Below are positions 1 through 64,000 of a DNA stretch of 64,000 bases, in pieces. The stretch lies in assembly GCA_028284345.1 (NCBI GenBank), contig JANQRY010000006.1, positions 310,001 to 374,000 of the forward strand. The letters run 5' to 3'. Position numbers and translations under genes: made by a program. Within the stretch, counting starts at the first letter, position 1. Every line of letters begins with the position of its first letter. The notes below the pieces were generated by a model. It saw only the letters and a program-made list of their open reading frames with translations, was not told the DNA's origin and did no database searches. The DNA comes from Hyphococcus sp. (lineage in GTDB: Bacteria > Pseudomonadota > Alphaproteobacteria > Caulobacterales > Parvularculaceae).

Positions 1-38
1 CGGAAGCGGGCGAGCCGTCAGGGAGTGGAAACGAATAA
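1..38 (+). CDS. 3' end of an upstream gene (partial)
   Basis: Only the last eleven codons of a reading frame that enters from outside the window are visible (frame starting at base 3, ending in TAA at 36-38). The stop overlaps the bamB start codon by one base (TAATG), so the two genes are probably translationally coupled. In many proteobacteria the gene before bamB encodes a YfgM-like TPR protein; that identity is an inference from synteny, as the visible residues carry no recognisable motif. Confidence 0.45.
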   Translation, partial: EAGEPSGSGNE

Positions 39-1453
39 TGGCCAACACCATCCATAAACCGCGCCGGTTGTCGCGCGGCTTTGCCAGCCTCGCCCTGGCG
101 GCGCTTCTTTGCGGTTGCGGGTCCAACCCCATTACCGGTTTATTTGGCGGCGGCGACGACGAGGAAGAGAACGCCCCGGCCGAGGACGACCGCATTTCCA
201 TTCTCGCCATCGACGAGCAGCTAAAGGCCGATCCCCGGTTCACCGGCACCGCCGTCAGCGTGCCGCCGTCCTATGTCAATCCGTCCTGGCCGCAACCCGG
301 CGGCGAAGCCGATCACACGCTGCACCATATCGCGGCAACGCTTGAATTTGAGCGGGAGTGGAAAGTCGATGTGGGCAAGGCCGGCGAACGGGCCAAGCTC
401 ACCAGCCCGCCGATCGTCGTCAGCGATCGCGTTTACGTCATGGATGCGGAAACGACGGTGACGGCCTTCAACGCCGACAATGGCGAGAGAATCTGGCGCA
501 AGGAACTGGCGCCGGAACTGAAAGAACGGTTTCGCTTTCGCGACTTCATCTTGTTGCAGGGCACCGATCCGGCGCAGGTGGGTTTCGGCGGCGGCGTCGC
601 CTTTGACAACGGCAAGATTTTCGTCACCTCGGGCTTCGGCTTCATCGCCGCGCTGGACGCGGTTTCCGGCGACGAAATCTGGCGCGTTGAAACCTCCGCG
701 GCCGTGCGCACGCCGCCGACCGCGTATCGCGGCCGGGTCTATGTGGCGACCAACGTCAATGAATTCCTCGCTCTCGATCAGGAAACCGGGGAGGAGGCGT
801 GGACGTTTCAGTCGTTTGAGGAATCGGCCCGCTTTCTGTCGTCGGCCAGCCCCGCGGCCGCGGGCGATCTCGTTGTCGCGCCTTTTTCGTCCGGGGAAAT
901 CGTCGCCTTTCAGGCGGAGTCCGGGCGCGCGCTCTGGAACGAAACGCTTGCCCAGCAGGCCCGCCTGACCGCGCTGGCGTCCCTGAACGATATTGCCGGC
1001 AGCCCGGTTATCGATCGCGGCCTCATCTATGTGGTCAGCCATGGCGGTCGCTTCGCCGCCATCGACATCCGCTCCGGCCAGCGCGTTTGGGAGACGTCCA
1101 TCACCAGCTTGCAGACGCCCTGGGTGGCCGGCGATTTCATCTATGTCGTTTCCGTCAATGGCGAGCTTGTTTGCCTCTCGCGCAATGAAGGCGCGATCAT
1201 CTGGGTGAGCGAGCTTCGCCGCTACAAGAATGCGAAAAAACGCAAAGGCCGCGTGACCTGGGCCGGTCCGGTCCTCGCCGGCGGTCATCTGGTGCTTGTT
1301 TCGAACCTCGGCGAACTCGCGAAAGTCGATCCGACGACCGGCGAGATCGTCGAAATCCGAGACATCGACGACCCGTCCGTGATCTCGCCCGTGGTCGCCA
1401 ATGAAAAAATCTTTATCCTGAGCGAAAACGGACGCCTGATGGCGTTTCGTTGA
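38..1453 (+). CDS. bamB: Outer membrane protein assembly factor BamB (lipoprotein)
   Basis: The 471-residue product is a PQQ-like beta-propeller lipoprotein of the BAM complex, which inserts beta-barrel proteins into the outer membrane from the periplasmic side. The N-terminus has a basic stretch, a hydrophobic core and a lipobox-like LCGC with the acylated cysteine at about residue 27. Repeated blades carry the family pattern of an aromatic residue after G-x-x-x-W (for example GERIWR, GDEIWR, GQRVWE, GAIIWV). A GGGAG Shine-Dalgarno lies 11 bases before the ATG. It is followed after 28 bases by der, the conserved bamB-der arrangement. Length is somewhat above the E. coli protein (392) but normal for alphaproteobacteria with an acidic linker after the lipobox. 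Confidence 0.93.
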
Positions 1454-1481
1454 CCCCGGCGCGGCGGGAGCCGCTGAACCC

Positions 1482-2852
1482 ATGAAGATCGCACTGGTCG
1501 GCCGGCCCAATGTCGGCAAATCGACATTGTTCAACCGCCTTGTCGGCAAACGCCTCGCCCTTGTGGATGATACGCCCGGCGTGACCCGCGACCGCCGCGA
1601 GGGGGCCGGGCGCCTCGGCGATCTCGACTTCACCGTGATCGATACGCCGGGGCTCGAAGAGGCGCCGGAAGCGGCCCTTGAGGGGCGCATGCGCAAGCAG
1701 ACGGACCGGGCGGTGGAGGAGGCCGATGTCTGTCTCTTTATCGTCGATGCGCGCGCTGGCGTCACGCCGCTCGATCAGACATTTGCGTCGATCCTGCGGT
1801 CGAGCGGCAAGCCGGTGATCCTGCTGGCCAACAAGGCCGAAGGGGCCAAGGGCGAGGCCGGCGTTTACGACGCGTACGAACTGGGGGTTGGCGACCCGAT
1901 ACCGATCAGCGCCGAGCATGGCGAGGGCATGGGCGATCTCTTCGCCGCCCTTGAGCCGTTTTTTCAGACGGCGCAGGAGAACGCCGAGGAAGATGAAAAC
2001 GACGACGAGGCGGACTGGGACAACCCGCTGAAACCGTTGCGCGTCGCCATTGTCGGTCGGCCGAACGCCGGCAAGTCGACGCTGGTCAATCGCCTGATCG
2101 GCGAAGACCGGTTGTTGACGGGCCCGGAGGCCGGCATCACCCGGGACTCCATCGGCGTCGAATGGCGCTGGCAAGGGCCGGACCGCGACTGGCCCGTTAA
2201 ACTTTTCGACACGGCGGGCATGCGCAAGAAGTCCCGCGTTCAGTCAAAGCTTGAGAAACTTTCCGTAAGCGACTCATTACGCGCCATTCGTTTTGCTGAA
2301 GTTGTGGTTTTACTTCTGGATGCGGAGGCGCCGTTCGAGAAGCAGGATCTGCAGATCGCCGACCTCGCCTTGCGCGAGGGGCGGGCGCTGGTCCTCGCGG
2401 TCAACAAATGGGATCTGATTGAGGACAAGAAACACGCCTTTGAGGCGCTGCGGGAAAAGGCCGATCGCCTGCTGCCCCAGGCGCCGGGCGCGCCTATCGT
2501 CACCCTGTCGGCGCTCAACGGCGCCGGGCTGAACAAGCTGATGCCGGCGATTGTGAAACTTTACGTGGACTGGAATGCGCGGGTGAAAACGCCCGATCTT
2601 AATGAGTGGCTGCAGGAAGCGGTCCATCGGCACACGCCGCCCGCGGTCGCCGGTCGCCGCATTCGGTTCAAATATATCGCTCAGACCAAAACGCGCCCGC
2701 CCACCTTCGTCGCCCACTGCAATCTCGCCCAGGACGTGCCGGCGGCGTATAAGCGCTATCTCATTAACGGCATTCGCGATGCATTTGACATCAAGGCCGT
2801 GCCGATCCGGCTGATGCTGAAATCGTCAGATAATCCGTATGCGAAAAAATAA
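1482..2852 (+). CDS. der: Ribosome biogenesis GTPase Der (EngA)
   Basis: This 456-residue protein has two tandem G domains, the hallmark of Der/EngA, an essential GTPase that matures the 50S ribosomal subunit. The first Walker A is GRPNVGKS near residues 7-14 with DTPG and NKAE as G3 and G4; the second is GRPNAGKS near residue 192 with DTAG and NKWD. A KH-like domain follows (about 355-456), ending in basic residues. An acidic linker rich in Glu and Asp joins the G domains. The gene follows bamB by 28 bases and is probably co-transcribed with it. Length matches the family. Confidence 0.97.
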
Positions 2853-2890
2853 CGTCATCCCGGATGCTGCGCAGCGCGCACGGGATGACG
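2853..2890. terminator. Bidirectional hairpin between der and the SDR gene
   Basis: A perfect 10-base inverted repeat, CGTCATCCCG at 2853-2862 and CGGGATGACG at 2881-2890, encloses an inner CTGCGCAG dyad. It lies exactly between two convergent genes (der ends at 2852 and the SDR gene at 2891), so it probably terminates transcription from both sides. The CGTCATCCCGG half resembles a palindromic repeat common in alphaproteobacterial intergenic DNA (recollection, not searched). Confidence 0.7.
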
Positions 2891-3610
2891 TCAGGACGAC
2901 CACTCCCGAAACACCCACCGCTTGAACGGTCCCGGCGGGGCAGACAGCGCTTCGTAAATCATCGGAACAAGGGCTTCCGGCGGCGGCAGTGTTTCCGGAT
3001 CCTCGCCCGGCATGGCCGAGGCGCGCATGTCAGTTCGCATGGCGCCGGGATCGACGACGCCGACGCTGATGGGCGTGTGTTCGTTCTCCAGCGCATAGGT
3101 CTCGGCGAGATGCTCAAGCGCCGCTTTGGAAACGCCGTAAGGCCCCCAATGGGCCCGGGCGCGTTCGCCGCCGACCGGTGACGTCAGAAACAGAACCCGG
3201 GCGTCCTCGCTCTTGCGCAGCAGCGGATCGAGCGCCCGCAACAATCGCCAGTTCGCTGTCAAATTCAGCGCCAGCACGTGATTCCAGATTTTCGGATCGA
3301 CGTCGGTGAGCGGGCCCAGCTCGCCGAGCGCGGCGGCGTTGGCGAAGAGGATGTCGATCTTGCCAAAACGCGCGCCCAGCGCTTCCGGCAGCCGCTCTAT
3401 ATTGTCGCCTTCGACGAGATCAAAATTAATGAGCGAGCATGCGCCCCCGGCGGCGCGAATGTCATCGTCGAGTTCCTCCAGCCCGCCGGTCGTGCGCGCA
3501 ATCGCCAGAACATGGGCGCCAGCCTTGGCGAGCGCGAGGGCGACGGCGCGGCCGATGCCGCGGGAGGCGCCGGTGACGAGGGCGGTCTTTCCGGAAGGGT
3601 CAGGGATCAA
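2891..3610 (-). CDS. Short-chain dehydrogenase/reductase
   Basis: A classical SDR of 239 residues. It has the cofactor motif TGASRGIG near residues 14-21, an NAA motif after the Rossmann core, and the catalytic YGVSK tetrad segment with an upstream serine in LTSPVGG. The basic residue after the glycine motif (ASRG) suggests NADP(H). The substrate cannot be read from sequence. Its ATG overlaps the stop of the upstream saccharopine-dehydrogenase-like gene by 4 bases (ATGA), so the two are an operon and may act on the same lipid or ketoacyl substrate; that link is inference. Confidence 0.88.
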   Translation of the reverse strand: MIPDPSGKTALVTGASRGIGRAVALALAKAGAHVLAIARTTGGLEELDDDIRAAGGACSLINFDLVEGDNIERLPEALGARFGKIDILFANAAALGELGPLTDVDPKIWNHVLALNLTANWRLLRALDPLLRKSEDARVLFLTSPVGGERARAHWGPYGVSKAALEHLAETYALENEHTPISVGVVDPGAMRTDMRASAMPGEDPETLPPPEALVPMIYEALSAPPGPFKRWVFREWSS

Positions 3611-4782
3611 TCTTCAATCTCAAAGGTTAGCCCGGCGTGTCGGCGCAGGCGGTCGATGAGCGCATGGCCCATTGCGGGGGCTGTTGTCCAGACGCCGCCC
3701 GGTGTTTCCGCACAATCCTTGATCAGACAGATCGCCGCCTCCGATATCATTTTCGACGTTGACCCATATCCGGGATCCATGTCGCCCGTCACCGCGACCT
3801 TCATGGTTTCGCCTTTCGGCGTCGTTCCGATGAAAAGGATATCGTAAGATCCTGCTTCGCGCTCTTCTTTGCTCGGCCCTTCGCCGGGTTTCGGGCCGTC
3901 ATCGCTCATCATCGTATTGCTGCTCGCAATCTGACGGGCGGCGGCTTCGCCGCTTTCGCCCGGACCCGTCATCACCATCTCCGAATAGACGAAGTCCTCG
4001 CCATAGGCGTGACCGAGCAGCGCATTCGTGCGGTGCACGTTCTTGGTGTTGATCGCCGCCATAACAAAGGGCGCGAGCCAGACGCCGAGGGCGTCGTCAT
4101 GAACGACCTTGGAGCCCGAAGGTTGTTTGGGCCCAGCAAACCCCGGCGCCAGGGAGAAGGGGTTTTTGAGATGCTCCATGACTGACGGGTCTTTCATGGC
4201 GGCGGCGACCGTCGCTTTCAGGCTCGCCGCCGTGCCGCCGGAGAACGTCCCTTTCATGGAACGCACCAGTCCTTTGACTTCCGTGCAGGAACTTCCGAAT
4301 TTCTTCTTCGCTTCTTCCTGCAAGAGAAACACGCCGAGATCGGACGGAATGGAATCGAAGCCGCAGGAGAAGACGATGCGCGCGCCGGAGGCTTTGGCCG
4401 CCGCTTCATGCTTGTCGATCATCTGTCGCATCCACGCCGGTTCGCCGCAGAGGTCCACATAATCGGTTCCCGCTTCCGCGCAGGCGGCGACCAGTTCATT
4501 GCCGTAAAGCTGATAGGGTCCAACCGTCGTCAGGACGACCCTGGCGCTTTCGACAAGGGCCTTGACGGACGCCGGATCGCCGGCGTCGGCGACGATGAGC
4601 GGCGTATCCCCCGGCGCGCCGATTTCGTCGCGCACGGCCTCCAGCTTGTCTTTCGACCGCCCGACCATGGCCCAGGCGAGGCCGGACCCCGCCGGGTATT
4701 GCCTGGCCAGATATTCCGCGACGAGCCTTCCGGTAAATCCGGTGGCGCCAAAGACGGCGATATCGAACTGCTTGTCTGCCAT
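3607..4782 (-). CDS. Saccharopine dehydrogenase-like trans-acting enoyl reductase family protein
   Basis: The 391-residue protein begins with a Rossmann motif, FGATGFTGRLVAEYL (residues about 9-23), typical of the saccharopine dehydrogenase-like family that includes the mycobacterial trans-acting enoyl reductase Rv2953 and human SCCPDH. The segment TTVGPYQLYGNELVAAC and the DLCGEPAWM block are family landmarks. Despite the name such proteins rarely act in lysine metabolism; lipid-linked reduction is likelier. The frame is open upstream to 4890, but the ATG at 4782 has a strong AGGAGG seven bases ahead, so that start was chosen. Translationally coupled to the downstream SDR. Confidence 0.85.
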   Translation of the reverse strand: MADKQFDIAVFGATGFTGRLVAEYLARQYPAGSGLAWAMVGRSKDKLEAVRDEIGAPGDTPLIVADAGDPASVKALVESARVVLTTVGPYQLYGNELVAACAEAGTDYVDLCGEPAWMRQMIDKHEAAAKASGARIVFSCGFDSIPSDLGVFLLQEEAKKKFGSSCTEVKGLVRSMKGTFSGGTAASLKATVAAAMKDPSVMEHLKNPFSLAPGFAGPKQPSGSKVVHDDALGVWLAPFVMAAINTKNVHRTNALLGHAYGEDFVYSEMVMTGPGESGEAAARQIASSNTMMSDDGPKPGEGPSKEEREAGSYDILFIGTTPKGETMKVAVTGDMDPGYGSTSKMISEAAICLIKDCAETPGGVWTTAPAMGHALIDRLRRHAGLTFEIED

Positions 4783-4883
4783 GGGACCCATCCTCCTGAT
4801 TGTCGCCGCTTTCATGGACCGCCGGCGCGCGCAGGGCAATTGCCGTCCGCAGCCCGCAATCGGGGCGGTAAATTGTGCCGGGT

Positions 4884-4901
4884 CCGGCAATTTCTGCCGG
4901 G
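4884..4901. promoter_or_regulatory. Candidate FlbD-type enhancer (ftr-like) upstream of flagellin
   Basis: The minus-strand reading of 4884-4901 is CCCGGCAGAAATTGCCGG, a near palindrome that resembles the ftr enhancer elements bound by FlbD at sigma-54 flagellar promoters in Caulobacter (consensus recalled as beginning CCCGGCA followed by A-rich bases and a GC half). It lies about 60 bases upstream of a sigma-54-like promoter and 220 bases before the flagellin start. The match to the published consensus is from memory and is therefore tentative. Confidence 0.35.
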
Positions 4902-4961
4902 CAAATAGCGCCGCCCGGCGCCGGCTTCGCCGTTTATCTTCCGTTATCCTTGATGACGAAA

Positions 4962-4977
4962 TGGCGAAAGGACTGCC
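4962..4977 (+). promoter_or_regulatory. Candidate sigma-54 promoter for flagellin
   Basis: TGGCGAAAGGACTGCC has the invariant GG and GC separated by exactly 10 bases, as required for sigma-54 (consensus TGGCAC-N5-TTGC). It points at the flagellin gene, giving a predicted untranslated leader of about 135 bases. Elsewhere the 341-base gap 4783-5123 shows only small dyads and no further gene. Confidence 0.4.
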
Positions 4978-5123
4978 GTTTGACCCCGCGGTTTAACGCT
5001 TCGGCGGCTCCGTTTCCTGCGGCAAAGCTCTTGCTTCGTTGACCCCCGTGCGGCGCGCATTGCGTTCCCACGCCGGCGAAAAACATCGCCGATATGAAAA
5101 GCCCAGAAAGGGAGCGACATAAA

Positions 5124-5990
5124 GTGGTCAACAACGTCAATACGAATCCCGGCGCCCTCATTGCGCTGCAGAATCTCACCCGAATTTCCGAGCAGCTTGA
5201 AGAGACCCAGCGCCGCGTTTCGACCGGCCTTGAAGTTTCGAGCGCGAAAGACAATCCGGCGCTGTTTGCGCTGGCGCAAAAGCAGCGCGCCGAGCTTGGC
5301 TCGATCGAAGCCGTGCAGCAGGGCTTGCGGATCGGCACGTCAACAGTCGATGTGGCGCTTGCCGCGGGCGAGTCGATTTCCGACGTGCTGGTTGAGATGC
5401 GCGCCATCGCCAGCCAGGCGGCGGACCCGTCAATCAGCACCGAGGATCTGGCGCTCCTCAACGATCAATATAGCGAGTTGCGCGATCAGATTACCCGCCT
5501 CATCGACACGGCGGAAATCGGCGGGCGCAATCTGATCGCCAGCGGCGGCGCCGATCTTATTGTCGTCGCCGGCCCGGACGGCGGCACGACGATCACGGTC
5601 GGCGCGCAAGACCTTTCCGTCGGCGGCGCCAATGTGACGATCAGCACGGAAACGACGGTCTTCGCCGCGCGAGACCTTGACGGCGATATGTCCGACGAAA
5701 CGGTCGCAGAAGTCGCGCAAGCCGAAATCACGGCGATCGAAGCGTCCATTGACGCCGTCAGCAACGCCCTTGGCTCCCTCGGCGCCGGGGGCAATTCGCT
5801 GGAATTGCAGAACCGCATCCTCGACCGCGTCTCGGATGCGCTTGAGGTTTCCATCGGCAACCTTGTCGATGCGGATCTTGCCCGCGAAAGTTCGCGGCTG
5901 CAGGCGCTGCAGGTGCAACAGCAACTCGCCATCCAGACGCTGTCGATCGCAAATGCGGCGCCGAATGCGATCCTGGCGTTGTTCGCCTGA
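5124..5990 (+). CDS. Flagellin
   Basis: A 288-residue short flagellin that polymerises into the flagellar filament. The N-terminal D0 helix reads NNVNTNPGALIALQNL, and the C-terminus has the conserved ALQVQQQLAIQTLSIAN segment; the variable central region is small, as in alphaproteobacterial flagellins (about 270-300 residues). The frame opens at 5094, but the GTG at 5124 is preceded by AAGGGAG at a good distance and places the conserved N-terminus directly after the start. FlaG follows 69 bases downstream. No other flagellar gene is in the window, so this is a satellite flagellin locus. Confidence 0.93.
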   Translation: MVNNVNTNPGALIALQNLTRISEQLEETQRRVSTGLEVSSAKDNPALFALAQKQRAELGSIEAVQQGLRIGTSTVDVALAAGESISDVLVEMRAIASQAADPSISTEDLALLNDQYSELRDQITRLIDTAEIGGRNLIASGGADLIVVAGPDGGTTITVGAQDLSVGGANVTISTETTVFAARDLDGDMSDETVAEVAQAEITAIEASIDAVSNALGSLGAGGNSLELQNRILDRVSDALEVSIGNLVDADLARESSRLQALQVQQQLAIQTLSIANAAPNAILALFA

Positions 5991-6012
5991 TGAGTTGAGG
6001 GGTTTTCCTGAC

Positions 6013-6046
6013 GCCGCAGATCGTCCGTTAGCGGATCGTCTGCGGC
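6013..6046 (+). repeat. Hairpin between flagellin and flaG
   Basis: GCCGCAGA at 6013-6020 pairs with TCTGCGGC at 6039-6046, with further inner pairing (TCCG with CGGA). It ends three bases before the Shine-Dalgarno of flaG and lacks a T run. It could partially terminate, or stabilise the abundant flagellin message while limiting FlaG; the function is inference. Confidence 0.5.
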
Positions 6047-6059
6047 CTGGAGGAGCCAG

Positions 6060-6434
6060 ATGACGATCACAACCGGACAGAATGCGAACACCGTAACCGT
6101 TGTCGATCCGGCGGAACGCAACCAGGCCCTTGCGGATGCGCGCCGCCGCGCATCGCAAAGCGCCCTCGCCAACGCCGAGGCGGCCGAGGCGCGTCGCGCC
6201 GACAGCCTGGAGAATGCGCGGGCCATCCTCGAACGGGCGCTCGGCGCCAATACCCGACTTTCCATTTCGCGGGACGAAGGGGCGCCGACTTACATTTATC
6301 GGGCAATTGACGTTGAAACGGGCGAGGTCGTGCGCGAGTGGCCGCCGGCCCAGTTCGCCCGGTTTATTGCCGAACAAAGCGACGCCTTTCGTCTTGAAAG
6401 CGCATCGGGCGCGGTTGTCGACGAACAGGCCTGA
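6060..6434 (+). CDS. flaG: FlaG-like flagellar protein
   Basis: A 124-residue protein lying right after flagellin. Its C-terminal half (about residues 60-110) has the FlaG pattern: a predicted strand with NTRLSISRDEG, then AIDVETGEVVREWPPAQFARFI, matching the family signature of D-x-x-T-G-E-V-I-R-x-I-P-P. The N-terminal half is an alanine- and arginine-rich helix. FlaG proteins influence filament length. A GGAGG ribosome site lies seven bases ahead of the ATG. The pair ends at a strong terminator, so flagellin and flaG form a complete two-gene unit. Confidence 0.82.
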   Translation: MTITTGQNANTVTVVDPAERNQALADARRRASQSALANAEAAEARRADSLENARAILERALGANTRLSISRDEGAPTYIYRAIDVETGEVVREWPPAQFARFIAEQSDAFRLESASGAVVDEQA

Positions 6435-6455
6435 TTTTGCCAGTCCCTCCCGACT

Positions 6456-6487
6456 GCCCGGCGGGCTCGACCCGCCGGGCTTTTTTT
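6456..6487 (+). terminator. Rho-independent terminator after flaG
   Basis: A perfect 10-base stem (GCCCGGCGGG with CCCGCCGGGC), a five-base loop CTCGA and a run of seven T bases follow the flaG stop by about 20 bases. This is the clearest intrinsic terminator in the window. Confidence 0.93.
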
Positions 6488-6517
6488 GCGATTAAGAATC
6501 GCACGCAGCTTTATTGC

Positions 6518-6546
6518 TTGACTTGAAAAAGGCCGCATCGCGATAA
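6518..6546 (+). promoter_or_regulatory. Possible sigma-70 promoter of the VIT gene
   Basis: TTGACT at 6518 and CGATAA at 6541 are spaced by 17 bases. Transcription would begin within a base or two of the ATG at 6554, and no Shine-Dalgarno is visible there, so the message may be leaderless. The -10 element is weak. Confidence 0.3.
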
Positions 6547-6553
6547 CGCATCC

Positions 6554-7300
6554 ATGCCTGCGATTATGGATGACGCGGATATTGAACACCTCCATTCGCC
6601 GGAGGCGATCGCCGAGCGGCTCGATAAAGGTCCGCAGGCGAATTATCTGCGCGACTGGGTGTTTGGCGGCATTGACGGGGCGGTGACCACCTTCGCCATT
6701 GTCGCCGGCGTCGCCGGGGCGGCGCTTTCGACCAAGATCATCCTGATCCTCGGCGCGGCGAACCTTCTGGCAGACGGGTTCTCCATGGCGGCCGGCAACT
6801 ATTCCGGCGTCAAAGCGGAAAAGGACGACTATGAACGCCTTCGCCAGATGGAGCACCGGCATATCCTGGAAACGCCCGAAGGCGAGCGGGAGGAGATCCG
6901 CCAGATTTTCGCGGCGAAGGGCTTTGAGGGCGAAGATCTCGAGCGCGCCGTCGATATCATCACCGAAAGCCATGAGCGCTGGGTTCAGGTCATGCTGGAG
7001 GAAGAACATGGCGCGCCAAAGACGGAGCGCTCGGCGTTGAAATCGGGACTGGTCACGTTCGGCGCGTTTTTCGTTTGCGGCGCCGTTCCGTTGCTGCCGT
7101 TCCTGTTTGCCGGGACGCAAGGCGCGCTGACGACGGCGACGGTGATGACTGGTCTGACGTTTTTCGGCATTGGGTCCCTGAAATCGAGATGGTCGACAGC
7201 GCCGTGGTGGAAGTCCGGCTTTGAAACGTTCGTCATCGGCATGGTCGCCGCCGGCGTCGCCTATGGCGTCGGCATGGCGCTGAAAGGTCTCGTCGCCTAG
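6554..7300 (+). CDS. VIT1/CCC1 family iron/manganese transporter
   Basis: The 248-residue membrane protein belongs to the vacuolar iron transporter family. The first helix follows NYLRDWVFGGIDGAVTTFAIVAG, a family hallmark, and the second contains NLLADGFSMAAGNY. A cytosolic acidic/charged helical region (about 95-155, rich in E and K with EEREEI-like runs) corresponds to the metal-binding domain between helices 2 and 3; three hydrophobic segments follow. It should export Fe2+ or Mn2+ to prevent toxicity. It stands alone between the flaG terminator and gabT. No ferritin-like domain is fused, unlike MbfA. Confidence 0.9.
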   Translation: MPAIMDDADIEHLHSPEAIAERLDKGPQANYLRDWVFGGIDGAVTTFAIVAGVAGAALSTKIILILGAANLLADGFSMAAGNYSGVKAEKDDYERLRQMEHRHILETPEGEREEIRQIFAAKGFEGEDLERAVDIITESHERWVQVMLEEEHGAPKTERSALKSGLVTFGAFFVCGAVPLLPFLFAGTQGALTTATVMTGLTFFGIGSLKSRWSTAPWWKSGFETFVIGMVAAGVAYGVGMALKGLVA

Positions 7301-7387
7301 GCGAGCCTGATGGCGGGATTCGATCCATGCGCCTCTTTCCTTTCGCGCCGATCGTGCTAGAGCGGCCGGATAGCGAAGGAGACCCCG

Positions 7388-8698
7388 ATGGACCACGGTA
7401 AAAACGAGTTCGCGACCAATGAGAGCCTGAAAGCGCGCCGCGATGAGGCGTGCCCTGCGGGCCTGCCGTCGAAGTCGGGGATCTACGCCGCCCGCGCGAA
7501 GGGCGCCGAGCTATGGGACGTTGAAGGCAAGCGCTATATCGACTTTATCGGCGGCATCGGCGTTCTCAATGTCGGCCACGCCCACCCGAAAGTGGTCGAG
7601 GCGATCAAGAAGCAAGCTGATGATTTCATCCATACGGCGTTCGGCATTGCGCAGTATGAGGAATATATCGAAGTCTGCGAAACGTTGAACCGCGTCGCGC
7701 CGGGCGATACGCCAAAGAAGACGGCGCTCTTTAACTCCGGCGCCGAGGCGGTTGAGAATTCGGTAAAATTCGCGCGCCAGATCACCGGCCGGCCGGGGGT
7801 CATCGCCTTTGAAGGCGCCTTTCACGGGCGCACGCTGCTGGCGACGACGCTCACCGGAAAGTCGAAACCCTACAAGGTCGGTTTCGGGCCTTACGTGCCG
7901 GCGGTGTTTCATGCGCCTTATCCTGACGCCTATCACGGCGTTTCTGTCGAGGGCTGCCTTTCCTGTCTCGATCACATTTTCAAAACGGCGATCAACGCCA
8001 ATGAAGTCGCGGCGATGATCGTCGAGCCGGTGCAGGGCGAGGGCGGGTTCAACCCGGCGCCGCCGGAGTTCCTGAAAGGTCTGCGCGCCAAATGCGACGA
8101 GCACGGCATTTTGCTGATCGCCGATGAAATTCAGACCGGCATGGGCCGCACGGGCAAGTACTTCGCCTTTGAGCGCGCGGGCGTTGAGCCGGATTTCCTG
8201 TGCGTCGCAAAGTCCATCGCCGCCGGCCTGCCCTTGTCGGCGCTGACCGGCAAGGCGGATTTGATGGATACGGTTCTAGCCGGCTCTATGGGCTCGACCT
8301 ATGGCGGCAACCCGATCGCCTGCGCCGCGGCGCTTGCGGTGTTCCAGATCATCGAGGAGGAGGGCCTTCTGAGCCGTGCGGAAGAGATCGGCGCGCAGAC
8401 CGAAAAGCGCTGGAAAGAACTGCAAAGCGGCGTCGCGAAGGGCGTTCTTGGCGATGTGCGCAGGGTTGGCGGCATGTGCGCCGTCGAGTTCGTGAAAGAC
8501 GGCGATGCCACGAAACCCAATGGCGACATGGCGGCCAATGTCCTGCGCGAAGCGCGCGAGCGCGGCCTCATCATGACCACCGCCGGCGCTTACGCCCAGT
8601 GCCTGCGCTCCCTCGTCCCGCTCGTCGTTTCGGACGAGATGCTGAATGAGGGTCTCGACATTTTTGCCGAAGCGACAGAAGCGGCGTTAACGAAATAA
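7388..8698 (+). CDS. gabT: 4-aminobutyrate aminotransferase (class III PLP enzyme)
   Basis: At 436 residues this is a full-length class III aminotransferase. Landmarks are FIGGIGVLNVGHAHPKV, NSGAEAVENSVKFAR, FHGRT, the PLP-contacting DEIQTGMGRTGK, and the lysine in CVAKSIAAGLPLSALTGK that should form the Schiff base. Sequence blocks fit GABA/5-aminovalerate transaminases, which pass an amino group to 2-oxoglutarate to give succinate semialdehyde and glutamate. No gabD is adjacent, so the exact substrate is not proven. A GAAGGAG ribosome site precedes the ATG. A long imperfect hairpin follows the stop. Confidence 0.9.
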   Translation: MDHGKNEFATNESLKARRDEACPAGLPSKSGIYAARAKGAELWDVEGKRYIDFIGGIGVLNVGHAHPKVVEAIKKQADDFIHTAFGIAQYEEYIEVCETLNRVAPGDTPKKTALFNSGAEAVENSVKFARQITGRPGVIAFEGAFHGRTLLATTLTGKSKPYKVGFGPYVPAVFHAPYPDAYHGVSVEGCLSCLDHIFKTAINANEVAAMIVEPVQGEGGFNPAPPEFLKGLRAKCDEHGILLIADEIQTGMGRTGKYFAFERAGVEPDFLCVAKSIAAGLPLSALTGKADLMDTVLAGSMGSTYGGNPIACAAALAVFQIIEEEGLLSRAEEIGAQTEKRWKELQSGVAKGVLGDVRRVGGMCAVEFVKDGDATKPNGDMAANVLREARERGLIMTTAGAYAQCLRSLVPLVVSDEMLNEGLDIFAEATEAALTK

Positions 8699-8744
8699 GC
8701 CTAGCATATTTGCCGAGTCCCTTCCGGCAGACCAAATACTAGGC
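8699..8744. repeat. Long imperfect inverted repeat after gabT
   Basis: GCCTAG-CA-TATTTG at 8699-8712 pairs with CAAATACTAGGC at 8733-8744 (two-base bulge), with an inner GCCG/CGGC step. It may end gabT transcription. Its outer GCCTAGC also recurs in inverted orientation at 9090-9096, on the far side of the orphan gene, so it may alternatively be one end of an inserted element. Confidence 0.55.
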
Positions 8745-8750
8745 TGACAA

Positions 8751-9068
8751 ATGCTGAAACGACTTTTAATCTCTGTTTGGCTTGTCTTAAATCTTGTCGC
8801 TATTAGCATGTGGTTTCGCTACGAATTGCTTCCTGACCCTGAACCATGGGGCTTCGTAGGATATCTCGTTGCAATAATGCTGTTGAATGCGCCAATTTCA
8901 TTTATCGCATATTGGGCCGCTACAGCTGTCATACTGTTCTTGGGCTGGATTGCAGGAGACTACGAAAAGCTTCCACAGAGTCTGATTTTTGGATGCGTTA
9001 GCATCGCGTTTGGCTGGTATCAGTGGTTTATTCTTCCGGGTGTTATCAAACGATTTATTCGACGTTGA
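8751..9068 (+). CDS. Small orphan membrane protein
   Basis: I do not recognise this 105-residue protein. Three hydrophobic stretches (about residues 4-22, 27-60 and 80-97) suggest three or four membrane helices, with a short basic tail. Codon use is strikingly AT-rich compared with neighbours (many TTA, ATA and AAT codons), which points to recent acquisition. It sits between gabT and sdhE and is flanked by inverted GCCTAGC sequences at 8699 and 9090-9096. Only the reading frame and membrane character support it; no function is assigned. Confidence 0.6.
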   Translation: MLKRLLISVWLVLNLVAISMWFRYELLPDPEPWGFVGYLVAIMLLNAPISFIAYWAATAVILFLGWIAGDYEKLPQSLIFGCVSIAFGWYQWFILPGVIKRFIRR

Positions 9069-9113
9069 CGAAAAGGGTCGCCAGATTAAGCTAGGCGATG
9101 ACAGAGATTCGAT

Positions 9114-9377
9114 TTGTTCGATTTAGACCATCGCCGAAAAAAGCTTCTCTACCGCGCGACCTATCGCGGGTTCAAGGAAGCCGACCTGCTGATCGGCGGG
9201 TTCGCCAAGACGCATATCGCCGCCATGAGCGAAAGCGACCTCGATGAGTTCGAGGCGCTGCTTAAGCTCAACGATCGCGACCTCTACGCCTGGGCCACGG
9301 GCAAGGTCGAACCGCCGGCGAACGTTCAAGGGCCGGTGCTTGAAAAGCTGCGCGCCTTTGACCTTCAAAATCGCTGA
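9114..9377 (+). CDS. sdhE: Succinate dehydrogenase assembly factor 2 (SdhE)
   Basis: An 87-residue protein with the SdhE signature RGFKEADLLIGGF (R-G-x-x-E-x-D), needed for covalent attachment of FAD to succinate dehydrogenase. RRKKLLYRA before it and DLYAWATG after it are family features. The only start in frame is the TTG at 9114, with no good ribosome site. An ATG at 9098 in another frame reads MTEIR, and removal of a single T from the TTT at 9113-9115 would fuse it to the sdhE frame to give a typical N-terminus. The start is therefore uncertain. The gene lies head to tail with mfd. Confidence 0.87.
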   Translation: MFDLDHRRKKLLYRATYRGFKEADLLIGGFAKTHIAAMSESDLDEFEALLKLNDRDLYAWATGKVEPPANVQGPVLEKLRAFDLQNR

Positions 9378-9428
9378 CGCGCGCATTGCGGGAGCGCCGC
9401 TGAGCCTCTAAATCCTCCTTTTTGAAAA

Positions 9429-9461
9429 CGCGGAACCCAAATCAGGGCTCCGCGCATTTTG
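9429..9461 (+). terminator. Probable terminator between sdhE and mfd
   Basis: GCGGAACCC and GGGCTCCGC form a nine-base stem with one mismatch around AAATCA, followed shortly by ATTTTG. Its position just before the ATG at 9473 argues against the upstream TTG at 9422 as the mfd start. Confidence 0.5.
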
Positions 9462-9472
9462 CGTTGAGGGCT

Positions 9473-12400
9473 ATGTCGGAAACCGAAGCAAAAATGACGT
9501 CGGGCGGCGCCCATGTCAGCGCTGAAACCGCCTGGACCGCGGAGGGGCGGCTGCCCGTCTATGGCGCGCCGGAAGGGGCCGACGCAATCTGCGCCGCCGA
9601 TGCGGCGCGGGCACGGGAAGACATCGTCGTTCATATCGCGCGGGACGGTGCCCGCGCCGCGGCCATGGCGCAGGCCCTCGGGTTTTTCGCCCCCGACATG
9701 GCCGTCGTCGAATACCCGGCCTGGGACTGCCTCCCTTACGATCGCGTCTCGCCGTCGAGCGCCGTGTCGGCCCGGCGCATGGCGGCCCTGTCGCTGATCG
9801 CGGCGCATCGCGGGAAGGGCGCCCTCATTGTCGTCACGTCGATCAATGCAGCGATCCAGCGAACGCCGCCCCGCGATGTGGTGACGGCGGCGTCCCTGTC
9901 GCTGGCGCCGGGCGCGACCGTCGATATGGACAATCTCGTTCGTTATCTCGGCGCCAACGGCTATGCGCGGTCGTCGACGGTGCGCGAACGGGGAGAGTTC
10001 GCCGTACGCGGCGGGCTTGTCGATATCTTTCCGCCGGGCGCCGACGAGCCGGTGCGGCTCGACTTTTTTGGCGACCAGTTGGAGTCTGTGCGCGGCTTCG
10101 ATGCGGAAACCCAACGCACGACGAAACAGCTTGCGCGCTTCGACCTCAACGCCGCGTCGGAAGTGCTGCTGACGGACGAGACCATTGCGCGCTTTCGCAC
10201 AGGCTTCGTCAAAGCCTTCGGCGCCGCCGGTGATGACCCGCTTTACGAGGCGATCAGCGCCGGGCGCATGCACGCCGGCGCCGAACACTGGCTGCCGCTT
10301 TTCTATGAGAAGACTGAAACGCTGTTCGACTTTATCGGCGACGGGCTGATCTTCCTCGATCACCTTGCCGACGAAGCGGCGGCGGAGCGTTTGGACGCGA
10401 TCAGGGATCACTACGATGCGCGGGCCGAGGATGCTGAGACAAGGCGGCCGAAGAACTCCGAGTTTTCCGCGCCGGCCTATCAGCCGCTAACGCCTGATGC
10501 GCTTTATCTGAGCGACGAAGACTGGTCGGGTCATCTCGCGCCCGCAAATCTGCGTCCGCTGTCGCCCTTCGCGCCCCAGCCGAATGAACGGTGCTATCAT
10601 TTCGGCGCGAAGATCGGGCGCAACTTTGCCGCGGAGCGGGCCGGCGACAAGGTCAACGTCTTTGATGCGACGGTCGCCCATATCAAGGCGCATGCGGATC
10701 AAAAGGTCGTCGTCGCCTGCTGGACCGCCGGTTCCGCCGACCGGTTGCGCACGGTGCTGTCGGACCGCGGCGTCGGCGACATCGCTCATGCGGAAAGCTT
10801 CAAAACGCTCGGCGCCGGGGTTTCAACCGCCGTTCTCGGCCTTGAACAGGGGTTTGAAACCGACGACGCGCTGTTTCTCTCCGAACAGGACATTCTCGGC
10901 GACCGGCTCGTGCGCAGAACGCGGCGCAAGCGCGCCGAGAATTTTCTTACCGAGGCGTCGGGGCTCTCCATCGGCGATCTTGTCGTCCATGTGGACCATG
11001 GCGTTGCGCGCTATGACGGACTGAAAACGCTGGAGGTGCAGGGCGCGCCCCATGACTGCCTGCACCTTGCCTATCATGGCGGCGACAAACTGTTCCTGCC
11101 GGTTGAGAACATCGACCTCCTGTCGCGCTTCGGGCCGGAAGACGCCAATCAGCAACTCGACAAACTCGGCGGCGCCGCCTGGCAGGGCCGCAAGGCGAAA
11201 ATGCGCGCGCGCATCAAGATGCTCGCCGAGCAACTCATCAAGATCGCCGCCCAGCGCGCCATGCAGCGGGCCGACGAGATGGCGCCTACGGACGGGCTCT
11301 ACGATGAATTCTGCGCGCGCTTTCCGTTCGCGGAAACCGAGGATCAGGAAAACGCCATCGCCGACGTCATCGAGGATATGGCGAAGGGCCGGCCCATGGA
11401 CCGGCTCATCTGCGGCGACGTGGGCTTCGGCAAAACCGAAGTGGCGCTGCGCGCTGCCTTCGTCGCCGCCATGACCGGGCGTCAGGTCGCCGTCGTTGCG
11501 CCGACGACCTTGCTGGTGCGTCAGCATTTCAGAAATTTTTCGGAGCGCTTCAAAGGCTTTCCCGTCAAGGTGCGCCAGCTTTCGCGCATGGTGTCGGCGG
11601 CGGATGCTGCGGCGGTGCGCGACGGGATCGCCGCCGGCGATATCGACATCGTCATCGGCACCCATGCGCTGCTGGCGAAAACCGTCCGCTTTCGCGACCT
11701 CGGCCTCATGATTGTCGACGAGGAGCAGCATTTCGGGGTGAAGCACAAAGAGCGCCTCAAAGAATTTCGCGGCGACACCCATGTTCTGACGCTAACGGCG
11801 ACGCCTATCCCGCGCACATTGCAACTCGCCATGTCGGGCATTCGCGATCTGTCGCTGATCGCCACGCCGCCGGTGGACCGCCTCGCCGTGCGCACGACCG
11901 TCGGGCCGTTCGATCCGGTGGTGACGCGGGAAACGCTCTTGCGCGAACACTATCGCGGCGGGCAGAGCTTCTACGTGGCGCCGCGCATCAAGGACCTTGA
12001 CGGCATTGCGGAATTCCTGCGCGAGGAAATGCCGGAACTGAAATTCAAGGTCGCCCATGGGCAGATGGGCGCCCGCGAACTTGAAGACATCATGACCGCC
12101 TTTTACGAGGGCAAGTTCGATGTCCTCGTTTCGACGACCATCATCGAATCCGGTCTCGACATTCCCACCGCCAACACCATGATTATTCACCATGCGGACA
12201 TGTTCGGTCTGGCGCAGCTCTATCAGTTGCGCGGCCGGGTGGGGCGGTCGAAACAGCGCGCCTACGCCTATCTCACCACAAGTCCGCGCAAGAAACTGAC
12301 CGAGGGCGCGGAGCGCCGCCTCAAAGTCATGCAGTCGCTCGACACGCTGGGCGCCGGCTTTACCCTGGCGAGCCACGATCTCGACATTCGCGGCGCCGGC

Positions 12401-12976
12401 AATCTGTTGGGCGAGGAACAGTCGGGCAACGTCAAGGAAGTGGGCGTTGAACTTTACCAGCACATGCTTGAAGAGGCCGTCGCGGAACTGCGCGAAGGCG
12501 GCGGCGCGGCCGAGGACGCGTGGTCGCCGCAGATCAATATCGGGACGTCGGTCCTGATCCCCGACAGCTATGTGGCCGATCTCGACGTGCGCATGGCGCT
12601 CTATCGTCGCCTTGGCGACGTGACGTCCGAAGCGGAGATCGACGCCTTCGCGGCGGAGCTTGTGGACCGCTTCGGACCGACGCCGACGGAAGTCGACCAT
12701 CTGCTCGAAATCGTCGCCATCAAAACGATCTGTCGGCGCGCAGGGATCGCCAAGATCGACGCCGGGCCCAAGGGCGCTGTCGTCAGTTTCCGGAACGATC
12801 AGTTCGCCAACCCGGCGGGGCTGATCGAATTTGTCTCATCGTCGCCCTACGACATGAAAGTCCGGCCCGATCAGAAGCTCGTTTTCCGTCAGGATTGGCC
12901 GGGCGAGTCCATGCGCCTCAAGGGCGCGCGACGGGCCGCCAACATTATTGCGGAGATTGCCGCCGAGGCTGCTTGA
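9473..12976 (+). CDS. mfd: Transcription-repair coupling factor Mfd
   Basis: At 1167 residues this is a full-length Mfd, the ATP-driven translocase that removes stalled RNA polymerase at DNA lesions and recruits UvrA. The N-terminal UvrB-like part is followed by the RNA-polymerase-interacting domain (GDLVVHVDHGVARYDGL), helicase motifs with Walker A GDVGFGKTEV and DEEQHFG as motif II, the TATPIPRTL motif, and the TRCF C-terminal domain. ATG at 9473 was chosen because the longer frame starts with TTG inside a hairpin. The 3' end overlaps the convergent PopA-like gene by 32 bases. Confidence 0.96.
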   Translation: MSETEAKMTSGGAHVSAETAWTAEGRLPVYGAPEGADAICAADAARAREDIVVHIARDGARAAAMAQALGFFAPDMAVVEYPAWDCLPYDRVSPSSAVSARRMAALSLIAAHRGKGALIVVTSINAAIQRTPPRDVVTAASLSLAPGATVDMDNLVRYLGANGYARSSTVRERGEFAVRGGLVDIFPPGADEPVRLDFFGDQLESVRGFDAETQRTTKQLARFDLNAASEVLLTDETIARFRTGFVKAFGAAGDDPLYEAISAGRMHAGAEHWLPLFYEKTETLFDFIGDGLIFLDHLADEAAAERLDAIRDHYDARAEDAETRRPKNSEFSAPAYQPLTPDALYLSDEDWSGHLAPANLRPLSPFAPQPNERCYHFGAKIGRNFAAERAGDKVNVFDATVAHIKAHADQKVVVACWTAGSADRLRTVLSDRGVGDIAHAESFKTLGAGVSTAVLGLEQGFETDDALFLSEQDILGDRLVRRTRRKRAENFLTEASGLSIGDLVVHVDHGVARYDGLKTLEVQGAPHDCLHLAYHGGDKLFLPVENIDLLSRFGPEDANQQLDKLGGAAWQGRKAKMRARIKMLAEQLIKIAAQRAMQRADEMAPTDGLYDEFCARFPFAETEDQENAIADVIEDMAKGRPMDRLICGDVGFGKTEVALRAAFVAAMTGRQVAVVAPTTLLVRQHFRNFSERFKGFPVKVRQLSRMVSAADAAAVRDGIAAGDIDIVIGTHALLAKTVRFRDLGLMIVDEEQHFGVKHKERLKEFRGDTHVLTLTATPIPRTLQLAMSGIRDLSLIATPPVDRLAVRTTVGPFDPVVTRETLLREHYRGGQSFYVAPRIKDLDGIAEFLREEMPELKFKVAHGQMGARELEDIMTAFYEGKFDVLVSTTIIESGLDIPTANTMIIHHADMFGLAQLYQLRGRVGRSKQRAYAYLTTSPRKKLTEGAERRLKVMQSLDTLGAGFTLASHDLDIRGAGNLLGEEQSGNVKEVGVELYQHMLEEAVAELREGGGAAEDAWSPQINIGTSVLIPDSYVADLDVRMALYRRLGDVTSEAEIDAFAAELVDRFGPTPTEVDHLLEIVAIKTICRRAGIAKIDAGPKGAVVSFRNDQFANPAGLIEFVSSSPYDMKVRPDQKLVFRQDWPGESMRLKGARRAANIIAEIAAEAA

Positions 12977-14294
12977 GGTTTTGCGCCTTGGGAAGTTTAC
13001 GCAGGCCGGCGGCGATAGTTTCGCTGATCGCGGCGCCTGCATGGTGAGGCGAGACGGCGACGTCGATTTTCAGCGACTGGGGCGCGCCGTCATTGTCGCG
13101 ATGGAACGCCGTGTTCGAAAGAACGCCGTCAATGCGCAAGGCGATGTGATTGGCGTCGGTGCGCGTTGTCGCCGGGCACAGGACGGCGAACAGGCCGGGG
13201 GCGATGCGCGCCACCATGTCCTCCGCGCGCGTGATACGGCCGAGGAGACGCGCGCCCTGACGCAAGGCCCGCCGGTCGCTTTCGCGGCGTCCTTTGCTGT
13301 CATCGGCGAGACGGATGAGGATAACGCTCAACGGCCGCCCGGTCTGATCGGCTCTGGCGGCGATGCGGGCGCCGTGCTGGCCGAGAAAGGTCGGCGTAAA
13401 GACGCCGGACGCCGCGTCGCGCACCCCGTCGCCGGAGCAGGCCCGTAAAAACCCGCGCATGGCGTTGAGCAGCCTTGCCCGGCGCGCAATCAGCGAGGCG
13501 CGCTGACCGAGCCCGGCGGCAATATGCGCGCGCAGGATAAATTCCGTCCCGCCGCCCCGCTGCGCCGCGTTGGCGAGATCTTCGGCGTTCTCGCCGATCT
13601 GAACGAGCGCCGTGCGCTTGAACTTCGGATGCCGGCGCAGCGCGCGCGTGAGGGCAGGCAGCGCGCCGTCCTTGGCTGCGGGCAGGAAAACCGCCACGTC
13701 GAACGGTTGATGGTCGAGGGCGCGCATGGCCTGACCCGCCGTTAACACGCAGGCGCAGATATCGGCGACGTTGCTCACTGCATTGATGGCGTCGATGGCT
13801 GCGGGGCCGGGCGCGCCGACAATCAGGACCCGCGGCGGCGACGCGTCTGTCGCGATGACTGGAAATTCGACAGCGCGATTGATCGCCGTCAGTGATTTCA
13901 GCCGCTCGCCCGCTTCCTCCGCAATATTGCGTATGCGGATGGTCTCGCGCATGCGCCGGCCGATATGATCGACGGCGTCGGCGGCCGGCGCGACCTCGCC
14001 GAACCGGCGCAAGGTTGCGAATTCGCGGACTTCTGTTTCGGGATCGACAAGAAAGAGCAGCGCCGCGTCCGGCGATTTGCGCCGGATCGCGTCTGCAAGC
14101 GACGATGCGCGCCGCGAGGTGACGCGGGCGCCGCGCAGGTCGACAAGGCCCAAATCCGCGCGGTCGGCCTCCGTTGTCTGAAATATCCGGTATCCCGCTT
14201 TGGCGCATAGCTCGGTTAACGCCGGATCCGGCGCCGCGCCCGCCGTTACACATGCGATACGCGCGCGGATGCGCTGGTCGGTCAATTCAGCCAT
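12945..14294 (-). CDS. PopA/PleD-like protein: two pseudo-receiver domains and a degenerate GGDEF domain
   Basis: The 449-residue protein has the size and layout of PleD and PopA. A first receiver-like domain (about 10-125) keeps DLGLVDLRG around the phospho-acceptor position (D52); a second (about 154-275) has FDVAVFLP, where the acceptor Asp is lost. The C-terminal domain (about 300-435) aligns with GGDEF folds, but the active-site loop is APGLF at 365-369 instead of GG(D/E)EF, so cyclase activity is not expected. The inhibitory-site motif RxxD is intact as RAED at 356-359, with the same five-residue spacing to the loop as in PleD. This pattern fits a c-di-GMP receptor. The partner is unknown. 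Confidence 0.72.
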   Translation of the reverse strand: MAELTDQRIRARIACVTAGAAPDPALTELCAKAGYRIFQTTEADRADLGLVDLRGARVTSRRASSLADAIRRKSPDAALLFLVDPETEVREFATLRRFGEVAPAADAVDHIGRRMRETIRIRNIAEEAGERLKSLTAINRAVEFPVIATDASPPRVLIVGAPGPAAIDAINAVSNVADICACVLTAGQAMRALDHQPFDVAVFLPAAKDGALPALTRALRRHPKFKRTALVQIGENAEDLANAAQRGGGTEFILRAHIAAGLGQRASLIARRARLLNAMRGFLRACSGDGVRDAASGVFTPTFLGQHGARIAARADQTGRPLSVILIRLADDSKGRRESDRRALRQGARLLGRITRAEDMVARIAPGLFAVLCPATTRTDANHIALRIDGVLSNTAFHRDNDGAPQSLKIDVAVSPHHAGAAISETIAAGLRKLPKAQNLKQPRRQSPQ

Positions 14295-14351
14295 GGTCGG
14301 TCCGGTTGCGGGGGCTGGCGTCGCTTCTCTTACGGTTCGCCCGGCGGTTCG

Positions 14352-16097
14352 CTACCAGTCATTCAAGATGCGGGCCGCACCGGCGGATTCCCGCTTCGGT
14401 TGCGCCTGTTTCGCTGGCTCCGCGTTGGCCAGTTGCGCCGGTTTTCCGTCGAGGCAGATGTCGGGCTCCCCGGCGGTCGGAAAGACCCCGCTGGCGGCCC
14501 GTTCCTGAAAACAGGGGAGCGCCGCTAGAAATTCCTGCGGCTGATTATACGGCCCCGCTTCGCGATAGAGCTGCGCCGTCTGGATGCCCACATAGCGCCA
14601 GTGCCAGGGCTCAAAGGTGTCCTTGCCGGGCAGGTAATCATTGCCCGGCGGGTAGGAGAGAATGAACCCAAAGCGAAAAGCGTTTTCTTCGAAGCACTGA
14701 AAGGCGCGGTCGCTCTGGCGCATGAACCGGCCATTGACGTTGATGTCCGCGGCGAGCCCGGTTTGGTGTTCGGAAACGCCCGGCGGCGTCACCGTGCCGC
14801 GAACGCCGTTGCGCTTATGCAGGAAGGACTGCGTCTGGAAGGAGCGATAGCCCGAGCGCAATGAAATTGCCTCGTCGGACTCCGAACGGCAAAGCGAAAT
14901 CAACTGGGCAAGGCGGGCGGGCAGGTTTTCCTCGCGCCCGTCGCTGCCCTGATCGGCGGCGAGGCGCAGTTTCATTTCGTCGATATTCGGCACTTTCGCG
15001 GTCGGCACGAAAAATTCCGACGCCGAGACGAGATCGTCAGGCGCATAGGCCGCGTCCAATGGGAAATATTGCGACACCGGGCGGTTGATATATTCGCGGC
15101 GGTCCTTGTCCCTGTTCACGGCGTATCGCTGGGCCCCGAACGCGTCGCGAAACAGCCGGCGCATATGTTCGTAAAGGGCCTGGGCTTCGGTGAAGCGCTC
15201 CTGCTTTTCGTAAACGCCCGCCAGCAGTTTGATGTAAAGGCTGAGATCGGGACTATTAGCGCCCTTGGCGCGTTCCTGTGCGTGAAACGCTTCAAGGTAA
15301 AGCGCTTCGGCATCGCGCAGCCGGCCCATCTTTGTGTAAAGCGGGCCCAGCATCAGCGTCAGTTGCACCGTGTCCTGATGATCGGCGCCGCGGATGCGCT
15401 TGCGCGTTTCATAGGCGGTCGCAAGGAGGCCCGCGGCGGCGTATTCTTCGTCCTCCCGCATGCCGTAAAAGCCGCCGAGATCGGCCAGTTGCGCAGCGCT
15501 CGCCAGAACATGCTCGGGCGTTGCGCCCGTTAGCGGGCGCGGTTCGGCATGATTGACGACGCGCAGAAAAGCGTCCGCGGCGTCGGTAAGCTTGCGCGCG
15601 CGCAGTTTCGCCGTGGCGCCGAAGGCGAAGCTGTTCGGAACAGCGGCGGCGTCGCCGGCGAGATCGAGAAACGTCGTATAAATCGCCGCCGCTTTTTCAA
15701 GGTCGCCATTGAGGAGATAGGCGCGGGCGAGGCGGTCTTCATAGTCGATGCGCTTCGCCGTCGGCAGGCTTTGTCCCCATTCGGCGGTCAGGGCGTCCAT
15801 GAGGAGATCGGCGGCGCGTTGATATTTGCGCCGGGTTATTTGCGCATCGGCGACGGTGGCTTTGAGGGGCGCGACGTCGTTTTCCGTCGCCCCGGCTTTC
15901 AGGGCGAGCGCGATAGCGCGCTCGCCGTGTTTCGCCGCCCGGCGCGGCGCGCCAAGGTCCACAAGGGTCTGAAATCGATCCGCGGCGGCGTCCGCGTCGG
16001 TGCGCACGGCGACGTCGAAATACGCCAGATACGATATAGCGAGCAGCAGAAACGCGCTCGAAAACATGACCGGCGAACGCAACCTGATTGCGGGCAC
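14352..16097 (-). CDS. TPR-containing D-alanyl-D-alanine carboxypeptidase (VanY family)
   Basis: A 581-residue envelope protein. An N-terminal hydrophobic segment (about 11-31) is a signal anchor. Residues about 55-320 form TPR-like helical repeats with the A-x-x-L-Y pattern. The C-terminal part (about 400-510) is a VanY peptidase: LRSGYRSFQTQ, the zinc ligands H444 and D451 in SEHQTGLAADIN, and the E-P-W-H-W-R-Y motif (E496, H499). It should trim the terminal D-Ala from peptidoglycan peptides in the periplasm. The TPR fusion is less usual and may dock it to a partner. The start is GTG with GGAGGGG upstream. Confidence 0.88.
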   Translation of the reverse strand: MPAIRLRSPVMFSSAFLLLAISYLAYFDVAVRTDADAAADRFQTLVDLGAPRRAAKHGERAIALALKAGATENDVAPLKATVADAQITRRKYQRAADLLMDALTAEWGQSLPTAKRIDYEDRLARAYLLNGDLEKAAAIYTTFLDLAGDAAAVPNSFAFGATAKLRARKLTDAADAFLRVVNHAEPRPLTGATPEHVLASAAQLADLGGFYGMREDEEYAAAGLLATAYETRKRIRGADHQDTVQLTLMLGPLYTKMGRLRDAEALYLEAFHAQERAKGANSPDLSLYIKLLAGVYEKQERFTEAQALYEHMRRLFRDAFGAQRYAVNRDKDRREYINRPVSQYFPLDAAYAPDDLVSASEFFVPTAKVPNIDEMKLRLAADQGSDGREENLPARLAQLISLCRSESDEAISLRSGYRSFQTQSFLHKRNGVRGTVTPPGVSEHQTGLAADINVNGRFMRQSDRAFQCFEENAFRFGFILSYPPGNDYLPGKDTFEPWHWRYVGIQTAQLYREAGPYNQPQEFLAALPCFQERAASGVFPTAGEPDICLDGKPAQLANAEPAKQAQPKRESAGAARILNDW

Positions 16098-16126
16098 CCA
16101 TCCCCTCCGACAGTCCAGACCCCAAA

Positions 16127-16143
16127 ATAGGGCGTAACCCTAT
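16127..16143. promoter_or_regulatory. Inverted repeat in the divergent vanY/phosphatase gap
   Basis: ATAGGG and CCCTAT, separated by five bases, lie 30 bases upstream of the VanY-family start and 116 bases upstream of the histidine phosphatase. It could be an operator or overlap the promoters; no known regulator site is recognised. Confidence 0.25.
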
Positions 16144-16258
16144 CACTCCGGGGCCCGTGAGGCGAGCCTTCCCCAGCGAAAAGCGGCGCTGGTGGCGTTT
16201 TGGCGGGGATAGCGGTATGGGCGCGGGCGTTGCGGGGCGCAAGGCAGGAGGCGGGAAA

Positions 16259-16996
16259 GTGGCGGCAGGGTCCGGAAGGCGGCGCGTCTATTTGATGCGG
16301 CATGGTCATGTCGATTATTTCGACCGCGCGCTGGACGATCCGCGCGATGCGCCGCTGACGGAGGAGGGGCGCGATCAGGCGCGGGCCGCGCGCGACGCGC
16401 TTTCCGGCATTCCGTTCGACGCAGCGCTCTGTTCCGGCCTGTCCCGGACGCGGGAAACGGCCGAGATCGTGCTGGCGGGCCAGGCGGATCCGGCGGCGCT
16501 CACAACCGAGCGGCGCCTTGTCGAGCTGCAAAGTCAGTGGCTTGAGGCGAAGTCGCGCGAGGAACTTGCGGCGCGGCTCGCCTACTCGTTTGAAGCCGCG
16601 CAGGAGCCGGGGGCGACGTTCCTGCCCGAGGGCGAGGCGTTTTCCGAGGCGGAAACGCGCATCGTCGCGGCCCTTCGCGACTTTGCAACGGCGGGCGCCT
16701 GGCGCACGGCGCTCGTGGTCGCCCATGAAGGCGTCAACCGCATCGCGCTTGGCTGGGCGTGCGGGGGCGGGCTGCGGACCATCGCCGCCTTCGAACAGGA
16801 CCTCGCCTGCATCAATGTCATCGACATCGACGTGACGCCGGCGGCCTCGGGGCCCGGGCTCGATATTGAGCGGGTGCTCATCAAGGCGATCAATGTAACG
16901 CCCTATGACTTTGTCAAACATGGCCTTTCGCGCACGAGCCTTGAGCATCTTTTCGACGTGGATTTTGGCGGCGCGCCGCCGCGGCCTGACCGTTGA
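16259..16996 (+). CDS. Histidine phosphatase family protein
   Basis: The 245-residue product carries the phosphoglycerate-mutase-like core: YLMRHGHVDYFD with the phospho-accepting histidine, LTEEGRDQA, an SRTRETAEI arginine motif and the second histidine in VVAHEGVNR. The physiological substrate (sugar phosphate, cobalamin intermediate or phosphohistidine) cannot be told. The frame is open from 16088, but a GTG at 16259 has AGGAGG seven bases ahead and directly precedes the conserved core, so it was preferred. It is transcribed away from the VanY-family gene. Confidence 0.87.
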   Translation: MAAGSGRRRVYLMRHGHVDYFDRALDDPRDAPLTEEGRDQARAARDALSGIPFDAALCSGLSRTRETAEIVLAGQADPAALTTERRLVELQSQWLEAKSREELAARLAYSFEAAQEPGATFLPEGEAFSEAETRIVAALRDFATAGAWRTALVVAHEGVNRIALGWACGGGLRTIAAFEQDLACINVIDIDVTPAASGPGLDIERVLIKAINVTPYDFVKHGLSRTSLEHLFDVDFGGAPPRPDR

Positions 16997-17090
16997 ACCC
17001 TGATTTTGCCGCGTCGCCGTCTTTGTCGTCTTAAAAACGACGCCCGGATATGCTTAACTTCCTGCGGGGTCCAACTGCAGGAGCGTGGGT

Positions 17091-17945
17091 ATGTACGGAG
17101 TGAAGCGCGGGATTAAGTCGCCGGGGGAATTCGGCTTCATGGATATGTCCGGCCTCGCGCTGGCCGGTTCCGCCGGCATCATCGCGGCGATTATCGCGGA
17201 CTATCAGCAAAAGGGCGAAGCCGCGGCGCTGTTCAAGATCAATGAATGGGTCGTGCAATTTGGCGCGCTGGCCGGTTTCACGGAAATTCCGCTCTGGATG
17301 GTTGTTCTGGGGCTGACGGTGGTCGGCGCCGGCTCGGTCTTCTATTTTCAGCCGATCACGCGGCAGGGCGCCTTTGCGCAAGGGTTCGGTCTCCTCGCCG
17401 TGTTGTTGACCATGACGCCGCCCAATCTCGCCAGCGGCATTGAGGGCATGAACGACAATCTGCCCGGGCTGTCGCCGGCGGCGGCGCGCGAAGCCGCGAT
17501 GGAGCCGCGCATCGTGCGTGCGTCATACGTGCAGGACGACGCACGTCTCGTGCTGGTTCAGGACCCGGAAGAGGCGGCGAAATACGACGTTCATCTGCGC
17601 ATCGTCTTTCCCGAAGGCATACGCGGCGACATTTCAACCATGATGCGTCGCGGCGCCATTCGCGGCCGGTTGCACAACGAACAGACTGACGAGACCTTCA
17701 ACCTGTTCCGCACGACCGAAGGCGCCACCATACGGCGCGAAGGCAATACGCTGTTGTTCCATATCGGCGTGCCGGCGCGCGCCGATGCGGCGCGGCTCTG
17801 GGTCCGGGTCGAGTGCGTGGGATACGCCATTGAGGAACAATCCGCGACGGCGTCGCTGGACGATGTGCTGGAATGGACCGTGGAAATGCGGCCGTCCAAT
17901 ATTCCGCTCGCCGTGCAACGGTTCGGCAAAAGTTACTGGTACTAG
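17091..17945 (+). CDS. Unknown three-helix membrane protein with a periplasmic domain
   Basis: I do not recognise this 284-residue protein. Three hydrophobic segments lie at about residues 22-38, 66-86 and 95-113. A C-terminal region of about 150 residues follows, rich in alternating hydrophobic and charged positions (LVLVQDPEEAAKYDVHLRIVF, LFHIGVPARADAARLWVRVE), which looks like a beta-sandwich, and ends in an aromatic FGKSYWY tail. The ATG at 17091 is preferred over a GTG six bases earlier because AGGAG lies eight bases upstream. Composition matches the chromosome, so this is a lineage gene rather than a recent arrival. Confidence 0.75.
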   Translation: MYGVKRGIKSPGEFGFMDMSGLALAGSAGIIAAIIADYQQKGEAAALFKINEWVVQFGALAGFTEIPLWMVVLGLTVVGAGSVFYFQPITRQGAFAQGFGLLAVLLTMTPPNLASGIEGMNDNLPGLSPAAAREAAMEPRIVRASYVQDDARLVLVQDPEEAAKYDVHLRIVFPEGIRGDISTMMRRGAIRGRLHNEQTDETFNLFRTTEGATIRREGNTLLFHIGVPARADAARLWVRVECVGYAIEEQSATASLDDVLEWTVEMRPSNIPLAVQRFGKSYWY

Positions 17946-17955
17946 GCTCGCCGGA

Positions 17956-20028
<2,073 letters not shown>

Positions 20029-20085
20029 GGTCTGTTCCTTGTTGCTTTGGCGCGGCGCGTGAAATGCGTTGGCGTGTTTAGCGGA

Positions 20086-20976
20086 TCAATCCGCAAGCCC
20101 GCATTGTCGTTTCGCCGCCTTTAACGTGTTCGCCATCAGCATGGCGATGGTCATCGGGCCGACGCCGCCCGGCACTGGCGTAATCGCGCCTGCTGTGTCG
20201 GCTGCTTCAGCGAAGTCGACATCGCCGACGAGTTTTGTTTTGCCTTCGCCTTTTTCCGGCGCGTCGATCCGGTTGATGCCGACGTCAACAACCGTGGCGC
20301 CGGGCTTGATCCAGTCGCCCTTGATCATTTCCGGACGGCCGACGGCGGCGATGACAATATCGGCGGTCCGGACGAGCGCCGGCAGGTCTTTCGTCCGGCT
20401 GTGCGCGATCGTGATGGTGCAGTGCTCGGCGAGGAACAACTGTGCGGCGGGCTTGCCGACAATGTTGGAGCGACCGACGACGACGACATGCTTGCCGGAG
20501 AGATCATCGCCCAGGGTGTCTTTTGCGAGGACGACGCTGCCCGCCGGCGTGCAGGGGATCATCGCCTTGTCGAATTCGCCTGCGTTGAGGCGACCGACAT
20601 TCACGGGATGAAATCCGTCGACGTCCTTTTCCGGCGCGATCAATTCGATGATTTTTGATTCGTCAATATGATCGGGCAGCGGCAACTGCACCAGAATGCC
20701 GTGAACGGACGGATCGCCGTTCAGCGCCTCTATCTCGGCGATGAGATCGGTTTCGGCCGTGTCGGCCGGCAGGACTTTTTGCACGGAGCGAAAACCGATT
20801 TTTTCCGCCGTCTTGCCCTTGTTGCGGACATAGACGGCGCTCGCCGGATCGTCGCCCACGAGCACGACGGCAAGGCAGGGCGGCGACCCTATGGCGTCCG
20901 TGAAGCGCCCGGCCTCATTGGCGAGGTCGCCGGTGAGGCGCGCCGCGATCGCTTTCCCGTCGATTATCCGTGCCAT
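20086..20976 (-). CDS. folD: Bifunctional methylenetetrahydrofolate dehydrogenase / cyclohydrolase
   Basis: The 296-residue enzyme interconverts 5,10-methylene-THF and 10-formyl-THF in the cytosol. Signatures include [14 protein letters not shown] with the catalytic lysine, the [13 protein letters not shown] block, [15 protein letters not shown] for the dinucleotide, and [15 protein letters not shown] near the C-terminus. The frame is open upstream, but the ATG at 20976 gives the family-typical start [11 protein letters not shown]. The formate dehydrogenase operon begins 189 bases away in the opposite direction, so one-carbon genes are grouped here. Confidence 0.96.
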
Positions 20977-21165
20977 ACGCGTTGATCGTCTCTCGTCTGC
21001 GCTCTGATCCCGTGCGCGATAGCGCAAAGCGCAGCGTAACGGAACCTCATAGCGGGACATTGCGCAGCCGGATCCGCCGCCGGTGCGTCAAAGGCGCCGC
21101 GGGCGCCGAATTTCGCCGGCGCGGGGCTTGTGCTAGCCTCTGCGCCAGTCTCGGCATAGGGTGTA

Positions 21166-21648
21166 ATGGCCATACTAATCGACAATACCGATGAAGCGGC
21201 GGTCCGCGATATCTGCGCACGGCATGGCGACCGCCCCGACGCGCTGCTCGAAATTCTCCACAGCGTGCAGGGCGACGTCGGCTATTTGCCAAGCGGCGTG
21301 CTGCGCATCGTGGCTGACGCCCTCAATATTTCCCGCGCGGAAATCCACGGCGTTGCGACTTTTTATCACGATTTCCGTCACGATCCGCCGGCCGACCATG
21401 CGATCGGGCTCTGCCGCGCCGAGGCGTGCCAGGCGGTCGGGTCGGAAGACCTCGCCGCCCATGCGGAGAAGCGGCTCGACGCCAAGACCGGCGCGCGCGC
21501 CGCCGACGGCAAGATCGACCTTGAGGCGGTTTACTGCCTCGGCAATTGTGCGCTCGGGCCCGCCGCGATGGTTGACGGCCGGCTCTATGGGCGCATGACG
21601 CCGGAAAAATTCGACAGGCTTGTCGCGGATCTGGAAGGAGAAGCGTAG
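21166..21648 (+). CDS. fdsG: NAD-dependent formate dehydrogenase gamma subunit
   Basis: A 160-residue NuoE-like subunit with a [2Fe-2S] cluster bound by C-x4-C in CRAEAC and C-x3-C in CLGNC. It has the usual helical front part with LHSVQGDVGYLPSGVL. In the soluble FdsABG complex it relays electrons between the FdsA iron-sulphur chain and the FMN of FdsB. It is the first gene of the fds operon, and its TAG stop shares a base with the fdsB GTG start. Assignment as FdsG rather than NuoE rests on the following FdsB, FdsA and FdhD genes. Confidence 0.93.
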   Translation: MAILIDNTDEAAVRDICARHGDRPDALLEILHSVQGDVGYLPSGVLRIVADALNISRAEIHGVATFYHDFRHDPPADHAIGLCRAEACQAVGSEDLAAHAEKRLDAKTGARAADGKIDLEAVYCLGNCALGPAAMVDGRLYGRMTPEKFDRLVADLEGEA

Positions 21649-23183
21649 TGGCCGAGCCTGTTCGAATATTCGTCCCTTGCGACGCCGCGGCCCTGTCCGT
21701 GGGCGCCGACGACATCGCCGCGGCGATCGCCGACGAAGCTGCGCGCCGCGGCGTCGATGTGACGATCGTGCGCAACGGATCGCGCGGCATGTTGTGGCTG
21801 GAGCCGCTCGTCGAGGTTGAAACGCCGGAGGGCCGCATCGCCTACGGTCCGGTTGAGGCGGGGGACGTCGCGTCCTTGTTCGACGCCGGCTTCCTGGAGG
21901 GCGGCGCGCACGACCTTGCGCACGGGCCCACGGAAGACATTCCTTACTTCGCCAGACAGGAACGGCTGACCTTTGCCCGGTGCGGCGTCATCGATCCGCT
22001 GGACCTTAATGAGTATGAGGCGCATGGCGGACTGGCGGGTCTGCGCAAGGCGCTTGAAATCAATCCGCCCGACATCGTGGAGGCCGTGACTGCGTCTGGT
22101 TTGCGCGGGCGCGGCGGCGCCGGCTTTCCGACCGGCGTTAAATGGAAAACGGCGGCGGAGCAGGACGCCGATCAGAAATACATCTGTTGCAACGCTGACG
22201 AAGGCGACAGCGGCACCTTTGCCGACCGCATGCTGATGGAAGGCGATCCGTTTTCGCTCATCGAAGGCATGGTCATCGCCGGCCTCGCCGTTGGCGCGAG
22301 CGAAGGATACATCTATCTGCGTTCGGAATATCCGCATGCGGCGGCGACCTTGCGCAAAGCGATTGCTCTGTGGGAGGAGGCCGGCCTTTCCGGCCGCTGC
22401 GACGATGGTTCGCCGCGCTTCACGCTCCATTTCAGAATGGGCGCCGGCGCCTATATCTGCGGCGAAGAGTCGTCCATGCTGGAGAGCCTTGAAGGCAAGC
22501 GCGGGCAGGTTCGGGCGAAACCGCCGATCCCGGCGATCGCCGGCCTTTTTGGCAAGCCGACCATCGTCAATAACGTGCTCACGCTCGCTGCTGTGCCGGA
22601 TATTCTGTCCAGGGGCGCGGACCATTATAAAAATTACGGCATGGGCCGGTCTCGCGGTACGCAGGCGTTTCAGCTTGGCGGCGACGTTGCCCGCGGCGGT
22701 CTCGTCGAAAAAGCCTTCGGCGTCACCCTGCGCGAACTCGTCGAGGATTTCGGCGGCGGCACGCATTCCGGTACCCCCGTACGCGCCGTGCAGGCGGGCG
22801 GGCCGCTGGGCGCCTATATTCCTGTTTCGGGATTCGATGTCGAAATGGATTACGAAGCGCTGGCGGCGCAGGGCGCCATGCTCGGCCATGGGGGCGTCGT
22901 CGTCTTCAACGACAGCGTCGACATGGCGCAGCAAGCCCGCTTCGCCATGGCGTTCTGCGAGATTGAATCCTGCGGCAAGTGCACGCCCTGCCGAATTGGC
23001 GCGGTGCGCGGCAAGGAAACCATCGACAAGATTATGGCCGGCGATAATCGGGCGGAAAACTTGGCAATTTTAGAGGATTTGTGCGATCTTATGACCGATG
23101 GATCGCTCTGCGCCATGGGCGGGCTGACGCCGATGCCGGTGCAGAGCGCGGTTAAACATTTCCCGGAAGACTTTAGCGGCTAA
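21648..23183 (+). CDS. fdsB: NAD-dependent formate dehydrogenase beta subunit
   Basis: This 511-residue NuoF-like subunit oxidises FMNH2 with NAD+. The FMN and NAD motifs GLRGRGGAGFPTGVKW, NADEGDSGTFADR and GAGAYICGEESSMLESLEGK are present. The [4Fe-4S] site is ESCGKCTPCRIG with a later cysteine in GSLCAMGG. An N-terminal region of about 100 residues (thioredoxin-like fold) precedes the NuoF core, as in other FdsB proteins. Starts at a GTG overlapping the fdsG stop; fdsA follows 35 bases later. Confidence 0.94.
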   Translation: MAEPVRIFVPCDAAALSVGADDIAAAIADEAARRGVDVTIVRNGSRGMLWLEPLVEVETPEGRIAYGPVEAGDVASLFDAGFLEGGAHDLAHGPTEDIPYFARQERLTFARCGVIDPLDLNEYEAHGGLAGLRKALEINPPDIVEAVTASGLRGRGGAGFPTGVKWKTAAEQDADQKYICCNADEGDSGTFADRMLMEGDPFSLIEGMVIAGLAVGASEGYIYLRSEYPHAAATLRKAIALWEEAGLSGRCDDGSPRFTLHFRMGAGAYICGEESSMLESLEGKRGQVRAKPPIPAIAGLFGKPTIVNNVLTLAAVPDILSRGADHYKNYGMGRSRGTQAFQLGGDVARGGLVEKAFGVTLRELVEDFGGGTHSGTPVRAVQAGGPLGAYIPVSGFDVEMDYEALAAQGAMLGHGGVVVFNDSVDMAQQARFAMAFCEIESCGKCTPCRIGAVRGKETIDKIMAGDNRAENLAILEDLCDLMTDGSLCAMGGLTPMPVQSAVKHFPEDFSG

Positions 23184-23218
23184 GGATTGGGACGGATAGA
23201 GACCGGGCGAGGACGCAA

Positions 23219-26059
23219 GTGGCGATACTGAAGGAAAAAGACTACGGCACGCCGAAGGCGGATTCAGACGAATTCGTCACGGCCGAGATCGACGGGTTCT
23301 CGGTGACGGCGCCGAAAGGCACGTCGGTGATGCGTGCGGCGAACGAGATCGGCGTCGCCGTGCCCAAACTTTGCGCGACGGATTCGGTAAAGGCGTTCGG
23401 CTCCTGCCGCTTGTGCCTCGTGGAGATCAAGGGCCGCAAGGGAACGCCCGCCTCCTGCACGACGCTGCTTGAAGACGGCATGAAAGTTCGCACCCAGACG
23501 GACCGGCTCGCCAAGCTTCGCCGCGGCGTGATGGAGCTTTATATTTCCGATCACCCGCTTGATTGCCTCACCTGTTCCGATAATGGCGACTGCGAGCTGC
23601 AGGACATGGCCGGCGTCGTCGGCCTGCGCGACGTGCGCTACGGCTATGACGGGGACAATCACACCCAGTCGGCGAAGGACGAGAGCAATCCCTATTTCAC
23701 CTATGACCCGTCGAAATGCATTGTCTGCTCGCGCTGTGTCCGGGCCTGCGATGAATTGCAAGGGACGCTCGCCCTGACGATTGAGGGACGGGGTTTTGAA
23801 TCGCGCGTGGCGCCCTCCATGGGTGAAAGCTTTTTCGACTCCGAATGCGTTTCCTGCGGCGCCTGCGTGCAGGCCTGCCCCACGGCGACCTTGCAGGAAA
23901 ACGGCGTCATCGAGCACGGCGTGCCGGATCGCACCGTTTTAACGACCTGTGCCTATTGCGGCGTCGGCTGTTCCTTCAAGGCGGAACTCAAGGGCGATCA
24001 GGTTGTCCGCATGGTCCCTTACAAGGACGGCAAGGCCAATCACGGTCATTCCTGCGTCAAAGGCCGGTTCGCTTTCGGCTATGCGACCCATAAGGAGCGC
24101 ATCACCGATCCGATGATCCGCGACAAGATCACCGATCCGTGGCGGGTCGTGTCCTGGGACGAGGCGATTTCCCACGCCGCCAAGCGTTTGAAAGAGACGC
24201 AGGCCAAACACGGGCGCAAGTCGATCGGTGCGATTACGTCCTCGCGCTGCACGGCGGAGGAAGTCTGGCTTGTCCAGAAGCTCGTGCGCACGGCCTTCTC
24301 CAACAACAACATCGATACCTGTGCGCGGGTCTGTCACTCGCCGACCGGATATGGCCTCAAACAGACCTACGGCACGTCGGCGGGCACGCAGGACTTTGAC
24401 AGCGTCATGGAGGCCGACGTCATCCTGGTGATCGGCGCTAACCCAACGGACGCGCACCCGGTTTTTGCCTCGCAGATGAAACGGCGCTTGCGTCAGGGCG
24501 CGAAACTCATCGTCGCCGATCCGCGCGCGATTGATCTCGTGCGCTCGCCCCATATCGAGGCGGCCTATCATTTGCCGTTGCTGCCGGGGACGAATGTCGC
24601 CCTCATCAATGCCTTCGCCCATGTCGCCGCGACGGAGGGCTTGCTTGACGACGACTTCGTCAAGGCGCGCTGCGATCTGCCGTCGTTCAAGGAGTGGCTC
24701 GACTTTATCGCCGGCGCGGAAAATTCTCCGGAAGCAGTGTCAAAGATTACCGGCGTGCCGGCCGAAGATATTCGCGCCGCGGCGCGGCTTTACGCGTCGG
24801 GCGGCAAGGCCGCGATTTATTACGGTCTCGGCGTGACGGAGCACAGCCAGGGCTCGACCATGGTGATGGGCATGGCCAATCTCGCCATGGCCACGGGCAA
24901 TATCGGCCGGCGCGGCGTCGGCGTGAACCCCTTGCGCGGTCAGAACAACGTGCAAGGGTCTTGCGACATGGGATCGTTCCCGCACGAACTGTCGGACTAC
25001 CGGCCGGTCGCTGACGACGATGCGCGCGGGCTCTTTGAAAAAGCCTGGGGCGTTTCGATGGATAACGAGCCCGGCTACCGCATTCCCAACATGTTCGACG
25101 AAGCCTGCGGCGGTTCGTTCAAGGGCATGTACATTCAAGGGGAAGACGTCGCCCAGTCCGATCCCGACACGCATCACGTCGAAGCGGCGCTGAAAGCGCT
25201 TGATATTCTGATTGTTCAGGACCTCTTCCTTAACGAGACGGCGCGTTTTGCCCATGTTTTCCTGCCGGGCACGTCGTTCCTTGAAAAAGACGGCACGTTC
25301 ATCAACGCCGAGCGGCGCATTAACCGCGTGCGCCCGGTCATGAAATCGAAAACCGGCAAGGAAGAATGGGAGGTGACGCAAGACCTTTCCCGCGCGCTCG
25401 GTTATGAGATGGGCCATCAGTCCGCCTCCGACATTATGGACGAGATCGCGGCGCTGACGCCCTCCTTTCGCAACGTGTCGTTTAAGACGCTGGACGAAAA
25501 GGGATCGGTGCAATGGCCGTGCAATGACGATACGCCGGACGGCACGCCGATCATGCATGTGGACGAATTTGTCCGCGGCAAGGGACTTTTCGTGATTACG
25601 GAATTCGCGCCCACGGAAGAAAAAACCAGCCGCAAGTTTCCGCTCATTCTTACGACGGGCCGCATTTTGAGCCAGTACAATGTCGGCGCGCAGACACGGC
25701 GGACGGAAAATGTCGACTGGTGGGAAGAAGATGTTCTGGAGATCCATCCGTCGGACGCCGAAACCCGCGGCATTCGCGAGGGGCAGTGGGTGTCCATTCG
25801 CTCGCGCAAGGGCGAAACCGCCCTTCGCGCGCAGATTTCCGAGCGCATGCAGCCGGGCGTCGTCTATACGACCTTCCACCACCCGGAATCCGGCGCCAAT
25901 GTGGTGACGACGGAGCTGTCGGACTGGGCGACGCAATGTCCCGAATACAAAGTGACTGCTGTTCAAGTAGCGCCGGCCAATCACAAATCCGATTGGCAGA
26001 ACGCCTATGATGCGGAAACGCCGGGGCAGCGCAAGATCGAGAACGTCCCGGCGGAATAA
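23219..26059 (+). CDS. fdsA: NAD-dependent formate dehydrogenase alpha (catalytic) subunit
   Basis: The 946-residue molybdenum subunit oxidises formate to CO2. From the N-terminus it holds a [2Fe-2S] plant-type ferredoxin domain (GSCRLCLVEIKG), a His/Cys-ligated [4Fe-4S] site (HPLDCLTCSDNGDCELQ), two ferredoxin clusters (CIVCSRCVRAC and CVSCGACVQAC), the proximal cluster CAYCGVGCSF and a bis-MGD-binding core. The metal ligand is Cys, not Sec, in CARVCHSPTGYGL with the conserved following His. A molydopterin dinucleotide-binding domain closes the protein. The start is GTG. The stop overlaps fdhD by one base. Confidence 0.95.
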   Translation: MAILKEKDYGTPKADSDEFVTAEIDGFSVTAPKGTSVMRAANEIGVAVPKLCATDSVKAFGSCRLCLVEIKGRKGTPASCTTLLEDGMKVRTQTDRLAKLRRGVMELYISDHPLDCLTCSDNGDCELQDMAGVVGLRDVRYGYDGDNHTQSAKDESNPYFTYDPSKCIVCSRCVRACDELQGTLALTIEGRGFESRVAPSMGESFFDSECVSCGACVQACPTATLQENGVIEHGVPDRTVLTTCAYCGVGCSFKAELKGDQVVRMVPYKDGKANHGHSCVKGRFAFGYATHKERITDPMIRDKITDPWRVVSWDEAISHAAKRLKETQAKHGRKSIGAITSSRCTAEEVWLVQKLVRTAFSNNNIDTCARVCHSPTGYGLKQTYGTSAGTQDFDSVMEADVILVIGANPTDAHPVFASQMKRRLRQGAKLIVADPRAIDLVRSPHIEAAYHLPLLPGTNVALINAFAHVAATEGLLDDDFVKARCDLPSFKEWLDFIAGAENSPEAVSKITGVPAEDIRAAARLYASGGKAAIYYGLGVTEHSQGSTMVMGMANLAMATGNIGRRGVGVNPLRGQNNVQGSCDMGSFPHELSDYRPVADDDARGLFEKAWGVSMDNEPGYRIPNMFDEACGGSFKGMYIQGEDVAQSDPDTHHVEAALKALDILIVQDLFLNETARFAHVFLPGTSFLEKDGTFINAERRINRVRPVMKSKTGKEEWEVTQDLSRALGYEMGHQSASDIMDEIAALTPSFRNVSFKTLDEKGSVQWPCNDDTPDGTPIMHVDEFVRGKGLFVITEFAPTEEKTSRKFPLILTTGRILSQYNVGAQTRRTENVDWWEEDVLEIHPSDAETRGIREGQWVSIRSRKGETALRAQISERMQPGVVYTTFHHPESGANVVTTELSDWATQCPEYKVTAVQVAPANHKSDWQNAYDAETPGQRKIENVPAE

Positions 26060-26850
26060 TGTTTCCCGTAAAAACGATCGGCGCGCCGCCGCCAACCGAT
26101 AGCGATATCACGGTGTCGGGCGGCGGCGTTTGGCGGATTCCGGAGGAAACGCCGACGGCCATTGTTTATAACCGGCGCAATTACGCGGTGATGCTCGCGA
26201 CGCCGCAGGACATGGCGGATTTCGCTACCGGGTTTTCGCTGTCGGAAAAGGTCATCGACGACGTTTCGGATATTCGGGCGCTCGATATTCTTTATACGGA
26301 TCGCGGCGTCGATCTGCGTATCAGCATCGACGATGATCGCCTGGAGCGGCTCGATATTCGCCAGCGCCGGCGCACCCTGCCGGGCAATGTGGGCTGCGGG
26401 CTGTGCGGGCTTGAAAACGCCGATGCGCTGTTTGAACCGTTGCCGCCTGTCGCCGCGACACAAGCATCAATTGACCCCGCGGTTATCGAGGCGGCGTTCA
26501 CGGCGCTCGGCGCGCATCAGAACCTCAACGCCCGCACCCGGTCGGTGCACGGCGCCGCCTGGGCGGGTCTTGACGGCGGCATTCTCCATCTGCGTGAGGA
26601 TGTCGGGCGCCATAACGCCCTCGACAAACTCCTCGGCGCGCTGGCGCTCGGAAAAACCGACATGAAAAACGGCTTTGTCGTCATGTCGAGCCGTTGCTCC
26701 TATGAGATTGTTCAGAAAGCGGCGGTCTGCGGCGCTACGGCCGTGGCGTCGATATCGGCGCCGACCCTGTTCGCCGCGCGCAAGGCGGCGGAGGCTAATA
26801 TGGCGCTCTATACGGCCGGGCCGGAAGGCGCTGTTCGCATCTCTGGCTAG
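26059..26850 (+). CDS. fdhD: Formate dehydrogenase accessory sulfurtransferase FdhD
   Basis: A 263-residue FdhD, which passes sulphur from IscS to the molybdenum cofactor of formate dehydrogenase. The redox loop reads GCGLCGLEN, matching the family C-x-x-C pair. VHGAAWAG and EDVGRHNALDKLLG are strong family motifs, and the C-terminal part has SSRCSYEIVQKAA. Its ATG overlaps the fdsA stop (TAATG), ensuring co-translation. Its stop overlaps that of the convergent MobA-like gene by 4 bases. The small delta subunit FdsD, often next in this operon, is absent here. Confidence 0.94.
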   Translation: MFPVKTIGAPPPTDSDITVSGGGVWRIPEETPTAIVYNRRNYAVMLATPQDMADFATGFSLSEKVIDDVSDIRALDILYTDRGVDLRISIDDDRLERLDIRQRRRTLPGNVGCGLCGLENADALFEPLPPVAATQASIDPAVIEAAFTALGAHQNLNARTRSVHGAAWAGLDGGILHLREDVGRHNALDKLLGALALGKTDMKNGFVVMSSRCSYEIVQKAAVCGATAVASISAPTLFAARKAAEANMALYTAGPEGAVRISG

Positions 26851-27431
26851 CCGCGCAAAAAGTCCGCCGGATCGTCAAAGTCGACAACCACGCCTTCGTC
26901 ATCGACAGGCGCGGCGGTGAAACACGTCTCGTGTTTTCCGATCACCGCGCTGGCGCCGCGGTCGCCCTTCAAGGCGCTGAGTTCCGGCAAGTAGACGGTT
27001 GAAAACACAACCGGGTGACCGCGTCGGGTTTTGTAGGTGGGCGCGATGATGGCGTTGGGCGCGGCGGTCTCGCAAATCGCCAGCAGCGCGGCGATCGTTG
27101 TTTTCTCAATCAGCGGCATGTCGCCTAGGGCGATCATCAGCCCGTCTGCGTCATCGCGGCAGTGGTTGGCCGCCAGCGCGATGGAACTCGCCATGCCGTC
27201 GTCCGCGGCGTTGTTTTTCAACACGTCAAAGCCGAAGTCGCGGCAGATAGCGGCAATGGGGGACGTTCCGCGACGGACAATGGCGAGGCGCTGCGAAACG
27301 GGCGCGGATTGAAACGCATCGAGCGCGCCGGCGAGCAACGGCCGCCCGCGCCAGGGGGCGAGCAGTTTATCGTCGTTGCCGAACCGGCGGGACGCGCCGG
27401 CGGCGAGGACAACGAGCGAAATACGCTTCAT
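26847..27431 (-). CDS. MobA/MocA-like molybdenum cofactor nucleotidyltransferase
   Basis: The 194-residue protein starts with VVLAAGASRRFGNDDKLLAPW, the nucleotide-binding signature of the MobA/MocA/IspD-like fold, and has GDMPLIEKTTI with the metal-binding Asp and RRGHPVVFS as in MocA. MobA adds GMP and MocA adds CMP to molybdopterin; sequence motifs lean to the MocA-like family, while the neighbouring bis-MGD formate dehydrogenase would need GMP. The frame is open far upstream, but the ATG at 27431 overlaps the XdhC stop (ATGA) and gives the typical start. It forms an operon with the XdhC gene. Confidence 0.85.
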   Translation of the reverse strand: MKRISLVVLAAGASRRFGNDDKLLAPWRGRPLLAGALDAFQSAPVSQRLAIVRRGTSPIAAICRDFGFDVLKNNAADDGMASSIALAANHCRDDADGLMIALGDMPLIEKTTIAALLAICETAAPNAIIAPTYKTRRGHPVVFSTVYLPELSALKGDRGASAVIGKHETCFTAAPVDDEGVVVDFDDPADFLRG

Positions 27432-28357
27432 GGCCGGTCGGCGCGCCGGCGTTTCACGATTTCCGCCAGGATGGATAGAGCGATTTCGTTTGGGTTCGAT
27501 GCGCCGATATCGAGCCCGACGGGCCCGTGAATCGCCGACGGCGCCTGACGCGTTGGCGGCAGCGCGGCGAGCGCGTCGAGGCGCAGTTGATGAGTCTGAC
27601 GGCTGCCGAGGGCGCCGATATAGTCGGTATCCGCATTGAGTGCCGCGTGAAGAATGGGCGCCTCCCATTCATGTTCATGAAACAGCGTCACGACTGCCGT
27701 AAACTTGTCTATTTCGAGGGCGTCAAAATCCGCCTCGCGATGAATGGGCCGCCCGGCGATGTTCGCGCCGCTTAAAAATTCCAGCGCGTCGGCGTCAGGG
27801 CTGAAGGCTGTGACGTCGAAACCCGCCTGACGCGCAATGGTGCAGAACGCAATCAGGTTGGCGCCTTCGCCGAATGCGAGGATCCGGTAATCGGGATCGT
27901 ATTTTGTTACAAAGGCGTTTGGGGATTGCGTTTCCGGCGCGCTGTCGGAGATTTGCGACGTCATCGTCTCCAGATCGATCGTCATAAAGGCTGTTCGCCG
28001 TTCGCCGTGTAGGGCGGAGACGCCCTCAACCACCGCCGCCGCGTCTTTTGTATTGAACAGGAGGTCAATGCCGGAACCGCAGGGCAGGACCACGTCGAGA
28101 TAGGGCGAACCGGCGCCGTACCGCACGATTTTGTTTTCGCGCGCCTTCATGCACTGAAGTGCTTCCTCGACGATCGCTTTTTCCGCGCAGCCGCCGGTGA
28201 TCATGCCTGCGGACCGTCCGTCCGAGGCAACGCCGATCATGGCGCCCACTGGTCGCGGCGACGAACCGTCAACATGGACCAGCGTAACGACGGCAATGCG
28301 GCATCCCTCGTCAACGAAGCGAGCGAGCTGTCCGAATACGTTTTCGACAAATACCAT
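27428..28357 (-). CDS. XdhC/CoxI family molybdoenzyme maturation protein
   Basis: A 309-residue protein with the N-terminal XdhC/CoxI domain (VTLVHVDGSSPRPVGAMIGV, then ITGGCAEKAIVEEAL with the conserved cysteine) and a C-terminal Rossmann XdhC domain ending in GPVGLDIGASNPNEIALSI. Family members bind molybdenum cofactor and aid its sulphuration and insertion into xanthine-dehydrogenase-type enzymes. None of those enzymes is in the window. The ATG at 28357 was chosen over a TTG 51 bases upstream. Translationally coupled to the MobA-like gene. Confidence 0.88.
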   Translation of the reverse strand: MVFVENVFGQLARFVDEGCRIAVVTLVHVDGSSPRPVGAMIGVASDGRSAGMITGGCAEKAIVEEALQCMKARENKIVRYGAGSPYLDVVLPCGSGIDLLFNTKDAAAVVEGVSALHGERRTAFMTIDLETMTSQISDSAPETQSPNAFVTKYDPDYRILAFGEGANLIAFCTIARQAGFDVTAFSPDADALEFLSGANIAGRPIHREADFDALEIDKFTAVVTLFHEHEWEAPILHAALNADTDYIGALGSRQTHQLRLDALAALPPTRQAPSAIHGPVGLDIGASNPNEIALSILAEIVKRRRADRP

Positions 28358-28447
28358 GGACTGCAAAAAGCCTTTTCCGATTGAAACGCGCGTCACCGAT
28401 TGCCGCAAAGGGCGGGCCCCATGTCAAGGCGGCGTTTTCTCAGGCGT

Positions 28448-29698
28448 TCAGGGCAGGATCAATCCGGCGAGCGCGGCGCTCATCAAATTGGAGAGAGACC
28501 CGGCGAGAATGGCGTAGACGCCATATCTGGCGATCTGGTCCATGCGCTCGGGGATCAGCGTTCCGAGACCGCCGAGAAGGATGGCGATGGATGAGAGATT
28601 CGCGAAACCGCATAGAGCGAAGGTGATAATCGCTGCAGCGCGCGGGCTGAACGTGTCCATCTGATTGATGAAACTGAAATAGGCGACAAACTCATTGAGA
28701 ATGAGCTTTTCACCGAACAGCGCGCCGGCCGCTTGCGCCTCTTCCCACGGCACGCTCAGGAGAAACATCAGCGGCGCAAAAATCCAGCCCAGCACTTTCT
28801 GAAAGGAGAGGTCCGGCATCCCGACGAGGCCGCCGACGCCGCCAAGCAGTCCGTTGGCCAGCGCGATCAGGGCGACAAAGGCGAGCAACATGGCGCCGAT
28901 CGTGAGGGCCAGCTTCAATCCGTCCTGTGCGCCGGCGGCGGCGGCCATGAAGATATTCGTGTGCGGACTGCGCTCCTTGGTGATGTCCATGATCGTGAGT
29001 TCCGAATCGTCCCTTTCCGATCCGTCCGGCACGATCAGTTTCGCCATCAGGAGACCGCCCGGGGCGGCCATGAAACTCGCCGCCAGCAGATACTCAAGAT
29101 TGACGCCGAGCGTTGCATAGGCGGCGAGCACCGTGCCGGCCACCGACGCCAGTCCCGACGTCATGACGGCGAAAAGCTGCGGATTGGTGATGCGGCTCAG
29201 GTACGGCTTGATAGCGAGGGGCGCCTCGGTCTGGCCGACGAAAATATTCGCCGCGGCGTTTAGGGACTCCACGGGCCGCGTGCCCACGACGAAGTTCAGA
29301 AAGCCGCCAACGCCCGCAACAACTGCCTGCATCACGCGCAGATGATAAAGAACCGACATCAGGGCGGAAAAGAAAATGATGATCGGCAGGACGTGGATCG
29401 CGAACACCGTGCCGAAGCTGTCGCCGGCGAGCCCGCCGAAGATCATGGCGATGCCTTCATTGGCGTAGCTGAGAATGATCGTCACGCCGTTCGACAGGCC
29501 TTTGATCAGGTCAACGCCGAATGGCGTACGCAGGACAAAAAAGGCGATCCCCGCCTGCAAGGCGAAGGCGCTGAGGACGACGCGGAAATTGATCGCAAGC
29601 CGGTTTTTCGAAAAGGCGATCGCGATCATCAGGATCGCCGCCACGCCCGCAAAGCCAATGGCGCGGCCCTGAAAGAAGTCGAGAACCGTCTCGATCAT
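28448..29698 (-). CDS. Concentrative nucleoside transporter (NupC family)
   Basis: The 416-residue inner-membrane protein belongs to the CNT family, which imports nucleosides with H+ or Na+. It has the N-terminal three-helix region, the gate-like domain, and the nucleoside-binding segments around GQTEAPLAIKPYL and LNEFVAYFSF, where the Glu and Asn residues match the substrate-contacting positions of the family. The C-terminal region contains ALCGFANLSSIAILLGGLGTLIPER, also a family hallmark. No nucleoside catabolic gene is adjacent, so the locus appears as a single gene. Confidence 0.92.
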   Translation of the reverse strand: MIETVLDFFQGRAIGFAGVAAILMIAIAFSKNRLAINFRVVLSAFALQAGIAFFVLRTPFGVDLIKGLSNGVTIILSYANEGIAMIFGGLAGDSFGTVFAIHVLPIIIFFSALMSVLYHLRVMQAVVAGVGGFLNFVVGTRPVESLNAAANIFVGQTEAPLAIKPYLSRITNPQLFAVMTSGLASVAGTVLAAYATLGVNLEYLLAASFMAAPGGLLMAKLIVPDGSERDDSELTIMDITKERSPHTNIFMAAAAGAQDGLKLALTIGAMLLAFVALIALANGLLGGVGGLVGMPDLSFQKVLGWIFAPLMFLLSVPWEEAQAAGALFGEKLILNEFVAYFSFINQMDTFSPRAAAIITFALCGFANLSSIAILLGGLGTLIPERMDQIARYGVYAILAGSLSNLMSAALAGLILP

Positions 29699-29797
29699 GA
29701 AAGACCCTTTTTGATGGCGGCGCCGGACGGCGTCATGGGGCGAGCGAAGACGACTTTAGGAAAGGGAACGCGCGCCGTCTATGTTCGGCAGCGGCGC

Positions 29798-30865
29798 CTA
29801 GGGCGTCATGGAAAAGGCGTCGACGGCGGTTGAGGTTTCCGCGCCGCCTGCTTTCGCCGCGCCGCCGATGACGTAGATCGCATCGCCCACGGCGACCGCG
29901 CCAAGCCCATGACGCGGGCGCGGCATAGCGGCGACGGCGCGCCAGCGGTCAGCGCGTGGATCATACTCCCACGCATCGGCGTAGACGCCGCCGCCGCCGG
30001 GCCCGAAAAATTCCCCGCCGAAAACATAGATCTTGCCGTTAAGCGCCGCGGCGGCGAGGCCGCCTTGCGCTTTCGGCATGGGCCGCGCTTTCTCCCAGCG
30101 ATCGGATAGCGGATCGTAGACCTCGACCGCGGCGGTGTTGCCGTCGCTGACGGTGCGTCCGCCGATGACGTAGAGGACGCCGTTGAGGACGACCCCCGCC
30201 GTTGAATTTCGCGGCGTCGGCAGCGGCGCAAGATCGCGCCATCGATCGGACGCGGCGTCGTAGACCCAGTGCTCGTCCGTATCGATATGATCGGACCAGT
30301 CGCGATTGCGGCTGCCGGATGGGGCGCGTCCGCCGACAACATGAATGAAGCCGCCGAGGGACTGACACACGGCTTCTGCTTGCGGATGGGGCATGGGGCG
30401 CATGGGCGTCCAGGCGCCGTTGATGTCGCCGAGGCGCCAGCAATCGGCGCGCATGCGCCAGCCGCCGCCGGCGTCGCGGGCGAAACCGCCAATGCCGTAG
30501 AGATATCCGTTGTTGTTGACGAGCATCAAATGATGGCGCGGAACGGGCAGGGGCGTCCCGTATCCCCAGGCGTTGGCCGCCGGATCGAACCAGACGGTTT
30601 CGCTCGTCACATTGTAAGGCTCGCCGGGCGCGAGGCCGCCGGCGTTGACGATGATGTTAAAGGGCGTGGGTTTCAGCGTTTTGCCCGCGGCCGAGGCTTT
30701 CCAGAACGGCGCCGGATAAATTTCCTGAACGGGAAACGGCATGTCGGCGCGCGCCGTCCAGGTTCCCGGCCCCTCGACCTCGTGGGAAAGGGCGCGCGGC
30801 ACCGCCAGAAACGCGCCCGTCGCGGCGCCCGCCGCCATCATTTGCCGTCTTGTCAGCCTGCTCAT
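29798..30865 (-). CDS. Tat-exported kelch-repeat protein
   Basis: A 355-residue protein with a twin-arginine signal (SRLTRRQMMAAGAATGAFLAVPRALS), so it is folded before export to the periplasm. At least five kelch blades follow, each with a glycine pair and spaced Tyr/Trp (YGIGGFARDAGGGWR, VVGGRAPS, YVIGGRTVS, YVFGGEFFG, YVIGGAAKAG). These build a beta-propeller. Kelch proteins of this type may bind or isomerise sugars, as in NanM, but no catalytic residues can be assigned, and no sialic-acid gene is near. Confidence 0.87.
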   Translation of the reverse strand: MSRLTRRQMMAAGAATGAFLAVPRALSHEVEGPGTWTARADMPFPVQEIYPAPFWKASAAGKTLKPTPFNIIVNAGGLAPGEPYNVTSETVWFDPAANAWGYGTPLPVPRHHLMLVNNNGYLYGIGGFARDAGGGWRMRADCWRLGDINGAWTPMRPMPHPQAEAVCQSLGGFIHVVGGRAPSGSRNRDWSDHIDTDEHWVYDAASDRWRDLAPLPTPRNSTAGVVLNGVLYVIGGRTVSDGNTAAVEVYDPLSDRWEKARPMPKAQGGLAAAALNGKIYVFGGEFFGPGGGGVYADAWEYDPRADRWRAVAAMPRPRHGLGAVAVGDAIYVIGGAAKAGGAETSTAVDAFSMTP

Positions 30866-31165
30866 AAGCGCCCCCCGCTGCGCGACCTAACGCCGTTCCA
30901 AAGACCTGTCCGGATCGCCCCCGGCGCGGTCGGTGCGGCGTTTTCTCCACAGGCGCTCAAAAATACCGCAGAACCCATTGAGATGGCGTGCATTTTTTGC
31001 AGCAGATTCACCTTGCCCCCCGGGTGGCTCATTTCGGGCAGTCTAACCGAACGGAAAGGGGGAATAAACAACGCGCTGAGCCCCCTCTCCCGCTTGGCTT
31101 GAAGGCCCGCGAATGCTAAGCCGAGGGACCGAATTTCCAACCGATTCCAAAGGCTTCTTCCACAA
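30866..31165. other. Intergenic region upstream of gyrA
   Basis: The 300 bases between the divergent kelch gene and gyrA hold no convincing gene. A minus-strand frame here has a poor composition and no homology that I recognise. The sequence is relatively rich in pyrimidine tracts near the gyrA start; I could not identify a firm -35/-10 pair or operator, although the gyrA promoter must lie here. Confidence 0.5.
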
Positions 31166-33922
31166 ATGGCGGACGACAAAGACGACAATGATTCCGATCA
31201 CAACGGATCGGAAGAGGGCGGCCCGATAGGCGATCCCGGCGTTTCCTCGATTTCCATCGAAGACGAAATGCGCCGGTCCTATCTCGACTATGCGATGAGC
31301 GTCATCGTCAGCCGCGCGATCCCCGACGTACGCGACGGTCTAAAGCCCGTGCACCGGCGCATCCTGTGGTCGATGCACGAAAACAAATATTTCTGGGATC
31401 GTCCGTATAAAAAGTCGGCCCGCGTCGTCGGCGACGTCATCGGTAAATATCACCCCCATGGCGATCAGGCGGTTTATGACGCGTTGGTGCGCCTGGCGCA
31501 GGATTTTTCCATGCGACTGCCGCTGCTCGACGGGCAGGGCAATTTCGGCTCCATCGACGGCGATCCGCCGGCGGCCATGCGCTACACCGAAGTGCGCATG
31601 GGCAAGCCGGCCGCGGCGATTCTTGAAGACATTGAAAAAGACACGGTTCCGTTTCAGGCGAACTATGACGGCTCGGAAAAGGAACCGCTGGTGCTGCCGG
31701 CCCGGTTCCCGAACCTTTTGGTCAACGGCGCGGGCGGCATCGCCGTCGGCATGGCGACGAATATTCCGCCGCACAATCTCGGCGAAATTGTCGACGCGAC
31801 CGTTGCGATGATCGAAAACCCGTCGATCACGGACGATGAGCTGATTGAAATTGTGCCGGGTCCGGACTTTCCGACTTCCGGCACCATCCTCGGCCGGGCC
31901 GGCTCCAAGGCCGCGCTGCTCTTGGGCCGCGGCTCGGTCGTCATGCGCGGGCGCGCAACCATCGATGAAATCCGTAAGGACCGCTACGGCATCGTCATTA
32001 CGGAAATTCCCTATCAGGTGAACAAGGCGCTGATGATCGAGCGCATTGCGGAGCTGGTGCGCGACAAAAAGATCGAAGGCATCGCCGACATTCGCGACGA
32101 ATCGAACCGTGAAGGCATTCGCGTCGTTGTCGAACTGCGCCGGGATGCCGCCGCGGACGTCGTGCTCAATCAGCTTTACCGGCACTCGCAGCTTCAGACG
32201 AGTTTCAGCGTCAACATGCTGGCCTTGAATGGCGGGCGCCCGCAGCAGATGACGCTGCGCGACGTGCTTTCGTCTTTCATTGAGTTCCGCGAGGAAGTCG
32301 TCACCAGACGGACGAAATTCGATCTCGCCAAGGCGCGCGACCGGGCCCATATCCTGGTCGGCCTCGCGATCGCCGTCGCCAATATCGACGACGTTGTCGC
32401 GCTGATCCGCAAGGCGCCGGACCCGGCGACCGCCAAGGAACAGTTGATGGCCCGCGATTGGCCGGCGAAAGACTTGGCGCCGCTGGTCGCGCTCGTCGCC
32501 GATCCGCGACATATGATGACCGACGGCGGCACGTTGAAACTGTCCGAAGAGCAGGCAAAAGCGATCCTCGATCTGCGCCTGCAGCGCCTCACCGCTCTTG
32601 GCCGCGACGAAATCGGCGACGAGCTGAAAGGGCTCGCCGACAAGATTGCGGACTATCTCGACATCCTGCGCCGGCGCGATCGCGTCATGCAGATCATCAC
32701 CGATGAACTGAAGGTCGTGCGCGATGAGTTTGCGACGCCTCGGCGGACAGAGATCGTCGAGGCCGAAGGCGAGGTCGAGGACGAGGACCTCATCGCCCAG
32801 GAAGACATGGTCGTGACGGTAACCCATTCCGGCTATGTGAAACGGACGGCGCTTTCGACCTATCGCGCGCAAAAGCGCGGCGGCAAGGGGCGCGCCGGCA
32901 TGAAGTTCAAGGACGAGGATTTCGTCAACCAGCTGTTCGTCGGCAATACGCACACGCCGCTGCTGTTTTTCACGAATACCGGCATGTCCTACAAAATGAA
33001 GTTGTGGCGGTTGCCGGAGGGCGCGCCGACCTCCCGGGGCAAGGCGTTTGTCAATTTGTTGCCGCTCGGCCCTGACGAGCGCGTGACGAACATCTTGCCG
33101 CTGCCAGAAGACGAGGATTCCTGGGAGCAGCTGCAGATCATGTTTGCAACACGGTCGGGCGGCGTTCGCCGCAACAAGCTTTCCGACTTCCAGCGGGTCA
33201 ACCGCAACGGCAAGATCGCCATGAAGCTCGATGAAGGCGACGCCATTATCGGCGTGCAGATCTGCCGCGAGGATGAGGACGTGTTGCTGACGACGGCGAC
33301 AGGGCACTGCATTCGCTTCCCGGTCGACGTCGTGCGCGTCTTTGCCGGACGAACCTCAACAGGCGTGCGCGGCATCAAGCTCGACAAGGGCAACCACGTC
33401 ATCTCCATGGCGATCCTGCATCACGTGGAAACGTCGTCGGAAGACGCGAAAGCCTATCTGAAACACGCCGCGGCCATGCGCCGCGCCGCGGGTGAGGACA
33501 ATATCGACGATCCGGAGGATACCGACACGCCGGACGTCGCCATCAGTCAGGAGCGGATCGCGGAGCTTGGCGCGCGGGAACAATTCGTGCTTGCCGTCAC
33601 CGAGAACGGCTACGGCAAGCGCACCTCGTCATATGAATACAGGACCTCCGGGCGCGGCGGCAAAGGCATCATCGCCATCCAGACGACGGAGCGGAACGGC
33701 GAGGTCGTCGCTTCGTTCCCGGTCGAGGAGACCGATCAACTGATGCTCGTGACCGATGGCGGCCAGCTTATCCGCACGCCGGTCGACGGCATTCGCATCG
33801 CCGGGCGCAACACCCAGGGGGTGACGATCTTCAAAACCCGCGAGGGCGAACGGGTCGTGTCGGTCGGGCGCATTGAAGACGCGGACGCCGATGATGAAGA
33901 TGAGGACGGCGAGGATGGTTAA
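31166..33922 (+). CDS. gyrA: DNA gyrase subunit A
   Basis: At 918 residues this is complete GyrA, the DNA-breaking subunit of gyrase. The catalytic tyrosine is Y140 in [11 protein letters not shown]. The GyrA box appears as [10 protein letters not shown] in the C-terminal pinwheel, which wraps DNA and allows negative supercoiling and sets it apart from ParC. The N-terminus carries an acidic extension of about 28 residues. In the quinolone pocket [11 protein letters not shown]101 sits where E. coli has Ser83, and D105 matches Asp87. The stop overlaps the coaD start by eight bases. Confidence 0.97.
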
Positions 33923-34412
33923 ACGCCGCGGCCTTTATCCCGGGACCTTCGATCCCCTAACCCTTGGTCACGTCGATATTATCGAACGCGCGGTGAAACT
34001 CGTTGACGAACTCGTCGTCGGCGTCGCCATCAATCGCGACAAGGGCCCGCTTTTCACCCTCGAAGAACGCGTCGCCATGGTCGAGCGCGAAATGAAGCCG
34101 ATCGCCAAGGCGAGCGGCGTTTCCATCAAAGTGACGCCGTTTGAAAACCTGCTGATGCAGTTCGCGGAAGAACAGAACGCCACGGTCATCGTTCGCGGCC
34201 TGCGCGCCGTTTCCGATTTCGAATATGAGTTTCAGATGGTCGGCATGAACCAGGCGCTCAACGACGACATCGAAACGGTGTTCCTGATGGCGGACGCGCG
34301 ATACCAGTCCATCGCCTCGCGCCTCGTGAAGGAGATCGCCCGCCTCAATGGCGACATTGCTTCTTTCGTGCCGGCGCATGTGAGCGAGGCGCTGAAAAAG
34401 AAATTCCAGTAG
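33915..34412 (+). CDS. coaD: Phosphopantetheine adenylyltransferase
   Basis: The 165-residue enzyme makes dephospho-CoA from 4'-phosphopantetheine and ATP. The nucleotidyltransferase motif [17 protein letters not shown] includes the T/HxGH catalytic site, and [17 protein letters not shown] and the ISSxx(V/L)KE-like [10 protein letters not shown] near the C-terminus are family signatures. The frame opens earlier, inside gyrA, but the ATG at 33915 has a GAGG-rich site upstream and gives a normal length. It overlaps gyrA by eight bases. The pantothenate genes further along the window feed the same CoA pathway. Confidence 0.95.
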
Positions 34413-34483
34413 TCCGCCGATTTCGCCAACGTCTGCGCGTTTTCTTCGCAGCAGCGACATAACGGTTTGGAAAGGATGGCCAC

Positions 34484-34900
34484 ATGGCGAAGATTTCAGG
34501 AAGATGTCTTTGCGGGGCCGTCCGCTACGAGGGCGACGTCGAACCCATTTTCATGGGCAACTGCCACTGCACCGACTGCCGGAAATCAAGTGGATCCGGA
34601 CATATGGCGCTGATATCAGTCCCGGAAACAGCCATTGCGATAACGGGTGAGGTAAAGGCGTATGAACTCAAGGCCGATTCCGGCGCCGTGATGACGCACA
34701 ATTTTTGCCCCAATTGCGGCTCACAAATGTTTATGAAGAACCTGACCATGCCGGGCGTTATGGTGCTCGTCGCCGCGACCCTTGACGACCCGGAAATTTA
34801 CAAACCGACGGTGACTGTTTATGCATCGCGCGCGCTCAGCTGGGACAAGCCGCATCCCGGCACCGAGAAATTTGACGAAATGCCGCCAATGGGCGGCTAG
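34484..34900 (+). CDS. GFA family protein (glutathione-dependent formaldehyde-activating-like)
   Basis: A 138-residue zinc protein with the GFA fold: GRCLCGAVRYEG, NCHCTDCRKSSG and FCPNCGSQMF supply the conserved cysteines for two zinc sites. The founding member accelerates adduct formation between formaldehyde and glutathione, but most family members have no proven activity. The ATG is well placed after GGAAAGGATGGCC. It precedes the cyclophilin pair by 19 bases and may be co-transcribed with it. Confidence 0.88.
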   Translation: MAKISGRCLCGAVRYEGDVEPIFMGNCHCTDCRKSSGSGHMALISVPETAIAITGEVKAYELKADSGAVMTHNFCPNCGSQMFMKNLTMPGVMVLVAATLDDPEIYKPTVTVYASRALSWDKPHPGTEKFDEMPPMGG

Positions 34901-34919
34901 GCAAACGGGAATAATGGCC

Positions 34920-35813
34920 ATGCGTATCTTAACTGTTTCGATTGCGGCGGGGCTCGCGGGTCTTGCGCCGGCGCTTGCGGACGATGATGCGCCGGCGGGA
35001 CCGACGCCGCAGCAAATCGTGGAAAACGCGCCGGCCGACGTCTGGCGGCCGATTGATCCGGAAAACGTCATTTACATGGATTTGCCCGCGGGCACGGTCA
35101 TTATTGAAATGCGACCAGACCTTGCGCCGGTCCATGCGCAACGGATCCGGGAACTCGTCCGGGAGGGTTTTTACAACGGCCTCCGGTTTCATCGCGTCAT
35201 CGAAGGGTTCATGGCCCAGGGCGGCGATCCGAAAGGCGACGGGACGGGTGGTTCGGACAAACCGGACCTGCCTGGCGAGTTCGTTCGCGACACCAGCGAG
35301 GTTGAAGGGTTTCGCGTCATCGGCCGCGACCGGATTGCGCCGCGGGTCGGTTATATTGACGGCATGCCCGTCGGGGCGCAGCCGGAATCCCTGCGCACGT
35401 TCACCACGGCCGCGCGCGTCAATCTCTGGCCGCTGCATTGTCCCGGCGTCATGTCCATGGCGCGGGCGACCGACCCGAACAGCGCCAACAGCCAGTTCTT
35501 TTTGATGATCGGCGACTCGCGCCTCAATCTCGACAAACGATACACGGCGTGGGGCTGGATCGTTGACGGGTTTGAAGCGACCCGGCGCATTTCCCGCGGC
35601 GAACCGCCGCCGCGCCCGACGCCGATCATGCGCGTGCGCGTCGCTTCGGATATTCCGGCCTCGGAACGTCGCGACATCGAGATCATGCGCACCGACAGCG
35701 AGACATTCATGCGATATCTGAAACGCCGGGGCGATGTTGACGAGACAGGCTACGTCAAGGACATCTGCGACATCAAAGTGCCGGCGCGCGTAGACGGGAA
35801 AATAGAACGATGA
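34920..35813 (+). CDS. Exported cyclophilin-type peptidyl-prolyl isomerase
   Basis: The 297-residue protein has a cleavable signal peptide (MRILTVSIAAGLAGLAPALAD), so it works in the periplasm. The cyclophilin core has FHRVIEGFMAQGGDP, NSQFFLMIGD and YTAWGWIVDG. About 60 residues are inserted between the two halves of the core (after TSEVEGFRVIG and before MSMARATD), and a C-terminal extension of about 60 residues with several acidic and arginine residues follows. The ATG at 34920 has GGGA nine bases upstream; another ATG six bases earlier is possible. Its stop overlaps the following cyclophilin gene by 4 bases. Confidence 0.88.
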   Translation: MRILTVSIAAGLAGLAPALADDDAPAGPTPQQIVENAPADVWRPIDPENVIYMDLPAGTVIIEMRPDLAPVHAQRIRELVREGFYNGLRFHRVIEGFMAQGGDPKGDGTGGSDKPDLPGEFVRDTSEVEGFRVIGRDRIAPRVGYIDGMPVGAQPESLRTFTTAARVNLWPLHCPGVMSMARATDPNSANSQFFLMIGDSRLNLDKRYTAWGWIVDGFEATRRISRGEPPPRPTPIMRVRVASDIPASERRDIEIMRTDSETFMRYLKRRGDVDETGYVKDICDIKVPARVDGKIER

Positions 35814-36259
35814 GCGAAAAACTGATTTTGAAGCTGGACACCGGCGATGTCACCATCGAGTTGATGCCGGACAAGGCGCCGAACCACGTGGCGCGGATAA
35901 AAGAACTTGCCGAGGAAGGCTTTTACGACGGCGTCAAACTGCACCGCGTCATTGACGGGTTCATGGCGCAGATGGGTTGTCCGAGGGGCAACGGCACGGG
36001 CGGCTCCGACAAGCCGAACCTCGCCGCCGAGTTCAACGACGTCACCCATCAGCGCGGGGTCTGCTCCATGGCCCGGGCGCAGGATCCGGACAGCGCTAAC
36101 AGCCAGTTTTTCATCTGCTTTGACGACGCGTCCTTTCTCGACGGCCAATACACGGCCTGGGGCCAGGTTGTCGACGGCATGGAAAACGTCGACGCCGCCG
36201 CCCGCGGCGAACCGCCGGCAAACCCTACAAAAATTATCTCCATGCGGGTCGCCGCCTGA
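35810..36259 (+). CDS. ppiB: Cytoplasmic cyclophilin-type peptidyl-prolyl isomerase
   Basis: A compact 149-residue cyclophilin without a signal peptide. It has LHRVIDGFMAQMGCPRGNGTGG, ARAQDPDSANSQFFICF and YTAWGQVVDGM, the catalytic arginine being in HRV. It isomerises Xaa-Pro bonds in the cytosol. The start overlaps the exported paralogue (ATGA), so cytosolic and periplasmic versions are made from one message, presumably after a gene duplication. Confidence 0.93.
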   Translation: MSEKLILKLDTGDVTIELMPDKAPNHVARIKELAEEGFYDGVKLHRVIDGFMAQMGCPRGNGTGGSDKPNLAAEFNDVTHQRGVCSMARAQDPDSANSQFFICFDDASFLDGQYTAWGQVVDGMENVDAAARGEPPANPTKIISMRVAA

Positions 36260-36275
36260 GATCGTCGTGAAGAGG

Positions 36276-36293
36276 TCGTCATAAAACTGTGAC
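36276..36293 (+). promoter_or_regulatory. Candidate PhoB box
   Basis: TCGTCATAAAACTGTGAC fits the 18-base Pho box made of two 7-base CTGTCAT-like repeats separated by four A/T bases. The core GTCATAAAACTGT is identical to the recalled E. coli pstS Pho box over 13 bases. It lies 155 bases upstream of a PiT-like transporter gene and directly downstream of ppiB. The distance is long, so the transcription start would be in the GC-rich stretch 36300-36440. Confidence 0.6.
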
Positions 36294-36448
36294 AATAATG
36301 CGGGATGGACATTCGTCCTTCTCGTGAGGGCGGGTTTTACGCTGCGACACTTGCCGCTCGCCGCATTGGCGGCCGTGGGGCAAGGACTGGCGTCGACGAC
36401 GCTGCGAGGTGTTTTCTGCGCAGCGCCAACATCTAGCGGGGCCGGCGC

Positions 36449-37696
36449 ATGCAATTCGATCTCAGCATTTTTGCGATTATCGGTTTCATCCTTGCTGCAT
36501 ACGCCGTCGTAGGGAACGACGCGCTGCAAACGCTGGGCACGTTTATCAACTCCAACCGCCGCGTGCCCTGGTGGGCGCTGTTTCTGTTCGCCGCGACGAT
36601 TTTGGTCGTCGTTTTCTTTTTCGGCTACGTCACCGACGGCGGCGAACTGCGCAATCCCGACGGCAGCCCAAAGGCGTTGTGCGATTTCAGCGTCGGTTGC
36701 GACACGTCCTACGGGCGTCTGGGCAACACCGAAAAATATCCGCTGTTCGACCCCCAATGGTATCACACGCTGCCGCCCCTGATGCTGCTCGTCCTGACGC
36801 GCTTCGGCATCCCGGTGTCAACGACCTTCATGGTGCTCACGATTTTCGCCACCATGGCCGGCCTCAGTTCTATGCTGCAAAAATCACTGATCGGATACGG
36901 CCTCGCTTTCGTCGTCGGCGTTGCGATTTACGTTGTGTTGTCGAGAACGCTCGAACAGTTCTTCCGCCGAACCGAACATCAGCAACACGCGCCGGTCTGG
37001 GTCCTCTTGCAATGGGTGACGACGGCGTATCTCTGGTCGGTCTGGCTGATGCAGGACTTCGCCAACATCTTCATCTTCCTGCCTCGCGGCGACGGCGTAA
37101 CGCCGGGCTCGGGACTGAACCCGGCGGAAGCGATCGCCGCGGTCGGCGTCACCGTCCTGTTGCTCGGCTACACCTTCTGGAACCGGGGCGGCCCGGTGCA
37201 GCGGATCCTTCAGACCAAGACATCCGTTAAGGACATTCGCTCGGCGACGATCATCGACTTCACCTACGCGTCGCTTCTGTTTTACTTCAAGGAACTGAAC
37301 GACATTCCGATGTCGACCACCTGGGTCTTTCTTGGGCTTATCGCCGGGCGCGAATACGCTTTCGCTATTACGACGCGGGCGATCAGTTTCATGCGCACCG
37401 CGCGCGTGACCATGTCGGACTTGTCAAAGGCGTTTATCGGGCTTGTCATCTCCGTCGATATGGCGCGCGGCCTTCCCTGGCTGGCGCAAGGATTTGAAGG
37501 GGAGGGCGTGTTTCAGCCGCCGCCCCTGGCCGCACTGGCGCCGACGCCGAGTTTCGCGTGGTTTCTCATCATCATCAATTTGATGCTGATCCCGGTGGCG
37601 ATTTACCTGGCGCGCAATACGGTCCTGCGCATGGGCGCGCTGTTCGCCATTTACGTGGTCGCCGCCGCCGCCTTCATGCTGATGCCCATCGCTTAA
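36449..37696 (+). CDS. Divergent PiT-like (inorganic phosphate transporter family) membrane protein
   Basis: A 415-residue protein with about ten membrane segments. It shows internal duplication like PiT transporters: VGNDALQTLGTF (22-32) and PVSTTF (122-127) in the first half mirror QDFANIFIF (202-210) and PMSTTW (287-292) in the second. In true PiT proteins these are G-x-N-D-x-A-N and P-(V/I)-STT-H, so the Asp and STT cores survive but the His is lost. An extra loop with two cysteines (C78, C84) follows helix 2. A Pho box lies upstream. Phosphate transport is an inference from these features; the family assignment is distant. Confidence 0.65.
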   Translation: MQFDLSIFAIIGFILAAYAVVGNDALQTLGTFINSNRRVPWWALFLFAATILVVVFFFGYVTDGGELRNPDGSPKALCDFSVGCDTSYGRLGNTEKYPLFDPQWYHTLPPLMLLVLTRFGIPVSTTFMVLTIFATMAGLSSMLQKSLIGYGLAFVVGVAIYVVLSRTLEQFFRRTEHQQHAPVWVLLQWVTTAYLWSVWLMQDFANIFIFLPRGDGVTPGSGLNPAEAIAAVGVTVLLLGYTFWNRGGPVQRILQTKTSVKDIRSATIIDFTYASLLFYFKELNDIPMSTTWVFLGLIAGREYAFAITTRAISFMRTARVTMSDLSKAFIGLVISVDMARGLPWLAQGFEGEGVFQPPPLAALAPTPSFAWFLIIINLMLIPVAIYLARNTVLRMGALFAIYVVAAAAFMLMPIA

Positions 37697-37714
37697 GGCT
37701 CTGGCGCGCCGTCG

Positions 37715-38470
37715 TCAGTGGTGCCCGCCGGCGATATTGTTGAGGACAATGGCGGCGACGCCTGTCGCGACGCCAAGCTGCGCAAACAGATAGCCGCGTT
37801 TTTTCGGCGCCCGGGACGCGTGCGGACCGAGATGCACGATCACCACATAGATGAGGGCGCCGGCGGCGCCGCCGAGCATCGCCGCCATGGGCGGTCCTTC
37901 GGTGAGCCAGATCGCGGCGTTTGCGACCAGGGTTCCGGCGAAGGTGGTGAACGACGCGGCGAGGAAGGCGAGGACAATCGCATTGCCGCGCGACAGTCCC
38001 GTCTGCGCGAGCAGGAAGAACGCGATGATGCCTTCGGGAAACTCGTGCAGCATCAGCCCGCCCGTGGCGAGCCAGCCGGTGAACGGATCGTCCCGGAAGG
38101 CGGCGGCGTAAATCACGCCGTCGAGAAAAGAATGCGCCGCGAGCCCGATGATGGACGCGTAGCCGAATGTCAGCGCCGCCCCTTCCGGACTGCGACTGAC
38201 CGACAGCTGGACGGCGATGCCGATAAGCACCATGGCGGCGAACCCGCCGAAAACCCAGCCGATGGCGCCAAGAGAGAAATCGAGCGTTTCCGGAATAAGG
38301 TGAAGGGCGACAGCAACGCTCAACAGTCCGACCGCGAACGCCGAAAAATAGCTCGCGTGGCGTTCGACGACGGCGCCGAACAGGGCGACTGTCGCGATGC
38401 CCGCCGTGCTTATGGCGGCGGCGGCTGTACTGGCGGCAAGCCCGTCAATTTCAGAGAGCACCCCGAACAC
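37715..38470 (-). CDS. ZIP family metal transporter
   Basis: The 251-residue protein has about eight membrane helices. The two metal-site helices carry HSFLDGVIYAAAF and HEFPEGI, the ZIP signature, with the paired His and Glu residues that carry Zn2+ or Fe2+. It imports divalent cations into the cytosol. The start is GTG with AGGAAGGGG upstream. The gene is divergent from a CDF exporter across 243 bases containing a Zur-like dyad, so importer and exporter may be controlled from one site. Confidence 0.87.
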   Translation of the reverse strand: MFGVLSEIDGLAASTAAAAISTAGIATVALFGAVVERHASYFSAFAVGLLSVAVALHLIPETLDFSLGAIGWVFGGFAAMVLIGIAVQLSVSRSPEGAALTFGYASIIGLAAHSFLDGVIYAAAFRDDPFTGWLATGGLMLHEFPEGIIAFFLLAQTGLSRGNAIVLAFLAASFTTFAGTLVANAAIWLTEGPPMAAMLGGAAGALIYVVIVHLGPHASRAPKKRGYLFAQLGVATGVAAIVLNNIAGGHH

Positions 38471-38537
38471 AACGCAGTTGTCCCCTTCCTCACCGGACGC
38501 CCCACCGCGCCTGGATCGCCGCGCACACTAGCAAGGA

Positions 38538-38553
38538 TGATGTTATCACGTCA
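38538..38553. promoter_or_regulatory. Zur-like operator between ZIP and CDF genes
   Basis: TGATGTTATCACGTCA is an imperfect palindrome (12 of 16 positions symmetric) that resembles the Zur consensus AATGTTATAACATT (10 of 14). It is 68 bases upstream of the ZIP start and 161 bases upstream of the CDF start. No Zur gene is in the window, so the regulator is inferred. Confidence 0.38.
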
Positions 38554-38713
38554 CTCTTTTTTCGATGTGACCGGACAATTTGAAGCGAATTGAAATCGGC
38601 GCAAATCCACGTGTTCCGGTGGTGCGTATTTCTTGCGACCGGACGCTGTTCGGGACTAAAGTTGTCCCGGAAGGGGATCTTTTTACTCGCGTCCAAGAGG
38701 GTGTTGCCGACGC

Positions 38714-39697
38714 ATGGCCAATTGTGCGCATCAGGTGAACGAGGGCGAGCGAAACAGTCGCCGGCTTTTGCTGGCGCTGGGCGTCATCGTCACGTTCATG
38801 GTCGTGGAAGTCATTGGCGGCATTCTGTCTGGCTCGTTGGCGCTGCTCGCCGACGCGACCCATATGCTCACGGATGCGCTGGCCCTTGCGCTCGCCGCGA
38901 GCGCGCAGATTTTTGCCATGCGCCCGGCCGATTCCAATCTGCATTTCGGCTATCGCCGCGCGCAGGTTCTGGCGGCGTTCGTCAACGGCGTCCTGCTCGC
39001 GTTCCTGCTCGTCTGGATCATTTTTGAGGCGATAAAGCGCTTCGCGTCGCCGGTGGATATCAATACGCCGCTGATGCTGTGGGTCGCTGTCGCCGGTCTG
39101 GTCGCCAATATTGTCGCCTTCGCGATTTTGCACCGGGGCGCCGCCGATGATCTGAATGTGCGCGGGGCGATGCTGCATGTGATCGGGGATCTCTTGGGGT
39201 CCGTCGCCGCCATCGCCGGCGCGATCATCATCGCCGCGACCGGATGGGTGCGCGTCGACCCGTTATTGTCGATCCTTGTCGCGGTGCTGATCGGCGTGTC
39301 TGCGGTCCGGTTGATAAGAGAAACCGGATTCATTCTGCTCGAAGGCGCGCCGGATAATATTGATCCCCAACAGCTTGGCGACGGATTGAAAGCGACAGTC
39401 CCGGCGATCAAGGACGTTCATCATATTCGCATCTGGCAGATCACGCCTGATCAGCCCCGCATTACCTTGCATGCGTGTATTGATAATGCAGAAGACGCCG
39501 CCGCCGCGCTTCGTTCTGCGAAAGACTATCTCGCGTCGGAATTCGGCATCCGCCACAGCACCATTCAGATTGATATCGGCGGCGACTGCCCTGACAAATA
39601 TGACGATGCGCCGGCCTCGGCGTCCTCCGGCGCCGCCAAAACGGCCCAGCCGGCGCCGCGCTCGACCCCCGCCGCCGTCGCCGCGCACAACTCTTAG
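38714..39697 (+). CDS. Cation diffusion facilitator (zinc/cation efflux)
   Basis: A 327-residue CDF protein of the CzcD/ZitB type that exports Zn2+ and related ions with proton exchange. Six membrane helices are followed by a cytosolic metallochaperone-like domain (about 210-290). The transport site has HMLTD in helix 2 and HVIGD in helix 5. The C-terminal tail is rich in Ala and Pro and probably disordered. A short N-terminal CAHQ may bind metal. The stop overlaps that of the convergent ligase gene by 4 bases. Confidence 0.92.
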   Translation: MANCAHQVNEGERNSRRLLLALGVIVTFMVVEVIGGILSGSLALLADATHMLTDALALALAASAQIFAMRPADSNLHFGYRRAQVLAAFVNGVLLAFLLVWIIFEAIKRFASPVDINTPLMLWVAVAGLVANIVAFAILHRGAADDLNVRGAMLHVIGDLLGSVAAIAGAIIIAATGWVRVDPLLSILVAVLIGVSAVRLIRETGFILLEGAPDNIDPQQLGDGLKATVPAIKDVHHIRIWQITPDQPRITLHACIDNAEDAAAALRSAKDYLASEFGIRHSTIQIDIGGDCPDKYDDAPASASSGAAKTAQPAPRSTPAAVAAHNS

Positions 39698-41010
39698 AGG
39701 CGCGTAATGGCGGGCGCCGTCCGCGGTCGGTTCGTCTGCGTTGTCGCTTGAATGTTTGCGTATTTCGGCGGCGCCTTCAGGCGCGGCGTCATATGGGCGA
39801 GCCCGCCGGCGCAGGCGATCAGCATCAGATATCCGTACCACATCTCCATGGAGACGGATGCGCCGCCGATAGCGAACACAATGAGGGAAAACTGAATGGC
39901 GCGCGCCAGTTCAGGCCGCCATGGCTCCATGCCGGGCTCGCCGCGCCGCGCGAACACGCCCCATGCGGCGAGGAAGCCTGACGCATAAAGGCCGAGATAA
40001 AGGCCGAGCCCGACAAACCCGGCGCCGCCGAGCATTTCAAAATAGATGCTGTGCGCCGCCCGTGCGCGGGCGCCGCGTTCGGCGTCGACAGTGCTGGCGA
40101 CCTCGAAGAGATAGGGATTGCGAAGGCCGGCGCCGGTGAGCGGGTGCGCGGCGCCGAGTTTTGCGTTGACGACCCACGCGTCGACCCGGCCCATGAAGGA
40201 TTTGTCTTCCGTCGCCGAGGTGATGGTCGTCATGCGCTCGCCCCATTTCGCCGGCATGAAAGCGACGGCGGGCGCCAGCACCGCGAAGGCGGCGGCGGCG
40301 AGGGCGAATTTGTGGCGCGAGCGAAACCACATGACGACGCCGAACAGCGCCAGCGCGATAAAGCCGCCGCGCGAATGGGTCCCTAAGATCGCCAGTACCG
40401 ACAGCACCAGCAAGGCGGCGAGCCCGAGCCGCAACCATGCGGTCTTCGCTTGTGTCCGCAGATAAAGAATGAGCGGCAGGATGGTCGCTGTCGCGATCCC
40501 GAAATGATTGTTGTCCTCGATGATCGTGTCGGGCAGCCCCTGAACGCGGAACTCGCCCAGCGTGATGACGGTGAACAATGCGCCCTTCGCTGCGAAGAAC
40601 CCGATGCCGGCGACGATCACCCATATCAGCGCGTGAATGCGCAGCTTTGACGTCGCCATCTGCGCGCATAACAGGATGAACAGGAGGGTTTTCACAAACC
40701 AGTCCGTATGGGGCGCGGAGTTTTCGGGGTTGAGCGAAAAGAGCTGTGACAGCGTTAACCATCCCGCCAATCCCAAAATCAGGGCGATGACCGGATCGAA
40801 GCGAAACTTCATGACCTCGCCGGAGACCACATAGGCGAACATCGTGACCGCGGCGATGACGAGGTTCAACGGAACGCCGTAAACGCCGTAGGCGATCTGA
40901 TGCGGCGTCATGATGGAAAACCACGCCCATGCGAGAACGCCGACAAAAGGCCGGCGCAGGGCAAGCGCAAGAAGCGTCGCGAGGGCGCTTAAGAGAAGAA
41001 AATCGCGCAT
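39694..41010 (-). CDS. O-glycosylation ligase, exosortase A-associated type (Wzy/WaaL-like)
   Basis: The 438-residue integral membrane protein has about eleven hydrophobic segments. It begins MRDFLLLSALATLLALALRR followed by PFVGVLAWAWFSIMTPHQIAYG, which matches the family of probable O-glycosylation ligases associated with exosortase A. In the second half THSRGGFIAL and the periplasmic loop with HSIYFEMLGGAGFVGL fit the O-antigen ligase domain, which transfers lipid-linked glycans. No exosortase, PEP-CTERM protein or glycosyltransferase is in the window, so it stands apart from the usual cluster. Confidence 0.83.
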   Translation of the reverse strand: MRDFLLLSALATLLALALRRPFVGVLAWAWFSIMTPHQIAYGVYGVPLNLVIAAVTMFAYVVSGEVMKFRFDPVIALILGLAGWLTLSQLFSLNPENSAPHTDWFVKTLLFILLCAQMATSKLRIHALIWVIVAGIGFFAAKGALFTVITLGEFRVQGLPDTIIEDNNHFGIATATILPLILYLRTQAKTAWLRLGLAALLVLSVLAILGTHSRGGFIALALFGVVMWFRSRHKFALAAAAFAVLAPAVAFMPAKWGERMTTITSATEDKSFMGRVDAWVVNAKLGAAHPLTGAGLRNPYLFEVASTVDAERGARARAAHSIYFEMLGGAGFVGLGLYLGLYASGFLAAWGVFARRGEPGMEPWRPELARAIQFSLIVFAIGGASVSMEMWYGYLMLIACAGGLAHMTPRLKAPPKYANIQATTQTNRPRTAPAITRL

Positions 41011-41094
41011 TGCGCTCCGGGGCTTTTGAACGAATTCAAGCGACGCCGTCGCGGGCGCCTGACCTCAAGCATTCAAGTATCGGGCCGGGCGGGC

Positions 41095-42084
41095 CTACAT
41101 GGCGGATTGGTAAACGCCGCGGGCGATCGCGCGGGCGAGGCAATCGGCGGCGGCGGCCCCAATGGCGGTCACGGTTAACGCGCGCGCGCCATGATCGTCC
41201 GATGCGAGGGGCGCGGCGGCGGTGGCGACGGAAAACACCACGTCGCCGTCGAACAACGTATGGGCCGGCCGGACCGCCCGGGCGATGCCGTCATGGGCCA
41301 TGATTGCGACCCGTTTTGCCTCGACGCCACTGAGATCTGCTGACGTGGCGACGATGGCGAGCGTTGTGTTCTGTCGCGGTTGAAGCCCGCTGATGCGGGC
41401 GAAGGGAGGAAAGGGATCGGCGACGTCGCCCGACGACGGCGGCTTTCGTCCGCCGAATTCGGCGTCCAACTCCCATGGCCACGCATAAAAGGTTTCGCCG
41501 TCCGGCAGGTAGGGCGATCCGACCGGGTTGGCGACGACCAGCGCCGCAACGACGATTCCGTCATCGAGCGTTATTGACGCCGAGCCCAGACCGCCCGGCA
41601 CGCGGCCGGCCATGGCGCCGCGCCCCGCGCCGACGGCGCCGAGTTTAAAATCGTCAGCAGCGCTTTCACACGCCGCTGCGCCAAGCCGCGCATAGGGCGC
41701 GCCGTCTTTCCAGTTCTTGTCGCCGCCATTGGCGAGATCGTAAAGCGCCGCCGCCGGCGCAATCGGGACCGCCGGCGTATCCGGCGCGAGCCGCAAGCCG
41801 ACATTCGCGGCGGACAGGAACTGCGTCACGCCGTCCGCCGCCGCAAGACCGAAAACCGATCCGCCCGCCAGCGCGATGGCGTCGGCGCGTCCGACAAGGT
41901 TAGAGGTCTCAAGCACGTCCGTTTCGCGCGTCGCCGGCGCACCGCCGCGTATGTCGACGGCGGCGACAAAGACGTCGGCGCAACGCAACACGGTGACGCC
42001 CGACTTCGCGGCTTCGTCAGTGGCGTTGCCGACGGTAAGGCCGGCGACATCGGTGATGAGATTGCGCGGTCCGGTTTTCGGCAA
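41095..42084 (-). CDS. P1 family peptidase (DmpA-type aminopeptidase)
   Basis: A 329-residue Ntn-hydrolase of the DmpA/BapA/ornithine-acetyltransferase-like fold. These proteins cleave themselves before a Ser or Thr; GGLGSASITLDDG fits the cleavage segment with the nucleophile serine after glycine. GPRNLITDVAGLTVGNA near the start and GGSVFGLAAADGV are family blocks. Substrates are short peptides with N-terminal D- or beta-residues, but this is not proven here. Only TTG starts are available: 42084, with AAGGAC upstream and a good fit to homologues, was preferred over 42147. Confidence 0.86.
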   Translation of the reverse strand: MPKTGPRNLITDVAGLTVGNATDEAAKSGVTVLRCADVFVAAVDIRGGAPATRETDVLETSNLVGRADAIALAGGSVFGLAAADGVTQFLSAANVGLRLAPDTPAVPIAPAAALYDLANGGDKNWKDGAPYARLGAAACESAADDFKLGAVGAGRGAMAGRVPGGLGSASITLDDGIVVAALVVANPVGSPYLPDGETFYAWPWELDAEFGGRKPPSSGDVADPFPPFARISGLQPRQNTTLAIVATSADLSGVEAKRVAIMAHDGIARAVRPAHTLFDGDVVFSVATAAAPLASDDHGARALTVTAIGAAAADCLARAIARGVYQSAM

Positions 42085-42184
42085 GGGCCCAGTCCTTTGT
42101 TCCTGTCCTTTGATTATCGGCGGGAGAGTATAGGGTGGCCCGCGCAAATCTGTCTAACGCTCAATTCCACGATGCGGAGGCGAA

Positions 42185-42904
42185 ATGGTTAATTACGTGA
42201 TCTTCGGCGCCGGGCGCGTTGGCGTAAACATGACGCGCTATCTGACGTTCCTCGGCCACGGCGTATCGCTGATTTCCCATGCGGAGGCGAAAACAGATCC
42301 GGACGCCTGCCGCGCAAAAATCCGCGCCGCCGACATCGTCGCTGCCGCCGCGCCCGACGACCGGCTTGCGGACTGGCGCGATCAATGGGCGCCGGATCTC
42401 GTCGGCAAGATTGCGATCCATTTCTCCGGCGCCGCGCGCATTGACGGCGTTTACGCCTTTCACCCGCTTTATTCGTTTCCGCCCGACGCCGTTGCACCGG
42501 AGACGATGAAACAGATCGCCTTCGCCTGCCCGCGGGAGGGGCCCGCCTTTGGCGACGTCTTTCCCGGCGCGGAAAACCCGCATTTCAAAATCTCTGATGA
42601 AGACCGCGCCCGCTATCACGCGCTCGCGGTGCTGAGCGGAAACTTCGCCGCCTATCTGTGGAATGAAACGGCGAAAGAGATATCTGCGTTTTCAGGACTG
42701 CCGCCGGAGACCGTCATGGGCGGCTATCTGGCGTCGATCATCGATCGCTTTGTGGAATCGCCGGAGGCCTCGCTGACAGGCCCCGTGGCGCGACGGGATG
42801 CAAAAACCGTCGCCGCCAATCTCGAAGCCCTCGCCGCGACGCCGAAGCTGCGCGGTCTCTATGAGTCATTTTTAGAAGCGGCGTGGCCGGATTATCGGCC
42901 CTAG
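42185..42904 (+). CDS. Rossmann-fold DUF2520-type oxidoreductase, candidate ketopantoate reductase
   Basis: The 239-residue protein starts with VIFGAGRVGVNMTRYL, a dinucleotide-binding motif, and its middle part contains HFSGAARIDGVYAFHPLYSF, which fits the Rossmann-like plus DUF2520 architecture (HxSG and HP motifs). The C-terminal helical domain (about 125-239) resembles 6-phosphogluconate-dehydrogenase-type dimerisation domains. It is next to panD, panC and panB, but the window has no panE. A role in reducing 2-dehydropantoate, as shown for the unrelated-to-PanE reductase PanG of Francisella, is a reasonable inference and is not proven. Confidence 0.75.
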   Translation: MVNYVIFGAGRVGVNMTRYLTFLGHGVSLISHAEAKTDPDACRAKIRAADIVAAAAPDDRLADWRDQWAPDLVGKIAIHFSGAARIDGVYAFHPLYSFPPDAVAPETMKQIAFACPREGPAFGDVFPGAENPHFKISDEDRARYHALAVLSGNFAAYLWNETAKEISAFSGLPPETVMGGYLASIIDRFVESPEASLTGPVARRDAKTVAANLEALAATPKLRGLYESFLEAAWPDYRP

Positions 42905-43260
42905 GATTTTATCGACTCAATCTCGTTGTCCTTGCCGAGAATGACGACGCAGGGCTTGTGGTCATGGGCTTCTTCCAGCGACATCTGGGCAAAGCTCGCG
43001 ATGATTACCGTATCGCCCTTGGCGAAATGGCGCGCTGCGGCGCCGTTGACGGCGATGGCGCCGGACCCGCGTTCGGCCGGGATGATATAGGTCACGATCC
43101 GCGCGCCGCTGTTCACATTCCAGATGTGAATTTCCTCATTGACGAGCATCCCCGACGCCTCGAGGAGATTTTCGTCGATGGCGCAGGAGCCTTCATAATG
43201 AAGGTCGCATTCGGTGACCGTGGCGCTGTGCAGCTTAGCGCGCATCATGGACAACAGCAT
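42901..43260 (-). CDS. panD: Aspartate 1-decarboxylase
   Basis: A 119-residue pyruvoyl enzyme that makes beta-alanine from aspartate for pantothenate. The self-cleavage site is G24-S25 in HYEGSCAID, and the catalytic context (K9, Y58-like region) is preserved in MMRAKLHSATVTECDLH and ARIVTYIIPAERGSGAI. Length is typical. It is convergent with the DUF2520 gene (4-base overlap of stops) and is divergent from panC. Confidence 0.96.
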   Translation of the reverse strand: MLLSMMRAKLHSATVTECDLHYEGSCAIDENLLEASGMLVNEEIHIWNVNSGARIVTYIIPAERGSGAIAVNGAAARHFAKGDTVIIASFAQMSLEEAHDHKPCVVILGKDNEIESIKS

Positions 43261-43372
43261 TGGGTTCGTCTCCGTCTTAAAATCTTTATCGTGCGTTTCG
43301 ATTTGGCGTGCGGGCGCCGCTCATGCTAGGAGCGCGCCTGAAAACCGGCGCAAACTCCCTATATGGGCGACC

Positions 43373-44230
43373 ATGATTATCTGTCGATCGAAACCTGAAA
43401 TTCAGGCGTTGATGAGCGAGTGGCGAGGCGAGGGCCGGTCGATCGGCGCCGTGCCGACCATGGGCGCGCTGCATGAAGGCCACTTGTCGCTGATGGATAT
43501 TGCGTCGCGCGAATGCGACCGCGTCGTTGCGACGATTTTCGTCAATCCGCTGCAATTCGCGCCCCATGAGGACTTCGACGCCTATCCGCGCAATCTTGAC
43601 GGCGACGCGGGTCTGCTCGCCGCGCGCGGCTGCGACGCGCTCTTTGCGCCGGAAAAGGCCGGGCTCTTTCCGCCCGATTTTTCCACCAATATTTCCGTCG
43701 CCGGCGTCGGTGAAAACCACTGCGCCGTCGCGCGGCCGCATTTCTTCGACGGCGTCGCAACCATTGTCGCGAAACTCCTGCTGATCCTGCGTCCCGACGC
43801 GGCGGTGTTCGGGGAGAAGGACTTTCAGCAGCTTGCCGTGATCCGTCGTCTGGTGCGCGATCTTGATATTGACGCGCGCATTCTCGGCGGCCCCGTTGTG
43901 CGGGAGGGCGACGGCCTCGCCATGTCGTCGCGCAATCAATATCTGTCTGCGGAGGAACGCGCCGTTGCGCCGGCGCTGTTTCGCACGCTGAAACAGGCGG
44001 GCGAACTGATCTCCGCCCCGGGCGCGCAGTGGCCCGAAATCAGGGTCTGGGCGAGAAAAGCGCTCGTCGATTCCGGTTTTTCGTCGGTCGATTATGTGGA
44101 TCTTGTCGAAGCCGCGACGCTCGAGATGCTCGACCGCGCCGGACCCGAGGCGCGGATTCTCGCCGCCGCGCGGCTTGGCGCAACGCGTCTCATCGACAAT
44201 ATCGCTGTCGCGGCGGCGCGCGCTGGTTAA
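43373..44230 (+). CDS. panC: Pantothenate synthetase
   Basis: The 285-residue enzyme condenses pantoate and beta-alanine using ATP. Signatures are VPTMGALHEGHLSLM with the HIGH-like motif, FVNPLQFAPHEDFDAYPR, and FGEKDFQQLAVIRRLVRDL; the KMSKS-like loop appears as MSSRNQYLS. The frame is open upstream to 43214, but the ATG at 43373 gives the family start. It faces panB tail to tail with 16 bases between them and lies divergent from panD. Confidence 0.96.
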   Translation: MIICRSKPEIQALMSEWRGEGRSIGAVPTMGALHEGHLSLMDIASRECDRVVATIFVNPLQFAPHEDFDAYPRNLDGDAGLLAARGCDALFAPEKAGLFPPDFSTNISVAGVGENHCAVARPHFFDGVATIVAKLLLILRPDAAVFGEKDFQQLAVIRRLVRDLDIDARILGGPVVREGDGLAMSSRNQYLSAEERAVAPALFRTLKQAGELISAPGAQWPEIRVWARKALVDSGFSSVDYVDLVEAATLEMLDRAGPEARILAAARLGATRLIDNIAVAAARAG

Positions 44231-44246
44231 ACCCTGAAGCGCCATC

Positions 44247-45071
44247 TCAATCGCCATTATCGTTGGCGTAGGTTTCCGCCGATGACGGAAACGCGCGGCT
44301 GCGAACGGCGCGCGCATAGTCGGCCACGGCCGCATCAATCGTTTCTCGCAGCTCTGCAAAACGCCGGACGAATTTCGGCGTCCGGTTGAACATGCCGAGC
44401 AAATCTTCCGTAACCAGAATTTGCCCGTCGCAGGCCGGCGATGCGCCGATGCCGATGGTCGGAATGTCGACCCGTTCGGTCAGCTCCCGCGCCAGCGGTT
44501 CAACGACGCCTTCGAGAACCACGGAAAAAGCGCCGGCGGCCGCAACGGCGTCAGCGTCGGCGCGGAGCGCGTCGCACTCCTCCTCGGTCTTGCCGACAAT
44601 TCGGTAGCCGCCGGTGGCGCGAACCGCCTGGGGCCGCAAACCGATATGGGCCATCACCGGAACGCCGCGCTCCACAAGAAAGCGAATGGTCTCAGCCTGT
44701 GTCACGCCGCCTTCAAGTTTCACGGCGTCGGCGCCGGTTTCTTTCAGAAGCCTTGAGGCGTTTTCGAACGCCGTCGCCGCGTCGGCCTCATAGGACCCGA
44801 ACGGCATGTCGATGGCGAGCAGTGAATTCGGCGCCGCGCGCGCAACCGATTTCGCATGCAGCAGCATGTCGTCCATCGTCACGGGGATGGTCGCGTCGTG
44901 GCCGTGCAACACGGTGCCGACGGAATCGCCCACAAGCAGGACGTCCACATGGGGGTCGAGGATCTCCGCCATCATCGCCGTATAGGCGGTGAGGCAGACA
45001 AAAGGCTCGCCGCCTTTGCGGCGTCGGATATCGGCGACCGAAATTTTCCGGCGGGGTCTCACGGACGACAT
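44247..45071 (-). CDS. panB: 3-methyl-2-oxobutanoate hydroxymethyltransferase
   Basis: The 274-residue TIM-barrel enzyme adds a hydroxymethyl group from 5,10-methylene-THF to ketoisovalerate, giving ketopantoate. CLTAYTAMMAEILD, VGDSVGTVLHGHD, the DMPFGSY metal-binding segment, VKLEGG and AHIGLRPQ are all diagnostic. It is convergent with panC. Upstream, 45072-45324 (253 bases) holds no gene that I can support. folD elsewhere in the window supplies the methylene-THF pool. Confidence 0.97.
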   Translation of the reverse strand: MSSVRPRRKISVADIRRRKGGEPFVCLTAYTAMMAEILDPHVDVLLVGDSVGTVLHGHDATIPVTMDDMLLHAKSVARAAPNSLLAIDMPFGSYEADAATAFENASRLLKETGADAVKLEGGVTQAETIRFLVERGVPVMAHIGLRPQAVRATGGYRIVGKTEEECDALRADADAVAAAGAFSVVLEGVVEPLARELTERVDIPTIGIGASPACDGQILVTEDLLGMFNRTPKFVRRFAELRETIDAAVADYARAVRSRAFPSSAETYANDNGD

Positions 45072-45324
45072 GGCGCGGCCTTTCCGCTATTTCAAAGCGC
45101 AGGGCGCATCGTTTTTCTCGACGCGCCTCGAACTTCCAACGGATGCGCAGCCCGCCCTCTAGCGATCATTTTTCTCGTCCGCCAAGGCGTTCTCCGTGTG
45201 CGGCGCCGCGAATTCAAATCACGAAAACGGCCATTTTTCTCGGCTTTGGCGCGCTGTACGGTTCGCGCCGCCTAGATAGTCGAAAATTTCTGGAATTTCA
45301 ATGTGACAGGCCGATGACAGCCGC

Positions 45325-46122
45325 CTAAGGCCCGTCAAGAAACCGCGAGACGGCGGAAATAAAGGCCTCCGGCCGGTCCCAGTGGAGGGAATGAGCGGCG
45401 CCGGCGACGGTCTCGAGCCTGACATTGGGAAGGTCTTCATAAGCCCTCTGAACATCCGAGAGCGGATAGACGAGATCGCTTTCCCCGGCGAGCACGAGGG
45501 TTTCAGCGGTAATGGCGGCAAGGCGCGGCGTCAGATCCACGCTTTTTATGGAGTCGCATTGCCGGCGCATATCCGCGGCGGACTGCTTATAGGGATACCC
45601 CATGGACATGGCGATCGCGGCGTCGACGGCGCGGCGGTCGTCAAAGAACGATCGTGCGAAGATCCAGCAGAAGAAATTGCGAAACCAGTCTTCGTCACGC
45701 GCGCCGGCCTCGCGCAGGGCGGTGAGGCTTTCAATGACGGCGCGGGAATGGCCGGTGGTCCGCGGCGGGCTGGCGGCGATGATCAATTTGCCTGTGCGGG
45801 CGGGCCAGACGCTGGCGATCTCCATGGCGACGGCGCCGCCCATGGAGTGACCGACAATATCGATGCGGCGCAAGCCCAAATGATCCATCAGGGCGACGCA
45901 ATCCTCCGCATAGTCGCGCAGGGTTACGGGCGCGTCGCCGGACTGCGTCCGGCCGCTGCCGCGATTGTCCGGCATGATCAGCCTGCGCGATTGCGCCAGT
46001 TGCGGCGCGACCGGCGCCCAGCTCGCCGAGTCGCTCGCAAAGCCGGCGATCAGGAGCAACGGTGGGCCGTCGCCGGCGACCTTGTAGTGCAAGTCTATTC
46101 CGTTTACGGAGAGATTGGGCAT
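45325..46122 (-). CDS. Alpha/beta hydrolase in the hut operon
   Basis: A 265-residue alpha/beta-fold hydrolase. The nucleophile elbow is GHSMGG (about residues 91-96), with the oxyanion segment GFASDSASW and MPDNRGSGRT; the acidic residue lies in GESDLVYP and the catalytic His in AGAAHSLHWDRP. The substrate is unknown. It begins only three bases after hutU and is surely co-transcribed with it, which suggests a role near histidine catabolism, or a hitchhiker. It resembles the 3-oxoadipate enol-lactonase-like group, but that pathway is not present here. Confidence 0.85.
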   Translation of the reverse strand: MPNLSVNGIDLHYKVAGDGPPLLLIAGFASDSASWAPVAPQLAQSRRLIMPDNRGSGRTQSGDAPVTLRDYAEDCVALMDHLGLRRIDIVGHSMGGAVAMEIASVWPARTGKLIIAASPPRTTGHSRAVIESLTALREAGARDEDWFRNFFCWIFARSFFDDRRAVDAAIAMSMGYPYKQSAADMRRQCDSIKSVDLTPRLAAITAETLVLAGESDLVYPLSDVQRAYEDLPNVRLETVAGAAHSLHWDRPEAFISAVSRFLDGP

Positions 46123-46125
46123 CGG

Positions 46126-47808
46126 TCAGGCGAGACCCGGCAGGTTGAGGCCGTGTTCGCGGGCGCAGTCGATGGCGATATCGTACCCCGCATCCGCATG
46201 GCGCATGACGCCGCTTGCCGGATCGTTCCATAAGACCCGTTCCAGCCGGCGCGCCGCGTCGTCGGTGCCGTCCGCGACAATGACCATGCCGGCATGTTGT
46301 GAAAAGCCCATGCCGACGCCGCCGCCATGATGCAGCGAGACCCAGGTGGCGCCCGACGCCGTGTTCAACAAGGCGTTCAATAGCGGCCAGTCGGAGACGG
46401 CGTCCGATCCGTCCTTCATGGCTTCGGTTTCGCGGTTGGGGGAGGCGACGGAGCCACTGTCGAGATGATCCCGGCCGATGACGACGGGCGCGGAAAGTTC
46501 GCCTTTCGCCACCATGTCGTTGAAGGCGAGGCCGAGCCTGTGCCGTTGCCCGAGGCCGACCCAGCAAATGCGCGCGGGCAGTCCCTGAAACGCAATCCGC
46601 TCCCGCGCCATGTCGAGCCAACCCGCGAGATGCGGGTCATCGGGGATCAGTTCCTTCACCTTGGCGTCCGTCTTGTAGATGTCTTCCGGGTCCCCGGAGA
46701 GCGCCGCCCAGCGGAACGGGCCGACGCCGCGGCAGAATAGCGGGCGCACATAAGCCGGCACGAATCCCGGAAAGTCGAAGGCTTTTTCGAGCCCTTCCTC
46801 TTTCGCGACTTGGCGAATGTTGTTGCCGTAGTCGAGGGTCGGGACGCCGGCGTTCCAGAAATCGAGCATCGCTTGCACATGCACTTTTATTGACGCTCGC
46901 GCGGCGCGTTCAACCTCTTTCGGCGCTGTCTCGCGTTTCTCTTTCCATTCGGCGACGGTCCAGCCCTGCGGCAGATAGCCGTTGACGACGTCATGGGCGG
47001 AAGTCTGGTCGGTGACGATATCGGGCCGGGCCGCCGGGTCGTCTTTCGCACGGTTTGCAAGCTCCGGAAAGACGTCGGCGGCGTTGCCGAGGAGGGCGAC
47101 GGACTTCGCCTCGCCCGCTTTCGTCCAGCGCGCGATCATTGCCAGCGCGTCGTCGAGGTTCGTTGCTTTCTCGTCCACATATTTCGTCCGCAGGCGGAAA
47201 TCGATGGAGTCTTCGTTGCATTCGACGGCGAGACAACTGGCGCCGGCCAGCGCGGCGGCGAGGGGCTGGGCCCCGCCCATGCCGCCGAGGCCCGCAGTCA
47301 GGATCCATTTGCCCGCAAGGTCGCCATTGTAGTGCTGGCGGCCCGCCTCCTTGAAGGTTTCATACGTACCCTGAACGATCCCCTGGCTGCCGATATAGAT
47401 CCACGATCCGGCGGTCATCTGGCCGTACATCATCAATCCCTTACGGTCGAGGTCGTTGAAGCAGTCCCAATTGGCCCAGTGCGGCACGATGTTGGAATTG
47501 GCGATGAGTACGCGCGGCGCGTCTTTATGGGTTTTGAAAACGCCGACCGGCTTGCCGGACTGAACGCATAAGGTTTCGTCTTCATTGAGGTCTTTCAGGG
47601 CGGCGACGATCCTGTCAAAATCCTTCCAGGTGCGCGCGGCTCGGCCGATGCCGCCATAGACGACAAGCTCGTGCGGGTTTTCCGCGACATCCGGATCGAG
47701 ATTGTTCATCAGCATCCGCATGGGCGCCTCGGTCGTCCAATGCTTCGCCGTGATGTCGGGTCCGCGCGGGCTGCGGACCGTTCGAGCGTTATGGCGCGGG
47801 TTGGTCAT
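46126..47808 (-). CDS. hutU: Urocanate hydratase
   Basis: The 560-residue enzyme converts urocanate to imidazolonepropionate using tightly bound NAD+. Characteristic stretches include [61 protein letters not shown] and [14 protein letters not shown]. The frame stays open upstream into the repeat region, so the ATG at 47808 ([11 protein letters not shown]) was chosen by homology and normal length. It lies downstream of hutH and directly before the alpha/beta hydrolase. Confidence 0.96.
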
Positions 47809-47827
47809 GAGCGCTCCTTTTCGCCTT

Positions 47828-48001
47828 CCTCCCCTTGAAAAGGGGAGGCTTGAGCCGCGCTCGCCCGAAGGGCGAGCCCCGGCGAAAGGAGGGGATCGAA
47901 AACCATGCTCGCGCTGATCGATCCCCACCCGGAATGCATGCGCGTTGATACGGCGCTATGCGTTGACAGCCGCATTCCGACCTCCCCTTTGCAAGGGGAG
48001 G
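47828..48001. repeat. Palindromic intergenic repeat cluster between hutH and hutU
   Basis: Two copies of the same dyad, CCTCCCCTT-(3 bases)-AAGGGGAGG, lie at 47828-47848 and 47981-48001. Between them is CTCGCCC-GAA-GGGCGAG at about 47860-47876. The block interrupts the hut operon, and its right copy runs into the hutH reading frame. This dyad type is common as a mobile palindromic repeat in alphaproteobacteria (recollection), and could also act as an RNA processing or stability element. Confidence 0.75.
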
Positions 48002-49509
48002 CGGATATTCTCGCTGCAAGCAATTTGTTCTTTTGATATAATTAGAGCGGCCGCCGCCAGGTCATCCGCCATAAAACGATCATCGCCGAGCGCCGGAATT
48101 TTTTTGCGTATTTCTGCGATCACTTTTTGCAACGCCGGGCTTGTTTTCAACGGCGCGCGCATTTCGATCCCTTGCGCCGCGGTTAAGAGTTCAACGCCGA
48201 TAATCCTGAACAGGTTTTCGTTCATGACCCCGAGCCGCCTTGCGCCGTGGCACGCCATGGAGACGTGGTCTTCCTGATTGCAGGAGGTCGGCGTTGAATC
48301 CGTCGAACAGGGATTGGCGCGCTGCTTGTTTTCGCTCATGAGCGCCGCGGACGTTACTTCGGCGATCATGAACCCGGAATTGAGCCCCGGTTCGGGGGTT
48401 AAGAACGCCGGCAGCCCGTATGACAGTGTCGGGTCGACCATGAGCGCGATGCGCCGCTGGGCGATGGAGCCGATTTCGGCAATCGCCAGCGCCATCTGGT
48501 CGGCGGCGAAGGCGACGGGTTCGGCGTGGAAATTGCCGCCGGAGACGATCATGTCATCGAAGACGAGCGGATTGTCGGTGGCGGCGTTGGCTTCGGTCTC
48601 AAGGGTCTTCGCGGCCTGTCGCAACAGGTCGACGCACGCGCCCATGACCTGCGGCTGGCAGCGGATGCAATAGGGATCCTGCACGCGATCGTCGTCGACC
48701 CGATGGCTTTCGCGAATTTCCGAGCCGTCAAGAATGTCGCGCAGGAAGGCGGCGGCGTCGATCTGTCCCTGATGACCGCGGACGTCGTGGATCTCCGCGC
48801 GAAACGGCGCGGCCGACGCCATGGCGGCGTCCGTCGACATAGCGCCCGTCACAAGCGCCGCATTCATGGCGCGCCAGGCGTCGAACAATCCTTTGAGGGC
48901 GAGGGCGGTCGAAACCTGTGTGCCGTTGATGAGGCCGAGGCCTTCTTTTGCGGCGAAGACAATCGGTTTTAACCCCGCGGCGGCGAGGGCGTTTTTCGCC
49001 GGCATTCGGTCGCCGCGATAAAGCGCTTCGCCTTCCTCCATCATGACGGCGGCCATATGGGCGAGGGGGGCGAGGTCGCCCGAAGCGCCGACGGAGCCTT
49101 GCGCGGGAATGACGGGGAGGACGTCTAGGGCGAGCATCCGTTCAAGCTGTTCGATGACGACGTAGCGCACGCCGGAAACGCCGCGCCCGAGCGAGATCAG
49201 CTTGAGCGCCATGACGAGGCGCGTCACCGCCGGATCGAGCGGGTCGCCAACGCCGGCGCAATGGGAGAGAACAAGATTACGCTGCAGCGTTTCAACATCG
49301 GCGGGCGCAATGCGCCGGTTTGCGAGTTTTCCAAAGCCGGTGTTGACGCCGTAGACCGGATCCGAACCCGCCGCGGCGGCGGCGAGACGTTCCGCAGACG
49401 CATCAATACCAGCGCGAGCGGCAGGATCGAGCGTCGCCGGCGCCCCGTCTCGATAGATGGTTTCCAGCTGCGCCAACGTTGTGGCGCCGGGGGTGAGCGC
49501 TATGGACAC
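47956..49509 (-). CDS. hutH: Histidine ammonia-lyase
   Basis: At 517 residues this is a full histidine ammonia-lyase, removing ammonia from histidine to give urocanate. The MIO cofactor forms from A142-S143-G144 in [25 protein letters not shown] and the QDxYSxRC-equivalent [12 protein letters not shown] are present. The last 15 residues, including LPLQRGG, are encoded by an intergenic palindromic repeat, so the native C-terminus was probably replaced or extended. It starts with GTG and overlaps hutI by 10 bases. Confidence 0.95.
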
Positions 49510-50714
49510 AAGGCGCCTCCGAACAGGCGGGCGAGCAGCGGGTTCTGACCGACCGACGCGACAAGCTCGGCAGGGCGCCGGGCGTCCCAGATGGCGAGGT
49601 CCGCGCGCTTGCCGACGTCAATCACGCCGCAATCGTCAAGACCGAGCGCCTTGGCGGCGTTGCGCGTAACGCCGGCGAGAGCTTCTTCCGCCGTGAGGTC
49701 GAAAAACGTGCACGCCATGTTCATAGCGAGTAAAACGGATGTCGTAGGCGACGTGCCCGGATTGCAGTCGGTTGCGACCGCCATGTTAACGCCGGCCTTG
49801 CGCATTGCCGCTACGGGCGGCTTTTGTGTTTCGCGCAGGTAGTAATACGCGCCCGGCAGCAGCACGGCGACGGTCCCCGCCTCCGCCAGCGCCGCCGCAT
49901 CTTTTGCGGCGAGGTATTCGAGATGGTCGGCGGAGAGGGCGCCGTAGTTGGCTGCGAGGCGCGCGCCGCCCTGATCGGAAAGCTGTTCGGCGTGGAGTTT
50001 TACCGGCAGGTCAAGCGCGGCGGCTTTTTCAAACACGCGCTCAATCTGATCGGGGCTGAACCCGATGGTTTCACAAAACCCGTCGACGGCATCGACGAGG
50101 CCTTCGTCATGGGCCGCGGGCAGCATCTCATTGCAGACAAAATCGATATAGGCGTCGCGGTCGTCGAAGGCCGGGGGCAGGGCGTGGGCGCCGAGAAAGG
50201 TTGTCCGCACCCTGATATTATCTTCATCTTCCAGCGCCCGGGCTACGCGCAGGATTTTCAGCTCTGGCTCGATATCGAGGCCGTAGCCGGACTTGATTTC
50301 GATGGTCGTGACGCCTTCGGCGAGAAAATCCTGCAATCGCGTCATCGCTGCGTCAAAGAGCGCCTCTTCACTCGCTTCCCGCGTCGCTGCGACCGTCGCC
50401 ATAATGCCACCGCCGGCTGCGGCGATGTCTTCATAGGACGTACCGAGAAGCCGTACTTCAAACTCCCCGCTGCGCTCGCCGGCCCAGACGAGATGCGTGT
50501 GGCAGTCGATCAGTCCGGGCGTGATGAGATCGCCGCCGACGTCATGGACGTTTCGCGCAACATCGCCGATATCGGCGCCGAGATCGCGCATCGGTCCGAC
50601 AAAGGCGATCGCGCCGCCTTTGACGCCGACGGCACCGTCCGAGATAAGGCCGTAAGGCGCGCCGCCAGCCCGCATGGTCGCGATTTCAGCATTGATGAAG
50701 AGCGCGTCCCACAT
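49500..50714 (-). CDS. hutI: Imidazolonepropionase
   Basis: The 404-residue amidohydrolase opens imidazolonepropionate to N-formimino-glutamate. The metal site includes [10 protein letters not shown]; further family motifs are [26 protein letters not shown] and [12 protein letters not shown]. The ATG at 50714 gives the normal start; an upstream frame extends to 50753. It is the first gene of the minus-strand hut operon (hutI-hutH-hutU-hydrolase) and is divergent from hutG. Confidence 0.96.
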
Positions 50715-50742
50715 GAACGTCCTATAGCCGGGTTTTCCGGCT

Positions 50743-50754
50743 CTTGTGAACAAG
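50743..50754. promoter_or_regulatory. CTTGT-GA-ACAAG palindrome between hutI and hutG
   Basis: The perfect palindrome CTTGTGAACAAG sits in the 64-base divergent hutI/hutG gap, next to AGCCGG-GTTTT-CCGGCT (50726-50742). The half sites CTTGT/ACAAG match those recalled for HutC operators in Pseudomonas, where the spacer is four bases rather than two. No hutC gene is in the window, so the assignment is tentative. Confidence 0.35.
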
Positions 50755-50778
50755 GCCGCACAGCGCGAAGATCACAGC

Positions 50779-51666
50779 ATGAAAGAGTGGAAGTCGATGG
50801 CCGGCCTGTTGCGCCGCGGCGCCGTGGCCTGTCCCGTTTCTCTTGTCGGCGCGCCGGTGAAACTCGGATCGGTGACCCCCGGCGCCTGCGACCGGGCGCC
50901 AAACGTCGTGCGCGCCGCCATGAAGCGCATGGGAACCTATGACGTTGAAACCGGTCAGGAGATTGATGTCCCCATTCGGGACGCCAGCGACCTCGATGTC
51001 GCCGCGCTTTCGCCGGCCGCGGCGTTTGAACCGGTGCGCGAGGCCGTGCGCGCGATGGCGGAAACGAGCGACCTCGCCATTGTGCTCGGCGGCAACAATG
51101 CGATCACGCGTCCCGGCGTTCACGGGCTCGGCGATCTCAGCGCGGTTGGGCTGATCACCCTCGACGCGCATTTTGATATGCGCGACACGAGCGAGGGATT
51201 AACCAACGGCAATCCGGTGCAGGCCCTCCTTGATGATGGGATGCCCGGCGCCAACATCGCGCAAATCGGCCTCGCGCCTTTCGCCAACGCGCAATACATG
51301 CACGACGCCGCGCGCGCGGCGGGAAACGCGATTTATACAATGGCGGATGTGCGCCGGCGCGGGATTGCGGATATCCTTAACAAAGAGCTGGACGCGTTAA
51401 CCGCGCGCTGCGACCGGATCTATGTGGATTTTGATATCGACGTGATCGAACGGGGCCTTGCGCCCGGCGCGCCGGGAGCCCGGCCCGGCGGCTTAACGAC
51501 GCTTGAGTTTTTCACCGCGGCGCGGATCGCCGGCGCCCACCCGAAAGTCGCCGCCGTCGATCTTGCGGAATTCGATCCGTCGCTCGATGTTTCCGACGTT
51601 ACGGCCCTCGTCGCCGCCCGCTGGGTCGCGGACCTGCTCGCAGGTTTTACCGCCCGGAAGCGTTAA
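50779..51666 (+). CDS. hutG: Formimidoylglutamase-like arginase-family protein
   Basis: A 295-residue ureohydrolase-fold protein that in this context should hydrolyse N-formiminoglutamate. The metal-binding DAHFD (129-133) and DFDID (217-221) are present. The first motif, normally GGDHS, reads GGNNA (104-108), so the His and Asp of that motif are Asn. The PG-containing segment [10 protein letters not shown] and DLAEFDP at the end are typical. The ATG at 50779 was preferred to a GTG at 50746. It is divergent from hutI. Confidence 0.85.
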
Positions 51667-51685
51667 CGAACGCCCCGGCGCGGGA

Positions 51686-51716
51686 ATTGCTATGTCCGGG
51701 TCGGGTTTATAGCAAT
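51686..51716 (+). repeat. Hairpin after hutG
   Basis: ATTGCTAT at 51686-51693 and ATAGCAAT at 51709-51716 form an 8-base stem with a 15-base GC-rich loop, 20 bases after the hutG stop and 29 bases before the next start. It lacks a T tract, so termination is uncertain. Confidence 0.4.
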
Positions 51717-51745
51717 ATTGGCCGTCAAAGCGGCCGGGTCAGGCG

Positions 51746-52717
51746 ATGATGAAACGTTCGATGACGGAAAAAGTGCTTGTTTCAATGCTCGCAGGAAGCG
51801 TCTCGCTGATCGCGACCGCGTCCGCGGCGACATTTGAAACCAACAAAATCTCATTTCAGGACATTACCGGGACCGTCGAGATCAAAACGACGACCGGGGA
51901 TGAAATCGACGTCGAGATCCAGCAAGGCGCGAAATTTACCAATATCGAGGTTGTCGAGGAGGACGGCGTTGTTCGCGTCACCGGCGTGCGCTGGGTCGAC
52001 GATGAAGACCGCAATTGCTGCGACAACCGCATCACGCGCACGGTGGAGCCGCGCAAGGGAAGAACGGTCACGACCGGCGAACCGGTCGATGAGGCGTTCT
52101 TTGCTGAATACCCGACCATCACTGTCTCGATGCCGGTCGAGGGTGATGTCGACTTCATTGATGCACGGATGAAACTGACCATGGAGCGTCTTGACGGGCG
52201 GCTCGGTCTCGACGCCTGCTACGTCTATGGCGAAACCGCCGACGTAGAAGAGGCCGCCGTCGGTATTATTCACGGCAGCCGGCTCGTCATGGGCGATGTG
52301 GCGTCCGGGCTTGAGATCGATATCTCCGGCGATGCGGATTTCCTCGCCGGCGACGTCGCCATGGTTGATGTAGATATCGCCGGTCCCGGCGACGTTATCC
52401 TTGGCGATATTGACGGCATGCTTGACGTGTCGATCGCCGGCTCCGGCATTGTTCGCGCCACGCGCGTCGACGGTCCGATGACCGTGCGCATCGCCGGTTC
52501 CGGCGGCGCCGCGGTCAAAAGCGGGCGCGCCGACAAGCTCAAGGCGACCATCGACGGTTCGGGCGGCGTCTATTTCGGCGGGCTCGTCGCGCAGCCGGAG
52601 CTTCGTCTTTACGGCTCATCGGAAGTGCGCATGCGCTCCGTCAGCGGCCGCATCATTCATCACGGCGGCGGCGACGTCTATGTCGGCGACGAGGTATTTT
52701 CCCAGGACGACGAATAG
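51746..52717 (+). CDS. Exported GIN-domain (DUF2807-like) protein
   Basis: The 323-residue protein has a signal peptide (VLVSMLAGSVSLIATASA) and should be periplasmic or outer-membrane-facing. The mature part contains repeated short beta-strands with Gly-Ser-Gly turns (IAGPGDVILGDIDG, IAGSGIVRATRVDG, IAGSGGAAVKSG, IDGSGGVYFGG), which is the pattern of the putative autotransporter-adhesin head GIN domain, a right-handed beta-helix. Function is not established for most members. It stands alone between hutG and convergent gltA. Confidence 0.83.
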   Translation: MMKRSMTEKVLVSMLAGSVSLIATASAATFETNKISFQDITGTVEIKTTTGDEIDVEIQQGAKFTNIEVVEEDGVVRVTGVRWVDDEDRNCCDNRITRTVEPRKGRTVTTGEPVDEAFFAEYPTITVSMPVEGDVDFIDARMKLTMERLDGRLGLDACYVYGETADVEEAAVGIIHGSRLVMGDVASGLEIDISGDADFLAGDVAMVDVDIAGPGDVILGDIDGMLDVSIAGSGIVRATRVDGPMTVRIAGSGGAAVKSGRADKLKATIDGSGGVYFGGLVAQPELRLYGSSEVRMRSVSGRIIHHGGGDVYVGDEVFSQDDE

Positions 52718-52721
52718 TCAC

Positions 52722-52754
52722 CGCGCGCCCGGATTTTAAGTTCCGGGCCGCGCG
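52722..52754. terminator. Bidirectional terminator between the GIN gene and gltA
   Basis: CGCGCGCCCGGA at 52722-52733 pairs with TCCGGGCCGCGCG at 52742-52754 (one bulged C) around TTTTAAGT. It lies between two convergent genes, so it can stop transcription from both directions. Confidence 0.6.
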
Positions 52755-52776
52755 TCCCTTCGTTTCGGATCTTGAT

Positions 52777-54090
52777 CTATGCGCCGTTGCGTTTGTGCAG
52801 CGGCAGGTAATCGCGCTGGGGCGCGCCGGTGTAGATCTGCCGCGGGCGGCCGATCTTCTGGTTCGGATCCTCGATCATTTCCCGCCATTGCGCGATCCAG
52901 CCGACCGTGCGGGCAAGCGCGAACAACACCGTGAACATATCGGTCGGGAAACCGAGGGCGCGCAGCGTGATGCCGGAATAGAAATCGATATTCGGGTAGA
53001 GCTTTTTCTCAACGAAATAATTGTCTTCGAGCGCAATCCGCTCCAGTTCCATTGCCACCTGTAAGAGCGGTTCCTCGCGAACGCCGAGAGCGTCCAGGAC
53101 GTCGTGACACGCCTTGCGCATGACGGTCGCGCGCGGGTCGTAGTTCTTGTAGACGCGGTGGCCGAAACCCATCAGCCGGAACGGATCGGATTTATCTTTT
53201 GCCCGTTCGATATATTCCGGAATACGGTCGGTGGAGCCGATCTCCTCAAGCATGTTAAGCGCGGCCTCGTTGGCGCCGCCATGGGCCGGACCCCACAGGG
53301 ATGCGATGCCGGCGGCAATGCAGGCGAAGGGGTTCGCGCCCGACGACCCGGCGAGCCGCACGGTCGAGGTCGACGCGTTTTGCTCGTGGTCCATATGTAG
53401 GATGAAGATCTTGTCCAGCGCGTCGCACAACACCGGATTGATTTCATATTCTTCGGCCGGAACGGCGAAACACATGCGCATGAAGTTCGACGTGTAGTCG
53501 AGATCATTGCGCGGGAAGACGAAGGACTGACCGATAGAATATTTATACGCCATGGCCGCGATGGTCGGCATTTTCGCAATCATGCGATGAATGGCGATCC
53601 GCCGCTGCACGGGGTCGTTGATGTCCGTTGAGTCGTGATAGAACGCCGACAGGGCGCCGACGACGCCGACCATGATGGCCATGGGGTGCGCGTCGCGGCG
53701 AAAGCCGCTGTAAAAATTCTTGAGCTGTTCGTGCACCATGGTGTGGCGCGTAATCGACGTGTCAAACCGTTCGCGCTCGGCGTGATCGGGCAGTTCGGCG
53801 TTCAACAGCAGATAGGCGACTTCGAGAAAGTCGGAATTCTCGGCAAGCTGATCAATGGGATAGCCGCGATAGAGCAACACGCCGGCGTCGCCGTCAATAT
53901 AGGTGATCTTGGACTCGCAGCTCGCCGTGGACGTAAATCCCGGATCGAACGTGAAGGCGTTGGTCTGCGCGTAGAGTTTGCGGATGTCGATCACATCCGG
54001 ACCCTCCGACGCTTTGAAGACCGGCACCTCGGTCGTTTCACCATTATAGGTGATGCTGGCGGTTGAGATCTGGTTGAGATCGCTTTTCAT
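52777..54090 (-). CDS. gltA: Citrate synthase
   Basis: The 437-residue hexameric type II citrate synthase starts the TCA cycle by condensing oxaloacetate and acetyl-CoA. Diagnostic parts are [39 protein letters not shown] with an active-site histidine, [12 protein letters not shown], and [15 protein letters not shown]. The catalytic Asp lies in the NVDFYSG-like PNIDFYSG. It follows gltX on the minus strand with 85 bases between them, the conserved alphaproteobacterial gltX-gltA pair. Confidence 0.97.
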
Positions 54091-54175
54091 TCATCGAGCC
54101 TTTATTGCTGCATTGCCGCAAAAATGTTGCAGCGCCACATAATACTGGTTCCGGCGACATACGCCAGAGGCGATA

Positions 54176-55612
54176 TCAAGGGATGATGTCGCGGATTCGT
54201 GCGCGCGCCTCGTCTGGGCCGAGGCTGTATAGCACCTCGCCGAGGCCCGGCGAAGGCTTGCCGGCGGTCAGCGCGGCCCGTAGCGGCGGTCCCACGGCCC
54301 CAAATCCCACGTTTTTTTCCTCAGCAAGCGCTTTCAGGGCCGCATCGAGCGATTCCGGCGTTTGCCAGCGCGTCTCGTCCTGGAGCGCCGAATCGATGGC
54401 GGCGAGCATGTCCAGGGCGCCGTCCTTGGCCAGCGGTTTGGCCGCCTTGCCCTCGATGGCGAGGGGGCGCGCCAAAAACAGAAAAGCGGCGGCGGCGGGT
54501 GCGTCGGCCAGCGTCGCGCAGCGCGATTTCAGGAATGGCGCGGCGCGTTTGAGGCGATCTTTATTTTCCGCATCAAGATCAACTCCGGCGTCCCTGATGA
54601 ACGCCGCCGCCTTGTCGCAGAAAGCCTCGTCGGAAAGCTGCGCCATGTAATGCGCATTGATGGATTTCAGTTTTTCGAGATCGAGGCGCGCCGGCGCCTT
54701 CTTGATGCTGTCGAGATCAAACCACTCCAATGCTTTTTGCCGGGGAATGATTTCGTCGTCCCCATGGCTCCAGCCAAGACGAATGAGGTAGTTGGCGAGA
54801 CCTTCCGGCAGGAAGCCCATCTCCCGATAGGCCTCGACGCCAAGGGCGCCGTGCCGTTTCGACAGTTTCGCGCCGTCGGACCCGTGAATAAGCGGGACAT
54901 GGGCGAATTGCGGCGCTGGCCATCCGAGGGCGTCGTAAATCTGTTTCTGTCGCGCGGCGTTGTTGAGATGATCGTCGCCGCGAATGACATGGGTGACACC
55001 CATGTCATGGTCGTCGACGACAACCGCCAGGTTATAGGTGGGATTGCCGTCGCTGCGCAGAATGATCAAGTCATCGAGCGCGGCGTTGGGGAAACGCACG
55101 GCGCCCTGAACGGCGTCGTCGATGACGGTCTCGCCATCCTGCGGCGCCCGAAAGCGGATCGCGAAGGGCTCGCCCGACGGTGCGTCGGACGGGTCGCGAT
55201 CGCGCCACGGACTTTCAAAGCGCACGCCCTTTGTCTTTGCGGCCTCGCGCGCGGCGTTGAGATCTTCGCCGGCAAGCCAGCATTTGTAGGCTTTGCCGTC
55301 GCTGAGAAGCTGGTTGGCGATTTCCACATGGCGGTCGCGGCGGGCGTATTGCGAAACGGGCTCGCCGTCCCAGTCGAGGCCGAGCCAGGCAAGCCCGTCG
55401 ATGATCGCGGCGACGGCGTCCTCGCTGTGGCGCGCGCGATCGGTGTCTTCGATTCGCAAATGAAACTGGCCGCCGCGCCCGCGGGCGTAAAGCCAGTTAA
55501 AAAGCGCCGTGCGCGCGCCGCCGATATGGAGAAAACCGGTGGGCGAGGGGGCAAAGCGCGTCACCGCCTCGCCGGTGTTGTTTTTGCGCGCGTCTTTTTC
55601 GTCTGTGGGCAT
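54176..55612 (-). CDS. gltX: Glutamyl-tRNA synthetase
   Basis: A 478-residue class I aminoacyl-tRNA synthetase charging tRNA-Glu. The HIGH motif is in FAPSPTGFLHIGGARTALFNWL, followed by LRIEDTDRARHSEDA, and the KMSKS motif is KLSKRHG near residue 245. The C-terminal anticodon-binding helices are complete. It is preceded by the divergent comEC after 89 bases and followed by gltA, matching common alphaproteobacterial synteny. A second, glutaminyl-preferring copy could exist elsewhere. Confidence 0.96.
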   Translation of the reverse strand: MPTDEKDARKNNTGEAVTRFAPSPTGFLHIGGARTALFNWLYARGRGGQFHLRIEDTDRARHSEDAVAAIIDGLAWLGLDWDGEPVSQYARRDRHVEIANQLLSDGKAYKCWLAGEDLNAAREAAKTKGVRFESPWRDRDPSDAPSGEPFAIRFRAPQDGETVIDDAVQGAVRFPNAALDDLIILRSDGNPTYNLAVVVDDHDMGVTHVIRGDDHLNNAARQKQIYDALGWPAPQFAHVPLIHGSDGAKLSKRHGALGVEAYREMGFLPEGLANYLIRLGWSHGDDEIIPRQKALEWFDLDSIKKAPARLDLEKLKSINAHYMAQLSDEAFCDKAAAFIRDAGVDLDAENKDRLKRAAPFLKSRCATLADAPAAAAFLFLARPLAIEGKAAKPLAKDGALDMLAAIDSALQDETRWQTPESLDAALKALAEEKNVGFGAVGPPLRAALTAGKPSPGLGEVLYSLGPDEARARIRDIIP

Positions 55613-55701
55613 CTTTTTTAGACCCGGCCTCTGATTCGTGCGACAGTAGGGGAAGTTGCGTCGTCCGTTAGCACAGATTTTTCGATGGCGCCTATCCGCC
55701 C

Positions 55702-57855
55702 GTGACCGTGGAAATCAGCGATACGACCGCTTCGGACGCGCGAAGGGCGCATCGCCGGCTGGCGCGTTCGCTGCTGTGGCGCGATGTCATGCGCTGGCGC
55801 GCGCGCATTTTCGACTGGGCGCGGGAGGACGCGGCGGCCGCGGCCATATGGACGCCGGTTTTCATCGGCCTCGGCGTCGGCGCCTATTTCGGCCTGAAGT
55901 CGGAACCCGCTTTCACGACCGGCCTCGCCATGCTGGCTGCGTCGGCGGCGGCGGTTGCGTTGGCGCCAAGATATCGCAGCATCTTTATCGCCGTCATGCT
56001 GGCGGCGCTTGGTTTCGTCGCCGCCGACTTGCGCGCGTCGCGCGTTGCAACGCCAATTCTGGAGCGGGAGATCGGCATTCGCGCCATTGAAGGGCGCATC
56101 TACGCCGTTGAGCGGTCGTCCGAACGGGAACGGTTTGTCATTGACGTTCAATCGATTGCCCGCCTTGAGCCGGAAGACACGCCAAGGCGCATTCGCGTGA
56201 CCTGGCGCGGCGAGCGCAGCGATGTCGTCGCGGGCGACCTCGTGACCTTGCGCGCCGGGCTGTCGCCGCCGCCGCCGCCGGCCGCGCCCGGCAGTTTCGA
56301 TTTCGCTCGCCAATTGTATTTTCAAAGCATTGGCGCCGTCGGCTTCGCCGTCACGTCGCCGGCGGCGATAGCCGCAAGGGACGCAAACTCGCTTCGCACA
56401 CGGATCGAAAATGCGCGATCGGGCCTGACGAGGCGCATCACCGAAGCTGCGCCGGGCCAAGGCGGCGCCATCGTCGCTGCTGTCGTCACCGGCAAGCGCG
56501 AAGCGATTTCAGAAAACTCGCGCGCGGCCCTGCGCGATGCGGGGCTTGCGCACTTGCTGGCGATTTCCGGCCTTCACATGGGGCTTGCGACCGGGCTCGT
56601 CTTTTTCGCCGTGCGCGGCGCGCTCGCCGCCATTGAGCCGCTCGCCATCCGGTTCCCAATCAAGAAATGGGCCGCCGCGGCGGCGTTGCTGTCCGGGTTC
56701 GCCTATCTGCTTCTCTCCGGCGGCGCCTGGTCGCCGCGCCGGGCGTTTGTCATGACGGCGATTTTCCTGCTCGCGATCCTCTTTGACCGTCGCGCGTTTT
56801 CATTGCGCAATGTTGCAATCGCCGCATCGCTCATTTTGTTGACGACGCCGGAAGCGCTCGTGCATCCGGGATTTCAGATGTCCTTTGCGGCGGCGACGGC
56901 GCTGATCGCTATTTTTGAATGGTGGAACCGAGTTGCCGACCCAGGCCGCGATTTTTCCCTTGGGGCGCGACTGAAACGATATGCGGTCGGCCTGGCCGTC
57001 ACCGACCTTGTCGCTTCGCTGGCGACCGCGCCCTTCGCGCTCTTTCACTTTAATCGCGTCGCAATCTTTTCCCTGCCGGCAAATATTCTCTCCATGCCGC
57101 TCATGGCCTTCTGGATCATGCCGGCGGCGGTTATCGGCCTGTTGCTGACGCCCATTGGCCTTGACGGGCCGGCCTGGGTCGTCGCGGCAAAAGGCGTTGA
57201 CATCCTCCTCGCCATCGGCGGGGAAGTGTCGAGCTGGCCGGGCGCGGTGTCCCTGACGCCGCAATGGCCGACAGCGGCCCTCATCGCTATCGCCGGCGGC
57301 GGCTTGTGGTTTTGCCTCGCGCGATCGCCCTTAAGGCTTCTGGGTCTCGCCGGCGTTCCGGCGGTTGCGATTATTGTCGCGGTCGCGCCGAGGCCCGATC
57401 TGTTTGTCTCAGCGAGCGGCGGGAATGTCGGGATTGTTGAAGCGATTCCCGGCGAGTTTCGCATTACTCCGTACAACAACCGGCGGGACAAATTCGCCGT
57501 CCGCGTCTGGAACGAAATCATCGGCGCCGATCCGTCTACTGATGATAAATCCGATACCGGGTTCGGCGATTGCGGGACAGACGGTTGCGTTGCAAGGGTG
57601 CGCGGCAGGACGGTCGCCGTCATCGGTCAGTCCAGTGTGTTGGCGGAAGACTGCGCCCGTGCGGATCTTGTCGTTGCGCTTTACCCGGTCCGCGGCGGCG
57701 ACTGGCGCGCTTGCGAGGCTGTGCTGATCGACAAGAGATCCGTATGGCGGCGCGGCGCCCATGCCGTGCGCTTCACAGAAGAAAGTATCGTCGTTGAAAC
57801 GGTCGGCGCCGCCCGCGGCGCTCGGCCATGGTCCGGTTTGGCGTCGGGGCGTTAG
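55702..57855 (+). CDS. comEC: ComEC/Rec2 family membrane protein
   Basis: The 717-residue product has the DUF4131 N-terminal domain (about 60-210), then the competence domain with many membrane helices; LAISGLHMGLATGLVFF and LLSGGAWSPRRAF are diagnostic. ComEC forms the inner-membrane DNA uptake channel. The usual metallo-beta-lactamase domain is absent: the C-terminal 130 residues are a short domain with three to four cysteines (FGDCGTDGCVARVRG), as seen in other alphaproteobacteria. The start is GTG. It is convergent with lexA (stop at 57855, lexA end at 57856). Confidence 0.9.
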   Translation: MTVEISDTTASDARRAHRRLARSLLWRDVMRWRARIFDWAREDAAAAAIWTPVFIGLGVGAYFGLKSEPAFTTGLAMLAASAAAVALAPRYRSIFIAVMLAALGFVAADLRASRVATPILEREIGIRAIEGRIYAVERSSERERFVIDVQSIARLEPEDTPRRIRVTWRGERSDVVAGDLVTLRAGLSPPPPPAAPGSFDFARQLYFQSIGAVGFAVTSPAAIAARDANSLRTRIENARSGLTRRITEAAPGQGGAIVAAVVTGKREAISENSRAALRDAGLAHLLAISGLHMGLATGLVFFAVRGALAAIEPLAIRFPIKKWAAAAALLSGFAYLLLSGGAWSPRRAFVMTAIFLLAILFDRRAFSLRNVAIAASLILLTTPEALVHPGFQMSFAAATALIAIFEWWNRVADPGRDFSLGARLKRYAVGLAVTDLVASLATAPFALFHFNRVAIFSLPANILSMPLMAFWIMPAAVIGLLLTPIGLDGPAWVVAAKGVDILLAIGGEVSSWPGAVSLTPQWPTAALIAIAGGGLWFCLARSPLRLLGLAGVPAVAIIVAVAPRPDLFVSASGGNVGIVEAIPGEFRITPYNNRRDKFAVRVWNEIIGADPSTDDKSDTGFGDCGTDGCVARVRGRTVAVIGQSSVLAEDCARADLVVALYPVRGGDWRACEAVLIDKRSVWRRGAHAVRFTEESIVVETVGAARGARPWSGLASGR

Positions 57856-58566
57856 CTAGTGATAACGGCGCATCAGGCCGACGAGTTTTCCCTGAACGGC
57901 GACGCGATCGGGTCCGTAGATGCGGGTTTCAAAATCTGGATTGGCCGCTTCCAGCGCAATCGACGCGCCTTTTTTGCGCAGGCGTTTGAGGGTCGCTTCC
58001 TCGTCGTCCACAAGGGCGACGACAATGTCGCCGCTGCCGGCGGTGTCGCAGCGCTTGATAACGACCAGGTCTCCGTCGTGGATGCCGGCGTCAATCATGG
58101 ACTCGCCCTGCACCTCGAGGACGAAGTGCTCCCCTCCGCCAAGCAGCGCTTCGGGCGCCGCGATCCGGTCGACTTCATGCTGGATCGCCTCAATCGGCGT
58201 GCCGGCGGCGATGCGACCGAGAACCGGCAGCTCATTGGCGCCGGACGGCGCGCTCGGGGCCCGAACATTGCCGCGGGCGCGGCGCTGAAAGCCGCCGTCG
58301 ACGACCGCCGGCGCAAAACCTGATGCGGCGCGCTTTGCCGGCTCCGCGGTTTCCGGCGGCATTCGGAGCACCTCAAGAGCGCGGGCCCGATTGGGCAGGC
58401 GCTTGATAAAGCCGCGCTCTTCAAGGGCCGTAATGAGGCGATGCACGCCGGATTTGGATTTCAATTCCAGCGCGTCCTTCATCTCGTCGAAGGACGGCGA
58501 AACCCCCGATTCGCTGATCCGCTGATGGATGAACGCCAAGAGCTCGTGTTGTTTCCTGGTCAGCAT
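57856..58566 (-). CDS. lexA: LexA repressor
   Basis: The 236-residue SOS repressor. A winged helix-turn-helix (about 1-65) starts [17 protein letters not shown]; a long linker follows. Self-cleavage occurs between A121 and G122 in GRIAAGTP, using S156 in GESMIDAG and K171 in VVIKR. RecA filaments trigger this, relieving repression of repair genes. Two GTTC-type boxes upstream at 58650-58679 indicate autoregulation. Confidence 0.97.
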
Positions 58567-58627
58567 GTGACCTCGCTCGCTGTCTTTGCCGCTCCGGTGC
58601 GGGCGGCGCGTTTCTCGTTTTCAGGCT

Positions 58628-58655
58628 GAGATACGCAAAACAGGCCCGAGAACAA
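58628..58655 (-). promoter_or_regulatory. Probable lexA promoter
   Basis: Read on the minus strand, TTGTTC and TATCTC are separated by 16 bases. The -35 element overlaps the left SOS-box half (GAAC at 58650), so bound LexA would block polymerase directly. Confidence 0.55.
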
Positions 58656-58679
58656 ATCGACAACGTTCTATGGTTGTTC
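58650..58679. promoter_or_regulatory. Two adjacent LexA (SOS) boxes
   Basis: The sequence GTTC-TATGGTT-GTTC at 58665-58679 is a perfect alphaproteobacterial SOS box (GTTC-N7-GTTC). Directly beside it, 58650-58664 reads GAAC-N7-CAAC, that is GTTG-N7-GTTC on the minus strand, a box with one mismatch in the opposite orientation. They lie 84-113 bases upstream of lexA. Confidence 0.88.
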
Positions 58680-58728
58680 TTTTTGGCGGTCAAGCGCCCA
58701 TGGAGAAAAGATGTGGCGCGCCCGCCGC

Positions 58729-59523
58729 TTAGGCCGCGAAACCGGGCGAGAGGAGGGTCCGGGTCGCCGCGGCGACATCCTCCTGCCGCATCAGGCTTTC
58801 GCCGACGAGGAACGCCTTTGCGCCGCTCGCCGCCAGGGCGACGATGTCGTCATGGCTGTGAATGCCGCTCTCGGAGACGAGCAACGCGTTTTTCGGCGCG
58901 AGCCCCGCCAGTTCACCCGTTGTCGCAAGATCGGTGACAAATGTTTTTAGGTTTCGGTTGTTTACGCCAATAAGATTCGCGCCAAGCTTATGGGCCCGCT
59001 CCATCTCCCTGGCGTCATGGACTTCAACCAGCGCGTCGAGGCCCTGCGCGTCGGCGGCGGCTTTGAGTTCCGAGGCCTGCGCATCCGACAGGCAGGCCAT
59101 GATCAACAAAATGCAATCGGCGCCCCAGGCCCGGGCCTCAACGATCTGGTAGGGGTCGATCATGAAGTCCTTGCGCAGGATCGGCAGCTTTGCCGCCGCC
59201 CGGGCCGCGCGCAAATGATCGGCGTGGCCTTTGAAGCTCGGCCCGTCGGTGAGAACGGAAAGGCACGCCGCGCCGCCTTGTTCATAGGCGCGCGCGTGAT
59301 CGGCGGGGGCAAAATCCTCCCGGATCAGTCCCTTTGACGGGCTCGCTTTCTTGATCTCCGCGATCAGCGCAAAGTCGGTTGCGGCTTTGGTTTCGAGCGC
59401 CTTGCGAAAGCCGCGCGGCGCCGTCTCGCTTGCAAGGGCCTCAAGCGCGGCGACGGGCGCGTTCGCTTTCGCCGCTGCGACTTCGTCCGCCTTGTAGGCG
59501 ATGATGTCGTCGAGAATGGTCAT
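58729..59523 (-). CDS. trpC: Indole-3-glycerol phosphate synthase
   Basis: The 264-residue TIM-barrel enzyme closes the indole ring in tryptophan synthesis. [20 protein letters not shown] with the catalytic lysine, [47 protein letters not shown] and [11 protein letters not shown] are family markers. Its ATG overlaps the trpD stop (ATGA). It is the last gene of the trpGDC unit; lexA follows on the same strand after 162 bases with its own promoter. Confidence 0.97.
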
Positions 59524-60539
59524 GAGCCGCTGTTGGAAATCTCTACAAGTTTTGCGAGCGCCGATGCCGCGGCGCCGGAGTCGATGGCTTCTTCCGCCCG
59601 TCGCGCGCCCTCGGCAATGTCTGCGGCGACATTGCCGACGACCAGCGCGGCGGCGGCGTTCAACACGGCGATATCGCGATAGGCGCCGCGTTCGCCGGCA
59701 AGCAGGCGTTTGATCGCATCGGCGTTTTCCGCGGGGTCGCCGCCCTTGAGATCGGCCGCCGTCGCGGTCGGCAAGCCGGCGTTGGCCGGCATGATCTCAA
59801 ACTCCCGGACCGCGCCGTCGCGCAGTTCCGCGACGAAGGTCCGGCCCGTCGTCGTTAGTTCGTCGAGCCCGTCCTCGCCGTGCACCACCCAGGCTGACTC
59901 AACGCCAAGGCGCGGCAGGACTTCGGCGATGGGTCGCACAAGGTCGCGGGAAAAGACGCCGAGAAGCTGGCGTTTCGCGCCGGCCGGGTTCGACAGGGGG
60001 CCAAGGACGTTGAACATGGTGCGCACGCCAAGGGCTTTGCGCGCGGTTGCGGCGTGGCGCACGGCGCCGTGATGAAGCGCGGCGAACATGAAGCCGATTT
60101 TCGCGTCCGTTATACAGCGTGAAATCAGGGCTGGGGGGATATCCAGTTTAACGCCCAGCGCCTCGAGCACTTCGGACGATCCGGACTTTGACGATGCCGC
60201 CTTGTTGCCGTGTTTGGCGACCGGCGCGCCCGCGCCGGCGACGATCAGGGCCGCGGCGGTTGAGATGTTAAACGTGTCCGCGCCGTCGCCGCCGGTGCCG
60301 GCCGTATCGATAGCGCCGTCCGGCGCTTCGACAGCAAGCGCGCGCGAACGCATGGCCTCCGCCGCCGCGGCGATTTCCTCAACGGTTTCGCCGCGGGCGC
60401 GAAGGGCGGCGAGGAAGCCGGCGAGTTCGATGTCGCTCGCCTCGCCGTCGAGCACGGCGCCCATGGCCGCGCGCATTTCCTCCGCCGACAAAGGCCGGCC
60501 CGACATGGCGGCCGCGAGAAAGGGGCGAAATGCGCTCAT
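59520..60539 (-). CDS. trpD: Anthranilate phosphoribosyltransferase
   Basis: The 339-residue enzyme transfers phosphoribose from PRPP to anthranilate. [32 protein letters not shown] contains the PRPP and magnesium-binding loop, and [14 protein letters not shown] and [12 protein letters not shown] are typical. It is not fused to TrpG, unlike in enterobacteria. Four-base overlaps join it to both trpG and trpC, so the three are translated from one message. Confidence 0.97.
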
Positions 60540-61129
60540 TGACCGGCCGCCGTCTGTTTCGCGCGTTTCAGGAAGTTGGCGATGATCTCCGCGCCGAATT
60601 CCGATGCGATGCTCTCGGGATGAAACTGAACGCCGGCGACGGGCAATGTCTTGTGAACGACGGCCATGATTTCCCCGTCGTCTTCGGCGGCGGCCATTGG
60701 CTCAAGACAATCGGGCAGCGTTTCCGGCGCGGCGACGAGCGAGTGATAGCGCGTCGACGTGAATTGCGACGGAATGCCGTCAAACAGCCAGCCGCCCTGA
60801 TGCGCGACGGTGCAGGTCTTGCCATGCATCAGCCGGTGCGCGCGCGTAATCGCGCCGCCAAAGCCCTGCGCGATCGCCTGCATGCCGAGACAGACACCGA
60901 ACAACGGTTTGGCTTCCGCCGCCGCGGCCTTGACGACGTCGAGACAAACGCCTGCGTCGTCGGGCGTGCGCGGACCCGGCGACAGGATGATCGCGCTCGC
61001 CCCTGAGCGAAGCGCGTCATCCGCCGTCAGCTTGTCGTTGCGTTTGACAACGACCTCTTCGCCCAGCGCGCCGACGAGGTGCATCAGGTTAAACGTGAAG
61101 CTGTCGTAATTATCGATCAGCAGGATCAT
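60536..61129 (-). CDS. trpG: Anthranilate synthase component II (glutamine amidotransferase)
   Basis: A 197-residue class I glutamine amidotransferase. The nucleophile is in FGVCLGMQAIAQ, with the oxyanion motif SPGPRTPDDAG and the catalytic HPES in QFHPESIASE. It hands ammonia to TrpE, or to PabB if shared with folate synthesis. The ATG at 61129 gives the canonical MILLIDNYDSF start; a GTG six bases earlier is also possible. TrpE is separated from it by an opposite-strand gene. Confidence 0.95.
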   Translation of the reverse strand: MILLIDNYDSFTFNLMHLVGALGEEVVVKRNDKLTADDALRSGASAIILSPGPRTPDDAGVCLDVVKAAAAEAKPLFGVCLGMQAIAQGFGGAITRAHRLMHGKTCTVAHQGGWLFDGIPSQFTSTRYHSLVAAPETLPDCLEPMAAAEDDGEIMAVVHKTLPVAGVQFHPESIASEFGAEIIANFLKRAKQTAAGQ

Positions 61130-61240
61130 CGCCACTCACAGAATCAGCCTTAAACGACCGTCGGTCCGGATCGCGCCAGAGGCGCGCCCGCCAAAGGCCA
61201 TGCGTGAAAACGGCGTCGAAAAGCAAGGAAAATCTTATCG

Positions 61241-62254
61241 GTGGCGGCTAAACGAGGAGGCAAGCAGCGGGGAAGCAGGGGGGCGACGTCGCGAGCGGGC
61301 AACGCCGGCCTGATCGCCTCTTTCGTGATCGCCCTTGCGGGCGCTGCATTGGGCGCGGTCGCCGCTTACCTCGGCGAGTTCGGCGCCATGGCGTCGGCGG
61401 CGCGTCCTGTTGAAACCGCGCCGGAACGGCCGGCGATTGCCGTCGTCGCCGACGTGGCCCGGCGCGATCAAATTGTTCGCCGGGTCATTGAACGGTTTCC
61501 CCTGGAACGATTTGCGGCGCCGGAGATCGTAATCCCGGAGCCTGCGGCGCGGCCGAAGGTCGTCATCATTGTTGACGATATCGGTCTTGATGCGGAGGCG
61601 GCGAAAACGGCGTTTTCGCTGCCCGGGCCCGTTACCTATTCGATCCTTCCATACGCGCCCGATATAGACAGCCTCGCGGCGAAAGCGGCGGCGCGCGGCG
61701 GCGACGTGATGCTGCACCTGCCCATGGAGCCGCACGGCGATGACGATCCGGGACCGAATGCGCTGCGGGGTGAAATGGCGGGCGGCATATTCCTGCACGC
61801 CCTTAACTGGAACCTGTCGCGCTTCGATAATTATGTAGGCGTCAACAATCACATGGGGTCGAAACTGACCGCTGACAGCGCCGCCATGAAAACGGTGCTC
61901 GGCGTTTTAAAAAACCGCGACCTCTATTTCATCGACTCTGTGACAAGCGGGGAGACGGTCGCCTACCGCATCGGCGCGCAGCTCGGCGTCGATGTTTTGC
62001 CGCGCGACGTTTTTCTCGATCCGGTCGCCGGCGACGGCGCCGTCGTCGAACGGCAATTGCGTCTTATGGAACATATCGCCGTTGAGACGGGATATGTCGT
62101 CGCCATCGCTCATCCCCGGCCTGAAACCTTCGCGGTTTTGGGGCCCTGGCTTGCCACGGCGAAAGCGCGCGGCTTTGACCTGACGACCCCGTCGGCCCTG
62201 CTCGGGCGCGAGACGCCGCCGCTCATGGCGGCCGCGCCCGAATTGCGGTTTTAG
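61241..62254 (+). CDS. Divergent polysaccharide deacetylase family protein (YibQ-like)
   Basis: The 337-residue protein has one N-terminal membrane segment (about 24-48) and a periplasmic domain from about residue 105. PKVVIIVDDIGLDAEAAK, MLHLPMEPHG, GVNNHMGSKLTADS and the FIDS motif match the divergent polysaccharide deacetylase family, which shares a NodB-like barrel but whose activity is poorly known. The start is GTG. The gene sits between trpE and trpG on the opposite strand: it overlaps the trpE stop by 4 bases and is divergent from trpG. Confidence 0.88.
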   Translation: MAAKRGGKQRGSRGATSRAGNAGLIASFVIALAGAALGAVAAYLGEFGAMASAARPVETAPERPAIAVVADVARRDQIVRRVIERFPLERFAAPEIVIPEPAARPKVVIIVDDIGLDAEAAKTAFSLPGPVTYSILPYAPDIDSLAAKAAARGGDVMLHLPMEPHGDDDPGPNALRGEMAGGIFLHALNWNLSRFDNYVGVNNHMGSKLTADSAAMKTVLGVLKNRDLYFIDSVTSGETVAYRIGAQLGVDVLPRDVFLDPVAGDGAVVERQLRLMEHIAVETGYVVAIAHPRPETFAVLGPWLATAKARGFDLTTPSALLGRETPPLMAAAPELRF

Positions 62255-63753
62255 GACTTTTTATCGAACACGGCTTCGGCGGCGGCGAAAAGCGCGCGCG
62301 CTTTGTTTTCGCATTCGGTCTGTTCGTTTTCAGGAACGGAATCAGCGACGACGCCGGCGCCCGCCTGAACGTGGATTTCGCCGTCCTTGATCACGGCGGT
62401 GCGCAGGGCAATGCACGTATCCACATTGCCGTCGGCGGAAAAGTATCCGATCGCGCCGCCGTAAACGCCGCGCGCCGTTGTTTCGAGTTCGTCGATGATT
62501 TCCATGGCGCGGATTTTCGGCGCGCCGGTGACGGTGCCCGCCGGGAACCCGGCGCTAACCGCATCGACGGGATGCACGTCCGCGCGCAACGCGCCGACGA
62601 CGTTCGATACGATATGCATGACATGGCTGTAGCGTTCGATTTCGAAACTTTCCGTCACCCGCACGCTGCCGATTTCCGCTGATCGCCCAACGTCGTTTCG
62701 GCCGAGATCGAGGAGCATCAGATGTTCGGCGCGCTCCTTTTCGTCGGCCAGGAGATCGTCGGCGAGGGCGGCGTCCTCCGCTGGCGTCTTGCCACGCCAG
62801 CGCGTCCCGGCGATGGGGCGGATCGTGACTTCGCCGTCGCGCACGCGCACCAGAATTTCCGGGCTCGACCCGACCAGGGCGACATCGCCGAAATTCAAAA
62901 AGAACATGAAAGGCGATGGGTTCGAACGGCGCAGGGCGCGATAGAGTTCAAACGGCGGCGCATCGAAGCTGGTCGTGAAGCGCTGGCTCAGGACGACCTG
63001 AAAGATATCGCCGGCGGAAATATAGTCCTTGGCGCGGAGAACAGCGCCTTTGAACTGTTGCTGCGCCATGCTGGATTCGACGGGCGCCGGCGGCGCGCCG
63101 ATTTTCGGATCGCGCAATGTTGCATCGAGCGGCGCCGCAAGCCTTGCCGCCGCATCGTCCAGTCGCTGCTTTACGTCTTCGTAAACGGCGGCGGCCGATG
63201 CGCGCGGATCGGGCCGTCCCGGCGCGATGAGCAAGATTTCCTGACGCACATTGTCGAATACGGCGAGCACGGTCGGGCGCACAAACATGGCGTCCGGCGT
63301 GTCGAGACCGCCGTCGGGGCGGGGGCCAAGCGCCTCCATCTGGCGCACCATGTCGTAGCCGAGATAGCCGAAAACGCCGGCGGCCATGGGCGGCAGGCCG
63401 TCCGGAATGACGTCGATTTCAGACTGCTGAAAAAGGCGCTTGAGATTTAGAAGAGGTGCGCCGTCTTCGCGCGCAAACGCCTTTGGGTCGTTCGCAGCAT
63501 TGTGATTGATTTCAGACCGCGCGCCCACGCATCGCCAGATTACATCCGGCTCGAACCCGATGATCGAGTATCGCCCGAGTTGTTCGCCGCCTTCGACAGA
63601 TTCCAGCAGGAACGCATTTGCGTCGCGGCCGCAAAGTTTCAGAAAGGCTGATACCGGCGTTTCAAGATCGGAGACGAGCCGCGACCAGACAAGCTGGCTC
63701 CGCCCGGCCGCATAGTTGGCGGCGAAGGCGTCAAAATCCGGCGAGGCCGGCAT
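62251..63753 (-). CDS. trpE: Anthranilate synthase component I
   Basis: The 500-residue chorismate-using enzyme makes anthranilate with ammonia from TrpG. FLLESVEGGEQLGRYSIIGFEP carries the N-terminal feedback-site region (the LLES motif binds tryptophan), and the C-terminal core has VVLSQRF, RPIAGTRWRGKT, DLGRNDVGR, and GTVTGAPKIRAMEII. Its ATG overlaps the stop of the upstream ppiD-like gene (TGATG), so translation is coupled. There is therefore no room for a dedicated trpE leader peptide directly upstream. Confidence 0.97.
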   Translation of the reverse strand: MPASPDFDAFAANYAAGRSQLVWSRLVSDLETPVSAFLKLCGRDANAFLLESVEGGEQLGRYSIIGFEPDVIWRCVGARSEINHNAANDPKAFAREDGAPLLNLKRLFQQSEIDVIPDGLPPMAAGVFGYLGYDMVRQMEALGPRPDGGLDTPDAMFVRPTVLAVFDNVRQEILLIAPGRPDPRASAAAVYEDVKQRLDDAAARLAAPLDATLRDPKIGAPPAPVESSMAQQQFKGAVLRAKDYISAGDIFQVVLSQRFTTSFDAPPFELYRALRRSNPSPFMFFLNFGDVALVGSSPEILVRVRDGEVTIRPIAGTRWRGKTPAEDAALADDLLADEKERAEHLMLLDLGRNDVGRSAEIGSVRVTESFEIERYSHVMHIVSNVVGALRADVHPVDAVSAGFPAGTVTGAPKIRAMEIIDELETTARGVYGGAIGYFSADGNVDTCIALRTAVIKDGEIHVQAGAGVVADSVPENEQTECENKARALFAAAEAVFDKKS

Positions 63754-64000
63754 CAGCCTTCTGCGAACAGCGCGTCGAGCTGCGCCTGATTAATCTTGAT
63801 ATCGTATTCGTTCCGGACCGCGTTCAGAAACGCCTCGATCAGTTCCTGATCCAGTTGATAGCCAAGATACTGGCCGTAAAACGCCGCCTGTTCGGGCGGA
63901 ACAGCAGTGATTGAAACCGCAATGGTGTCAATTTCGGCAATGATCTGCGCTTCGCCGAGCGCCGCTTCGCCGGTGACGAGCGCATCCGGTGCGGCGGCGA
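63753..64000 (-). CDS. 3' end of a PpiD-like peptidyl-prolyl isomerase (partial)
   Basis: The last 82 residues of a minus-strand frame that continues beyond the window. The visible part reads EAQIIAEIDTIAVSITAVPP, later YLGYQLDQELIEAFL and ends YDIKINQAQLDALFAEG. A helical tail ending in a short motif such as I-N-x-x-x-L-D-A-L-F is typical of the C-terminus of PpiD (SurA-N/PpiC chaperones anchored in the inner membrane), and ppiD-trpE is a common alphaproteobacterial order. The isomerase domain itself is not in the window, so the name depends on tail and synteny. Confidence 0.7.
   Translation of the reverse strand, partial: AAAPDALVTGEAALGEAQIIAEIDTIAVSITAVPPEQAAFYGQYLGYQLDQELIEAFLNAVRNEYDIKINQAQLDALFAEG

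Follow-up and report, generated by a model that had tools for sequence, protein, structure and literature searches.

A divergent PiT-type membrane protein behind a Pho-box-like site, probably a phosphate importer of Hyphococcus and its relatives

We analyzed a stretch of 64,000 nucleotides from Hyphococcus sp. (here called the window), in which the gene of a PiT-like membrane protein, P0001, is preceded by a Pho-box-like site (Table 1). On the upstream side lies a tandem pair of cyclophilin-type prolyl isomerase genes (34911 to 36259); the first of these is long and may be one of the marine alphaproteobacterial AquaCyps (PMC4898713). On the other side, a ZIP-type zinc importer gene and a cation efflux (CDF) gene (37715 to 39697) adjoin the transporter gene, and the order transporter, ZIP, CDF is maintained in the loci L001, L002, and L004. 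None of these neighboring genes, whether cyclophilin, ZIP, or CDF, gave a clue to the function of P0001.

The Pho-box-like site is found 173 to 156 bases 5' of the ATG at 36449. The first-pass annotation had described it as an 18-base box sharing a 13-base core with the Escherichia coli pstS box, and comparison with the reference box CTGTCATAAAACTGTCAT of E. coli K-12 pstS, taken from NC_000913.3, confirmed the coordinates as well as the identity of the core, GTCATAAAACTGT, which covers positions 36278 to 36290 and is the same in 13/13 bases. Even with one mismatch tolerated, this core occurs only once in the 64 kb, against 0.01 occurrences expected by chance. The complete site, TCGTCATAAAACTGTGAC, was also the top match to CTGTCATAWAWCTGTCAY within the 64-kb window, agreeing at 15 of 18 positions, while the runner-up agreed at 14. 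The latter site, CTGTCATCGGCCTGTCAC, is located on the minus strand at 45303 to 45320, about 230 bases 5' of a panB-like gene.

Table 1. Features of the transporter locus, in window positions
Feature	Position	Strand	Remarks
Pho-box-like site TCGTCATAAAACTGTGAC	36276-36293	+	13-base core match; conserved upstream of relatives
CDS of PiT-like membrane protein P0001, 415 aa	36449-37696	+	Homologues use the same start
N-terminal repeat, residues 5-174	36461-36970	+	Half aligning to the second PiT repeat
N23-D24 codons	36515-36520	+	Corresponds to Asn-Asp of the PiT signature (PiT2 D28; PMC3126765); invariant in 73/73 relatives
PVSTT-F motif, residues 122-127	36812-36829	+	F127 at PiT His position
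C-terminal repeat, residues 182-348, derived	36992-37492	+	Alone without PiT profile match
QDFAN, residues 202-206, derived second signature	37052-37066	+	D203 invariant; W199 at PiT2 H502 position
PMSTT-W motif, residues 287-292	37307-37324	+	W292 at PiT His position
C-terminal extension, about two helices, residues 349-415	37493-37693	+	Present in part of the family only

As a single-sequence query, P0001 had no match in Pfam, NCBIfam, PHROGs, or PDB, and none among phage and plasmid records. A scan of contigs nevertheless yielded 240 stretches encoding relatives, and the best 80 of these 240 were retained, coming from Parvularculaceae, Hyphomonadaceae, Maricaulaceae, planctomycetes, an Opitutales bin, Microcystis, and many SAR11 genomes. 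No description of this family was found in the libraries and papers covered, in agreement with the earlier proposal that it forms an undescribed branch. In the tree, the planctomycete genes fell inside the Parvularculaceae group (the 16-row set containing both had a support of 98/97), which suggests gene transfer between phyla. The genes next to the Microcystis members, a NUDIX gene among them, offered no functional clue.

Invariant in 73/73 aligned relatives were N23, D24, Q27 to G30, P122 to T125, F127, K145, W199, D203, and K257, together with R264, P287, S289 to T291, R301, E302, and D324, while position 292 was occupied by tryptophan in 67 of the 73. From the same 73-row alignment, the first-half signature can be written as V-(G/A)-N-D-(A/S)-(L/I)-Q-T-L-G and that of the second half as QD(F/L)AN, the S-T-T motifs being PVST(T/S)F and PMSTTW. 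GND (residues 22 to 24), PVSTT (122 to 126), QDF (202 to 204), and PMSTT (287 to 291) were all present in P0001 where the first-pass annotation had placed them, and its observation that phenylalanine and tryptophan replace the PiT histidines held for F127 and W292 throughout the family to the extent just given. The N-terminal repeat consists, in this order, of a long helix with N23-D24, a second helix, a broken hairpin helix with PVSTT, and a long helix. The PiT-type internal duplication that had been claimed was supported by the order of the motifs and by the way the helices are arranged in the models, whereas its sequence signal was weak, the two halves aligning in register in hhalign with an E value of only 0.012.

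We then turned to profiles. The PHO4 profile (PF01384), proposed as a check by the first-pass annotation, matched 13 of 29 relatives with a best E value of 8.5e-6, but all below the gathering cut-off (25.4 bits for the best member, compared to the required 33.7), and P0001 itself had no match. No other Pfam model was matched by more than 2 of the 29 members. One Opitutales member (L023:2594-3586) scored 27.4 bits against Voltage_CLC, over the cut-off of 24.8, but an identity as Voltage_CLC was discarded, as no further member matched and the structure search gave it no support. Conversely, a PHO4 search over 150 genomes itself detected a family member, in genome G144, with an E value of 4.9e-5. 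When the whole family alignment was compared to 50 PiT proteins by hhalign, an E value of 7.4e-6 and a score of 51 were obtained, while block-shuffled controls (n = 60) scored at most 31 and the reversed controls at most 18. The N-terminal half of the family aligned to the second PiT repeat with an E value of 1.6e-7 (probability, 93.9; score, 52), over a stretch that starts with the Asn-Asp motif and extends to the end of the S-T-T motif. The C-terminal half alone did not match the PiT profile in hhalign. D24 and D203, the counterparts of D28 and D506 of PiT2, are both invariant (73/73), the equivalence of D203 being derived from motif order and not from a profile match.

Comparison with PiT structures, which the first-pass annotation had also suggested, pointed in the same direction. 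A first AlphaFold2 model, of P0001 itself (29 alignment rows; pLDDT, 82.8), had no Foldseek match in PDB or in the viral library. Since it was built on a shallow alignment and includes the nonconserved C-terminal extension, this model was set aside after the next one had given a match. A second model (m1cdd8ff128ae) was made for a compact relative, L040, which is 41% identical to P0001, from 69 rows including P0001, and reached a pLDDT of 90.4 and a pTM of 0.88. It matched chains A and B in the crystal structure of TmPiT (6l85), the sodium-dependent phosphate transporter of Thermotoga maritima, with E values of 1.3e-4 and 4e-4, a probability of 1.00, and a TM score of 0.62. This was the sole significant match in PDB, the next one having an E value of 0.48, and 6l85 was also the only entry found when the PiT profile was searched against PDB sequences. 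The L040 model shows a PiT fold for the family core, and we infer the same predicted fold for P0001.

Among known systems, the family is close to PiT/SLC20/PHO4 (PF01384, TC 2.A.20), to which E. coli PitA, human PiT1 and PiT2, and TmPiT (6l85) belong. Shared with them are the fold of the family core, an invariant aspartate in each half, and the succession of Asp helix, helix, P-x-S-T-T hairpin, and helix, twice over. In contrast, the family does not reach the PHO4 cut-off, and its second half is strongly derived. PiT proteins carry a signature with the core GANDVANA in both halves, and H502 of PiT2 is needed for transport (PMC3126765); the family has GANDVANA in neither half, and the position of H502 (D minus 4) is occupied by W199 in 73/73 members. 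Similarly, histidine follows S-T-T in PiT (PVSTTH, PVSSTH, and PSSSSH in the PiT alignment), whereas F127 and W292 stand at this place in the family. As the aspartate pair is kept but the signatures are lost, the family is not a standard member of PiT, though it is built like one. A second type of secondary phosphate transporter, NptA/SLC34 (the Na+/Pi cotransporter family, PF02690), differs from the family in that none of the 29 members matched it in Pfam.

We next addressed the conservation of the regulatory site. A Pho-box-like site upstream of the family gene is conserved across relatives in the order. The best Pho-box score in the 200 upstream bases was higher (P = 8e-16) for 57 family genes than for 122 other open reading frames, taken from the window and from loci of Parvularculaceae, and it was also higher for the 14 family genes of Parvularculaceae alone (P = 4e-10), although both P values overstate independence because the upstream regions of the family are related to each other. 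For many individual upstream regions in the order, none of 200 shuffles equaled the score. In planctomycetes, Microcystis, and SAR11, a comparable upstream box was generally not seen, L040 having a match of 14/18. Elsewhere in the genome, the strict pattern was found 32 times, compared to 26 times in the reversed control, and this genome-wide count was left out of the evidence because of the small excess. A tandem Pho-box-like site was observed 5' of a TonB-dependent-receptor-like gene of the same genome (contig C2, L159:7683-7711).

The genome also encodes the regulator. PhoB was identified on contig C7 (339035 to 339703) with 353.5 bits, above the cut-off of TIGR02154 (NCBIfam), its gene lying in a row with those of a PAS-HisKA sensor kinase (phoR) and PhoU. 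Between the sensor kinase, PhoU, and PhoB genes of this row (L155:8714-11716), pst genes are absent, and the row is apparently a Pho signaling operon stripped of its transporter.

We then compared the distribution of the family with that of other phosphate importers. The census covered three kinds, namely, the family, PiT, and PstC. In our own genome (98.5% complete), neither PHO4 nor PstC was found by profile search; a single weak PstC match sits in a molybdate-type ABC operon and was rejected as a molybdate-type permease on the basis of sequences and gene order. Among 150 genomes of the order, 61 encode the family, 33 encode PiT, and 121 encode PstC over the cut-off. The family and PiT occurred together in only 4 of the 150, a tendency to mutual exclusion (P = 1e-4), and 24 of the 29 genomes lacking PstC had the family (P = 4e-7), both P values being uncorrected for shared ancestry. 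Of the 61 genomes with the family, 37 also had PstC. In 23 of the 150, our own included, the family was the only one of the three kinds. A further set of 24 family genomes of several phyla, reached from other records and including planctomycetes, Microcystis, the Opitutales bin, and SAR11, lacked PHO4 in 23 cases (completeness is not given, and several of these genomes are partial), compared to its presence in 99 of 150 genomes of the phylum. None of the three kinds, PstC being counted over the cut-off, was found in three genomes of the order, and another phosphate importer must therefore exist there. One of these three (G005) belongs to the same genus as ours and is 100% complete.

The family probably brings in phosphate, because PiT-like fold and motifs, a conserved Pho-type site, and the position as sole importer of the three kinds in 23 genomes come together. 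From sequence and modeling, we consider it rather likely that P0001 is a divergent PiT-type phosphate importer that is activated by PhoB and replaces Pst and PiT in this lineage; substrate, direction of import, coupling ion, and activation over repression are what we infer within this reading. Import of inorganic phosphate would most likely proceed by ion-coupled secondary transport. Each of two inverted repeats would contribute one helix with an invariant aspartate (D24 and D203, respectively) as well as one broken P-x-S-T-(T) hairpin; as in PiT, the site for the ion and the phosphate would be made of all four elements. Since aromatic residues take the place of the PiT histidines, coupling or selectivity may differ. 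PhoB would switch the gene on under phosphate shortage, and the protein would stand in for PstSCAB and PiT. Its physiological slot would be that of PstSCAB, a Pho-box-controlled phosphate supply, and the family goes with the absence of PstC; however, PstSCAB is an ABC importer, while the family is predicted to have a single-component secondary-transporter fold without binding protein or ATPase. Pit has been described as constitutive (PMC12421899), in contrast to a family that has upstream Pho-box-like sites and is often the sole importer of the three kinds tested. That the family replaces PstSCAB both as importer and as the phosphate-inflow input to PhoU/PhoR, so that phoR-phoU-phoB works without Pst, is an extension that we regard as doubtful.

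The SAR11 loci offer a different context. There, the family gene is found downstream of an aquaporin gene on the same strand in 14 loci, in most of which an arsC-type reductase gene precedes the aquaporin gene (identified through Pfam MIP and LMWPc, with NCBIfam arsC below the cut-off). The aquaporin gene adjoins the family gene at two distinct chromosomal positions, one represented by L062-like loci and the other by L077. Loci with a MIP aquaporin directly upstream include L046, L048, L057, L059 to L062, L068, L072, L074, and L077. In L062, a gap of about 270 bases lies ahead of the family gene, and two small unnamed membrane open reading frames precede the arsC-like and aquaporin genes. A SAR11 survey describes arsenate reductase and aquaporin as an arsenic module that becomes more frequent with phosphate scarcity (PMC6426599). 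Genes of these two kinds, LMWPc_ArsC and aquaporin, are those directly upstream of the family gene, whereas the survey names only reductase and aquaporin as arsenic related and, in its available text, makes no mention of the adjacent transporter. The arrangement fits a phosphate/arsenate gate next to the arsC-aquaporin module.

This neighborhood, in which the aquaporin gene recurs at two genomic positions, and the altered neighbors of the binding site (F127, W292, and W199) would also suit a protein of the same fold that carries a phosphate analogue or another oxyanion (arsenate, phosphite, or sulfate) or that exports phosphate or arsenate. We consider this unlikely, since the Pho-box-like sites in the order and the anticorrelation with PiT and PstC suggest nutrient phosphate, and many SAR11 members, like the examined members of the order Caulobacterales, are not part of an ars cluster. 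Moreover, an importer of phosphate is also expected beside arsC, because importers let arsenate in.

Less likely still, the protein could be a low-affinity importer of phosphate whose gene is repressed by PhoB during starvation, as reportedly happens to the Sinorhizobium meliloti pit operon. A Pho box alone is compatible with activation or repression, and PstC could take over under starvation in the 37 of 61 family genomes that have it; however, in our own genome, where neither PiT nor PstC was found, shutting off the sole recognizable importer would make little sense. That the Pho box and the resemblance to PiT are both coincidental and P0001 is an unrelated membrane protein would agree with the lack of a single-sequence family match and of a structural match of the first model, but it is very improbable given that the PiT evidence (profiles and the L040 fold) and the box evidence are independent lines in agreement.

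Over much of the ocean, phosphate is a limiting nutrient for growth, and the gene, which has no family name in the libraries searched, occurs in SAR11, Microcystis, and planctomycetes alike. If the protein is a PiT-type importer, it would explain phosphate uptake in bacteria without Pst and PiT and would give the SAR11 arsenate module an adjoining gate for phosphate. With the conserved histidines gone, the family lends itself to testing which residues PiT truly requires, and phosphate sensing by PhoR-PhoU-PhoB in genomes where no Pst was found becomes testable.
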